Source: Camillea tinctor
Lineage: Eukaryota; Ascomycota; Sordariomycetes; Xylariales; Xylariaceae
Assembly: GCA_022578605.1 (NCBI GenBank)
Contig: MU394066.1
Location: 372,001 to 436,000 of the forward strand
Reading direction: 5' to 3'
DNA length: 64,000 nt
Of the stretch, positions 1 to 64,000 are shown piece after piece (position 1 is the first letter of the stretch; each line of letters opens with the position of its first letter). The notes under the pieces were generated by a model that worked only from the letters and a program-made list of their open reading frames with translations, did no database searches and was not told the DNA's origin. A program made the translations under genes and the position numbers.

Positions 1-544
1 CCACGGACACATCATCATGTCAGTGTAGTATATATAATTTCATACCGGACGCCAGTGGGTTTTCCCCCCTCTTCCGATGCCCTCCCCTTTGCCCCCCTTT
101 TCCATGCTTTGAAGTATTTTCGAAAAGCAAAAGAACCTCATGGAACCTCCACGCCGGAAAAGAAATAAACCCTTTTGCCATCCCTTCCCTTTGAACTGGT
201 CATATAAAACTTAAAAGTAAAGCCTGAAACGCTTCCCGCTATTCATTTCTGTCATATCTCGCTTCCGTTTTTTGGAAGCTACTAGTATTGTGGTTGTAGT
301 TGTTGATGATGGTACATGGTTTTGTGTTGATGTCTCCTCAGGGACTGATGAACTGGGTCGGGAACTTAGACCTTTCGCTACTGACAATTTACGTTCTTCG
401 ACTCGAATAGCCCACAGGAGTGTGAGCAATACCTCTCGAGACGGTAAGCTGGTGCCTTCCGGCCACATCTGCGGTCCACGGCTACGATCACCCTTGATAC
501 CCGGGGATCCACTGGTCAGCTCCTCGACCTGGTCATCGCATCCC
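1..544. other. hacA 3' region
   Basis: The uninduced hacA reading frame ends at 211, and the spliced one at 545, so this stretch is 3' UTR of the induced mRNA and partly coding in the uninduced one. I see no other gene. Confidence 0.6.
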
Positions 545-1912
545 TCAGACACCAACCGCAATAACTCCATCGTCGCATCCATGAGTGGACGCGCCAGGAT
601 GGGGCTGCTGGTTAAAAGTTTCTGAAGAGATTTGATTCTCAGAGTCGAAGAGGCTGAAAGTGGACTCGGGCTCTTGGGCGATCGAGTCGCTTCCCGCGGC
701 TGTGCCCGAAGCGGCGCCGCTAACATCATCGCTGAGGAATTGATCGAAGTCGAATCCCGGAAATTCGGGGGTAGCGTCACCAACCAGATGATTGTACTCA
801 AAATTGAGGGGGTCGGATGCAGGGCTAAATTGGTCTTGAGCGCCCCAGTTATCAGCGTCAAAGGACGACGACAGGCTGAAATCAGCACCGAAGAGACTGT
901 CAGCAGGGTTTGAAGCTGCAGGAAGAGTGACAGTGCTGGAGGCGACGGTTGTCGCGAGGCCAGCCACGACTGCGGCACTTCCACCGACGGACACTGCAGG
1001 TCGCACAACACCGCTGCTGGATGTTGTGTCGCGTCAGTGGAAGTGGGCGCAGGCGAGGAGGCCTTCGCGGGGGTCTCAGTTGTCGTCGAGGACTCGTTGA
1101 CGTCTGGGTCGGAGACGGGGTTCAGTTCGGGGGACAGCGAGGCAGGGTCGACGGTGCCGTCCTGCTCGGGCATGAGGATGAAGTCATTCATCATGCCGGG
1201 GTTGCCCTGCGAAGTACCTTCGGTAGAACCAAATAGGGGCTGTGACAGAGTAACAGGGGAAGGCTGGAAGGCATCGAGGGGCGAGGCGCTTCGGCTAACA
1301 ACACCAGAATCGCGGCGGAGCTTGGTAAGCTCCTCCATCAACATCACGTTCTGCTTCTGCTGGTTCAGCAGAGCAACCTCGAGTTGGGAATTCCGGCGCT
1401 CTAGAGCCTCGACTTCTTGTCGCTTGCGCTCACGGGAGGACTGGGCGGCACGGCGATTACGGAGGACTCGCTCGACTCGGCGCTGTTCCTTCTCGTCTTC
1501 GGTCTTGGCGCGTTTTCTAGAATACGGGGTAAGCAGAGGGATAGAGAATATTTACAAAAGCAGTCTAGTCTTACCTCGGCGGCAAGTTGGTCTTGGGCTC
1601 GGGGAGGACTTGACCCCACGACTTTCTCTTCTTGGCGGGCTTCTTCTCGGTAGACTCGGTAGCCGGAGCAGATGGAGCGGGACTCGAAGCAGGCTGAGAG
1701 GCAGCCTTCTCATCACCGGCATACGACTCGGGAGTCATGACACTCTCTAGAGGGTTCATAGTGGAGGGGGAGAAGAGAGATGGGTAGATGTCGCCTGGTG
1801 CCGACATGAAAGACTCGGCGGGAGAAGCCTCGATCTTGACCTCGGGAATCGATACCGTCGGAGTGGTCGATACTGTGGGTTGTGATGGTGGTTGGCTTTC
1901 CCAGGTGGCCAT
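545..1912 (-). CDS. hacA: Unfolded-protein-response bZIP transcription factor HacA/Hac1
   Basis: Master regulator of the unfolded protein response: a nuclear bZIP factor made when ER stress lets Ire1 remove a short non-conventional intron from its mRNA. Exon 1 is 1912-1575, a 58-bp spliceosomal intron (GTAAGA...CTAG) is 1574-1517, and exon 2 runs from 1516. The N-terminus carries the family motif KSWGQVLPEPKTNLPPRKRA, then the basic region (RNRRAAQSSRERKR, from about residue 113) and a leucine zipper (about residues 145-175). After the zipper the frame that stays open (to 211) is a low-complexity tail giving 547 residues. A second frame (to 545) encodes a family-like acidic C-terminus rich in FD, DF and SLF motifs. 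Removing about 20 nt near 970-1000 joins the two and gives 429 residues, close to Sordariomycete Hac1 lengths as I recall them. Start is the first ATG of the conserved frame. Identity is near certain; the exact Ire1 cut is inferred. Confidence 0.95.
970..999 (-). promoter_or_regulatory. Predicted Ire1 non-conventional intron of hacA mRNA
   Basis: On the minus strand CTGCAGT (994-999 plus one base) and CCGCAGT (970-975 plus one base) both match the CNGNNGN loop recognised by Ire1 and lie 24 nt apart. The upstream frame is open before this point and the conserved activation-domain frame is open after it. Joining them requires loss of a length equal to 2 modulo 3, and 20 nt, the size known for Aspergillus and Trichoderma hacA/hac1, satisfies this. 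For example, removal of 998-979 region bases after CTGCAG keeps both frames. The exact cut positions cannot be fixed from sequence alone. Confidence 0.8.
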
Positions 1913-4373
1913 CTTTGATAGGAGTCTTGTGTGTATATAGGAGGACTTTTGTTTGGTGGTTTGTCTTGTTATTGGTATTTTCTTATTTCTTCTAGTTTCT
2001 TTCTTTTGCTGCAGGTTCGGATTTCCCTGGTCCAGTCCTGTCCCTTGATTGCTGTATATTGATGTCTTGTATTATTCACTTTTTTGGTTGTAAGGTATGC
2101 AAGATGCAAGGAACCAACAGTGAATTATACTAAGATGCGGGATGGGTGGAGTAGTTTTTGGTTGGTTTGGGGGAAAAGGGAAAAGGGAAGAGTTTAAAAT
2201 AAAGAAGATGCAGGAAGTAGAATAGAAATTAAAATAAAATAAAAATAAAAGGTGCTAATGCTTAAAGTAATAAAGAGGCGCCGTCCTAATTCCTCGCATA
2301 CAAATTTAACAGCAAAAGCAAATTAATACAGCTGCCTTCACCTATGCCAAAGCATGATTTCCAGCGTATTAGTGTCGATTAGGTTAGGGGTAATCGTTGT
2401 ACAAGTGATCGTGAGTCAACCAATGGGATGAGTCAGGGTCAGGTGATGCAAGTTACAAGTGAAGGTTGAAAGTTGAAGGTTGCCTGAAAGAAAGTAAAGT
2501 TGAGGACAGAGTGTCCTCTACGGGGCAATACGGTTGGTGGTAATAGTGGTGCTGCGTAGTGGGTTGTGCAGTGGGTGTGTAGTGGAAGGTTCAGGTTGCT
2601 CGTGTTTTTTTAGGCTACCGCAATTCCTAATTCCGTGGTGGGAGACCTTCTCTCTTTATCTTCAACGTGTCCTGTTCAGTCAGGGGCTGGTTTCTTAAGA
2701 AATTTAGAAACCTGAGGCCGCTAACTTAAACCTTCTCACCATCTTGTGTCAGGTCAGCCACCCAAAACTAAAAAAGTCCTGCTAAATTCGAACAAGAGCC
2801 CAGGCGGTCCTACAGGGGGCCAACACACAACTCACCTTACCACATACGAACCTACGCACGCCCTGCCAGGGGAGGGTGGGACAGCGTCTCCACCCACTGT
2901 GGGTCTTCGTAGAGGAGGGTCCTCGACATTCCTCGATTGCCCCCCCTTCCTCGTTCCTCATTGGATTGTGCTCCTGTCAGTCCGGATCAAGCCCCAAAGG
3001 GTAAGTGGGTCCAATTGATTCCAAGCCACCGACCGAGCCAAACCAAGAGTCCGTCCGTCTTTCTCTTTCTCTTTCTCTTCTTCCTAATTCATCAGTCTTC
3101 CATTTGTCAGTACTCCCGTACATTTGGTAACCCGTTATCAATACTGGGAATAACGGAGTCTCACTGTCTCAACTACCTATACGGAGTACTCCCTCTTCTC
3201 CGTCGGTCCGTCGTAGCATATAACTTTGAATTCCTAAGCGTCATGCATGTTGGTATATACATACCTACGTACGTAGATAGTTACGTAGGAACCGTTACAT
3301 ATTCATTATCCTTTTTTGTATCAAGTTTGATTATTTCCTCATTACTCACTTCGGCATCTGGTGTTGTGTGTACTGTCACTCCAATCACATTATTGATTTA
3401 ATTATTTTTCTTTTATGAAACACAACATCACAAGTTTCTGTACCTCTCTATCTATCTATTTATTGCTCTCCCTAGTGTTTGTCTCTTCATCGTATGTCTC
3501 TCCATCTACTTTCTGCTAGTGTAAGTGTATACTAGGTACTAATAGGTAAGTAAATAAATAAATGTATCGAGAGCATCTAACGTTATTATTACTAGAGTTG
3601 GCAAGGGATTTCCCAATAGCTCTCTACTAAACATTATCTGCAGCCTGCCATGCTCTCGTCATCTTAGTGGTCCAATTCCTCCCTACCGTCCCTAAAGAAC
3701 TTCGACGTCGGATCTCAAATGGTGACAAGATCGGCATTTTATGGGGTAAAACGGCAGTTTTGGAGGGTCAGGAACTTCGGTTCTTCCTATGGGTTATTAT
3801 TAGTATCGAACCGTGGTTGGCTCGAAGCGCATAACCATAACCATATCCGTACCAACGTTCTCTCGTCAGCCAGCAAAACGCAAAAAAGGGAAAAGGGAAA
3901 AGGGCAAAGCCAAGGGAAACAGAAGGCTTCAGTCAAAAGAAAGGGTTATACACTGCTAGTCTACTACTAGTTCACAGTCAGCTCGTCGCTCACTTGCATC
4001 TATCACTCTTATGTTGCACACCATTTCGATCGTGTAAGTGTGATTCTCATCTTACACAAGATAAAGTGACTAGACGAGTATACGAAGGATCATAACTCTT
4101 TCTATTCATCGTTGCCTAATACGGCAGAGTCCCTTACATAGTTCCTTAGTATGTTCATTGTTCACCGTGACATGACGTTGCTGATGGATGTATGGATGAT
4201 GCTCCTCCTATTCCCGTTTCCATCCTCACCATAACACTAACCACATATGTAGGCTAGGTCAAGTATGTAACTCCACCACCAACCAATGTCGTTTAAACTG
4301 TGCAACCAGGAACCTAACCTCAGAAACGATATCCATTGATTCCACCGATCCGTAAACACTTCCTAGTTGTGGC

Positions 4374-4375
<2 letters not shown>

Positions 4376-4410
<35 letters not shown>
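4376..4410. repeat. Poly-T tract of 35 bases
   Basis: An uninterrupted run of 35 T. Read on the minus strand it resembles a poly-A tail of a retroposed copy, but I could not find flanking target duplications or a recognisable inserted gene. Confidence 0.9.
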
Positions 4411-4412
<2 letters not shown>

Positions 4413-7400
4413 TTGGGATCTCATTCGACGCAACGGGAAGAGATATCTCTCTTCTAATAGGATAAGATCGTACATAGGGAAGCAATATATGGGCAATCAA
4501 CGCAGTATCATCCCCGTAAATAGTAGTATTAGCCTATATAACAATGTCGGCTGTGAAATAATACTACGGCCTTTGCGCCCCCGCGGCGCAACACCAGTAA
4601 CTTCTGTAAAAATGTCGTGTAAAAGGCAATTATCGAGATTGCTCTCATGGATAAGTAACTCAAAAGGAAAAAGAAGAAAAAAGTTATATCAAAAAATGCA
4701 GCTGAGGCTTTCTGCATGTCACAGTTACACGGATATTTCCTTCTCATAAGTAGTGGCGTGTCCTACCTAACCTAGAAGCCTTCGGAATCAAGAACGGAGA
4801 CATAGGCGGCGCATAATCGAGTGCAGACGGTAAATGGTTTCTTTCCCCAATTGGAAGGGAATTGTATAGTATAGAATATATAATCGGATATAAAACGATG
4901 TATTCATCCAACCGACCAAAACTGACTGACAAGCAGGCCTGACACGCCGGCACCTGTAGGTAGCCCAAGCTCAGCGAGACCCGATCCAGCACGTGGGAAC
5001 AAAAAGGTTGGCGGCGGATCGTCCTCCCAACAAGGTCTCCTGGCTTGGCAGATTAGATTCTCGCTTCTGCCCAGCTCCTTGGGAATAGAGTTATACCAGC
5101 CAACAGTACAGGAGAAAAAAAGATCTCGTAGTGCTAGTTAGTATCCTTGACGGACCTAATGTGTGTTATCAAAATCCCACGATCCTGTCAAGCCTTCCTG
5201 CTCCCCTGAATCCTTTTGATTGGAGCACACAGGCTACATTACTACATTGCACACGCCAATCATTAGCCACATCGGCCCATCTGTGTGCAACAACTTATTC
5301 TGAGAGCAATTGATAGCAGTAAGGTGAGGTTAGACGGACTTCCGTGTAATCTTCCAGCCACAAGTACCATCCGGGATAATATGGAAAGCTCCCGAATGAG
5401 AAAAAGTCACTCAGCGGAATCTCGGCGCTTCATAACATGCGTCTCGGCACGATCGGTCACTTATGTGCAGGGAAGAAAGGGGGAGAGGACGAGGCTGCCA
5501 TACCGTCCGTACTCAGCTACCCCTTTCAATGTCTCTCATGGCTTACCGAGCAGGTTATCTCAGTAAGTAAGTGATTATATACGGGAAAAGAAGAAAAAGA
5601 TAACGGTCAATTGAATTATGTTACATGGTATCAACCATACCGGACGCGAATATCATATCAGAAGTGAAAACCCAGCTTAGTGTAAGAAAAACGATTACGG
5701 GCCAGCTGCCGAGACGGGAAGCTCAACATTTCTGCAATGCCAAATTCACCGCTTCCCCCCTTCCAAACCACCATCCCGGTGGCCTCTTGCTCGGCTCCAC
5801 AACCGCGGACGGTCCTAATCGTCAATCGCCCCTCGATGGACTTCCACGAATGCCATGTCAAACCCGAGGGCTAATGCGGCCCTTGCAGCGGCAGAGCGGC
5901 TCTTTGGGAAGGGGAGAGACAAGAGGATTTGCGGTGTGCCGGATGCGGTTAGGAGGAGAACCTTTCGAAGCCCCCAGGAGAAGCTTCGTCGTCGAGACAC
6001 GACGCTTAGCTCAACTGACAACGAAAACCCTCCCCGTCCACGATCCATTAGCATCTCGTCACGTTTCCCATGCCCCCCGGGGAGAGCTCCATACAGATAC
6101 ATATACTACACGCACATACAATACATACGTACATGTATACACTCACACATACCTTAGTCCAGCCTTGGCCTTGACTCGCATACACTCACCAACATACCCA
6201 ATGCCGAGTGATAAGCACCCGTGGTGCGGGTTTGCGGTGTCTCTCTTCCCCTATTCTATCCTATCCGATCGCTATCCCTTCCCCGGCCGACTGACGGATA
6301 GACTGACTAACCGACTCGCTAACCTGTCTTGCTTGTAACCCATAGGCAGATGGGTGGAACCCGCTGCCATCGCATAAATCACCTAAGTTGTGTTGTATGG
6401 AGACGGGTTGAAGCTAGAACGCTGGTAAGGCACGACGGCGTGGTCCTAGGACCCGAGCTAACACGCAATATTGATATCGAATTATATCATAGATTACCTA
6501 TTCGCATACCTAGGTATCTATCTAACCTAGGTATCTAGGGAGATTCAAGCGTATTAGGTAACCTATTCCTTTGTACGTGAATAGAGAAGCAAAGATCGAA
6601 TTCCCATACCAATCGTTCATTACCAAAGAGGAAAAGGGAGGCATATTGTATTGTACATACTTAACCTACTTACTACGATCTCGTAACGTAGGACATTGTT
6701 GTAATATGCATGTACACTATTAGTACTGCGTAAGCTACCTGTTTAACCAGAGACACACATCACACCAATACCAACCAGCATCGCGTCGCACGATGGTGGC
6801 GGCTACACATACATGATCCTATCCAGTAAAACATGGTCAAACTCAGCCATTCCCCGTCTTATGTTAGAACTTCCTGTTCTATGTACGTTAGTTGGCGTGG
6901 CATTCCTGTTTCTCTCTCTCTCTCCCAGTTACATACCAACAAAAATGTCCTACATACGTTGAATAGACGATGGGCGCTACATACATACAATAAAGGTCCC
7001 CTCGAGGTGATTGATTGGTGATAGACGTCGTAGATCTCAGCAGCAGAGCCCCAGACCGACCTTTTGCGGTGCCACCCATCCTGCGATCTTTAATAGGTCA
7101 ATTGCAAGCAAAAAAAAAAAAAAAGCAAAACCAAGCACAAGTTCGAGTAAGTCAAACCTAACCCAACCTAGGTTAGGTTAAACAAATCAACTTGCACCGC
7201 TCGCATACATACTACAACGCATCTCACATACCAGTACGCACCTGCAACAACATTGGATATAAGTCAGGTTAGGTTGGTTGGGATAACCCAGGAATTGAAT
7301 GAATGTGTGTATCTGCTCACCAGATTCTCTCCCCCTCTCCCCTCCCCTGCCCCAAAAGGCGTACATACGATCTCCCAAAACGAATCCCGCTTCGAATTGT

Positions 7401-9291
7401 TCTACCTATTCGTTTCGTCCGCTTTGAACCAGCTACCTACCAACGCAAAAGCACCCGAAGTCCCCGTCGGTCGGTCGGTCGATCGGTGCGGTGCGGTGGC
7501 ATTGTACCCCTTCTAGTCCGTCGAGATAGACTAGGACGCGCGTAGATCGTTCCATTTGATCTCGAACAACTTTTACCTCCTCCCCTTTCTCTTCCACACT
7601 AATTCTCCCGGGTGTTACATCCATCTTTTTCTCTTTCTGCGCCCCCTGGAACTATACCCAGACCAGCAAGTACGCAGACTAGAACTAAACTACATATGTA
7701 CATAACTTCCTTCCTCCCCGCAGATTCCGAATGGCGCAAAAAAAGAGCTTGGAATCCCGGCTACCACACCATTGTAGTGTAGTGTAGTGTAGTAGTGTAG
7801 ATAGGGTACCTTTCCTGCCCCTTACATATACCTAGCAAGTGGTTTTTTCCCTTGTTCTTGGCATATATCCCCCACCCTGGAAAATCAGGGAAAATGTGGG
7901 AGAGAAGAAACAAGAAGGAGGGGGGGGGGAAGACATCTAGAAAATTACTTGAATAGGGGAATAAAGGGTAGTTGGGGGGTGCATGGCGAAAGAGCATCGT
8001 CTCTTCCCCGTATTACATTAGTTCTATGTGTGTATCGCCGCTCGAATAAATCAAACTATCGAGAAAGAAAAAAGAAAATTATATGTAGTGTATGTATATG
8101 GACTGCTTCTTTTCTCTCTCTCCCCGCATTGCGCAGAACAGTAACGCCAATCCGATCTTCCCCCTCCGGAATGTAAAGAGTGGTAATTACGCCACAGCGC
8201 AAGCAGATCAATCAATCAACCACCGAAGTAGGTAGGAAGAAGAAAAAAGAAAAGAGAACCAGCGGTCCGAAACAAAGACTTCCACCGACCGACTATGTTC
8301 CCCTTCCAAACCACCTCTCCCCTCTGATCGTCGGACCGGAACGAACAAACAAAACGAATACCCTCCTCTCTCTCCCTTTTGCCCCCTTTCGAAAGGGAAG
8401 GTAAGGAGAGCCAGCTCAGAACGGCATAGATATTCAGGGGATTTGGAGTTGGAGAAAGTGTGCCTCGCGATCTACTCGGCATAGCTGGTGTGAGATATGT
8501 AGATCCGGTAACATGTAGAATAAGATAAATAGTCGTACAATGCTACCTACGGATGGATACGAATTGATAGACAGACAATCGGATTCTCGTGCAATGTCTA
8601 TCAAATGAGTTATCTATCCCTAGCACTCCGTATAGACCGCCGACAACCATGACGTTCTGCTTGTTTGGATTGGTTATCTGGGCGATCTTCCGCTGATCGA
8701 CTTTACCTTGCCCCAACGCTCTCCGTTTGGCAGGTAGATTATCTAGTCGTTAGTTGTGTAATAATACTATAAGCATCAACCAACCAACTCGGATTCGTTC
8801 TATTGGTGCATGTACCGATTGATGTTCAAGTGTGGATTTGGGGGGAGGAGAAACATTCTCGTTTCACATTGACTTTTTGCTTCTTCTTCTTCTTCTTTCA
8901 TCACTGCCCTCCCCCATCCGTGCGGATCGTCTTGGCTCGTGCGGCGGGAACGAAGGTTTCGTAACGCGCATGGAAAGGGTCTAAGCATACTACTTCGTAC
9001 CAGAAGAAAGGAAAGGAAAGTAAAGTAAATAGAGATACCTACCAGCAGTCCGTGGCAAGTGCAAACTGAATACACACTATGTACTACGCCTAGACGAACA
9101 GCTCAGATCATCAAAACATTAAAAAAAAGGAAACCCAGTACATACGATTGTGTAGTAGCCCAGATAGCTTGATACGCTAACCCGGACGCTGCTGTTGTTT
9201 CAGGAGACATCGATTCACCCTACTAACCTATCCTAGTGTAACTACTCGGGACGGACGGACCCAGATCCCAGGATAGGTCTATACGTACATA

Positions 9292-9466
9292 CAGTAAACT
9301 CTCTCTATAACGATACTCCACTTTTCAGAAAAATGTATCGTTATGAAGAGATATCGTTATGTGAAGTAGCGATTTATATGGGAAAAACCCCTGTACGTAC
9401 GCGGCTTTGAAGCTTTTGTGGAGCAAATGTGGCCCGTGCACGTATCGTTATGGGGAGGGTTTACTG
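9292..9466. mobile_element. pogo-like MITE, 175 bp
   Basis: The element starts CAGTAAACTCTCTCTATAAC and ends with its inverted copy CAGTAAACCCTCCCCATAAC; the arms are about 25 bp with three mismatches, all C/T. It is flanked by TA on both sides (9290-9291 and 9467-9468), the target duplication of Tc1/mariner/pogo elements. It has no coding capacity. CAGT-ending TIRs of this type are typical of pogo-like families; the family name is inference. Confidence 0.85.
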
Positions 9467-11407
9467 TATCCATCACGCAATAGGGGGCCAAGCGATCGCG
9501 GCTCAGGGGTGAGGAAGAAAGCACGGATACTTCTGTGCACCATCCCCTTTCCCCCCTGGCCTGGCCTAGGTACCTAGTCTTGGTATGCGATTGCGAGGAA
9601 CCGTTTGGAGTGTGTTCCTCGCTTTCTTTTTTTCTTTCGTCCGGAATTCGAGGTCCCTTTTTTTTCTGGAGGCGCGGTGGTGGGTGAAGGGGTTTTGCGT
9701 GCGTATGGGATGGCTGAGTCGAACGAACGGACGAACGAACGGACGGACGGACGGGGCGGACGGGTTTAACCCAGAGGATTACGAATGGAACGGGTTCTTC
9801 TTGTTTTACGATCGATCGCCACGCTACCTAAACTACATGGATATTATCGCCAATCTGTTTTAATTATGATTATTAAATAACTTTAGGTGCCTTACGCAAT
9901 GCGCTCATTTGGGGGTTCATGTATGTAATTATTTCGAATACCGAATACAAATGGGGTGTTATTAAATAGGGGATATGGGAACTATATTTGATGCACGATG
10001 GTTTAAGAACGGATTACGATAGGTATTTGTCTATCGCTGACGAAAAAAAAAAAAAAAGTCTGATGCGGTTCCTCGCATCAGCTATATTTAGTAATAACAT
10101 GCAATGCAATTACCATGCCTACACTAAGTAGGGGTTCTTTTTCCTTCTTCTCAGCAGTCCCCGGATCATCTGGGATGAACCCAATCATCGAGTTATCTGA
10201 GAACTACGACGACTTCTATAACAAGAGAAACCCAAAACATACGACAACCTACCTAAGTTAGATAAAGAGTCAGTTTTACGAGGGCTTTTGTCTGGTTCCA
10301 TCTGTGTCAGCTTTAGTAAGTGAGAGAGCCCAGACCGGATAGGCACGGAGGCGACAATCTTGATAGTGTGACATTGCTCGTATCAAAATTACGGAATACA
10401 CAGTAAGTAGTAGTTTTTATTAGGGAGGTAGATATTAGGTAGGCAATTTGTCGTCGTATTCTTTACCTGCTCTGCCCCTATTGCGCCACTGCGGATACGT
10501 TAGCACCACGAGTTCCCGAGAACGAAGCACCCGTGTCGCCGGGGCCGAGGTCCCTACGGAATTCTGTAGCGTCCCGAACTACTTATTAGCTTGCGTGCTA
10601 TATTTATCACATCTAAATGCCTCCCTCCCCCCCTTTTTTTTTCGTATATATAGACTTTAGACTACTTGTATTAGCCACACACTACTGAGAAGAGGAGAAT
10701 AAAACTAATTGGTCGGTTTAGTATAAGATTATGTTGCTGCATGACTTGTGCTAGAGATAGCTCTGGATATCATTTCCTGCTGATGGAGAAGTGGTGAGGT
10801 AACCACCTAGGTCCAGCCAGCCTATAGTAACATGTGAATCTGTCAGTCTAAAATAGGAGAAAAGATACACCCTACTAAGATTATTAGTATGTTTCTCGTA
10901 GTGTGATGATGCTTGGGGGATAGACGCAGGTTGTATACTGTTGCAGCAGAATATTTCACGATGCAGTAACAATATGACATTGCATTATGCTCAGCAGTAA
11001 CGCCAGGATCATTCAGCTTAGGTAGGTAGCCGCATATAGGCTCTACGTGCGTATGCAGGGCTTGCTTGAGGGTAAAAAGCGTTATGCAGGAAATAGAGCT
11101 CGATTTCAGGAAGTCAGATTCTGACTTAGGTTAATAGGCTATTCCACCCCACGCCGATGATGATAGAATAGGAGAATGCGTGCGCCATCATTCTTAACAA
11201 ATGATATAGCTTCTTCGTGCATATAACAAAATGATATGGGCTCACCATTACATCAGTGACCATCGCCCATTGGTCGATACAAATCCTACTTCTGCGTAAA
11301 AGTAACAAAGTGAGAGAGGCACAGCGTCCCCCCAAAAAGGAGAGGGAGACAGAAATCGGGTAAAGGCCCTATCATTACTAATGCTGCCTCTATATATCTT
11401 GGCAACA

Positions 11408-11986
11408 ATGCCAACCCCAATAACCCCCAACTATGCCCTCGCCGGTAAGCGCGTAGTCATCACCGGCGCGGGCGGGGGCCTCGGCCGTGCCCTCGTAGCC
11501 ACCTTCGCCGCGGCGGGGTCCCGCATCGTAGCCTGCGACCAGGACGCCTCTCTGCTGCCCCCCTCCGCCGAGCACCACATCTTCGACCTAACCGACAAGG
11601 CCGCCGTGTAGTCAGCCAAGGACTCCATCTTAGCCCGCGCCTCGAGCTTGACATCTGCGCCCAACGATTTCGCCGCCGAGGTGCAGCTCAACCTGGTGGG
11701 CGCGAGTGAGTAGAATCCCGGGAATCGTTTGTTTTCCCCGCGCCGGGCCAAAACTGCTTATCAACGGTCTCGAGAGTAAAAGGGAGGGAAATTACTGACT
11801 CCCGGTGCTGTAGTCCTCACGCACTACCCGATGGGGCGTCTCGTGCACACCGAGGAGGTCGCTAACAGCGTGCTTTTCCTCGCGAGCAAGCTGGCGAGTG
11901 GGATTAACGGTGCGGAGCTCGTCGTTGATGGGGGGCTGACGGCGGGGAATCTGAGGATGGTTGGAAAGATTATAGGGCTAGATTGA
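11408..11986 (+). pseudogene. Decayed short-chain dehydrogenase/reductase
   Basis: The N-terminus is a clear SDR Rossmann start: GKRVVITGAGGGLGRALVAT holds the TGxxxGxG cofactor motif, followed by DLTDKAAV. An in-frame TAG at 11609 interrupts it, and the same frame continues to QLNLVGA. A plausible intron (GTGAGT at 11706, AG at 11812-11813) then joins the typical SDR C-terminus with MGRLVHTEEVANSVLFLASK and INGAELVVDGG. The central part with the NNAG motif, the catalytic Ser and the YxxxK pair is missing. One stop plus loss of the active site makes this a non-functional NAD(P)-dependent oxidoreductase remnant rather than a short gene. Confidence 0.8.
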
Positions 11987-12590
11987 GGGAGGAGGCGGTG
12001 GTTATGTTCGTTACGTAGGTAAGCATTGTCGAACATAGTTTAGGGGTCATCTGTTTTTTACAAGGGAGTTTCATCTTTGAGAGGATTCGTTCGGTTTGCT
12101 GCGAATGGGGGATCTTATCACAATTTGACTCGGTATTATAGCTCGAAGCTGGGTTTGAAGAAAAGGAGAGACAGAGACAGATATATATTTACTCGCGAAG
12201 GTCTCCTATTTAATGTGGCTTGGTAGTGTTATGAAACGTTCGCATCACGAAGTAAGAATATCCAGAAACGCTGGGCTCTATTGGCAGTGTCATCAAATAT
12301 GTCTAAAGCTTGCTGTATACTAACAGGACATGCCATGTTTTATAAGAATCCAATCTCCTAAGCATATACTAATATGTATACTGATATATAAGTTATTCGG
12401 ATTTCCAGGCTGTAGGGCATTAGACGAATGAAGAGAAAGTCTATATTTAATAACACTAGGTTAACACAAAGGTTAGAGCCTAGTTATTATACTACTATGG
12501 CCTATTTAAACACAGTAGATTCTCAAAGGCAAGTGATTAATAACAGAAAGCTGCGAAGCACAGCAGTTACACCAATCCATCACGTCCCGA
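11987..12590. other. Intergenic spacer
   Basis: AT-rich spacer between the SDR remnant and the 3' end of the tannase-family gene. I see no coding or repeat signal in it. Confidence 0.5.
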
Positions 12591-14383
12591 TCAGAGCTCC
12601 GCGCCCGTTTTCTTGCTACCCTCCCTATCCGCGCTCCCACAACCCCAGCACTTTCTGCTAGTCTTATTCCCGCACGCCTCATCGTACGTCGCCACGCTGG
12701 GGTAGGGGCACAGGATAGTGTTCTGCGTGGAGCCGTCGCGCGCATTCGTGTACGAGACGGGCGAGTTCTCCGGCGCAGTGCCGTTCTCGACCCACGCGCG
12801 CAGCTGCGCAAAGAGCGCCGTCGGCTGGGGTCCGTTGCCGCCGAAGCAGTGCGCCAGCCCGGGCACGGGGAAGTACCGGTAGAAGTCGTCGATCGGGGTC
12901 TCCGGGGCCAGCGCCGCCGACACAGCCTCGTAGTAAGCGTCCGAGTTCTTGGCCGGGATCGTTTGGTCGGCCTGTGAAGGGAACAGGTTAGTAAGAAGGA
13001 AGGGCAGGAAAAGGGGGGGGGGGGCGCATCAAACATACCATCCCGTGGAACATCACGATCTTGCCCCCCGCGTCGCGGAACTCGCTCAGGTCCGCGTCCC
13101 CCGTGCCCAGCAGCGACGTGTACTGCTGCCTGCTCTCGCGCACCCGCCGGTCGAACTCCGCGTGCGTCATGCCCGCCGTGTCGAAGTCCGGGTCCTTCGC
13201 CAGGAACAGCGAGAACCACTGGGTGCCGAGCGAGCTCGGCGCGCCCACGCACGTCGCCGTGCCGTTCGCGCCCTCCGTGCAGTTCGTCGCCACGAGCCCC
13301 CCGCTGCCGTACGAGTTCGGCCCGTTGCCCGTCAGGTCGGCGCCGATGTTGGGCCCGCGCGCGATGCGCCGCCCCGCCGTGGTCTCGGCGCCGCTCCACG
13401 TCGCGTTGGCCACGCGCGCCGCCGTCTCGCTGACGCGCACCGAGCCCGCCGCGGTTTGGTTGCACGGCACGCTGCTGCCGACCAGGGTGAAGGGGTCGAA
13501 GACTTGCGCGCAGGCGTCCACGTCACTGATGATGCCGTCGGCGAGGGTGTCGTGGCCGATCACATCGCACAGCGATACGGCGGCTGCGGTTAGCGCGTCG
13601 AGCTCGCAGGCCCGCGGGTAGGCGTTTATCGTGTTCATGTACTGCTGCGGCCAGTAGATGCTCGCTATCAGCTCGTTCCAGTAGATCGCCGGCGCGCCGA
13701 TCGCGAGCCCGTCGTAGGCATCCGGGTAGCGCTGCGCGAGCGCCATGCCCTGACGTCCGCCCTGAGAACATCCGTTCCAGTAGGAATACGCGGGCGCCTC
13801 GCCGTAGAAGCTCTTGATCAGGGACTTGCCTATGATGGACTGGGGAAGTCGGGTTAGGGTTAGCGCGTTGGTCTCGGGAATAAGGGGTACCTAGAGTGTG
13901 GTTGCTGGCTTTACTCACCTCATCATTCAGACTCACAGAACCCAGGTTCTGCACCGCAAACAGGTTGACATTGCCGGGGCTCAGGAGTGCCCAGGGGGTT
14001 GCGTCCATAGCTGATCCGAGCCCGGCGTCGGTTGTGATGGTTGCGTAGCCCTCAAAGGTCGATCCCGCCATCGAGCTATAACTGAAGCCGTTGCGGCCGG
14101 CTATATAGCCGCCGCCGCCCACGGCTAGGAAGCGGTTGTTCCAGTTCTCAGCAGTGGGGAGCCATGCCTCCACGTTCACGTTGTCGCCGGTCCCGGGGTG
14201 CGTGTAAGTGACGGTCACGTTACAGAAGGTCATGTTCTGGACCTCTACGGATGGTTGGGTTAACCGGTAAGCGCTAGGCGAGCTGGCATTGTAGTTTGTG
14301 ACCAAGGAAGCTTGTATGGAGAGGATGTCAGCCCCAAATAGGGTAGGGCTGAATGTAGACGGAGTGCAGGCTGGTGACGCCAT
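12591..14383 (-). CDS. Tannase/feruloyl esterase family hydrolase
   Basis: Serine hydrolase of the tannase/feruloyl esterase family, which cleaves esters of gallic or hydroxycinnamic acids from plant material. Exons are 14383-13919, 13839-13039 and 12971-12591, with introns of 79 and 67 bp, giving 548 residues, a normal length. The catalytic triad can be read: Ser180 in GCSQGG, Asp424 in HGMADQT and His463 in GLAHCFGG. Cys179 and Cys464 flank Ser and His, the CS-D-HC arrangement that ties the triad with a disulfide. Oddly, the protein starts MASPACTPSTF with no hydrophobic signal peptide, although the family is normally secreted and the disulfide suits an extracellular enzyme. No in-frame signal sequence is visible just upstream, so a missed 5' exon or loss of secretion are both possible. 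The gene is GC-rich in exon 2. Substrate cannot be told from sequence. Confidence 0.92.
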
Positions 14384-16222
14384 GGTGAGGATGTTGAGAG
14401 CTTGAGACTGTTCGTGCTTGAGAAAGCTAGAGAATAGGGAGAGAAGGGAAAGATGATATTCTCCATCCTCTTGATCATTATATAGGCAGCAGCGGAACCT
14501 TCGATTTCCGTCTCCTCCGAGAACATTATATTTTCCATTAATAATGTGGTTTGTTGTGGGCAGGCTAATCCAAGACATTATTCAAAGGAGCCATATTGAA
14601 TGCATCGTGGTCATGGATCTACCCCAGACTTGCTATGAGAACTAGCCAATCAGCTCTCGCCCGACCCGCGGGTGTCTTGTGGATCTACGGAGAGCTCGTA
14701 GAATCCGGTCACTACCAAGAACGAGCTACGCGGGAACAACTCCTGTAATCTTGCGATTAATACGATTGATACGATTCTCGATTGAGGAATACTTGTTATG
14801 CTCACTTCCTCATGGCACCGGGACCTTGTCGTTTTCCACGATTGCCTCTGTGGAAATGGCTTCCTATTTTATTTTTGTTTATATTTTCGTCTATACTATC
14901 TATATGTGCTCATGAGGCGCAGTGGTGAGATGAGTCGTGAGCGGTCTGACAAACTACACAAAGCATAGTTGCCAAGCCTTAGGCAACCGGGAGCTGAGAT
15001 AAAGGCGATCAAGGAATGATCAGGTCAAGCTGACGTGCAGTCTTCGAGGGAATAAGAGGCAGTTTAGTAGGTGCATACGCGAATTCCGGCTTGTTATCTC
15101 CGGTAGTTACATTAACTAGTAGTGAAATCATCTTTCATTGGGCAATTCATTGAGCAAGTCTATAGACCGGAATTCCTGCACGGTATTCGGGATATGGCAT
15201 GCTTATTAATTCATATAAGGATCGTTCATCAATAATGAGTCGTCAGGTATGTTATCAGCAGTTGATATAGTAATATACTCGCGGTCAAGTTACCTTACGG
15301 GGCTAATAGGGGGTTCACCTAAACTTTTCGAGCATGCTATGGGCGCAACAGTAAGACTATGTATATAGACGAAATATCGCAGAGAGTAGCCCAGCTTTAC
15401 CAGGAGTAGCATGGTGTTACACCTTAGTCAGGGGGTAACTATTTAATATAGAACTGGGCCACAATATTGTGAGGATCATTTTGGCCTCATGGTATAATGA
15501 AAGAATCTCGATTAGGACTCAGGTCATTACTTGCCCACAAATTAGAACTCGTATATATCCTGAACTCCCAATGGTGATCTAAGTACCAAATAGCTAGCTG
15601 TTCTTATTCTGATTAGCAAGCTATGTTATATTCTCTTCAAGGAACTCATCGAAAATCATTCAACCTCTAAATGATTATTCCTTTGTCTTTTCATATGTTG
15701 ACGTAGTTTGTGCTATTATTGTGGCAACATCTCTCTTTTTAGTTGAATTGGTCATCGGCTCAGTTTCTCGGCACTTGTTTCTAGGATGGATGAGTGTGGA
15801 TCGTGAATAGTGAAAACGTAAATATTGACCATCTAGCGTTTGATGGCTTTTAGGCTCTTCTAAAAGAGAAAGAAATTTTAACCTCGGTACCTATACCTTA
15901 ATATTATATTTCTTTTATCCAATATAGTAACCATCATTATTTCGTTGAAAGTCATGATTGTCAAAAGTGTCTTCAGGGGTATTTCTGATCCTAATCATCA
16001 CTTGTGTAATTGACTACCATTGATCTTTATGTCCCTCTGTAGATGTATAGTTCCAAGAATGGACCATGTTTGGCCTTTGCAATTCGTGAAACAAATATGC
16101 TCGTAGCTTGCAGTCGCAACAGCAGGATATAATCAGGTCCAAAACCTTGAATCTTAAGGTAGCCTAGGTTGTGACAGGCTCTTCCGCCTCGGTGTATTTA
16201 TTTTCCCCCATCATGCGCAAAG
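14384..16222. other. Intergenic spacer
   Basis: AT-rich, 1.8 kb between the start of the tannase-family gene and the 3' end of the Zn2Cys6 gene. I see no open frame worth calling and no repeat. Confidence 0.5.
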
Positions 16223-17476
16223 TCAACCAGTCCCTACGTCTTCAGTCCGGGAGAGTACTTCATTCGGCCACACTAGCCAGTCCGCCCAATACGACCCTAG
16301 GAACCTAGTGACTTCTTGTATGATATAGCGGCCGGCATCCCCGAAGACCCAGTAGTTCCTCGCTTCATGGAGGGCGACGGCGTAGTACGCGAGTATGATC
16401 AAGGCCTCGGGGCGCCGCTGCTCGAGGAGGCTGACGAAACACGGGGATACGCGGACGAGCCATCCGAGGGTCAGATTGGTCTGGCACATGGCCCCGTCCT
16501 CGCAATCATGCGACGACTTGTCGCAGAGGAGCTGGAGGAAACTGAGGGCCTCAACGCATGCATCCGTGTGTGGCGGACTCAGGTCGGTATTCGTGAGAAG
16601 ATATTCGAGGCGGGATATCTTGGCAGCTCTGCTCGACACGTCGGACCTGGGGGTGCGATGCTGGGCAGGAGACGATACGGTACGTTGTCCAAACTGCGTC
16701 TCGAGGGTGCCCCAAAACTGACCCGCGATGGTTTTGATACCCCCGCAGATGTGAAGGCAAGAGACAAGCTTGTGAAGAAAAAAGGGGAAATCAGCCCTGA
16801 TGGAGAGCGTGTCGAAGATGACGTGATGTGAAAGCAGGATGGAGAAGAGAAACACGGGCTGGCAGGTGTCCTCTTTCATTATGATTTTGGCGACATTGAA
16901 AGATGCCAGTGCGCGCGTCTGTAAGCTGGTGGCTTCGTTTCTCCAGAATGACTCTCTGCTTGGCTGTTTTATGCTTGTGTGTAAGGCTGAGATAGCCAGA
17001 ATCTGGTCCATTAAGTATGGAGTCTGGACGGCCTGACGCACTGCCATGTCTACAAAACGCTCTGCTTGAGATTCGCCTAGGGCCATATCTTTGAGCATAT
17101 CGGACTTGAAATGATTCAGGAGTTCTAAGTGGTGTAGCTTAAAGACCTGCTCATTCGCGTTGGTGGAAGGAGGGTCAATACCAGGGACTTGAGCTGTGGG
17201 TAGAAAGTTGTTGAGATGAATAGTGCCATAGTAATGCGGCGATAACGACGGTGTAGCAGGTATTGTGGGTGAAGCAGGCAAAGTCGTGGGTATTGTGACT
17301 TTACGGACAGTTAGGGTGGTGAGATAGGAACATTCTCTATTACATGTCTTGCAGTTAACACAAGAGGGACGGCTTTCGTCGCACTTGATGTGGCGTTGCT
17401 TGCATTGCGTACAGCCATATCTTGATTTCTTGTTCGATCGACGGCGAGCAGTAGTTCCGCGGGTCGTAGTCGTCAT
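16223..17476 (-). CDS. Zn2Cys6 transcription factor, Upc2-like type
   Basis: Single-exon gene of 417 residues. The N-terminus has a basic stretch (ARRRSNKKSRYG) and a complete Zn(II)2Cys6 cluster: Cys22, 25, 32, 39, 42 and 49, with an extra Cys45. After a Pro/Thr-rich linker comes LHHLELLNHF followed by a helical regulatory domain, the arrangement seen in fungal C6 proteins related to sterol uptake regulators (Upc2-like C6 family). It should be a nuclear sequence-specific DNA-binding regulator. It lies between the tannase-family enzyme (same strand, upstream region 1.8 kb away) and a MITE, and nothing in the context fixes its targets. The ATG at 17476 is the first in frame and directly precedes the basic region. 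The family assignment is firm, the biological role unknown. Confidence 0.9.
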   Translation of the reverse strand: MTTTTRGTTARRRSNKKSRYGCTQCKQRHIKCDESRPSCVNCKTCNRECSYLTTLTVRKVTIPTTLPASPTIPATPSLSPHYYGTIHLNNFLPTAQVPGIDPPSTNANEQVFKLHHLELLNHFKSDMLKDMALGESQAERFVDMAVRQAVQTPYLMDQILAISALHTSIKQPSRESFWRNEATSLQTRALASFNVAKIIMKEDTCQPVFLFSILLSHHVIFDTLSIRADFPFFLHKLVSCLHICGGIKTIAGQFWGTLETQFGQRTVSSPAQHRTPRSDVSSRAAKISRLEYLLTNTDLSPPHTDACVEALSFLQLLCDKSSHDCEDGAMCQTNLTLGWLVRVSPCFVSLLEQRRPEALIILAYYAVALHEARNYWVFGDAGRYIIQEVTRFLGSYWADWLVWPNEVLSRTEDVGTG

Positions 17477-18002
17477 GATAGGTCAAGATTGAGAGAGACT
17501 TTTCACTTCAGAGGAGATCACCAATGTCAATACATGTTATACATAATATGTGCGGAGGTTGAAGAGTTGCTGGACATTGTGCAATGTAAACTTGGAGTTT
17601 GGACGCTTTACCTTTTGAAGTGCTCTTCCATGTCATGCACACCCCATGGACATGGCCGACTTACACTAGTAGAACCAAACCCGCGGAACGAAGTGAATTT
17701 TATTGGCTAGCATTGTATGGTGGTTTTCTTCTTCGGGCATTCCTATTGGATCATCATTGAGACCTTGCATTAGCGTAGACCTTATAACTTATACATTGCA
17801 GACATTTGCAGAACGGTATATTGACCAAACTGCCAGGGTTATAAGTAATCGTTTCAATGTTATTTATATTCAAATATACATACTATCATTTGAACTCGAA
17901 ATACTTTGGTTTTCGTGGGATTATGAAAACAGCCAACTAGAAGTAAACGACTTCAATATGTATACTCTGACTAGGTACGTAAACATCGACCAGATTGCGT
18001 AA
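17477..18002. other. Intergenic spacer, putative promoter of the Zn2Cys6 gene
   Basis: About 0.5 kb upstream of the Zn2Cys6 start. The right side becomes AT-rich and ends at the MITE. No gene seen. Confidence 0.5.
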
Positions 18003-18249
18003 TACCGCCTATGTACGGGTAATTTGATATCTTGGCAACCAGTCTTTTTGCTTTTTTTTTTACGAAGATCAACCAAGGTTAGGTGCTATTCTATTGGTCA
18101 GTAACACAGGATAAGCGCTCCTCTTGCAGATCTTGACTTCTGGTTGGCTCTGCTACATTGCTTGTTACTTATTGTCTGTGTAAAAAGACTGGTTGTAGGA
18201 GTCTAGAAGTGGGGGTTTAGAGAGACCAAATTACCCAAAATAGGCGGTA
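18003..18249. mobile_element. MITE-like inverted-repeat element, about 247 bp
   Basis: The left end TACCGCCTATGTACGGGTAA and the inverted right end TACCGCCTATTTTGGGTAAT match over about 22 bp. A second matched block, CAACCAGTCTTTTT, lies further in on both arms after a spacer of different length. TA dinucleotides sit at both ends, compatible with a TA target duplication. It has no coding potential. It lies about 180 bp upstream of the AT-hook gene and may sit in its promoter. Confidence 0.75.
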
Positions 18250-18432
18250 TCCCTAAGCACCTACCCCCTACAGCCCCTACCAACTTGCAGTTTATATAGG
18301 AGGTCTTGCTCAGGAGGTTCCTATCTCCTCTTTAACACCTCGATACCTGCTACTTTCGAACATTGCATTTCTTCTCCCTCCTTGCATCTCCTACACCTGA
18401 CTATTTCAACCTAATTGATTATATTGCCGAAT

Positions 18433-18921
18433 ATGACAGTTCCAGACGGACCAGTTCCAGAGCCATCTCAGTCTCAGGCTATAGTACAACCACATGCAGT
18501 TACAGAGACTCCACAAGAGCCGGCATCCTCTCTGCAACCTCCGACTCCGAAAAAGCGCGGCCGACCACCTAAACCTCTATCGGAACGCGCTATTCGTAAA
18601 CGGCATCTCGCGACTAAACCACGGCATTCCAGGGGAAAGAAGCTGGAAGTTATAACCTGGCTAGCCAATCATAGGATCCCCTTGAGGAATTCATGGATCT
18701 ATGGTGATTGGGTGCAACCGACACACCATCTTCCTGCAGCCGGGTTGCCCAGTCTCGAACCGGGGTTTCGAAGGCCAAATTACGGCGAAGCGGCCGACTT
18801 TTTCAAAATACCTCAAACAACTATAGGCAAATGGTGGAAATGTAGAGATGAAATATTCAATAACGAGTATGGAAAGAGGAAGAAGAAGACGGCAAAGAGC
18901 AATGAACAAAAACAGAAATAG
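18433..18921 (+). CDS. Small AT-hook and helix-turn-helix protein, uncharacterised
   Basis: Single exon, 162 residues. The first 35 residues are Pro/Gln/Ser-rich and probably disordered. An AT-hook (KKRGRPPKPLSER, about residues 41-53) should bind the minor groove of AT-rich DNA. After a basic stretch (KPRHSRGKK) comes YGEAADFFKIPQTTIGKWWK (about residues 118-137), which reads as a helix-turn-helix like those at the N-terminus of pogo/CENP-B type DNA-binding proteins. The C-terminus is Lys-rich and may be a nuclear localisation signal. I chose the ATG at 18433. It resembles a domesticated transposase-derived DNA-binding domain, without a catalytic part. A MITE sits just upstream, but I cannot show that the two are related. 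Confidence 0.7.
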   Translation: MTVPDGPVPEPSQSQAIVQPHAVTETPQEPASSLQPPTPKKRGRPPKPLSERAIRKRHLATKPRHSRGKKLEVITWLANHRIPLRNSWIYGDWVQPTHHLPAAGLPSLEPGFRRPNYGEAADFFKIPQTTIGKWWKCRDEIFNNEYGKRKKKTAKSNEQKQK

Positions 18922-19500
18922 AAAGACAATTGTATACAACTTGACGTGTTGGTCGCTTTGGTATGAACTGATATATAATCGTGTAATGGTCTGTCAAATG
19001 GATTAGACCAAGTGGGAATCTTGTCTATACCAGGTACCTACCTAGGTACGGAGGAGTGGCTAATCTGTGGCTTGTTAATGATAATTGTGGCTAGTTAGGC
19101 AGATAGATAAGGCTGGATGAAGTGGATCCTCAATGTTACGTCATGCTGTGGCTGGTTTTTGCATTCGCGCATTCCCCCCCACCAATAGTCCTTGGTCCAG
19201 ACTCAGACCCAGACCCAGATCAGGACCAAGACTAAGACCAAGACCAAAACCAAAACTCCATCAACCATTTTCATGCCGCATCGGCAAAGCCCCCTTTGAT
19301 AACGACGATCAACCACCACCGTCATATCAACTCGACATCTCTTTCTCCTCGTCCCTTACGAATCTGTCATCCGTATACTTTTTGTTTTATTTATATTTTC
19401 TATAGTCTGAAGTAATCTAGACTGAATTATTAAATACTATTACTCAACACTTTATCGCCACGGACCAAGTCCAAGTTATCGCAGCAGCACATCATCCACC
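18922..19500. other. Intergenic spacer with did2 promoter
   Basis: Contains an ACCTAGGT palindrome near 19036 and a short AGACC-type (CAGACC/AAGACC) simple repeat near 19197-19255. No gene seen. Confidence 0.5.
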
Positions 19501-20280
19501 ATGTCGAACCGACAACTCGCCCGCGACATGCAAGTCGAATTCCAAGCTCGCGTATGTCATCTCTGCGACGAGGAGCCCCCAAAATATAATGCGAAACATA
19601 ACTAAACCTCGTCTCCTATAGTTCCAAGCGAAACAAGCCCGTCGCGAAGCCCAGAAGGCTGCGAAGCAAGACCCCCTCCTCAAAAAGCAAATCCAAGACC
19701 TATTAAAGAAGGGAGACACCGCGAAGGCTTACCAAAAGGCCAAGATGCTGCTATCAAAACAAGCCCTCGCCCAACAGATGGACCAGATGGCCGACATGGC
19801 AGAACTCAGCGTGGCCCAGATTCAAGCCAATAACAGTATGAACCGCATGACGCACATGATGGGCCAGTCTTCACGAACCATGACTGCCGCCCAACGGAAT
19901 ATGAACCCTGAAAGGGTATGGCTGCCCTTTACTTCTTGTTCATCTTTCTCTTCGTTCTTGGGCACACATATGCTAACATTGAAACCAACCAACCCCAGAC
20001 CCTCTTGACGCTTGAGCAGTTCAAGCAGCAGAATGAGGAATATGCTGTCAACAACGGCATCTACCAGGATGCCATCCAGCAGACTACATCACAGCAGGTA
20101 TCCGAAGACGCCGTCCACGAACTCCTCGGAAAACTCGCCGACGACGCCGGCGTCCAGCTTAATACGGAGCTCAATGCTGCGCAGCCAAGCAGGGCCGAAC
20201 CCGTGCCTGCGCAGACCAACGAGCCGACCGCCGAAGAGGAAGATGCGCTCCAGCAGAGGCTAAGGGCCCTGAGGGCTTAG
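19501..20280 (+). CDS. did2: ESCRT-III-associated protein Did2/Vps46 (CHMP1)
   Basis: CHMP1-type member of the Snf7/ESCRT-III family, which recruits the Vps4 ATPase to endosomes during multivesicular-body sorting. Exons are 19501-19551, 19622-19915 and 19999-20280 (introns 70 and 83 bp), giving 208 residues, the usual length. The N-terminal half is the charged helical Snf7 core (FQAKQARREAQKAAKQ and following), with the CHMP1-like stretch NSMNRMTHMMGQSSRTMTAA. The C-terminus ends LQQRLRALRA, the MIT-interacting motif that binds Vps4. The acidic linker before it (EPTAEEEDA) is also typical. The first exon encodes only 17 residues, and the splice phases fit exactly. No sign of damage. Confidence 0.95.
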
Positions 20281-20562
20281 AAGGCCTCCGATGATGATGG
20301 TGATACTGGCGGCAATGGAGGCGACCAGGATGACCGTCTTGTCACGGCAGTGTGATGCTTCTTCACATGGCGGGCATGCGGCATGATTTTGACACTGAAT
20401 TACGACATATGGGAGGGCAAAGTTTGGCGTTCCGGTTTTCGCATTACTGATTCCCGATGCAACGCTCGCTGATATAACACAGCTAGCTGCTGGTCTCTTT
20501 CCCACTGCATCGGGGAATGAAGAAAGAGAAGGGGTAAGGGGGTTTGGGGTTTTCTCCGGCAT
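20260..20562 (-). CDS. Possible small Cys-rich tail-anchored protein (doubtful)
   Basis: A 100-residue frame antisense to the end of did2, overlapping it by 21 bp. It has a cysteine cluster (CQNHAACPPCEEASHC) followed directly by a hydrophobic segment (VILVASIAASITIIIGG) at the C-terminus, which looks like a tail anchor. I recognise no family. The region is otherwise did2 3' UTR, so this could be chance. Confidence 0.2.
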   Translation of the reverse strand: MPEKTPNPLTPSLSSFPDAVGKRPAASCVISASVASGISNAKTGTPNFALPYVVIQCQNHAACPPCEEASHCRDKTVILVASIAASITIIIGGLLSPQGP

Positions 20563-22016
20563 CTATAACAGACTAATAAAGAGGTCTCAATTCCTATCAT
20601 GGCACGAATTGTCAGGTCTTTCGACATAGTTGGCGACATTGCCTGGTTGCTAGTCACATTTTTGTGGAGAGTGAATGATTTCATCGTGGACGTGCATGTT
20701 GCGCTTTTTTTTTTTCTCTACTTCAGCTTCCCTGTGATGTGGGGGAGTTTGTTTGGCAGAGAAATATCTCTTCCACAAATGTAGGTACTAACTATATCAC
20801 CGACGAACTTACTAATGTGTAAAGGCAGATTAGATATGTGTGAACACAAAAGTCATCCATCTCCGGTCACGAGGACACAAACAATCATAGGGATTTAGAA
20901 GGCAGACAATTTTCTTCTTACATATCTACTTGGTTTATACTTGAACGAACTTGTATTACCTGCCTATAACATCGGTGCCGACTGCTTTCTCTCTTGAAAT
21001 AACGTCATGCAACGGAACGGATATCCTTATCCGACCTGTTCATGCTTATGACCACGGATATCCAAGTCAAGTGACTGAGCGTGCGCACCAATGACGTTAC
21101 TCAAGAAAAAAAAATAAGAAGCAATCGAAGATATCCAATTACTAAAGTCTTTTAACTGTAGGGTTCCCTATCCATTGCTTGCTTGCTACTAGTCCGCAGT
21201 TCCCACTATTCAACGGCTTTATTTTCTCTTCGGCCGGACACGGACAGGGATCATCCGGGTCTCGGGGGACAGTTGGACGGGGGCATGACACCTTTCCGAT
21301 GACATAACTCTTTAAGTCTGCTTACGAGCCCACATATTTCTTCTAGAAGATGGGCCAAATCAACACTAGCGTTGATGCGTAAGTGATGTGTAAAGGACGA
21401 AATCACGAACTATCTTCTTTTTCCCTAAGAACTCCAGTCAAAGCTTCGCTGCCGGACCGATTTCCCCAGATAACTTGCGCTTGCAAAGAGATATGACGAT
21501 GCGCCAAGAACAACAGCGAAGCCAGGACCAAGACCAAGACGTTCTTATCATGGGGGAAACAAAACAGAACAAATAAAGACTGGAGAGAATGACTGGAACT
21601 CCCTGGACTCAATGCCTCGCCAAGGCCTTTCATTTTTTCTAGTCTGTAGAAAAAGAGAGGGTCTTGGCTCGGAGTCGCGAGGAGGAGAGGAAAAGTTTTG
21701 AGAGATGGGGGGCTCGCTACTTATATAAATGTAGCATTTTGAAGGGATGGGGGGACTGCGAGAGAAATGTCTATATATATAAGTATATACCCCAGGCATC
21801 CATGAAAGGCAGAGAGAAATACCTTCCTGGATGATATAAAATCAATACGTCACTGTATATTTTTTTTTCATTCACTTCTCTTTTTACATCTTTCATCTTT
21901 ACATACATAATTTGGCTACGACGACGGGACCATACATAGAATCTAATATATAGATTCGAAAGTCCACTTAAATAGATGTACCTGGTATATCCGGTGATAC
22001 ACCGCCGCGGCTCGTC
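20563..22016. other. Intergenic spacer, promoter of the CaaX gene
   Basis: No convincing gene. Holds an imperfect inverted repeat near 20992-21107 whose arms contain TGACGT, the bZIP core site. A short ATG-headed stretch at 21350 (MGQINTSVDA) ends at a GTAAGT; it could be a 5' exon but I found no acceptor in frame. Confidence 0.4.
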
Positions 22017-23311
22017 ATGAAGATCGACCTCGAGGACTTTTACTTCTCCTTCGGCCCCGACGGGTCGTACTGGTTCGACGGACCGAAGTGCTGCGAATAG
22101 TACGTTTTGTCTCTCTTCCCCCATCTCTCCTCTCTCTCTCTCTCTTCTCTTTCCTTGCCACACTCCCCCACCCCTTCTCCCCCCCTTATACTCTTACCCT
22201 TCTGATACCCCCCCCCCCTTACCTTCTCCTCCTGCTCTCGCCCCCGCCCCTCTCTCATCCTCACCACTAACCCTCCCCATCCAGCGCCGGCATCCCCTCC
22301 ACCTGGCCCCCCTCAACCCGCCACCCCGTGCACCGCCTGCGCTCCCTAGCCATGGGCCGCCACGGGGAGCGCTTCATGCGCTTCCGCGACGCGCGCGGCC
22401 GCACGTACACCGATGTCAGCCCCTCCCTCTGCGCCCGCCACCCGCCCCTCGCTGCACATCTGCACGCCTCCCGCTCCCGGGGCCCCAGCCTGGCCTTCGG
22501 CCCCGATGGCCACGGCGCCATCGCCTGGGACGACGACACCGTGTATCCGCATGCGGTGCCGGCCGCGTCGGCCGCGGGGCGCGTGCTGTGCCGCGAGATC
22601 TTGGGGCTTGAGTCCCTTTCGACGCTTTCCTATGCTTCTCCTCCTCCGCCGCCGGCTTATTCTTCTGGGTTTCATTCCAGTCCTTGCTCTCGCCCTCCCC
22701 CTCCTCCCTATCCCGGGCCGGGCGTTGTAGGGGGGGACCCAGGCGCGGTAGCAGCGGAACGCGGTGCGGGGGCGTGGCGCGACCGGCCGCGCCTCAAGCA
22801 CGCCGCCCTCGGCGCCGGGTGGGCGTGCTTCTTCCTCGCGGCCGACGGGCGGTGGTGGTTCGACGGGGCGGGGTGCTACGCCACGCTCGAGCGCGTGCTG
22901 GCCGGCCTGCGCATGGGCGACGTGCGCTTCCTCGCCCTCAACCCGTACCGCGTCGACGAGTTCTTCCTGCTGCTCGCTGACCACACCGCGCTCTTCCGCG
23001 TGCCCCTGTCGGCGCGCCGCGCCCTCGAGCGCGCGCTCCGCCGCCACGGCGTCGCGGCCCCGGCTTTTCGCTCTGCCGATCTTCCCTTTTCTATACCCCC
23101 TGCCTTCCCGGCTGGTGCCTTGCATCCCTCGGCCGAGAACGGCGCTTGGGCGCATGGTGGCGGTGCCGTGCTGTGCAAGCCCCGCAAGCGCAAGCACTGG
23201 AAGAAATTCGCTTCCATGGCCGCTGCCCAGGTCACGGGGCAGGTGGCCGGGGCCGTGGTCACGACGGTGGCGTCAGCGCTGGTGGGGTCTGCGGCTTGTT
23301 GTGTGATGTGA
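22017..23311 (+). CDS. Uncharacterised protein with a C-terminal CaaX box
   Basis: Exon 1 is 22017-22099 and exon 2 is 22285-23311, separated by a 185-bp pyrimidine-rich intron, giving 369 residues. I recognise no named family. Two copies of a short aromatic motif are seen: DFYFSFGPDGSYWFDGPKCC at the N-terminus and ACFFLAADGRWWFDGAGCYA near residue 185, so the protein may contain a duplicated domain. The middle is Pro-rich (PPPPPAY, RPPPPPYPG). The C-terminus has a polybasic stretch (KPRKRKHWKK), a Gly/Ala/Val-rich helix, and ends CCVM. That is a canonical CaaX box with Met at X, favouring farnesylation, with a second Cys for acylation. It is therefore probably membrane-attached on the cytosolic side. 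Base composition of exon 2 is much richer in GC than its surroundings. Confidence 0.75.
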
Positions 23312-24105
23312 TGTGGTGTGATGGGCGGGCAGCGGGCAAGGGGAGGAGGAATACAAGTTAGGCCCCTGAACCTAGACTATTCAGCTAGGTCAGGTACGAA
23401 GTAACGACAAGACGCGGCATCTAGGGGGGCGTTTGGACAGAGGAGTTATTGGATATGGTTTTTATCGAGGGAACATTACTACTATCATCTTTTCTTACTG
23501 TTGCCATATAGTTCTTTTCTCTCTTGTTATATTATAACAGCGTATTGATCTATTAAATAAGTTAAACTACTTTTATTTCCCCTTTCTTTGTTTTTCAAAA
23601 CCAAGTCATTAGTATATGTGCTGTCTCTTACCTTTCTCCTTAAGTAGCCATTCAAAGTAAAATACTGACACTCACCTCTCCTTGAATATATATCTCTTAC
23701 CTTAACCTTTCTAATCTTTCCAACCCACTAGGTACACGAAACACGGAATTCACCAAATTTACCAATAGGCAAGAGACACTCGCAAGTAGACACAATTCAT
23801 TTCTTTCCATTTCTTTCCTTTCATGATCTCATCTCTTCATACCCTCTTTCCTCTAAAACCATTCCATTATCAAGTTACCCACCTAATCACTTGATCTACT
23901 TTGCCACTCTATTTAGTTAGATCAGAACCATTTTCCCCTTTCCCTTATCCCTCTTATAACTTTTTCTTAAAAAAACGGAAAAAAAAAACGGAAAACCGTA
24001 CTCTCGTAAAGCCCCTAGCTTTTCCGTGCTTTCCCCGCAGGTTATACACATACAGAGAGGTCAACTCCTCTTTCTCTCTCTCCATCCCCCCCCCCCCTCC
24101 ATATT
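23312..24105. other. Convergent 3' intergenic region
   Basis: AT- and pyrimidine-rich spacer between the 3' ends of the CaaX gene and ski2. It presumably carries both poly-A sites. No gene seen. Confidence 0.5.
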
Positions 24106-27100
24106 CTACATATACAAGCTCGCCACCGCCGTAATATCCCTCTTAATCAGCTCCTGCGCGCTCTGCATCTTCTGGTATAACTCGGGGTCGCCAATGATCC
24201 TTGCCGCGTTCTTCACCTCACGGCACGTCTCGTCGAGCCGCGTAATAGTCCTTACGATCGTGCCCTCGAGCACATCCGTCAGATCCGTGATATTCTTGAA
24301 GCTCATGCCGCGGGCCCACTCGTACACCACCTCCATGAGCCCGAAGCGCGGCCTCGACACGAAGTCGTTGCTATCCTCGGCGCTCTGGATCACCTGCCGC
24401 TCCGTCTGCACCGTGTTCACCTTCTCGCTGATGCCGATGATTGTTTTCATTCCCCTTTCCAGGTTCCCCGTGAGGTTCGGCACCGACTCTGTTTTCTCTT
24501 GGAATACGAACGCTGAGAGTAGGGCTGCGATCTCCGCTGGTTCGTACTCGGCGAGCACGTTGTCAAGGATGAGCTCCGTGAGCACGAGCTCATCCGCGGA
24601 GTGGATCTCGCATGCGACCTTGCCTTTGAGCTGGATGCGCGAGTCCGTGTCGATGAAGGACAGGTCCTGTAAGACTTGGATACGCTGTTCGTAGTCGGGT
24701 AGTAATTGGAGATTCTGATCAGAGAGCGCCTGGCGCAGTGAAGATATGTGCTCCTTGATGAGCCACTGGTCATGACACATAGCGAACTAGATATAATCTG
24801 ATTAGTCTTTGTCTGTAAATAGCATATAAATCCGAGTGGACAACTTACATGCTTCAAGAAGTTAGGGCACTTTGTGGTGGCCATCTGCTCAATGTTCGCA
24901 GCCTCCTGTGCCCGTTTCTGGATAATCTCCTGCAAATTAAAGCTCTTGATCTTCACGAAGCTGACCTCATCCCACATAGCCGCATCCCAGGGTTTGAATA
25001 GCTTAAAGATCCGTTCTTTGGCCCTTTGTCTCGCATCTCCACCTTGGAACCAATCAGGCACAATGCCCGAGGTAATCTTACCCACAAGGCACTCAATATC
25101 GCTGAGAGGGACATGGACGATAGAGGCTGAGACGAACTTTCGTTGTTGCGGGAGTGGCCTGAACAGAGGCCTAAAAGTACCGACAAATGGTAGCAGGTCG
25201 GCAGAAGCCCGTGTTTCGCGCCCTGATTTTATCTCCAGCACCTGGACGGTTGGCTGACCTGCTGAGGTCTTGGTGCTAACGCCTTCGGACAAGAGGATGC
25301 CTAGCGTACGCACGCCATCCTTATTCCATACAATGAGCCTAGACTGCGCAAATAGCTTCTTGCCAATAGGTATGGCAAGAATTCCCTTGTAGAGATCCTG
25401 GGTCAATTGCTTGTAGTTCATTGCCGCCTGATGGCATTGGTCCAAAGACTCATCACAGATAGCGCAAGGCTCCCGTTTTACCTTGGCTAAGTCGGCCTCT
25501 GATAACTTGACGGCCTTCTCGTGTTCAGGGAGTAGTTGCTGAGTGGCGTGCTCTGAGAAGCTGCGCTTAATCATCTCCTCGATTTTTAAAGCCTCCACAC
25601 GTAGCAGATTCAGGATCATGTTGTAGGTCAATCGAAACTGTGACCGTAGCTTACTAGGCGGATCTAGAATCATCTTCTGGAGGTCAACTACGGGAGGTGC
25701 TTCGTCACCGCCACCAGGAGGCACGATGATGACGGACCCGACAGGGTCTAGTCCACGACGACCAGCTCTGCCAGCCATCTGGGTATACTCGCCTGGAAGA
25801 AGGTTTCGGAACGAATGTCCATCGTGCTTACGGTAGCCGGAGAAGACGACTGTCCTTGTAGGAAGATTGAGGCCCATCGCAAACGTTTCAGTCGCAAAGA
25901 GGATCTTGACAAGTGTCTGAGCGAAGAGGATTTCAACAATCTCCTTAACAATCGGCAAGAGACCACCATGATGCACAGCGATACCCCGGCTCAGGAGTTC
26001 CCGCAGACGGATAATCTGAGGAAGAACCCGATCTTCAGGTCGTAGCCGTGCTATCGACTTTTGTATGATCATGTGGATATGACTCTTCTCTTTGGCGGTG
26101 CAGAAATCCTGGTTGCTCAGCGCATCGGCGTTCTCCTCGCACCGCTTCTTGGAGAAGACGAATATACACGCAGGCAGCAAGTTGGCTTTCTTCAGATATT
26201 GAACCAGGTGCACCCATAGATTCCTGTCCTGTGCCACGGACGAGAATCCTCCGGGTCGACCAGCACGGCCCATGTGGCCTGGTGCGTGACTAGCCCTAGG
26301 AGGACCGCCTCGGCCGCGCTGTTGTCCACTACCACGTTGCCCACCCCTTTGCTGGTTACCACCACGCTGATTACCTCCTCTTTGGTTGCCTCGCTGGTTA
26401 CCGCCGCCCCGAGCAGCAGGTGCCGGCAAGGCCTTGTCTTTCCCACGCATTGCTTGATCAGCTGCCTTCCATCCGGTCTCGAGAAACTTCTTGTCGGAGT
26501 CCACGATCTTATATATGTTCTTGTTGGCATATAGGAAATGCTCGAGGGGAACAGGACGTTTCGGAGTTGAAATGACGTATATATCCTTCTGCTTGGTTCT
26601 ACCAACCCACGAAGCGAACTCATACGTATTGGGGACGGTTGCCGACAGCAGAATCAAAGACACATGTTCAGGAAGCATGATGATGACCTCCTCCCACACA
26701 ACACCTCGCTCAAAGTCATTGACATAGTGAACTTCATCGAAAATGACAAACTCAACATCGCGGATCAGATCGGCTCCTCTGTATAACATACTGCGTAGAA
26801 TCTCGGTAGTCATGATGAGACAGCTCGCTTCGGGGTTGATTTGCACATCGCCGGTCAGAATGCCGACCTCATCAAATGTCTGGCGGAAATCTCTGAATTT
26901 TTGGTTGCTCAAGGCCTTAATGGGGGAGGTGTAGATGGCCTTGGTCATATGGCGCGCAGCCAAGGCGATGGCATATTCGGCTACTACTGTCTTGCCGGCC
27001 GATGTGTGAGCAGCAACGAAAACGGAATCGCCACCTTCCAGGTGATATATAGCCTCCTTTTGGAAGGTGTCGAGCTCAAAGGGCCACTCCCTCGCCATGT

Positions 27101-28022
27101 CGGGCACGAGCTCCTTGAAATTGGGGATATCCCTATTTATATCGACCATATGGGCCCACTCGCGACCTGCCTTCCTAGCGCTCGATGCAGCAAGGTTTCC
27201 ATGGGGCTCGAGAGCTGGGAATTCCACGGGCAGGAGGGCATCGATATCCTCATCCCCTTCTTCCCCTGAGTCCTCCTCGGCGCTGCCGTTAGTTTCTGGC
27301 TGGGCGCTGGCATCTTCGGTTTCCGGGCTCTGGTCGGGTTCCTGGTCAAGTTCGTCCTCAATGGCCTTGGCATCCTTCTCGTCGACCTTGGACTTCTTCT
27401 TGCTGAAATCAATGCCCCGCTCAAGACCAGGAGCTACTTCAAGAAGGCCACCGTCGGTTCCCAGCTTAATAACACGTTCGAGCTTGTTCTGTGTGCTCTC
27501 ACTTCCAGCAGCAGCAGCAGATTTCATCATCTGCTCTTCCATAGCAGCTGTTGCTTCGACGCCATCCAAACCACCGGGTGCGAAGGGGAAGAAACCGGCA
27601 GCACCACGAACGAAGTCTGCTCTACTACCGGGTTTGCGCATCAGAGAGGTAGAGTTCTTGGCGGTAGCGCTGTTTGCGGGAACGGTAACATTCTTGTATC
27701 CGGTCACCCTGCCCTCGAGGCCTTGTCTCTGGAAGCGGGTTACGGTTCGGGTCTGGGTGGGCGCAATGCGGAACAGCTCGGTCAGGTCGGTGGGACAATC
27801 CCATCGCTGCTGTAAACGATTAAGCCACTCGGTAGAGAAAGTATTGGAGGGGGTCAGGAACTTTCGCTCGAGTTCTGCTTTGAGTTCGGCAGGGTCCTGC
27901 TTGAACCGTTTGCGGGGTCCTTGCTGGAAGAGGATGTTGTCAATATTGAAGTCATCGTGGTCGTTATTATTATTGTCTAGCTGGAGCTTTTGCATAGCTC
28001 CCAAGAGGTCGGGGGAAGCCAT
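24106..28022 (-). CDS. ski2: Ski2-type RNA helicase of the Ski complex
   Basis: Superfamily 2 DExH RNA helicase that, with Ski3 and Ski8, feeds cytoplasmic mRNA into the exosome for 3'-5' decay and surveillance. Exons are 28022-24849 and 24786-24106 with one 63-bp intron, giving 1,284 residues. The Walker A motif is AAHTSAGKT (about residues 335-343), DEVH is about residues 428-431, followed by LLSATVPN, and motif VI is QMAGRAGRRG. CPNFLKHFAM across the splice junction and the C-terminal DSHCT-type helical domain fit Ski2 rather than Mtr4, as does the long N-terminal arm. An unusual RGG/RGGNQ-rich insert lies near residues 537-590, between the two RecA domains. The ATG at 28022 (MASPDLLGAMQ) is chosen; longer upstream frames start at non-ATG codons. 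Confidence 0.95.
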
Positions 28023-28694
28023 GCCGAGCTCCAATGCAAGACAAAAAGACAAAAAAAAATAGAAACTTAAGTGATTTCTATTTTTATATCTTGTATTTCA
28101 TGTGAAGACTATACCTCTCAGTGACTTGGAATGTTGCAGGTGGTTAGGTTGAGTACTATCGCAGGTTATGTGGTATAAGAAAGAAAGCGTTGTTAAGGTT
28201 GAAATGGAATGGAATTTTGGTTATGTACCTAGGTATCTACTGTGGTTTTGTCTCTATCGGCTCTCTTTAACCCCGATGGGGTGAATTGCTACCCCTCTAT
28301 AGCTGTATGTATCTACCTAGTTGTACGTACTACATCACTAAGTGGGGTCATCCTCACCTACAACTGTAGTTACCTAGGTACATGGCATGTACTTATGTAT
28401 GTACAATACTATGCACTACATACTTAGGGATTTAGGGGGTTATTCACAGTCAATACAAAAGAGGCCCTTACAAGTCACATTATAGAGACTGCAGTCTTTA
28501 AGATCACGATGCCATTGGCTCAATCCTGAAAGCTTCATTCATTAACCATGCCGTTCGCATGACTGTAACCCAACGCCAGACCATGCTATATCCATCATCA
28601 CTCACTTAATTAGTGTATAAACCCCAACTCTAGGTTGGTTTTCTTTTACCCCCTTTTTTACCTTCCTACCCCCCTATTCTCCTACTTGAGATAT
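28023..28694. other. Intergenic region between ski2 start and csm3 end
   Basis: Promoter side of ski2. Holds two ACCTAGGT palindromes (near 28226 and 28371). No gene seen. Confidence 0.5.
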
Positions 28695-29946
28695 TTACCA
28701 AAGCCCATCCATCTCTGCCATGGCTGCCTCCTCATCTTCATCGACATTACCCACTGGTGCATCTTGGGCTTCAGCACCAGTAGCCGGTCCAGACGTAGAG
28801 GTTGGCGCGGTTTGCTTAGCCTGGCCTTGACCCTCCGCTTCCGCCTCTGCCATCAGTGCATCCAGATCATCCTCATCATCATCTTCCACGAAAACCCGGT
28901 TGGATTTGCGAGCAGCACTAGGCTTAGGGGCTGGGGGTTTCGATTGTGTGTCTGCCTCGGCCTCGGCCATCAACGCATCTAGGTCGTCCTCGTCATCTGG
29001 TACGTCTTGGGCTGGCTTGATACTGCCATTCCCGAAGAGTGACTTCGGTGCTGCCGGCGGTGGCGCTGTCCGTTGCGCTTCCTCCTCTGCCATGAGTGCG
29101 TCCAACTCATCATCATCGGGCGCCCCGCCATTTTGTGGTGCGTTACCGCCGCTTCCAAACAACGAGTTCGTTGGCGCTTCCGTAGTCTTAGCTCGTTTTG
29201 GCGTCGCGCCATAGATATCCTCACTACCATCAACAAACATATTGTCGTCGTCTGCTGCCGGGGTCTTGGGCCGGTCGCCCGCGCTGTTCCGGAATATAGG
29301 GGCCAGCGGCGCGGGGAAGTTGGCCGGCTCGCGCTCTTCTGTCTCGCCGAAGATGTCGAAGTCGTCAGCGGTGGCGGCAGATCTCGGCTTGCCCTCCTCG
29401 ATCAGCTCTATGCGCTTCATCCGCATGTACTTCTTGTGGCCCGCCTTCTCCACCATGGCTAGAGCGTCGAGGAACTTGGCCTTGGGGAACAGGTCGTCGA
29501 GCCAGAGCTGGTAGAAGGAGAGTAGCCGCGCGGTATCGGAGAACTGCAAAATGGTAAATTAGCCCGACTATGTTCTGGAATCGCTAGAGTAAAAAAAGTG
29601 ACATAGTTAATAGAAGAATGCCTACCTCATGTCCTTTCCCCTTGAATTTGAGATCTCGCGCTTTTCTCCGTAGTCTCGGGATGCCCTTCTCGGATAGTAA
29701 TCTAGTTTCGTCGAGCTTGACTCTCGGTACTCTGGGTTTCTTGGTGACGGCAACTTCTTCTTCAATACCGAGACCCGAGGCGTCTTTCCGCTTTTTCGAC
29801 TGCGAGTTGTTCTGGCTGGTTTGAGCTTCGTCGGCGCCGGAGTCGGCGAAGGGATCATCGTCGATGTCGTAGTTATGAATATCGTTGTTCGTGGCTGGTC
29901 TGGAAGGTAGGGAAGATTGCCCTTTAGCTCCTGGTCGTGATGCCAT
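28695..29946 (-). CDS. csm3: Replication fork protection subunit Csm3/Swi3 (TIPIN homologue)
   Basis: Partner of Tof1/Swi1 (Timeless) in the fork protection complex, acting at replication forks in checkpoint signalling and sister cohesion. Exon 1 is 29946-29626 and exon 2 is 29543-28695 (82-bp intron), giving 389 residues. The conserved domain spans the splice site: [20 protein letters not shown], then the Swi3 helices ending [20 protein letters not shown]. Before it lies a basic patch (SKKRKD) that may serve nuclear import. The C-terminal half is disordered and acidic, with three near-identical blocks of [15 protein letters not shown] type. These resemble the acidic amphipathic RPA-binding motif known in TIPIN, here apparently multiplied. 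The ATG at 29946 is the first in frame. Confidence 0.93.
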
Positions 29947-30408
29947 TGCTTTTTTATTTTTTTTCTCTTCTTTTTCTACTTAATAAGTTTTGTGTATATT
30001 GCTAAGGTGTTCTGGAATAGGTGATGTATATAGTATAGTTGTGTCTTGTCTGTATAAGTGCATAATAAATTGATCTAGACGCGTCAAAGAGAACCTATCT
30101 AATCTAACCATGCTAAACCGCGTTTTTAGTGGAGACCGCGGGGTACTATCAATTAATAGGATGGAGGATCCACCTGGTCAAAGCTCAAGTTAGATAAGTT
30201 TATGTACATTGTATCCGAAGAAAAGCCGCTTAGCTAAGAATTACTTTTAGGTAGGCTTGGATTGGGCGATAAGATTTCCCATAACCCCGATTTCCGATTC
30301 TGGTGGAATTGAGCTCAAACCATTCCCATTGAAACCTCCAAACTGATGATAACGAGCTGCACCACACCACGCTGTGAACCAGCCCAGCCCCAATTGAGCC
30401 GGTAAACC
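29947..30408. promoter_or_regulatory. Divergent promoter region of csm3 and the complex I subunit gene
   Basis: 462 bp between two divergent starts. No distinctive site stands out beyond AT-rich stretches. Confidence 0.6.
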
Positions 30409-31252
30409 ATGGCGAACCCTTCTCAGCCCACCTATACCACTTCCAAAGTCGCCAGGTCCGACTTTCCCGTACGTTTATGCCCCAGTTATACACCTCACTT
30501 TAACCTTGGACCTGGAAGCTAACAACACTTACTTACAACATAGCTAATCGACAATGACCCGTACGTCTCGCTCCTCGATACTATACTCCGTTCGCTCGAT
30601 TGTTAATCGCTAATATAATTGGCCAAAAAACTATATAGACACTTCAAGCGCGTAGTCGGCTACGCCCGAACATCAGACTACGCCCACGGCGCCGTGGCTG
30701 CAGCTGCAGGTCCCGGTCTGCTATGGTTGACAGAGAGAATTGCGCCTTCGCGGGTCGGTCGTGGAGGTTTCCCCAAGGCGATGCGGCTCTGCGGTGTGAT
30801 TAGTTTGATGGGAGGTTTCTTGTACTTTTACGAGCGATCAGCCTGTACGTCCTCTCCTCTTCTCCCTTCTCCTCTTCCTGTTCAGACTCTAATACCATAT
30901 AACCCCTTCTATCCTTCTACTTTTCTGTATATATATATATATACAGTAGTATGCTGACGATTCTCTCTCAGTGAGATTCTACGGCATGTCCGAGAACGCC
31001 CGCGAAGTCGAGATGGACATGCAGGAGATGGTCGCCAAGGTCAAGGCCGGCGAGCCCCTCTACGGCGAGAGCAAGCTGTCCCCCCATCTGCAGGGCGTCG
31101 CCGCCCGCCAGTCGCGCTACTCGGCCCTCTTCACCGCCGTCCTGCCCTGGTTCAACTTCGTCAACCACAGCCAACACGGCGTCGATACGGCGAAGTACTA
31201 TAGGCGCGCAGAGCAGGAACTCGAAGCGGAGAGGCTGGGCAAGAGCTTGTAA
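30409..31252 (+). CDS. NADH:ubiquinone oxidoreductase (complex I) 20.9/21-kDa accessory subunit
   Basis: Fungal supernumerary subunit of mitochondrial complex I, homologous to the N. crassa 20.9-kDa type subunit. Four exons: 30409-30468, 30544-30560 (only 17 nt), 30639-30844 and 30972-31252, giving 187 residues, which matches the family size. Recognisable blocks are FPLIDNDPHFKRVVGYAR (spanning three exons), APSRVGRGGFPKAMRLCG, then FLYFYERSALRFYGMSENAR and LPWFNFVNHSQHGVDTAKYY. One or two hydrophobic segments in the middle fit membrane attachment in the inner membrane. Splice phases are exact, including the micro-exon. Family identification is strong; I leave the symbol open because numbering differs between species. 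Confidence 0.93.
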
Positions 31253-31587
31253 AAAGAAGAAACAAAGAGGAGGATATTATAGTATGGATATAGGGGAGCA
31301 CTGGATTGGTAACGAGGGGGATGGATGGTTCAATAAATGGGTGATGTGTATATAAGTCGAAAACACCATCAGCTGCATGAGAGACATGAGAGGGGAAGAT
31401 GGTTTATCAAAGGTTCCAGATGTCGCAAATGAAATTAAAAAGAAGAAAAAAAATAACCAAGTTCTATCAATCTTATTAATGATTTCGATGTCATGATCAC
31501 ATTATTGAATCTATGTTGAATCTAATGAGCTGAGCCGGGTTGGTCCATTAACTTATCCCCCCTTTTTCCCTCCTCCCCTTTATTTTC
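31253..31587. other. Convergent 3' intergenic region
   Basis: Spacer of about 335 bp between the convergent 3' ends of the complex I subunit gene and the Zn2Cys6 gene. Nothing else seen. Confidence 0.5.
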
Positions 31588-34500
31588 TCACGAAGTCCAG
31601 CCGAGGGGGTTAATCCCTGATAAATCCTCTTCTAATAAGCCCATCACTACAAGGTGAAATGTTAGATTAGCGAACCAACTCTACATCTAAGATAAAAAGG
31701 GATAAAACCAGGGGAAGGGTATATGTTCACAAACTTACTGTAATTATTCCCCGAGAACCAATCCCCCAGCTGATTCGTCTGGGCCATCGACCTCATCTGG
31801 GTATCATCCAAGCCCGCCATGTCGCCCGCATCCCCCATCGCCAAATCACCATTTATCCCTGCGTTCCCACTCTCACCATCCGCCGTGGAAACGAAGGGCA
31901 TGAACCCCAGCTGGCTGAGATACATATCGAACTCGCCGCTCGCGGTATGGCGCTGCTCCTGCGCCTTGGCCTCGACGTACAGCAGCGCCACGTTGTACAG
32001 CACCTGGCACAGCTGGAACAGTTTGTCCGCCGAGGACGACACGTCGCGCGCCGACGCGAGCGAGGACACGAAGTCGGCGAGCCGCCGCAGGTCCCCCGCG
32101 TCCGAGGTCTCGATCACGAGGCAGAAGATCACGATGAAGGGGATGAAGGGCGCGTAGAGGATGGTCCTAAATAAAAGGGGAGGTGGTTAGTCGATGAAGA
32201 GAGGAGGGAAGGAAGATGGGGGGAGGGGGGATCTGTGTGGGAAAAAGGGGTTAGGGGGGTTAGGGGTCACGCACCAGTGTATATACACCATCTTCAGCGA
32301 CTGGTCATCCATCATCTCCATGGCCTCGAGATGGCAGCGCATCGCCTCGCGCGCAAGGTCAATACACTCGTCGGCGAAAACGCGCGACCGCCCACTGCCC
32401 CCCGTCGCCGGCAGCGCCCGGTACGTGAGCACCAGCGCCGACAGGTACGACACCTCGTCGGACTTGAGCGTCAGCGTGAACATGCGCGCCTCGAAGTCGT
32501 CCGCGCCCCGCCGCCCCGCGATCTCCGCCAGCAGCCGCCCGTTCTCGCCCATCAGCCGCCGCTGCTCCCCGCCCAGGACCCGCACCTGCTCCTCGCGCGC
32601 CGCCGCCGGCTGCCGCAGCGCCGCCGGGCTGTACAGCCGCTCGTAGATCCGCCCCAGCACCTGCGAGTGCCGGATCCACAGCGTCATCACCTCTTTGCCC
32701 GGGTACGCCGCCTTCGCGTCCGGCACCACGTGCGGCAGCGAGATGTCGTAGTCCTGCAGCACCGCCGCCCGCCCCAGCCGCAGCGATAGCGCTTTGTCCA
32801 GCATGTACGTGCACCAGAAGAGGAGCGCTTTGTCGGCCCGTGTTTGCGGCGGGTCCGCGGCCATGGTGTGCGCTTGGTGCCACCCGAGCGTGCGGCACAT
32901 GTGTGCGGCGCGCGAGACGAGGAGCCAGGCGAGGGACGCGCGCGAGTCGTCTATGCAGAAGCTGGCCTGTTTTCGGATTTTTTTTTGTTAGTGAGTACCT
33001 AAGGCGTGCTTCAAGTGTCTGGGTATTTCTGGTTTTGCGGAAAAGGGGGAGAGGGGGTTCCGATCTAGTTAGAAGGGATAGCACAGAAGGTAGCACGTAC
33101 GCCCATCAGCAGCGCCTCGATGTTCTCGGACGTCGCCGGCATCATGAGGTTCAGCTGCGCGAGCGCGATCTCCAGGTTGCGCTGGCACATGGCGCGGCAG
33201 GCCTCGTACTGGGCCTTCTCCCGCGCGTCGGCCGCGCCGAGCCCCGCCTCGAAGAACACGTAGATCAGCCCCGAGTTGACCAGGATGAAGCCCGCCTCCG
33301 ACACGTCCTCCGTGCAGAAGTACAGCCGCCGGCACTGGTCCGTGAACCGGTCGATGTCCGTGAAGCAGTAGATGATCGCCAGCATCACGGGCACGGGGCC
33401 GTCTGCGTAGTTGGCAGTTAGAGGTTTGGTGGTGGATTATATTGTAGGAAACTGGGCTGCGTGTGGGAATAGGGGGAAAGGGGTGTACGTACGTCGCATC
33501 TCTTTCAACCTCTCGACCACAACCGCCATTGGCGGTAAGGGGAGGTCCTTTAGGTTGGTCTTTGGAACATGTTTCTGGTGACTGGGCCATTTGTCACCCT
33601 CGTCTTGTGAGAAAGCTCCCGCGCCGGTCTTCTGCTTGTGCTTTTGATTTTGCATGTCCACGATTTGTCGTAGCGACGACAACGCCGCTTCGATCTTGGG
33701 GTCGCTGCCATGACTTAACGAAGTCCGTTGCACGGCATCTGCGAGAAATTCGCTTGCAAACACCGTGTGTGCTGTTAGTGAGGAGTTCCCTTCGAAGTTT
33801 TCAGCATCCTCCGGGTCGAAGATGGTGCTTCGATCTTCGCGGCTTGAGGATGACGGTGTAGGCTTGTCTGTCTGCCCAGCTGCTGGGCTAGATCTTGGCG
33901 CCGGCACCAGCGTCGGTGGTTGCTGTAATGGTGAAAATCCAGATGACCTGGGTGGTGGACGTTGGGGTTCTACCCCTGGCGTTGCCACTGCCCCTGGTGA
34001 AGCGGATGCTGCCACGAAGGGGTTAAGGTTCCGCAAGAGTCTCTCGATGCTCGCCAAGCGCTCCTCGATCTGGTCGATCTTCCGCTCGCTATCATCATGA
34101 TCAGCTAGTATGTCCGGGCAATACGTTTATAGACAACCCTGATGGGAGTTGCATGTGCATGACCACGTACTATTGGCTAGATATCAGGACCCGCTGGCGA
34201 GGCTCCTTGGGCTTCTGACCTGCGCCTGTAGAACTACAGGAGCGCTTAGCACTCCGGCAGTTGGAGCAGGGTGATTCTTTGTCGCAGCGAATCTGTGGGG
34301 GGTGTCGTGCGGTAGCTTGTGTCAACCAAGATCTAGTTCGATGGGTTGGTGTGGGGTTTTCATTTTAAGGGGGGCAGATGTAGTAGTATTCACCTTTCTT
34401 AGTCTACATTGGTCACACTGTTATATTGGCATACCAAGGAGTTCTCATTAGCTTAGTTTGTTCTTCCACGTTAGAGTGTCTGCCGTGATACCACACTAGG

Positions 34501-34611
34501 TAGAGTGGGCACGGGTGCCGACGGGCTCCGAATGTTTCTTACCGCTCGTCGAATGGTGGTCGGAGGAGAGTCCGGACCATTGCCGCTAGTTTCGGCCGCC
34601 TCGGGGTCCAT
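31588..34611 (-). CDS. Zn2Cys6 transcription factor with fungal_trans domain
   Basis: Nuclear C6 regulator of 762 residues in eight exons: 34611-34543, 34417-34394, 34292-34171, 34085-33493, 33402-33101, 32966-32275, 32166-31739 and 31646-31588. The zinc cluster is split by an intron: RRACDQCRLRK on exon 2 and IRCDKESPCSNCRSAKRSC on exon 3. It is followed by a coiled coil (KIDQIEERLASIERLLRNL) for dimerisation. The middle homology region (fungal_trans) starts near VPVMLAIIYCFTDIDRF and includes SFCIDDSRASLAWLLVSRAA. The last exon encodes MMGLLEEDLS, a conserved C-terminal feature of many such factors. Exon 4's acceptor (AG at 34087-34086) is the least certain junction; it was chosen because it keeps the frame. 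Exon 6 is very GC-rich. Targets are unknown. Confidence 0.9.
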
Positions 34612-35001
34612 TGGAGGTGCGGGTGTTATTTAATCAAACGATGCCCGGGCATATACTCACATATGTATATACATGTACATACAAATTAAGATACCGTTTT
34701 TCTGTGTCTCACGTATATATTATTCTGGTTTACAAGAATCAGCTAAGTGAAAGATGAGAAGCTCGACGGCGTAGTTTAGTGAGCGGATCCCGCGGGTCCC
34801 GGCAAAACAGTAAGATCGAACCACCCATGGGTTACGTGGATTTGGCCAGGAATCTAGAAAGGAATGTCTACCTATTTCAATCCAGCTTTTATATTTGCTA
34901 TAGCTTGTCAGGGATTTCGTCATTCGACGAAAAAAGTTCGACTAGGTTCAATGATCCAATCAATGAGTGAGTATATAGTAGGCGTGATTGAAGATTCGTC
35001 T

Positions 35002-35032
<31 letters not shown>

Positions 35033-35530
35033 AAATGCATGGGCCAATTTAAGCAGTTATCTTTTATTTTAATGGATATTCTCTAAGTTGCAAACCAAGA
35101 GGATCCTACAGGATGATATGAGATTTATATTGAGAGTGTCACTTGGAAGAAAATAGCAATGCTAGATGAGATAGTTGTGTAAGTCGAGTCATTGATGCTT
35201 CTATACCTAAACCTAGGTACATATATGTAGATATAGGTGGACATGCACGTATACGTATCGATGATTACATAAAAGTGACATACGGCTAAAGCTCGGTCAG
35301 CTGCATTCATTATGCCCGCTATCGCCGATAACCCTTCCTATGCTTGTTCCATACCTAACCTAGGTACGTACCTACTACTTTCCTCCTTACAACTACATAC
35401 ACTTAACATAGATGGATAGGTTATGCACATAAATTCTCGTTCTATTTCGCGTTGCAACTAGGTCAACATTAGGGGGTGAACCAAGGATGATCACACCGAG
35501 GGAATAGGGAATACCTAAGGAATAAAAACA
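34612..35530. promoter_or_regulatory. Divergent intergenic region between C6 gene and F-box gene
   Basis: 919 bp. Contains a (TA)n(TG)n microsatellite near 34998-35031 and two ACCTAGGT palindromes (near 35212 and 35361). No coding signal. Confidence 0.5.
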
Positions 35531-37309
35531 ATGCTACCTAAGCGGAAGCGCCACGGCGCTGATGATGCGTCTCGCTCGACAACAGCGAAGAGAACCCGCC
35601 ACACCTCGTCGCCCGACTTGTTATCCCTTCTATCCGATGAGCTGCTCGTGCGCATCCTCTCGTATCTCCCTCTCTCCGACCTTCTAAATATAGCGCCGGT
35701 GTCGGACCGCTTCTACCACATATCAGGCGATTCGCAGATCTGGAAACGCCTATACTATTCGCGCTTTGTCCTCCCCCGCGCGCTCCGGATACCTGGCTTT
35801 CGCGATGGTTCAGCAAGAGAGGGGAAGCTGCATTATTCCTCGCGCAAAGCGATATGGGCCGATGGTCGAAGGGGAGGCTGGATAGATATGCGCAGTGGCG
35901 TCGAGGACAAAGATTCTCGCAATTGGAAAAGACAATATAAACTCCGCCATAACTGGTCGAAAGGGAAATGCGCGGTGGAAGAGCTCAGAGTTGGACGCGA
36001 GTCCGATTTGCCGTCCAACACAGAAAGCTCCCACCGAATGCTCGTCAAGGTTTCAGAGGGTCTCGCTGTCACGGCGGACATCGTAACCGGACTACAAGCT
36101 TGGGATCTTAAGACGAAACAGCTCCTGGCGCAAGTTAGTTTGGACAAGAATGGTCCGACCGCCGCCCCGAGTTGTATCACAATAGACAACCAAAACCTCC
36201 AAGAATCGAATTTGCATATCGCCATAGGTTTCACGGACGGTAGTTTCGGGGTTTGGAGGCTAGATATCACAGAAAAGGAGTTAATACAGCAATATCGGCA
36301 CGAAAAGTCTAGCAATGGGGAGCTACTTGAAATAGCTTTCTCATATCCCTATCTGCTAACTGCGACAAAATCCGTGCTTATATCTTTATACACATTTGAG
36401 CGTCGTTCGGTTTCCAAATCCTCTTTACTCAACATACCATCCGAAGATGAAAACGAAACCGAAACCGAGCACGACTCGGATGAAGAAGGAGAGGAGAATC
36501 AAATAGATAATGGAGTTGAGCCGAAAATAAAATCAGATTCTAAAAGACAAGCCCATCATACAACGCTCCCCGCTCCGTACCTTCTTACATCCCTCAAATC
36601 ACATACTTCAAGGGCCCCATTAGCATTATCACTCCGAAAATTGGCAATAAGCACAATAGCCTCTATAGCGTATACCTTTAATACAATGCAAGGATGGTCA
36701 CTCGGTATTCAAGACCTACACATACGGCCAGCTACTTCAAAATCGAAATTGACTCCTGAAATTACAACTACTCGACTAGCATATACTCTACCAATAAAAA
36801 CACCATCACGTACGAGAGGAACATCGCCCCCACGCCATACAACATCGTCCGGGCCCCCCTTAGCCGACGATCTCGATGGGCCAATAAATATCTGCTACAC
36901 ACACCCCTACCTCCTAGCGACCCTGCCGGATAACACGCTGATCTTGTATCTCTGCAAGTCTAATGCGTCGTCACTTTCTATCTCTCCCGGAATCCGCCTC
37001 TGGGGGCATACATCCGGTATCAGTGACGCAGAAATCACAGCCCGTGGCAAGGCTGTCAGTGTCAGCTGCCGGGGGGAGGAGATACGCGTCTGGGAGCTGG
37101 AGGGCAGGGCAGATGGCCGCAGCATAGAAGTCAGGCCTACTGCAAAGAGTTCTCTCGCGACCAACACCAAAGAGCGGGGTAGTGAGGCGGCCACATTAGC
37201 GCGGTGGGATGAACGCCGCAATTGGGTCGGATTCGATGACGAGATGGTTATCGTCCTTAAAGAGTCGGGCGAGGGGGATGAGAGCCTGCTTGTATATGAC
37301 TTCACATAA
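35531..37309 (+). CDS. F-box protein with WD40-like propeller
   Basis: Single exon, 592 residues. A basic N-terminus (PKRKRHGADD) precedes an F-box at about residues 28-75 (LLSDELLVRILSYLPLSDLL through SQIWKRLYYSRF). This is the part that binds Skp1, so the protein is likely a substrate receptor of an SCF ubiquitin ligase. The rest shows degenerate WD40-like blades, for example GLQAWDLKTKQLLAQV, GFTDGSFGVWRLD and LWGHTSGISDAEI, with an acidic insert (DENETETEHDSDEEGEE) around residues 308-325. Such F-box/WD proteins occur across fungi (S. pombe Pof-type), but I cannot name the orthologue. Start is the only ATG before the F-box. Confidence 0.88.
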   Translation: MLPKRKRHGADDASRSTTAKRTRHTSSPDLLSLLSDELLVRILSYLPLSDLLNIAPVSDRFYHISGDSQIWKRLYYSRFVLPRALRIPGFRDGSAREGKLHYSSRKAIWADGRRGGWIDMRSGVEDKDSRNWKRQYKLRHNWSKGKCAVEELRVGRESDLPSNTESSHRMLVKVSEGLAVTADIVTGLQAWDLKTKQLLAQVSLDKNGPTAAPSCITIDNQNLQESNLHIAIGFTDGSFGVWRLDITEKELIQQYRHEKSSNGELLEIAFSYPYLLTATKSVLISLYTFERRSVSKSSLLNIPSEDENETETEHDSDEEGEENQIDNGVEPKIKSDSKRQAHHTTLPAPYLLTSLKSHTSRAPLALSLRKLAISTIASIAYTFNTMQGWSLGIQDLHIRPATSKSKLTPEITTTRLAYTLPIKTPSRTRGTSPPRHTTSSGPPLADDLDGPINICYTHPYLLATLPDNTLILYLCKSNASSLSISPGIRLWGHTSGISDAEITARGKAVSVSCRGEEIRVWELEGRADGRSIEVRPTAKSSLATNTKERGSEAATLARWDERRNWVGFDDEMVIVLKESGEGDESLLVYDFT

Positions 37310-37850
37310 TTCGGGCGATGGTCGCATTTCGGGCCTTTACGACAATATACGTGGGAACAGCCACCTGGTACGCATTTCAATGCATACTTAGCCAACGGCT
37401 ATCCTTTTCAAAAAGAGTGATTGGGTGTATCCTGCAGGCATACTAGATTACTTCGAGAAATATAATAAGGAGGCTGTGGCTCACTAGCTGCCTCCAATGA
37501 TCAACTACCAAGGATGTATTTGCCCAACCCTCGCTGTCCATACGAGCAGTTGACTAACCTTCTGCCCGCATAGATATCATTTGAAATCTCAAAAGAACCG
37601 CGCAGTTGCATCGTTCAAGTGTGGAGTGATCGTAGTAGGTTGCCTTAGATAGCCTGCCTACATTACTCAACAAACAGCAAACCCCCCTTCCCATGAAACC
37701 CAAAATATGAACCCAATATTAATTGTTTAAATAATGCGCTAGACGCGTCACTTCAGACAACCTCACAGTACTCGTATCATTTCAATAGTTGAAATCCGGC
37801 ATGTTTCCACCAGCACTGCGGTTCACTCTCTAGTCTAGCATCAAACTACG
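37310..37850. other. Intergenic spacer
   Basis: 541 bp between two tandem plus-strand genes; 3' UTR of the F-box gene and promoter of the next. Nothing else seen. Confidence 0.5.
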
Positions 37851-40800
37851 ATGAGTATAATTGGAAAGCTTCAAGCATCGTTGGCTTCGGCTAAACAGGA
37901 AACCACAGTTGCCTTTGCCAATGCCAACTTTGACTTTTCCCTCATACGCTGTGAGGCCCCAGCTGAATATAGGGAACTTGGTGTTGCGCTGGCGGAAAAT
38001 AAGAGGTCGGAGGCTGAGAGCGGACGGGCACATATCACCGCTATTCGCCTAGGATCCCTCTTCAAGAGCATCCTTCCAGAAACACCTGTACGTATATCCT
38101 GTTTCGACCGTTCAGCCATTCCAGCTCTCTTTATACTTTAGTTTCTGCTACGGTTAGGTATTCGGTAAGATTGACTAAGTTTTGAAATGAGTTAACATTG
38201 CCTAGAACCTTATTCGAGCCTATGGTACTCGAGCATCCGAGATAGCGCAGTCGCCAATAGTCAATCCTCGTGGGACTGAAGCACATGGCCCATTCAAAGA
38301 CTATGTTGGTGTTGGTAAGATATTTTATTATTCGTCACCTTTCTCCATTGATGCAGACACGTTTGCCTAGTTTCGAGAGCCTTCAGATCTATTACCTGTA
38401 ATCAACTTCCAAGCCCATGAATACCTTAATTACAAACCATGTAAATTATACTGATCTCTCATGTACAGATGGAACATCAATATGGGCTGCTGCAACATCT
38501 AGTTCGGCAGCTATAGCAGCGCATTTACTTGCTTGTATGATTGCATGCTGCTGGAGACACGACGAGGCAACCGCAATATGGCTGGAAATTGTATCAGAAC
38601 GGAAACGCGAGCTTGAAGAGAAGGTGACAGAAGAAGACTACTTCGTCCTAAGTGACGCGGTAGCTTCCAAACTTGAGCTTGATACAGATCAGCTTGCGAA
38701 TTGGGATACCAGCGCTAGAGCTTGGCTTGCTGCGGCCAGTGATGCCCCAATTGTCAAATTACGTCAAGCGGCAGTGAGAAGCTTGCTAAACAAAGTTAAC
38801 ACCCCCGTCAATGGCTGGAGAGATGTTTACAGCAGCGTGATGGAAGCATGGAAAGCCTCGCTTCAAACATTCGAGAAACTCATTTGTGGAGCAAGCTATA
38901 GCATTCATGATGGTGCTGTTATTCTCGCTCTGATGTCTTGGCATCTATACCCAGATATCATTGTTCAAGGACCCGCCGTTCAAGAAATCATCCAGAAAGA
39001 TGATCTTATTAGTCCTGGGGGTATAATCACAATTGGGTTGAGAAATCACCTGCCAGAAAACTCGTCAGAAACGCCTGGAGTCCACTGGTCATTGAGCCTC
39101 GGACACTTACGCTATTATGGTGCCAATAAACCGACGACTAGATCTCTCACGAATTTGCCATCGGGAAACGCCAGATTCACCTTCGAAGAATTTGTGCTTG
39201 TTTTTCTCGGGGCTATTATTGGACAGTGGAACCAGAAAGAGAGGATTTCACTAGAGTCAGCCTTGGAGTTCATCAACGTCGTAATTACCAAGTTTGGGGA
39301 GGCCATTTCTCGTGTGCCTGATCTCAAGTCTCGTGGACATTTACTATTTATATGGTCCTGGGTCTCTGTGATAAGCTCTGCGATAAGATCATGTAGACCT
39401 GAATTCCCAATGCAGCAAGAAGGCGCCCGAAAATTACTGTTATTGGGAATGCGAAAGTTTGACTTCCTCACAGAACCTAGTTCCAATAACGAAATGCCTG
39501 CCTTCCGCTTATTTGGTCTAGACACCTTGAAATTTGTCGAAGTCCTCGAAAATTCGGAAGTCCAGGATGAATATGTCAACAACTCATTCAGGCGATTCAT
39601 GAAGAGCCGTGAAAAGCTGCAGAACGGGAAACAAAAATTCTTTATTCGTATGGGAAAGTCAGAGAATCAAATAGATACCCTAATACTTTATTCTAGGCAT
39701 AAGATCAAGAAACCAGAAAATCAAGAGAATGAGATTACTGATGTGATTAGGAGTATCGAACCCGATGGCGGATATACTATCGACCTATTACCCCACTCAA
39801 TAACTAAACAGGTATCGAGTAATCCAGAGACCCTTTTATGGATGACTCCACCAAAACAGGTCCGAGAGCTGTTTGTTTCGGCCGCTATAACAACCAATCA
39901 AAGGGGCGTTGGAGAAGGGTTTCTGTTTATGAAGGTGGCCGAGACCAATAAGGAATCCATCTATGGTTCGGTTCACTTTTCTAATCATTGTGCTGTATCA
40001 GAGCGATGCCGATACTTCCCAAGTGATATACCTCAATCTTATGAGGAGGTTCTACAACATACGCAGAACAAGAAGCTAAACCCAGGAGGCGTACTCTGTA
40101 TTATGGACCAACTTCCTTTATTTAATCTTCTTCAGGTACTTGCCGCCAGCTCGGAGCTCTACTCCGAATTACCAGGTGCAACGATTACACCAGAAATCCT
40201 TGAGAGCAGAAGCATATGGTCCATCTCCATACGAACTTCTTGGACATTTCCGACATCGAGAAATTCAACCGGTTTTGCAGAGCATGCCATTGCAAGATTC
40301 AATGCAAATCGTGGGGATGCCTTCCGGATGTTAAGCTTTTTCGAGACTGGATATGATGTGGGAAGTACCCTGGGGTCGAGCTCAAAACGTCGGAACGACT
40401 GGTTGCAAAGTATTCTAGCTATCTCGACAGAAGACGCTCTTTATATTGCCTCGGAAATTCTGGGGGACCCTGCGAAGGGGACAAAGAAAATATCCAGTAT
40501 AAGGCGTATTCGTGGTAACGTCGGTCGGCCTGGACTAACTTTCATAGGATGGTTCTCGGACCAAGTAATGGAGTGTAGACAAGCAAGTCCGATGAGGTGG
40601 CAAGTTGTCAACCATAATCCTTTTGATGGGAAACTGGAGGACTACTTTGGAAATACTTCTATACATCTTCGGCCTACGGGATATGTCAAAGAGCTTAGCT
40701 TTGGTGCTAACAACCGCGTATCCAACGGCTCTATCATGGACGCGGCTCTGTCAGCTTATGACCAAGGGGAGTGGCTCGGTGATTTTCGCATATTCAATGT

Positions 40801-41233
40801 TTGGTCCACTCCGGAGTGTGGCATCGTTGTCCCTGTGGCTGGATGCACGGGCGAGGTTGTGGGAAGCTTGCCGGGAATAGAACTCGTCACCATAGAAAAC
40901 TGGGAAGAGTTTCTTAGCCCGCATCCATCCCTTCTGGCAGTTTTTAAATCCCATGGAAACTGGCAAGCCCGCCTCACAGCAGTAGCCATGTGTATTCAGC
41001 TCGGCTATCGCCCTATACTGTTCGGTGATCACGGTTGTTGGCGTTGTGCTCTCAAATTGTTGCCGGACGAAACAGCTGACAGCGAAGAGAGCGAAGCGGC
41101 ATCATCCTCAAGTGACGCTAGCGAGGATGAATCCCAAGATGACGAGCACGAGGCATTTAGCGAATCTAGTAGTCAACTTTCAAAGACCAGATCCCAAGCC
41201 TCTGAATATAAGCCAACTATATTCATTCTTTAG
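37851..41233 (+). CDS. Large uncharacterised fungal protein, 1,036 residues
   Basis: Three exons: 37851-38087, 38206-38314 and 38469-41233 (introns 118 and 154 bp), all in phase. The N-terminus (MSIIGKLQASLASAKQETTV, then FDFSLIRCEAPAEYRELG) and the block DGTSIWAAATSSSAAIAAHL look like a family conserved in filamentous fungi that I remember only as hypothetical. I see no catalytic motif, signal peptide or clear transmembrane segment apart from a hydrophobic helix (AAIAAHLLACMIACCW) near residue 130. The C-terminus is a Ser/Asp/Glu-rich disordered tail after GDHGCWRCALKLL. The protein reads as soluble and multi-domain. I assign no function. Confidence 0.85.
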
Positions 41234-41460
41234 TGTCGGGCGGGGGAGACTTCGGATTTCCTTCTGTTTATATGATGGCTGGAACGATCTTACGCACGTT
41301 TTGTTCATGGATAAAGGGGTTGTTGCGAGCACTGGGGTAAAACGGTCTCAGGATCGTTGAATCAATAGGCCTAAGATTAGGTTTACCGGCGAAGTTTCGA
41401 ATCCAAATTTGCGAGAATAGAAATTGAGGACAAAAGTCAGTTGATTGATGCTATCTTAAC

Positions 41461-42958
41461 CTAGATCTTTACCCATTTTCGAGACCCCCCACGTATACTG
41501 TCGCTCTTTGCAGTAGCTACGACACGCTCAGTCTGAGACCGCAATGGGTCAACTTGAGCCAAGATAAATGAGTCCTTATAGTACATTTCCTTAGCCCCTG
41601 GCGTCATGCCATTGCCTATCTCTACATCGCTTCCGTATCTGCTGTGCGAACGCCCCCTCGTCAACCTATCCTCGTCATCGTCTACGTATCTCGCCTCGTG
41701 GGTGATGTCGATCTCCTGCGTGACAAAAATGTTCCCCCATTTCACCGTGAGGACCGGCCAGAAGATCGGTACGCTCGCGCATACAGCCGCCGCATCGATT
41801 TCCAGAACGGCGAGTATGAGGCTGATCGGTCCGTACCACGTGGGATCGCGCGTCGGCCAGGTAGCTACCTGGTGCTCGAGAATTGTTACGAGTCGCCATA
41901 TGGCGAGTACGATGACGCTAAAAAAACCAGTCAGTATATGTCGTATGGGCATAATCCTAGTATATATATATCGGACTTACAGCGTGCCCATCGTCAAAAG
42001 CCCGACCAGTCTCAAGCGGGTACCAAACGTCGAGCCCTCCTTGAAAAATAGGGGCAATGGGATCAGCAGCACGATAATATCGAGCGACATATTGATAACA
42101 GTGTGGCTCGTGAAAGTGGCCACAAAGGGCATCGGCTCGGGTGAGCCGTAGGCGTAGCAGTTAGCGCCAGGGCTCGAGATCCAGAACTCGTAGACGGGCA
42201 CGCACGGCACCCAGGCGAGGAACGAGTACGCGAGCCCCCACAGCGCTGTGAACACGATGACGCAGACGATGAAGCGGTGCATGAAGAACCCGCGCTCGAA
42301 GATGCGCAGGTACTGCAGGAGCAGCGCTTCCTTGATGAACGTCGTCGAGCTCACGTAGCACGCGTTGCCCACGTAGAAGGACTGCAGGTACCCCTCCCAC
42401 TCCCACGGCTGCAGCGTCAGGAAGTGCTGTCCTAGCCCGAAGCGCACGGCGATGCAGATCGCGATGGAGCCGCCGGTGGTTGTGAGCTAGGCGAGAGGGT
42501 TCTGTTAGATGGGACATGTCTGGGACGCATCGTGGGGAACAATGGTAGGAACTTACTAGGTATAATATAACACATAAATCATCCCAGCCGGGAGCCCGCA
42601 CAACTTTGAATCGAACGTATAATCGAAGGCAAACGAATATCCAGGATATTATCTAGAATAGGAGCACGACACGTGAGAAACTCTATACTCTTTTCTTTTC
42701 CATACGCTGAAAGAACATACACACACATGCGCGCACTCGTGATTCTTTAGATTTGAGAAATGCTGGGTAGAAAAGGTAGGAAGGTAGAGGAGAGCAGTGT
42801 TTCTGATGGTTGGTGATAGTGATGATGATGATGGTGATGATTTATCGCACACTCAAGCGTACCATGAACGTAATGGCCAATCCGTAGATTGTCTCCGGCC
42901 GGTTGGCGATCGGCTCCGGCTCGCCGAAGTTGATATCTGAGTAACGAAAGTCCGACAT
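41461..42958 (-). CDS. Fungal rhodopsin-like seven-helix membrane protein
   Basis: Member of the large fungal integral membrane family (rhodopsin-domain/SAT4, related to Pth11-like proteins), placed in the plasma membrane; some members sense surface or nutrient cues. Exons are 42958-42863, 42652-42557, 42486-41981 and 41917-41461, giving 384 residues. The family hallmark APGWDDLCVILYL is at about residues 52-64 and FGLGQHFLTL follows. About seven hydrophobic segments can be traced, including ISWIFVCLRLYV, FIVCVIVFTALWGLAYSFLA and SLDIIVLLIPLPLFF. The cytosolic tail is charged and Ser/Arg-rich. No CFEM cysteine domain precedes the helices, so it is not a full Pth11. Splice phases fit. The ligand or role is unknown. 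Confidence 0.88.
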
Positions 42959-45900
42959 GGTCTACACATCTAGCAAACGGGGGAGAGGTAATCTCTTCTT
43001 TTTCCTTTTTTTTCCTTTTTCAAAAATCGTAGAAAGAAAGTCTCGCTAGGAGATACATCAATTGAGAATCGAATGAAGAAAAAAAGTGAAAAGGAAATGA
43101 AAAGAAAAAAAAACGAGGGTGTTGTCGCCGAAAGGGGTATGCGGAAATTGTATACCCTCTTCGTCGGTTGATGGTGGTCGGTCTCCTCGTTTTATTTCTC
43201 TCGGTCTCGCCGTAGTGGTAAAAGGTACAAGTCGCTTGGATATATAGTATGATTTGATGCGACGATGGGGAGAGGTTGGCAGGCGTATTATTAAATGGGC
43301 GTGTCAATAAATCATCCTCCGCAGATTCGCTACCAACTGGTGTCGTCGAGAAACATATCACCCCAGACCGAGATCGATCAATTAAAGCATCTGCGGGAAT
43401 GCGACGACAAAGAAATATATAGATAGAAAGGGAGAGAGAGGATTTTGGGCGTTTATCTTATTTATTAAAAGCTTGTTCTACGTACTGCTAACACACATAC
43501 ATACATTACATATGTAAGGTCAGGTAGATACCTACCTAAGATAGAAAGAGAGAGAAAAAAAAATCCCTATTATCGGGTGAAAAGAATTAAGATAATTGTC
43601 ACGAAAGCAACAGGGGGGGTTGAAAAGCCGTTGGAGAACCAAACATCGACGAAGAATGGCACGGACGATCGGAGTTGAAACGAGCTGTCCGCAGAGCCCG
43701 GTCAGTGCGACTGGGGGGGGGATTCGCGAGTTGGGAAAAACACAATGCCTATCAATTCTGACTCGAGAGCCACATCGTACGCCCAGAAGAACATGGGGGA
43801 GGGGAGGAACGGGAATGGGTGTGAAGTTGTACATACATATAATACATATGTATAGAACATAGGCATGCAAACATCATCTTCCAGGGGAAATGCTTACAAC
43901 TTACACTATTTACTCGTACGTAGTAGTATATAGTGGTCGTTGCGACCCCTCGCCCCGTCCCATCCCTCCGCTTCCGAATTCCAAGCGGATGGATGATGCT
44001 CGCAAACAATGTTGCTGACGATTACACGACATAACACTATCGGCTAACTAGTAACTACCTACCTAACTTAGAGAGATAATCTTTTCGAGACGTGTGTCCT
44101 CGTTACAACAAAAAAACACCCTCTCTGGACAGCTGAGTAGGAGGGAAAGGGGGGAGGATTGACTTTGAAGCCCGCTGCACTGCATTTGATGCCTTGTTAA
44201 TCATTAGATATTTATGTACGTATGTAGGTGTGTGATGAGATGTGACAGGGCTGGAATGTAACCTGACCGAACTGCACTACATCGTGAGCCTTCTTCGAAA
44301 AAGCCAGGGCTGGTTGGGGCCAAGCCTGCGTATGTAGCTGTTCTGCAAAGACTTTGACTTTCCTCCTTGAGCGTGCAGGAAAAAAAAAGAAGAAAAAAGA
44401 AACCCACTTATGCCACGTTCTGTCGGGATGATCTTCGCAAAAACGTCCTTTCAGTGTATGTGCAACGAAGAAAAGCATTGTTTGAGCCAATTACCTAGTT
44501 AGTTAGTAGATTGGAGTTGAAACATGTTCTTTTTTTTTTCTCGTGGATGTGAACCTCACTATACTGGCTACACTAGACAGGTTATGGGTAGGTCGAGTCT
44601 GGTTTTGGTGGTAGTGTAAGGGGAAGGAAAGGCGGCAATCATAACCGGTAGCCCTTCTCTCATGTTACTAGTTATAACGTACAATATTATCCGGGGTGGT
44701 TAGTGGTTCACGTTTTAAGCCACGCATTTTTGTTAAAATGATGTACAATGATTTGCGATGATGAACGTAAGGTTATTTTTACCTCGTATACACTAACTAT
44801 TTGACTACCTAGGTACGTCAATATGCAATGTAGTATATTGACATAACTGCTTTTCCCGAAGTTTACTGTTCTACTACCCAACGCCGGGGTGATATGATAT
44901 GTAGCATATGTATTGACAGCAGCTACAGCTACCCTGGACAACCCGCAAACGGCTATGTGTGTATATATATTTACACACATACCTAGTTAGGTATATATGT
45001 AAGTAAGAAAATAGCAGGTCATCGACGTCTATGTAGGTACCAGGGCCAGCCAGCAGGGCTAGACTACACAGGAATGCAGAGAGCACGTACCCTACTGCTT
45101 ACCTAGACCATAGGGGCGGTTATTGCTTAGTCCTCAACTCCCCACAGCGTGCCAACGGCTGGTCTTGGCACGAGAACCATATGATGGTGGAGAATCGGGA
45201 GGCTCGAGCCTCAAGTTATTAGTGTAGTGTAGTGTGGTGTGGTTCGTAGTCTGCGAGTTCGGCAGATAGGATAACGTGCGTGCGGCCGTTCGCTCGTTAG
45301 TTTTCTTTCCTGGGAAGGGAAGGGATATGGATGGGGGATGGGGATAGCTAGCCAGGATGGGGATAGGATGGGATAAGATCTCAAACGTTGGTAGTTTTCT
45401 CTTTTCTAGGATCAAGTTCATACGTGCCTATGACTTAGCACCCTGTTCCATACATAGAAAGACTACCGTTATAAGCCAGCGATCCTATCTATATGCATCC
45501 TCGATGAAATATTTCCGGTCTGCGGGGGCGCCCGGCGTTCGTTGTTTCGAACGGCTTCCACTTAGTCCATCACCAATCAGCATCGTTTCCGAGGATCTAG
45601 CTATCCAATATATTGAAATCTGGTTGAATTTGGTTCCTACATATTGATAATATAAAGTATGCGGTAAGACGACGACCAGAATACCAGTCTCCCCGGATTT
45701 CTACCCCGTGAACTTGACGTCCAGACTAGTATGGTGGTAGATAGCGATCTTTGCTGAGTCAAGGAGCAGGGGACAATTGCAAAAAGAATGAATGAAATTG
45801 CAACCTCAGAAACTTTTTACTACGTTGATGGGTAGTATACACTTCTTCTTGTGCTGACGCTGCAGAAAGCCACGCAACACAGCGTTACCTTAGCCCTGCA

Positions 45901-48900
45901 CGCAAGAGCGGGATGGGGATGTGCCCAGATAGGGGCCGCGCCAATAGGGAAGCGTTAAATCGACTGACTTACTATTAACAACCCCAGCGGGCTTGGGTCC
46001 TTACACAATCCTCTCCATGCCAGTCCCACGATGTCTAGTACTGAAACTTCTTGTTGTGGGGATACTGTTGCATTCACCGATCCGGAGCCGTGTTCCCTGT
46101 GGATCGACATCGACGAAAGAAAAAAAGTGACATAGAGATGGGAAGATGAAGAAAAAAAAAGCCCGCAAGTTATCACGCTCTACGATACGTCAACTGTCAG
46201 TGCGTAAGGCTTTCATGATGAATGGATCGTTACTTACAACGGTCAAAGCTGGACGATAATATGCCCGATTCGCAAGCATGGAGCTCGAAAAGTAGTGTCA
46301 TTGGCAACTATCTACAGTAGATTTGACAAAAGCAGTAGTAGCGGGATATAAATATAGTGCATCGTATTTAGGTATGTAATGCAAGAGAGAACAAAAAGAG
46401 AGTCGATCCCAAACTTGGCTACAATCGGTGACGGGTCCCGAAATTTGATCCTTTCTAACACTACCTACATATCTTACCAACCAACCTAACCTACTCGGAC
46501 TCCTTATTCGGAAATTTCTTCTCTCACGTTATCGTATGAGGGAAGCGTTGCGCGCTTCTAGACACAACCTAACCTAGCTCTACCACTTTATTAACCCAAC
46601 CTAGCCCATACCAATTCCACAGAATAGTACCGCTTGGGAGGATCTGAGAGAGGGCACCCTTGCACTAATATCGCTAACTAATTCCTCGACCCCTGCTATG
46701 GACACCAACTGGCGCTGACTTTTCAATAATGGATAAGAATTCCTCGTAGAAGCTCTTGGGCACGCGCCTCTTTTCCCCCATTCGAGCCCAGGCCCACGAT
46801 AATTGCAGCAAAGTCCGATAACGTGTGAATGAGATGCCCAATGTTGCTAATTGCTTACTTAATACACTCTAGGTTGGGTTATCCCCATAGATGAAATTTC
46901 GTCGATGATTTAATTTTAGAAAAAGATTCGAATAGCGCCATTCATAGTGTAGGTAGGGCATCCAGTGTAGGTGCTCTGCCCTACCCTCAATGCGGTATTG
47001 CGGGATTAGACGGTTTAGACCCATTGTGACTAGACGAGACGAGACGAGACAAGACGTCGTCACCTCTTGATACTCATCACTTGCCGATAACTATCTATAT
47101 GCACTACATATCTGTGGAGGCAGGAAGAAACGAGCAGAGAAACGAAACTTGATTCACACACACAAAAAAAAAAGGCTCACAACGAGACAGCTATCGTCGT
47201 CATAACGGAACAGGGATATTGTGTCTACTGCCGACATGGTGAAGAAACAGATTTGCTGAGAAGTACGCCAGTGTTTTCGTCTTGGCTTTTTCTTGGTATT
47301 TCGATGCACAGGCCATAATAGAAGAGCTTGGCTGCTTGGCCTAGCTGTCACTTTACGCACACACACACGACTTGGAATCAGCTAAGTCACTTAGTCAGAC
47401 AGGTTAGGTCTTATGTAGTGTAGTGATATGGATATCACAGCCCTGTACGTATGTATATGGTGGGGTTCACGGTACTTCAGGTAATCGTTCCAAAGGTTCA
47501 TCTCGAAGTTCATCAGCGTCTCTGCTAGCTTTAGTTATCAAGGTGCGCGCAAGTGGCATTCTTCATGCGAGAGCCGACCCAACCGCGGCCGCCGTTGCCG
47601 TCGCCGCCGGGACGCCCCCGATCAAGGCAGACGGTTCCGATATTAGCGGGTAGGTAGGCAGATCCCCGGTTTGACACTACTAGCGACAAGGCTATCCTGT
47701 CGTCTGTCGCGTGGGCTTCCACCCGCCTACCTAGAGAGGGTCCTCACACTGGTTTCGTCAACCTGCTATCCCCTTTCATCAGATGTTGAAACTTGATTCA
47801 GACTACCTTAAGGGAGGAGGGGAGGTTTGTCCCCCACCCTTTTGGTGGGATGGGTTTTCTTCGAAACTCTCCCAAGAGGGAAGACGACAATCATTACCTA
47901 ACGTCGTTTGTTGTCCAGCGTTGCGAAACTTTTTGCTGGGAAATATATGGGATATTCAAGGGGAGAAACTTGGTAGATAGAATAGGATAGAAAGACGGCA
48001 TTTGCTGAACATAGTAGTTGTCCTGGCTGAAGAACATGGAAGAACCGGGACTAAGTCTCTCCTTTAATTTGAGTCTTGACGGGATTACGCCCCACCTGGA
48101 ATTTTGAGGCTCGGTTTCCGCTTTCGATAACAAGAAACAGTCCAATCAAGCATTCATTATGTAGATAAACCCAGAATAGCAGTTCTTGTTGCAAGAGTGC
48201 CTGCCTACCTTGGTATATCATCGGTTGGGGTTGTCACTATGGAGTATAGGGCGTCAAACAACTCTAGGTTTACTGACAACAGGCATCCCTTGGAGTTGGG
48301 TGTTGGTTCAGCTAGAACATGTGAGGCTGCAGATCAAGTTCTTCTTTGGGTCCAACAACCTTTTTTCTTCCAAAAAAAGAACATGTCAAAAAGACCCTTA
48401 TGGATTTATAACCACACTAGATTGAGCGTAGAACTTATATGTGGGTTTGACGATCCAACAACGGACCGCTGATATAATATGCTGTAGATAAGTACACGAA
48501 ATATCTTCAGCACATCTTACTAACCTAAATGGTTTGATACTGTGATGAGATATTCATGGACGTTTTTGGCCTTCTGAGGCTATGCACTTGTTTGATTATC
48601 ACACCAACTGCATATGAATAGCAAATCACATCACGGCTATACTTTTCAATATATCTGATGATGAGGTCATCCACTATTGGTGTTAGTTGCTACGACTCAC
48701 TTGGGCGTATACTCTCGTGAATCATGAATTGGGTAGGGATCGTTTGTGCAGCTTGAATCACATATATCTGCAATATCCTCTGCATGGATATTAATTGTTG
48801 CATCCTCACTTATATCATTAACAATAGTAAATCATTATTGAGGTTGAACCCGGTGTAGTGGTAGTCAGGAACAAAACCGGTATGCATGCATGTATGTATG

Positions 48901-51678
48901 TGTGAACACAGCATCGAGCAATTAACTCTTCTTGTTCCTGCAGATGATCTGATAGTACAACTCGGAATTTCGGATTGCCGGATTGTGCCTGCAGAGATCG
49001 ACACTGCCTAAAAACCTATTACTTTGATCTCAACTTGGTTGTTTAGGTATCTGGACGTTGATGATATCTGATATTCTAGAAAAGTAGGTATCTAGCTTAT
49101 TAAATTAGAACCGTTTAAAAATAGAAAGTCATTATCGTATCACGTGGACTGTAAACGAATACCTATAATATGTATCCATTCCATAGAGCGGTGACATCCC
49201 TTCGTTATATTAGTATTGGACACTACACAATGTAGAGAGTGTAAAAGGGCAATTTGCCATGCGACATTGTGGCTCGTTTGAGATTAGGACTTCCAATTTC
49301 ATGTGCTGTTGAGCTCCTCTTAACCTAATAAGACGTGATCTAATAAGTCATGATGACATATACGAAGCGCCCATCGATGATTCTCGCGCGATGCATCGCG
49401 GACCAAGCGCAACTCCACACCAAGGAATTATCATATGCAGTGTAGCGACCGTGCAGGTGGAAACACACATACACGCCGGTTAAGACATCATCCACCATTA
49501 TTATTACTAAACTCCGCTATTGTGCTTTTTCCCGCCACCGCCATGTGAATGAAGTCCATAGACCTGACGTGAGATTTCGTTGACGATACCCAAGTCAGTT
49601 TAGGCCTGACTCAGTGTCATCACACTTGGTTTATCGCCCATACCCGCTTTCTGTCACTCACGCAAACTCGGAAATACGGGGGGTTTTTCTTTTTGACTTA
49701 TAGGGCAGCATGATGCATGCAGAAAAGAGATTTATAAAATTTGGGTCGATTTCAGACATGTTACCCCTTCAGGGAAGGTAAATAGTCATCTAAAGTCTGT
49801 GCAGTCCGGCTACGTGTATCCCGCAGCCCTAAAAAAGCTTCCAATAGGACATTTTACCGAAGAGATACTGCAGGTACGGCGCCGGATAATGAGTCAAAAG
49901 GGAAAAAAAGCAACAAAAAAGGGGGGGGGGGGAGAGAGAAAGGGGTTGGCGTATGTAGACATCATATCAGAGGCATTTTGAGATCATGAAGTCCTCAACC
50001 ACAACCACCGAGTTTTCCTATACTAAGATCAGCACTGCGGGATTGAGCACGTGAATATGAAGAGATTTACATATAATTGTGGATATTTTCAGAGAAACAT
50101 CGTGTAAGCTAATATACATCTAGGGAACCGGCATTGCTCGCCACCACATCCTGCGACCCGTGTTCTTGCAGCTTCTTTGAGTCTAAGCTGACGGGCCGAA
50201 TAACCTAGCATCACGTTAGCTGTAAGATAGGATCATGAAAAGCGTGTTAATCAAGCAGATGTGTACTTGGAATTCGAGGGGACAACTTTGAGAGGAAGTT
50301 TCGCATAGCCATCTCCCAGATATCATATCGGTCTACGATGCTGAAAATATTGGTAATCTCAGCTCATCCTTCCGCTAAATGTGTATGATTATTAAATCTG
50401 AAGCCTTATTCCAATATATTCTGGATGTTGTTATAATAAAGAGATCAAGATATGTTTACACACTGAATAAAAGCTACGAATTCTTGATAGATAAATTGTT
50501 CATCTGTAAGAAACCCCTAACATACGGAGTATACACTACGTTGAATTTTGAACGAGTATATATCTCTTTTATGATTAAGGTGTAGTTATATGCCCTTCCC
50601 AAATTGTTAGTCGTCGGTCTATAAGGTCTAAGGAGTCTTGTTATAGTTCTATACATATTTTAACAGCTAGTCAAATAACTATTAATAGTAACCAAATCAT
50701 TTAAGATTCAAGATTTGGGTTCTATGGAAAACCTGCTAACTCCCGTGCCCTGGGACGTGGGCTTTTCATGGGAGAGAAATGTACAGCTTTACAGTCAACT
50801 AGGTGATTGTAGGTTGTGGTAGGAGCCTAGAATTAGCTTAGCCCTCATTGTGTGTATACGATAATGGATTTCATTGTAGTTGAATAGCTAGCGGTATAGC
50901 ATGTGTTATAGTATAAGAGCCTCATTGCAAGAAACCTCCATACCTACTGTGGCATGAATCTAGGACCTAGTTGCAATCCGCATTTTGGTCTGCGGCTCAC
51001 TTAAAGTTGTTTATGTTTGGATAGATCGGTTTCATTTTTCTTCTTTTTTTCTAAACAAGTAAACGATCGATATAAATTTACCTAGCGTGCTACGAGCCTT
51101 TCGTCAGAGATATGTAGGTAGTCCCAGGGAAAGGGGAGTAACATCTAGTTCCCACACCAGGCAACACATTCTCTAGACCTTAGTTATCAATAGTTTATGA
51201 CTTACTTGAAGCAATGTTTATGAGAGAGCCCTGATCATTATGAAGTTCTGACTAATACTTCACATCAAGTTTATCCCTTCTCGTGTCCGTATTGGATCGT
51301 TAAGAAGGTGCATATTTCGGCTTAGCTCGCCTGTCGGATAAATCAGACTTTCAACAGAGCTTTCCTATCTATTACTTAAGAAGATTCTCCTATCTTCAAA
51401 CAACAGCCTGAATGGCTCAGGCCATCGGTCGAACACACGAAGGATGCGCCTCCTCCGCATTCCCCAGCCTCGGCGTCTGGGGTTCCAAGGAAAAGAACGG
51501 TCTTGGCAACCTCAACCTGGTATGGGGCTGTTCGGCACTTACAGGGTCTCCTATAAGCTTGCTGGGTTGGTTTTTGGAGTCAATACCATAAGTGTATTAT
51601 CCCCTCCCTCGTGGGAAACTATAGGTATTCTCAAAGCTAAGTAATAGAATTGCTCACCAGACAGCACCAACAGCAATA
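42959..51678. other. Second gene-poor stretch (8.7 kb)
   Basis: Only short, unconvincing open frames on both strands. The left end is promoter and 5' UTR of the rhodopsin-like gene. I noted a (GTGTA)n-like repeat near 45221-45241, poly-purine runs and one ACCTAGGT palindrome near 44808. No TIR element or recognisable gene relic was found by eye; diverged remnants could be missed. Confidence 0.5.
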
Positions 51679-53701
51679 ATGGCCGTTAAGGATGATCAGA
51701 CTATCAGGGATCACTGGCGATGTTTTCTAGCCTGTGGTCTCATAGTTCTATCGCCTTTCCAATATGGCGTTGACTTTGGGCTGATCGGCGGGTTACAGGC
51801 CATGCCTGGGTTCCTCGAGGTGCGTCTATTGATTGAGAGATTGTTGCTCATGAAATGCTTCTATTGACAAGTTGGTGCTCACAGGTCTTCGGCCACAGGG
51901 CTCCTAATACCGTAATAGGCTGGAATATCACAACGGTCCGGCAGCAATTGATTTCGTCGTTGATGACTCTCGGTGCGTTCGTCAGCTCAGCGACGGCTGG
52001 TTTTATCGCAGCGAAGCTTGGTCGGAAGCCCTGCTTGTGGCTTGCTTGTCTGGGCTGTGTTGTTTCAAATGTTATTATGATGGCGACGACAGATATAAAT
52101 GCCCTCTATATAGGGAGACTTGTCAATGGTCTGGCAAATGGATACTTCATGACCTTCTCCCAGCTCTACATCCAGGAGAGTAGTCCTGCCAAATACCGGG
52201 GTCTCTTCCTAACCGTGTTCCAATTCTGTACCTCCATTGTAGGTCACCCGCCGTTTGATTTCTTCTCATATGCCTGCTAACGTCACGCTTCTTGCCTCAA
52301 GGGGACACTTTTGGGCACAGTCATCGACTTCGCGACCTCCACCAGACAAGATAGATCATCCTACCTAATTCCTTTAGGGATTATCTACATTGTGCCATTC
52401 TTCTTGGCGATTGGGATGTTCTTCATCCCCGAATCTCCACGATGGTTGATATTACAGGATCGCTTCGAGGAAGGCCGTAAATCATTGGAGTGGCTCAGAC
52501 CCCAAGACTCACAGGTTGATATAGAGCTGGCTGAGATCAAGGCCGCGATCGAGAAAGAGCGCGAGATGGGAAGTAAGGTTGGAATGCTGGACATGTTTGC
52601 GAATCCCATTGATAGAAGACGAACGTTCCTTGCTGTGGCCGCAGTAACTCTGCAGGCCGCTACCGGTTCGATGTTTATTATAGGTGAGATCCAGAACCTA
52701 AATTCACTCTATGCATCGAGCTCACAGTTTTTCGCCTTCACTAGCATATAAAGCATACTTCTTCACTATGTCAGGGATCTCGGATCCCTTCGCCATGAGC
52801 TGCGTCCTGAGCACCTTGGGCCTCATAGCCATTATCGCCAACTCCCTCATTGTAGTTCGCTACGGCCGCCGTCGTGTGATGCTTATGAGTGGAATGGGTG
52901 CCTGTGGCATTTTACAGTTAATAATTGCGATTGTCTACGACAAAAAGCCGGGGGCCAAAGTTACTGGCCAGGTCATTGTTGCATTATCTTCGTTGTATCT
53001 TATGAGTTACAATGTGAGGCCCCTCCTCTGATACTGTCATTTAGCATGGCTGACTGACCCTTGGGGCTTCTTACTAGGGAATGATAGCAACTTATGCTTG
53101 GCTAGCCGGGGGAGAAATCCCATCCCAGCGCCTGCGAAGCTATACATTTGGGCTAGCCGCGGCGATCGGATTTCTTGGAGCATGGATCACGACATTCACA
53201 GCACCTTGTAAGTTGTCATTCTACCCCATGAGTGGTTTATCTACCCCTTATAGGGGTTGATACCAGCTAGCGAAAATGGAAACATCCCTAACAGACCATT
53301 GTAGACTTTATTAACCCAGATGCATTAAATTGGGGCCCGCGATATGGTTACATATGGTTTCCGAGTTGTATTGTATCTGGCATATGGGTGTATTTCTTCC
53401 TACCAGAAGTCCAAGGTGAGAAAGTCGCCCAAAGCTTGCCTTCTGCTATTAAGTTTCTTCTATTTTGTTTTATAAACCCTAACTTTATAACTGATCATTG
53501 CGTGTAGGGAGAACGCTTGAGGAAATTGATGAGATGGTACGTTCTATAACCTAATCCTCAGCCCCCAAAATATAATAGTTAGCTCATGACTTATTATTCT
53601 TTTAGTTCGAAGCAAATATACCTGCGCGGAAGTTCAGTCGATTCCAGTGTACTCGTAGAATCGACCTGGACGAAAAAGGGGTGGCATCTCATCAAGAGTA
53701 G
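51679..53701 (+). CDS. MFS sugar transporter
   Basis: Major facilitator superfamily sugar porter of 503 residues, with about 12 transmembrane helices, expected in the plasma membrane. Eight exons: 51679-51819, 51885-52238, 52302-52683, 52745-53013, 53078-53207, 53305-53415, 53508-53536 and 53606-53701; the total is an exact multiple of three. Signatures are PFQYGVDFGLIGGLQAMPGF in helix 1, the GRKPCLWLAC loop, PESPRWLI at the start of the central loop, YGRRRVMLMSG in the second half, and PEVQGRTLEEIDEMF after helix 12. These are the sugar-transporter PESPR and PETxGRTLEE-type motifs. It resembles fungal hexose or alpha-glucoside permeases, but substrate cannot be assigned. No frameshift or stop is seen. 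The following region holds no obvious metabolic partner. Confidence 0.93.
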
Positions 53702-55090
53702 TGCAGAAACCACCTGTAGTGATATACAAGTCTGTCACATATACTCTATCAATTGCATTACAATCACCAGTCATTTAGCAGGACTCTACGGGTTCATACG
53801 AATAAAATCTCGTGTCACCAGAGACTAGAAGATAAAAGTAACTTCTTAAGTGCCTTTGTTTCTTCTCACTTCAGAGACCGAAAGTCTAATTATGAGAGTT
53901 TGGCTTATGTCGCGGTCCATAAATATAGTTTATCTTACACCCTATCACATATACAACCACTGCAATATCACACGGAACTAGCTGGCTTCCTTTTCTTTCC
54001 TTATTTCTTGATTTCCTAGTAGCAAAGCCTTTAGTGAGGCTCCGCATGTCGTTGAGAGGGTGGGGGTTGGAGAGTGACTATTGTCATAAGTATCTGTTCT
54101 TTTCAAAACACAGCCTGTGATGGAAACATAACAGTATGTTATGAATGAAGTGTTGGGGAACCCCATTTTACCATGGGACCAAAATGTTCTCTCAATGACC
54201 AAGTGGTCATTGAGTCCCAATTCTGTATCATATAGTTACCCCTCTGGCCAGGAGGTAACACAGTATACTGAGGCTACTCTCCTATCTTTTATCTTGAGTT
54301 TGGTCTTAATCCATTGCTCTTACACAGCCGTGTTGGATATTTTCTTTCCACCTGCCGATCAAGGCCGGCAATAGCTTGTGTTATTCAAGAAAGTCATTCT
54401 GCGGAATAATGCTGGCTAAGTCTATTAAATTCCTGATTTTAAACGCTAGCTTTCTTCGACTGAGAAACTGCTCAGTGCTGTACCGACGTGCTTCAGTAAA
54501 CACTTTCGAACAGCTGCTTACAAACACCCATTCCGAGAACTCCAGTTCGTCATCCGCCTCCTATCTGTTCTTTTCAATAATATTGGTATGGCTAGACAAA
54601 TCGGTGATTGTACAGAAAATAGGGGTAGATATTTCCATTTTATATGTCAACAAAATTTGACGATTTATGGCGGCTATGTACTCCCGTTTGCTTTCTCCCC
54701 TGAATCATAGCATCTATAGAAGTAATATCGAACATGCGGCAGGAGCTGGTGCTACTGACGAATCAAGCGCAGGCCGACCGGCAGTGGGCAGAATGCGGCG
54801 GGAAAAGTCCCAATAGACTTGATCACTTTATTGACAAAGTGGTAGGCAGACAATCATTGAAATTGATCTAGGCAATCACTGACAATGCTTAAATAGCCAT
54901 GGAACGTTTTTTGTAAGTACATTATTCGAGATTCAGGGCACCGAGGATATCACCTATCAAAGTAGCACTCTTCCGCGTTTGGCTCATATCCGAAAAAACC
55001 TCGTTCTAACGGTGGCTGTCGTTGAGGTACATCTACAAAGCAAATCGAACAGATAGCTAGCGACAATAACAATCAAAGCCTAGGCCAACT
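53702..55090. other. Intergenic spacer with a perfect palindrome
   Basis: No gene. A 24-bp inverted repeat with 11-bp perfect arms (CTCAATGACCA and its complement, 54191-54214) lies in the middle. A short open stretch near 54734-54870 is too small to call. Confidence 0.5.
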
Positions 55091-55166
55091 TCAACAACTA
55101 TCTCCGCCCTTCACAGCCTGAGCCGACTTCATCACCTTGCCGTCCGCCAGTGAAAAGGGGTCCTTA

Positions 55167-55619
55167 TTAACCGGGTGGACTGGAATGGTCACCTCCTGGA
55201 GAACAGAAACCAGGTAGACATGGGGTGTTACAAAGTAGTTTACACGTGTGCCCACAGTTTGATGTGCATTTTGGACCGGGTTCTCCCGTCTGAGTCTTGA
55301 CGGTGACTGATTCATGAAGCGTTGAGGAGCCATAAGTAATCACCGGCGTAGTAGTTGTAGTTTGCGAGCCAAGCGTTGAAACCGAGTAAGGCCACGGCAG
55401 CGAGTAAATGGTCCTGGTCACCTTGGGGTGCGTAACTCTCGACTGGTTTTCTGGATTGAGGTCATCCGTAATAATGAATGGTGGCGGTGAAATGCTCCAT
55501 GTCAACCAGATGAGTGTAGAGTTAGTTCCGTTTTCCAGAGGCTTATTCCAAAAGTCAATAGCAGTGGTATTTAAGGGAGGAATAGTTATTGTCGTAGTCT
55601 GTACGATTCGCGAGATAGG
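55167..55619 (-). pseudogene. C-terminal remnant of a killer-toxin-like fungal chitinase
   Basis: The frame reads TTTITIPPLNTTAIDFWNKP, then TWSISPPPFIITDDLNPENQ, RVTHPKVTRTIYSLPWPY, and CTSNCGHTCKLLCNTPC. This succession is characteristic of the C-terminal extension of large fungal GH18 chitinases of the killer-toxin-subunit-like class. The LysM, chitin-binding and GH18 catalytic parts are absent. An in-frame stop lies upstream at 55620-55622. The frame ends at 55167, while the neighbouring frame continues with DPFSLADGKVMKSA, suggesting a frameshift. It is a dead fragment. Its upstream end abuts the 282-residue gene on the same strand, only 47 bp away. Confidence 0.75.
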
Positions 55620-55666
55620 TCAGATGAACGAACTGGAATACCACCTACTTAGGAGCCAATTGGACT

Positions 55667-56515
55667 TCATGCCTGGAAGACTTCATCCGCAGTAACACCC
55701 CAATCCTCTTCTCGGGGCTCGCCATAGGACTTGTACCACTCGAGGAGCTCGATCACATGCTGAAATACATGTGTGCCAAACTGTCCCAGGCAGGTAACAT
55801 AACGCCACGACCAACCCCGCTTCTCACCCTCGTGTTGCGGTCGGCTGTAGACAGCATAGCAAGTTGCCTCGTTCCCCTTCTCTCCACACGCCCATCCTCC
55901 AGCAATCTCATACTCCTCCCCGAGTCCCACAGTCTGATTGATGATCTCACTCGCCGTCCTGACCCTTCCTGCAGCGATTTCCTCAGTCAGGTCACCTAGT
56001 CCCCTATCGTTAACCCAACCCTCCAGGAAAACCACGCTCTCGTGCTCCTCGCGATACTTGTGCCAGCCCGGCCCCTCCAGGCTATCCACGTACTGAAGAA
56101 CGACCGTCAGGTCGCTAGGAAACTCCCATGTAGTAACGTGACCAGAGCACCGCTCGTTGAGACCTCGTAGCACTCCCCGTATGTAGACATCCCTCATCCA
56201 GTCACGCCAGGAGGCATCGTAGTATACTGAGGCTCCATCGAGGGTAAGCTGCGGGGCTAAGTCCTCCCAGTGCGTCAGCACGTCCGACGGACGAGTGATG
56301 GATGGGCGGGTGTCGCGGCCCTCGCCAACGAGTTGCAGGGTGAATTCCAGACGAGCCGCTTCCAGCTCCTCGTCTGATTCGAAAAGGTCCGGGTCGCCAG
56401 GACCAGCTGCCTGGATCTGTGGAATGATGGCCGAGAAGGCAAGATGGTTACGGTTGCCGATGTGTGCGCGATACGACAACAGAGCAGCGAGGATGGCGGG
56501 CTCAGGAGAAGACAT
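55667..56515 (-). CDS. Uncharacterised 282-residue protein
   Basis: Single-exon gene starting MSSPEPAILAALLSYRAHIG. It is acidic and soluble-looking, with no signal peptide or membrane segment. Tryptophan-rich motifs recur, such as ASWRDWMRDVYIRG, VVFLEGWVNDRGLGDL and GWSWRYVTCLGQFGTHVF, which suggests a folded globular domain. I recognise no family; a SUKH-like fold crossed my mind because of the short aromatic/acidic pattern, but I cannot support it. It lies directly upstream of a chitinase tail remnant on the same strand. The ATG at 56515 is the only in-frame start near the top, and an intact frame of this length with balanced composition suggests a real gene. Confidence 0.7.
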   Translation of the reverse strand: MSSPEPAILAALLSYRAHIGNRNHLAFSAIIPQIQAAGPGDPDLFESDEELEAARLEFTLQLVGEGRDTRPSITRPSDVLTHWEDLAPQLTLDGASVYYDASWRDWMRDVYIRGVLRGLNERCSGHVTTWEFPSDLTVVLQYVDSLEGPGWHKYREEHESVVFLEGWVNDRGLGDLTEEIAAGRVRTASEIINQTVGLGEEYEIAGGWACGEKGNEATCYAVYSRPQHEGEKRGWSWRYVTCLGQFGTHVFQHVIELLEWYKSYGEPREEDWGVTADEVFQA

Positions 56516-57265
56516 TGTGCTTCAACCAAGACTTTACGGTTTACGTGTTATAGTATAGCCGCGCTTTTGTTAAAATGACGTGTGAATGGATTGAAACATG
56601 GGTATGTGTATGTTAGCGTATTGCCCCCTTTCCTTTTGCTTTTGTTCCTTTTTGGTGGAAAAAGAAACGAATGGAGGGGAAGAAGGATTCTTGTATGTAC
56701 CAGAGGTACATTCTATATGTAACAGTGTTTGACATTTACATGGTTAGGTGCGATTGACTAAAATTGGTTAATAAATCATAATAAGTTTTAAAAAGTAATC
56801 TCTTCCTTATCTCCGCAAGTGTGCGATGGTATGGCATACGATAGAATACCCTGAATGAGATCTTCTGTCAGATGGAGGCTTCCGTCATCTAGGAGTTTCA
56901 TAAGACACTACAGAGTTAGGTCGTGTAGGGGAGATGACAACGTGCTTAGAAGCCTGCGATTATGAGAGTATTGAGTTTGTCGATATAAAATAATGCTGGT
57001 GGGGAAGTTGTCCGACGTCGATTCGACTTTAAAGCAACAAGGGGCAGTACTACGCCCATCACGAGATCCGCAGCTTTGCCCAATGAAACCGTTTCGCCTG
57101 GAGTAGCAGACTTTTTGCCTCCAGTTGGCGATTAAAGTAAAAAATAGCCAAGCTAGTTATAAGAAATTCGTTTATTCTTATATTGAGGGGGAATAGGGCT
57201 TTGGGAGCGAAAATGAGGAAAAAGGAGGAAAAAGGAAATACATCGCCGCCCAAAGGCCGGCTATA
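56516..57265. other. Intergenic spacer
   Basis: Upstream region of the 282-residue gene, ending at the foldback element. No coding signal seen. Confidence 0.5.
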
Positions 57266-58261
57266 TACACTCGTTTCGAAACAATAAGTCGCCCCCCACA
57301 TTTTTTTTACTTACACACACACAGTTTTTTGAATCAACTTCATTTTTATTGATTTTCATTATTTTTAATAATAACTTAATAATAATACATTTGTACGTAA
57401 TAATTTATATATTAAAATAAAGCTTTTTTAGTTACGAATTTAATGATGTAATTTTCTTTTAACTAGCTTAAAGATTGATTAAAATATAAGCGATTATTAG
57501 CAATATTAGCAAAAATAACGAAGCTATATATTGGTAATGTTAGCAATGTAAGTAATATAAGTGATGTTGGCGATGTTGGCGATGTTGGCGATGTTGGCAA
57601 TGTTGGCGATGTTGGCGATGTTGGCGATGTTGGCGATGTTGGCGATGTTGATGTAAGTGATGTTAATGATGTTGATGATGTTGGCGATGTTAATGTAAGT
57701 GATGTTGGCAATGTTAATGTAAGTGATGTTAATGATGTTAATGATGTTAATGATGTTAATGATGTTAATGATGTTAATAATGTTAATGATGTTAATGATG
57801 TTAATGATGTTAATAATGTTAATGATGTTAATGATGTTAATGATGTTAATGATGTTAATGATGTTAATAATGTTAATGATGTTAATGATGTTAATAATGT
57901 TAATGATGTTGGCGATGTTAATATAAGTAATGTTAGCGATGTTGATAATGTTGGCAATGTAAGTGATAATGGCGATGTTGGCGGGGTTAGCGGGGTTGGC
58001 AATGTAAAGTTGGCAAAAAAAAATGAATTAAAGTGTATATATTTTAATGAATTTTTAAGCTAGTTTAAAAAGAATTACATTATTAAATTCGCAATAAAGA
58101 AAGCTTTATTTTAATATTTATTTTATTATGTATAGATGTATTATTTTTACGTTATTAATGCTTTTATTAAAAAATGAGCAAAAGTGAAGTTGATTTAAAA
58201 AGTGTGTGTGTGTGAGTAGAAAAAAATATGGGGCGCGACTTATTGTTTGGAAACGAGTGTA
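57266..58261. mobile_element. Non-autonomous foldback DNA transposon with 225-bp TIRs
   Basis: Both ends read TACACTCGTTTC then AAACAATAAGTCGC from outside inward, and the similarity continues with small differences for about 225 bp (left arm to about 57490, right arm from about 58035). A TA dinucleotide flanks each end (57264-57265, 58262-58263), as expected for a TA target duplication. The arms are AT-rich and include a CA-repeat block and a shared TTAAAATAAAGCTTT block. The core between the arms is a 9-bp minisatellite. There is no transposase. It is about 996 bp long. Confidence 0.88.
57540..57990. repeat. 9-bp minisatellite (GATGTTAAT / GATGTTGGC)
   Basis: About fifty head-to-tail 9-bp units inside the foldback element. 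Outer units are mainly GATGTTGGC and inner units mainly GATGTTAAT, with occasional AATGTTAAT and AATGTAAGT. Open frames across it on both strands are repeat artefacts (Leu-Thr-Ser or Met-Leu-Met repeats). Confidence 0.95.
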
Positions 58262-59418
58262 TACCCTGTAGGGGTCACGTGAGGACTCATATGCCATGCA
58301 TAGTCCATACCCCTATACCAAATAAATGCCACACCTCATACGAGACATATATCATTCCTTCCCTGATTTATATTGGTTATACAGGCATGTTCTTGAACTT
58401 TCTTCAAGATCAGCAGAAAATTATTACGTGTTAGATCCTGGTTTCATTTAAGAGACTGTAAACTGTAACATTGTGTTAGATTGGGAAAGCTGGGAAGCTA
58501 TAAAGGCAATATCGAGTCAAGTGATGACTACAGCGTAGGTGATTGACCCGATGCTGCTCTAATACAGATTTATAAGATTCATTACTTGATAAGAGTCTCG
58601 GGGAAAGATCCATTTTTCTCTAAAGACGAGATTAACTAATTTGTTGATATGGTCAGGTTAACTGGTATTGAATTGGAGATAGGGAGGACCCCCTACCAAC
58701 AGCTGTATGAGTCTGTGAGGGACTGGGGACTATATTCCCTAGTCTACGACACCCAAACTTCATACTATTTGGTTATAATAAATGAAACCATCGCCAACAA
58801 AACAAAATGAATGACTATATTGCTATGTAAATAGATGAATGTGAAACTAAGTCTCTCACTGACCAAATGTCAGCGACAGAAAGACTATATAGCCTTTACC
58901 TAGTTGCCTAAAACAACCAAGGTCTCTAGTTCCCCTAGTCCCCACAACAGTATATAAAGGGGTTTAAAGCTAAAAAGTCGTAACCAACGTAGTTAAGAAC
59001 TACACCAACTACGCAAACTATGGTAGCTATGCAAAAGGAGGCTATAAGTTAACGTTATTTCCTATAGTCACCCTCTCTATAGCTATTAATCTAAAGCTTT
59101 ATTTCTCTTTTAAAATCAATCCCCAAAATCCCTCCGACGAGCATATATTGAAGATATTCTGAATCCATCTCGAATCGCTGTAACCCCTGAAGACAGGACA
59201 ACCTAGTACGTCGCCTACCTACACCCACATCTAGGAGGGCTCGTCACAATCTTTTCGCCGGCCCCTCTGCTAGCTATAGCTGATTTCCTCGTAGAAATAA
59301 AGCTGTTAAAATCCCAGGTGTCTTTCTTGTTTTACCTCTTCCTTTCACTCCCAGATTATGTGGCAGCATAGCTTATGCTTATGAATTTATTGCTAATATA
59401 CCAAGTTAGTTCCGCGAT
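58262..59418. other. Intergenic spacer
   Basis: Between the foldback element and the ureohydrolase 3' end. Contains a weak inverted repeat of GGGGACTA type near 58720-58950 that might mark a decayed element. No gene seen. Confidence 0.4.
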
Positions 59419-60968
59419 TCAGCTCGAGCTCTCCTTGGCCCAGTTAGTTAATATTTCGTAAGCTACTTGGGCTGCTACTAGTGCCGTCGCCTCACCCGGC
59501 CCGTCGTACGCAGGGCTGACCTCGACAATGTCAGCGCCGATGATGTTCAATCCCTCTAGGCCCCGGAGTAGACGTATAACCTCGCGGCTTGAAAAGCCAC
59601 CAACCTCGGGGGTTCCTGTGCCAGGGGCGAGCCCGGGATCAACAACGTCGATGTCGAAGCTGAGATACACGGGAGCGTCGCCGAGACGGGCGCGCACCTT
59701 TGAGAGAATACCGCGGGTGCCGATCTCATCGACCTCGTCGGCCGCCACGCGCAGGAACCCCATCCGGTCGTCGTCGACCAGATCCGCCGGCCCGGACTAC
59801 GACATTGGGAAGTCAGTAAACGCCATATCAAGTCACAATTTTTTTTTATTTTTTTTCCCTGATAACCATGTCTCGGGAGCCAAAACCCGCATATGCCTAT
59901 AGGAGGCAATTTTAACTCCGAGACAGGCCTAAAAAGGGGGTGCAGAATACATAAATGAACTCCCCGGGTTTTTATCTACTCACAAGCCGCGTGCGCAACC
60001 CCACATGGGCCGACGTCCCGTTGGCGATCAAGCCCTCCCCCCACGCCAGCGCGAACACATCACCGTGGTTGAACCGCCCCGCTTCCGAGAACCAGGCGAA
60101 GTCCTCCGCGCTCGACGGCGGCATCCACGTGTCCAAGTGCGCGTCGAAGTGCAGCACCGCCACCGGCCTACCGTGCACCCGCCGTAGGGCCCGCAGGGCT
60201 CCGAGCGCGACGCTGTGGTCACCGCCTAGGGTGAGGAGCCGCGGTGGCCGCTGCTGGGCCCCCGGCCGTGCCCGGGATCCTAGTTCCGTCATGGCTTGCG
60301 TCATTTGCTCGAGCGCCACAGCGTTGTCGACGGGGAGCAGCGGGATGTCGCCGCAGTCTACGATCGTCAGGCCGGACTTGTAGGGGTTGATGCCCGCGCG
60401 GGGGTTCCAGCCCCGGGAGCGGGATTGCCGGGATGAGGCCGCGCGGATTGCGCGCGGACCGAAGCGGGCGCCTGGAATTTCACCGTTAGGAGGGGGGCTG
60501 TTAGGTGGGGGTGTAGGGATATAGCTTCTAGACGTACCGGTGCGGTACGAGACGGCTGTGTCGAAAGGGGCTCCTACGATGCCGATATCGAACGGTACGT
60601 CCGGTTCCGTCAGACATTTGACGTGCTCGAGGTGGGCAAACGTCGAGATGCCGGAATACGACCACTGTACATGATAGGGATAATCAAATGTATGGTTAAA
60701 AAGTACCCCTTGACACAAATCTTTGCCTGCCACTTACATCGAAACCCCATAGACGCTGAAGCTCGGCTTTCTTGCTCACAGCCTGGGGCGACTTGTTTTC
60801 GTATACATCAATTTGCGCCTTATGGTCATCGGCCATGTGCTGGGAGGGCACCAGCTGTAGTGCATAGCGAGTTACTACGATGAGCAGAAAAGCAACCGGT
60901 ATCGTCAAGAGAAGGAATAGATATGAGGCTTTGTGCTTCCTTAGGAAGCTTGTTGTATATGTGGTCAT
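59419..60968 (-). CDS. Membrane-anchored ureohydrolase (agmatinase/arginase superfamily)
   Basis: Binuclear manganese hydrolase that removes urea from a guanidino group; agmatine or an arginine derivative is the likely substrate class. Exons are 60968-60738, 60664-60538, 60471-59984 and 59796-59419, giving 407 residues. Metal-ligand motifs are intact: GGDHS (202-206), DAHLD (229-233) and SFDIDVVDP (D330, D332). FDTAVSYRTGARFGPRAIR and GTGTPEVGG fit the agmatinase branch. The N-terminus has RKHK (10-13) followed by one hydrophobic helix (about 14-33). This predicts a single-pass type II protein with the enzyme in the secretory lumen. Fungi also have soluble secreted agmatinase-like proteins, so this anchor is notable. 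It lies 493 bp from the repeat peptide precursor gene, on the same strand. A role in modifying that peptide is my inference. Confidence 0.9.
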
Positions 60969-61461
60969 CTTGGCTTTGGCATTTATTATTTTTAGAAGGA
61001 ATAAGAGTAGAAGAGAGAGAGAACATTGGATCGGGGGGGAGCTCGGTTTATATGGTGCTATATTGTATCAGGTCAATCCCAAATGCCGGGGTTTCTCCTC
61101 ATTTGCCAAATTTCATAATATTTTAGGAGCAGAGCTCTATGAAGGACTACGTTATGCACTTTGTTACCTATGTCCAGATAACTCGACGTCCTGTTTGAAT
61201 GCCTGTGAAGACATGGCGAGGTACCCGTCGCCTACGAAACTATCCTTCACACTACAGAAACTCTTCAACAAATTAATTTTGCAATTTATTTTTAGTTATT
61301 CATGAAGCCCCTATTTCCTAACTATAGAAATTCGAAGGAACCCTTTTACAGACTAGGTACATTCACTAGATATTTATATTTCCTCTGTTGCACCTGCTAG
61401 CTATGACAGCTTAGTCCGGGAACCCAAATCCATGTACCTATGTAGTCTCTTCGCTCTACTC
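60969..61461. promoter_or_regulatory. Spacer between precursor gene and ureohydrolase
   Basis: 493 bp holding the ureohydrolase promoter and the 3' UTR of the repeat precursor. Nothing else seen. Confidence 0.6.
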
Positions 61462-62088
61462 TTAGCGAATGAGGTAGTCTTTGTTCTCCTCCGAGCGGAT
61501 GGCATAATCATTCTCAGAGCGAATAGCATAGTCGTTCTCTGAACGGATAGCGTAGTCATTTTCGGAACGAATGGCGTAGTCCTTATTCTCCTCAGAACGG
61601 ATTGCGTAGTCGTTCTCGGAGCGAATGGCGTAATCATTCTCTGAACGAATAGCATAGTCCTTGTTCTCCGAGCGGATAGCATAGTCTTGGGCCTCCGCAC
61701 GGATGGCATAGTCATTCTCTGAGCGAATAGCATAATCCTTATTCTCCTCAGAGCGAATCGCGTAGTCATTCGCAGAACGAATGGCGTAATCCTTGTCTTC
61801 GGAACGGATAGCATAGTCATTCTCCGAGCGGATAGCGTAGTCATTCTCTGAACGTATGGCGTAGTCGTTCTCAGAGCGAATGGCATAATCTTGGGCTTCA
61901 GCGCGAATGGCGTAGTCTTTGTTCTGCTCTGAACGAATAGCATAATCGTTCTCTGAGCGAATGGCATAGGGCTTGATGCCACGAATGGCGTAGTCATTCA
62001 CAGACCGGATGGCATACTCCTGAGACTCGGGCACAGGGGCAGCATAGACAGCTCCGGCAAGGGTGAGAAGGGTAAATGCGTACTTCAT
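61462..62088 (-). CDS. Secreted repeat peptide precursor, candidate dikaritin (UstA-like) RiPP precursor
   Basis: Single exon, 208 residues. A signal peptide (MKYAFTLLTLAGAVYA, cut probably before APVPES) is followed by 22 head-to-tail units, 21 ending in YAIR and the last in YLIR. The common unit is SENDYAIR (ten copies); variants include SEENKDYAIR, AEAQDYAIR, SENKDYAIR, SEDKDYAIR, SANDYAIR and an early GIKPYAIR. Codons for the same residues vary between units, so the peptide and not the DNA is being kept. Signal peptide plus tandem core repeats containing Tyr is the UstA/PhomA/dikaritin precursor plan, and YAI matches the ustiloxin B core YAIG except for Arg in place of Gly. There are no KR or RR pairs as normally used by Kex2; every unit could be freed by cutting after the single Arg. 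Alternative: a structural repeat protein. Confidence 0.85.
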   Translation of the reverse strand: MKYAFTLLTLAGAVYAAPVPESQEYAIRSVNDYAIRGIKPYAIRSENDYAIRSEQNKDYAIRAEAQDYAIRSENDYAIRSENDYAIRSENDYAIRSEDKDYAIRSANDYAIRSEENKDYAIRSENDYAIRAEAQDYAIRSENKDYAIRSENDYAIRSENDYAIRSEENKDYAIRSENDYAIRSENDYAIRSENDYAIRSEENKDYLIR

Positions 62089-63871
62089 CTTGAAGGTTGA
62101 AAGAGTAGACTTAAAGGATAGGTTGTTAAGGTGCTTAGGAACGTCTTGAGATGGATGTAGAGACTTGTCTGATGTGTCTCTGGTGAAATGTGAGGCGTTG
62201 AGCTGCCCTTTAATAGACAGTCTCACAGTTCCCAATCCCCTATTGCCTTTCCTCCTTCTCTCCTTCCCTCTCTCCTCCCTTCTCTCTATCCCTCTATCCC
62301 CTCCCCCCCCCCTTTCTCCCTCTCCCTTGGTATCCCCTCAATATTCCCCGCCGTCACATCATCGTCGTTGATTCCATTTGGACCACCGAGGTCATACGGA
62401 TTGCATCGACCGTTGGTCCGAGAAAGACCTCGTGCATGAATGTCGGTCTTCTTAGTCACATCTCTCAAACTGTATACACTAGACCGATGGGAAATTTGTG
62501 ATGAGGAGGATCGTGGCCCCGTTAGAAACCTTGGAATAACCGCACATCACGAAGCTCAATATATGCATGTCAGAGGCGTATGGTGTCAGCATGAGGCGTG
62601 ATTAGGTAGGGCAGTTTGGAACGTGTTAACTAACTTGCACGTATGCCGATGAGCCCCAAACGTAAATAACCAGAAATTCTTGGCGAAGATCACCGAAAGG
62701 GGTGAATTAATAGGAGGCTGCCCAAACACATCTTAGAACGTGGAAACTGGTCTTTCAAGGTTACTGTAAAGTCTAGGCGTTAGATATTCTATTCCTTGAA
62801 ATGCAGGCATTCAAATCTTAATAGGACTGTATACTGCCTCGGAGGTCCTCTTAATGATGCTGACACGTTCTGCTATGTAGTAGAGCTCATCCTGATTTAC
62901 TACGGACGCTATGTGCATATTCTATAGCCAGACGTGTAAAATGTTTAGTCAGGAATGCATGATGTAGCATACATATAACCTACATGTCAGCACAGGACAG
63001 TGTGTAGTATCATGTGATGTCGGTTAGACCATTTCGATGGGTCTACCTAGTATTCTTGCTTACGGTTTTATATCCAACGGGCATATGGACCCGAGTACAG
63101 ATGCAAATTCACGCACACCTGCGGCTCATGTGTTTGTTACCTTCCAAAGACGGTTTGTTTTCTCTAGGTGGAGTGGGAGTCTAGGTGGAGTCAGGCCGGA
63201 AGGATTTCTCCTATTAACTATAGAATTGCCCGCATCCTCCTGATTGGTCAAACCTGTTTAGATAGACTGAGTAACTTATAACTCTAGATTCCAAGATATG
63301 GAACCCGAGGAGTAATTATTGTAGATACAGTAGATTGTATAGAATTATCAACGAACTGATCTCTATTCTCTCGGTCAAATTTGACAATGATGCAATCGTG
63401 GCACTACGCCGCCTGGCTGGGGCCAGTACAGAGAAATACGGACAAGATTATCGCGAGGGGCCGATCCGTACATCAATATGGTCACATGTAATGAGGCTAC
63501 ATTTTCAGGGTCAATGGCAGTCCCCGGGAATCCAGCTTCGAAGAGAAACTGTTACTTCCTGTATGCTTCGTCTTATTATAAGCTTTACTATCCATGACGG
63601 CGAAGTAAGCGGCATAACTACCTAGGTAGTCTTTAGTATATGTCAAGGTTCCCCAAGTTGCGCAGGGAAAACTACCATTGCCCATCCACTGAGTTGATCA
63701 CACGAAATCTAAGGCCCTAACTCGTTCCTGAACTTATTCCTCAACTTGTTCTTATATATCTATTTGCCTGTATAGTTGCTCGTATAGACAGACTATCCTA
63801 GCATCATCTTGACTATACACTTCTCGTTACCTTCAACTCACGATAAGCCCCGACTTCACTAAAGGTCCAAT
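62089..63871. promoter_or_regulatory. Divergent promoter region between the precursor and the UstYa-like start
   Basis: About 1.8 kb. The part next to the precursor gene has a long CT-rich tract (62230-62345). Near 63760 a TATATA stretch lies about 110 bp before the plus-strand start. Short frames in between (for example 63335-63625) show no recognisable content. Confidence 0.5.
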
Positions 63872-64000
63872 ATGGCCCCTAGGAATCAGGAATTGAAAGA
63901 CGTAGAAGTGGGAGAGCCTTTACTGGCGAGCTCATCTTTCTCGTCGCGATCCTCCGAGTCCAGCCCAACCGGCAGGCAGCCTTGTCATGCATGTATCCTC
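63872..64000 (+). CDS. Start of a possible UstYa/DUF3328-like protein (cut by window end)
   Basis: Only the first 43 codons are present. The frame reads MAPRNQELKDVEVGEPLLAS and then a Ser-rich stretch ending in TGRQPCHACIL at the edge. A short acidic and Ser-rich cytosolic head with a PLL motif, followed by the onset of a hydrophobic segment, is the usual N-terminus of UstYa-type (DUF3328) oxidases, which are type II membrane proteins. The diagnostic HxxHC motifs would lie beyond the window. Divergent position next to the repeat precursor supports the idea. It could equally be another membrane protein or a chance frame. Confidence 0.4.
   Translation, partial: MAPRNQELKDVEVGEPLLASSSFSSRSSESSPTGRQPCHACIL

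Follow-up and report, generated by a model that had tools for sequence, protein, structure and literature searches.

We describe a predicted gene cluster of Camillea tinctor in which a repeat precursor peptide, a UstYa oxidase and an ABC transporter are accompanied by an arginase-family enzyme (ureohydrolase), and in which, judging from sequence, the arginine that closes every precursor unit may be converted to ornithine. The cluster is compact and lies partly in the window, the stretch of 64,000 nucleotides analysed here (bases 372001-436000 of contig C16, which is 720,939 bases long, in an assembly of 44.7 Mb), and partly just beyond it. We regard it as highly probable that the locus is a dikaritin-type RiPP cluster, while action of the ureohydrolase on the Arg of the peptide is about as likely as not. 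The full reading that we narrowly favour is that of a dikaritin-type RiPP that would be cut after Arg and crosslinked by UstYa, and whose Arg would become ornithine through a peptide arginase of independent origin.

The YAIR repeat precursor occupies positions 61462..62088 of the window on the minus strand as a single exon, the translation of which has no inner stop and gives 208 amino acids starting with MKYAFTLLTLAGAVYA followed by APVPESQEYAIR. The putative signal peptide MKYAFTLLTLAGAVYA (62041..62088, minus strand) and its putative cleavage site were judged and placed by eye, and the 22 units behind it, all ending in Y[AL]IR (61465..62040, minus strand), measure 8-10 amino acids each, with 12 in the first. 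A longer, TTG-started frame (61462-62235) was rejected in favour of the ATG at 62088, because the signal peptide begins there. The preliminary description had proposed a protein with a secretion signal and 22 tandem units ending in YAIR, with YLIR in the last, and both the translation and a script-based split confirmed this, giving YAIR at the end of 21 of 22 units and YLIR in the final one. SENDYAIR is the commonest unit (10/22), and Asp directly precedes Tyr in 20 of the 22. It had also been noticed that synonymous codons vary while the peptide stays fixed, and counting bears this out: in the 190 pairwise comparisons of the 20 inner units, the YAIR codons show 420 synonymous versus 0 non-synonymous differences, and when all 22 units (231 pairs) are compared over their closing five codons, up to and including YxIR, third positions account for 625 of 709 nucleotide differences. 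Since the differences are mostly synonymous or in third position, it is the peptide, not the DNA, that is conserved.

Across 2000 composition-preserving shuffles of the precursor, Y[AL]IR appeared at most 2 times (mean 0.04), whereas the precursor has it 22 times; a six-frame translation of all 64 kb gives just 2 further instances. Chance is therefore excluded as the source of the motif. All 22 Arg of the precursor fall within Y[AL]IR, each as the last residue of its unit, and none of the dibasic pairs KR, RR, KK and RK occurs anywhere in the 208 amino acids. The precursor thus offers Kex2 none of its usual dibasic targets, nor does any other basic site recur in step with the units; the cut is likely to be made at this Arg. 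Kex2 requires Arg at P1 and, in the part of PMC8528282 that deals with its specificity, has Ile among the better alternatives at P2, which makes a cut after YAIR plausible; P4 of the putative cut is Tyr, not the preferred aliphatic residue. When compared with its own genome the precursor protein matched only itself, its Pfam matches were all below curated cut-offs, and NCBIfam returned one low-scoring chance match. Elsewhere in the window (57463-58060), (SLT)n or (VND)n-like repeats fill open frames on both strands of a low-complexity tract that looks like simple repeat DNA rather than a gene.

A homologous precursor was found in Nemania serpens (P0002, E 9.2e-18), the sole homologue among the 7991 candidates scored, which were those sharing most words. 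It is a partial protein of 139 amino acids on a contig of 666,478 bases. Its gene model starts farther upstream, and its likeness to the C. tinctor precursor is plain from about the same Met, where a nearly identical signal start is found (MKYAFTLLVLTGAVFA). Counted from that signal Met onward, six YAIR and one HLIR contain all 7 Arg, and no dibasic pair is present. YAIR precursors are known from these two species only, the Nemania one being partial; another Nemania species (FL0031) has a UstYa gene and a ureohydrolase on contigs of equal size, used here as a proxy for the same contig.

The UstYa/DUF3328 gene starts in the window on the plus strand (63872..64000) and continues past it to C16:436845 (L026:4872-5845). 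It has one intron and encodes 304 amino acids with both HxxHC motifs (HQIHC and HQRHC), and the spliced protein matches PF11807 at E 8.7e-54. The preliminary description had asked for a search beyond the 64 kb for a DUF3328 (HxxHC) gene, with about 20 kb as the limit, and one is indeed present, 1.8 kb from the precursor start. The ustiloxin-type RiPP interpretation given there is likewise supported, as the UstYa neighbour, the signal peptide, the repeat anatomy and the [D]Y-A-I core fit dikaritin precursors, which in the relevant passages of PMC7329392 and PMC6339444 carry a signal peptide and repeated Y-x-I cores, the cyclisation of which requires UstYa-type enzymes. The divergent starts of the precursor and UstYa genes are separated by 1.8 kb (62089..63871), a putative shared promoter inside which no open frame of at least 200 codons both starts and ends.

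After the UstYa gene, on the opposite strand, comes the ABC transporter (L026:6287-10000, on into L027, minus strand). No frame of at least 200 codons was found between window positions 41230 and 55670, or for 6.8 kb past the transporter, and the long open frames at window 38402-41227 (plus strand, 942 codons) and 55670-56518 (minus strand, 283 codons) gave no Pfam match at E 0.001. Contig C16 has one UstYa gene and none of the 21 tyrosinase (PF00264) matches of the genome, and viral contigs yielded no UstYa relatives. A segment about 25-30 kb from the RiPP cluster (L029:5121-5618, minus strand, ~G000:C16:466121-466618) belongs to a gene of the terpene synthase family (PF19086). On contig C5, another repeat precursor (L030:2900-3445, minus strand, ~G000:C5:986900-987445), with 7 units around NNVDAAATRSGWLYIK and KR- or ER-type ends, is found close to about five UstYa genes (C5:990-999 kb); this locus is predicted to be a second, more conventional dikaritin-like cluster of the C. 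tinctor genome.

The preliminary description had spoken of an 'Arg-derived C-terminus', and the adjacent arginase-family gene, absent from that account, bears directly on it. This ureohydrolase gene (PF00491; 59419..60968, minus strand) has four exons, with introns at 60665-60737, 60472-60537 and 59797-59983, and its splice model is identical to a 407-amino-acid database protein (P0003). PF00491 is the sole Pfam family matched at E 0.001 (E 5e-85), and the protein contains the motifs GGDHS, DAHLD and SFDIDVVDP. An N-terminal membrane anchor at about residues 14-35 (60864..60929, minus strand) reaches a hydropathy of 2.59 at residue 14 and coincides with a helix (13-37) in the AlphaFold model; the basic residues preceding it suggest that the catalytic domain would face the lumen. 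The model has a mean pLDDT of 75 and is weak in loop A, the segment between DAHLD and the shuttle His (<50 at 232-238 and 244-248). Its best fold match is proclavaminate amidinohydrolase (1gq6, E 2.5e-22), with agmatinases next at ~1e-21, and the nearest solved relatives are mostly agmatinase-like, not arginase-like. In NCBIfam the protein is nearest to agmatinases, yet below both agmatinase cut-offs, and many of its listed relatives carry the name agmatinase. Among the five arginase-family loci matched in the genome, this is the sole one to have a UstYa match inside 20 kb. An arginase-family copy on contig C55 is ~248 kb from a UstYa match; the agmatinase-like paralogue on that contig (L033, G000:C55:4416-5273, minus strand) ends in SVKDEL and, by this tail, is apparently ER-resident.

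To place the enzyme among its relatives, the best 120 of 8000 sequences scored were compared, query included. Thirteen of these, again including the query, were chosen by an identity of at least 71% and are here called the clade, while the other 107 are 55-66% identical; going by species names, the clade presumably covers Xylariales, Hypocreales, Glomerellales and Diaporthales, with the addition of Cudoniella. In a tree of the 13 clade members and 60 of the other 107, the clade forms one side of a branch with an SH-aLRT of 100, and because the root is a midpoint, the direction of change in this tree is one that we infer. A K/RDEL C-terminus is found in 0/13 clade members versus 100/107 of the other listed relatives, and the N-termini of these relatives, where given, look by eye like cleavable signals. 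All six clade models that keep their N-terminus have a strong anchor there (hydropathy 2.25-2.72); the stretch is missing from the other 7 of 13, which are probably shortened gene models. Among the 107 others the highest value is 2.60 and the second highest 2.21, so that the anchor characterises the clade without being confined to it, and we do not count it as a unique clade feature.

Eight residues (H205, D229, H231, D233, H255, D330, D332 and E374) do not vary among 13/13 clade members and 107/107 others; going by what is known of the family, we take them to be the Mn ligands, the shuttle His and the catalytic Glu. The Asn-270 glycosylation site is also present in all 13 and in all 107, and was for that reason discarded as proof of a special lumenal role. 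Because the K/RDEL relatives are secretory by their tails and share the Asn-270 site, lumenal location alone is no argument for a peptide substrate. Clade-diagnostic positions number 25, with 11 falling in loop A and the loop before VDCGD, which together make up 43 of 338 testable columns; the enrichment (hypergeometric P 5e-5) is indicative only, because both regions were fixed after the positions had been seen. Loop A of the clade carries a 2-residue insert missing from 106/107 of the others. In the sections of PMC8125230 concerned with E. coli agmatinase, an enzyme for which no activity was detected on free Arg, loop A and a loop of the neighbouring subunit shape substrate affinity; from the alignment, the loop before VDCGD would be the counterpart of that neighbouring-subunit loop. 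The clade is well supported and sits beside the fungal agmatinases, with its putative substrate loops changed and its predicted Mn site intact.

Linkage in other fungi was judged indirectly, with two contigs of equal size in bases standing in for one and the same contig, among 31 UstYa matches and 120 ureohydrolases listed. By this measure, a UstYa partner exists for 6/13 clade members versus 0/107 of the other listed ureohydrolases. The pairs are those of Camillea (contig of 720939 bases), Nemania sp. FL0031 (227,959 bases), Hirsutella rhossiliensis (8,340,697 bases) and Colletotrichum sublineola (12,128 bases), together with two further ones (jgi and lgn; 14,064 and 10,927 bases). Chance pairing is unlikely because three of the six shared contigs are only 11-14 kb long. 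Among the matches listed, 7/13 clade members and 25/31 UstYa proteins have no equal-size partner, including those of Diatrype stigma and Cladobotryum, and Cudoniella has both genes on contigs of different size. Missing partners can be hidden by clustering at 90% identity or by missing gene models, and real absence is also possible. The UstYa and ureohydrolase distances of the six pairs show a modest correlation (r 0.61), with 31/720 permutations as high.

The recurrence of UstYa with this ureohydrolase, the changed loops and the confinement of all Arg to the units lead us to favour the conversion of Arg to ornithine. In the pathway that we propose, the precursor would enter the ER, UstYa would join the Tyr phenol to the Ile side chain in ustiloxin fashion, and Kex2 or a similar protease would cut after the single Arg, freeing mostly 8-10-mers ending in YAIR. 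Located in that lumen as well, the ureohydrolase would then turn peptidyl Arg, most likely the C-terminal one, into ornithine and urea, yielding a product core of crosslinked Tyr-Ala-Ile-Orn whose Orn end would shield the C-terminus from Arg-directed proteases and which the ABC protein would export. As for the ureohydrolase itself, its ancestor may have been an agmatinase-like protein of the ER, with a K/RDEL tail for retention, which shed this tail, acquired an anchor and had its substrate loops rebuilt.

There are other possible explanations for the same set of genes. The product could be of dikaritin type with Arg as just a protease site, in which case Kex2 cuts, Kex1 trims the Arg and a crosslinked peptide ending in ...DYAI results, while the ureohydrolase either disposes of the freed Arg or acts in a manner unrelated to the core. 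Arg is P1 of every possible Kex2 site here, with Ile tolerated at P2, the solved relatives of the ureohydrolase act on small guanidines, and in the processing of pheromone precursors Kex1 takes off the basic residues that Kex2 leaves behind, as one passage of PMC6339444 relates. We nevertheless consider such trimming unlikely, as it leaves unexplained the recurrence of an anchored, loop-changed ureohydrolase with UstYa in several fungi, and a dibasic-type site would suffice for cleavage, as in the genome's second repeat precursor. It is more doubtful still that the enzyme of a RiPP cluster works on agmatine or a pathway guanidine and so supplies putrescine or another amine building block. The nearest NCBIfam families, although their cut-offs are not reached, and the names of many listed relatives would agree with an agmatinase, but a scan of a small number of neighbouring frames recognised no decarboxylase or amine-coupling enzyme, and an obvious substrate is at hand in the 22 Arg of the precursor.

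It is very improbable, in our estimation, that the precursor is a structural or cell-wall repeat protein that gives no small product and has UstYa and the ureohydrolase nearby by chance. Secreted fungal repeat proteins can be structural, Ustilago Rep1 being an example treated in a portion of PMC7329392. Against this, the UstYa gene is 1.8 kb off, UstYa and the clade ureohydrolase recur on equal-size contigs, three of them of 11-14 kb, and the fixed core agrees with EDYXI, the ustiloxin and phomopsin motif given in an excerpt of PMC6339444. Cyclobiscognioxin A, from a related genus, was considered as the product and rejected, being cyclo-(Phe-Leu-Leu-Leu-Ile) without Tyr or Arg.

The Arg-to-ornithine reading may also extend beyond this locus, in a broader form that we put forward tentatively, being slightly more inclined to doubt than to accept it as a whole. 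It holds jointly that a second, unrelated peptide arginase arose in fungi, from an ER agmatinase with a K/RDEL tail that was duplicated, lost the tail, became anchored and acquired a new loop A; that this enzyme was recruited beside UstYa, where it turns the Arg of crosslinked Y-x-I-R cores into ornithine; and that there may be a widespread, unrecognised family of Orn-containing dikaritins in Sordariomycetes and beyond, the precursors of which would have no dibasic sites and hence lie outside published repeat-protein surveys. If true, the change of Arg to Orn would be a new chemical step for fungal ribosomal peptides, the same reaction would have evolved on two occasions, in separate branches of the ureohydrolase fold, and a eukaryotic enzyme of the secretory pathway would be at hand for introducing ornithine into peptides. 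Surveys that demand dibasic Kex2 sites leave out precursors like the YAIR one, and the gene pair PF11807 + PF00491 is a simple search key for such precursors. Titles and abstract openings, mostly outside subscription journals, disclosed no fungal RiPP arginase, and for peptide arginases with a fungal context they gave bacterial or engineered systems only; neither an ustiloxin-type YAIR core nor an agmatinase paired with UstYa was found in the same, mostly non-subscription literature. The word arginase is absent from the main texts of PMC7329392 and PMC12048977, as is agmatinase from the latter.

The closest known systems are ustiloxin B and phomopsin (cores YAIG and YVIP), which share with the present cluster a signal peptide, a repeated Y-x-I core after an acidic residue, a UstYa/DUF3328 oxidase with two HxxHC motifs and a transporter nearby. 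The fourth core residue is Arg here, whereas theirs is Gly or Pro, and unlike them the present locus has no dibasic Kex2 sites, one UstYa gene on the contig, no tyrosinase match there and an arginase-family enzyme adjacent. UstYa/DUF3328 is described as class-defining for dikaritins in parts of PMC12048977, where working clusters lacking at least one member of the older five-gene definition are also reported. The C. tinctor locus has the UstYa with its two HxxHC motifs, a precursor with leader and repeated cores, and a transporter; on C16 the tyrosinase of the older definition was not matched, and one UstYa gene is present where that definition names multiple DUF3328 genes and a methyltransferase, for which the analysis covered the long ORFs and a small set of Pfam searches. 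As with KEPs, in the descriptions contained in PMC6339444 and PMC7329392, the precursor is a secreted protein whose short repeats are almost the same and each close with a basic residue. The KEP survey of PMC7329392, by the selection rule it gives, required KR, KK, RK or RR between repeats, and PMC6339444, in the corresponding passage, took Kex2 sites to be KR, RR or KK. By those rules the YAIR precursor would be missed because it has no dibasic pairs; unlike the KEPs of these surveys it has no dibasic separators, and it is not filed as one.

On the enzyme side, the closest family is that of the K/RDEL agmatinase-like fungal proteins, which are 55-66% identical among those listed and have the same catalytic set and glycosylation site. 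Unlike the clade, they have the K/RDEL tail in 100/107 cases, a loop A two residues shorter in 106/107 and a UstYa on an equal-size contig in 0/107 of those listed. Proclavaminate amidinohydrolase (1gq6), the best fold match, nearly tied with the agmatinases, is likewise a ureohydrolase of natural-product biosynthesis and acts on an N-substituted arginine derivative; it differs from the C. tinctor enzyme in that it is bacterial, has a small-molecule substrate where a peptide is proposed here, and is not known to carry a membrane anchor. The bacterial peptide arginase OspR of the landornamide pathway, as characterised in the pertinent parts of PMC10028609, shares with our proposal the reaction, in which the Arg of a RiPP becomes Orn while still part of the peptide, and the Mn-dependent arginase chemistry. 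OspR belongs to pfam12640, with the motifs EEH(N/H)EAF, DXHXD and LDIDLDYFSC, whereas the enzyme described here belongs to PF00491, with GGDHS, DAHLD and SFDIDVVDP; it is eukaryotic and membrane-anchored, unlike OspR, and would represent a separate origin of the same reaction.
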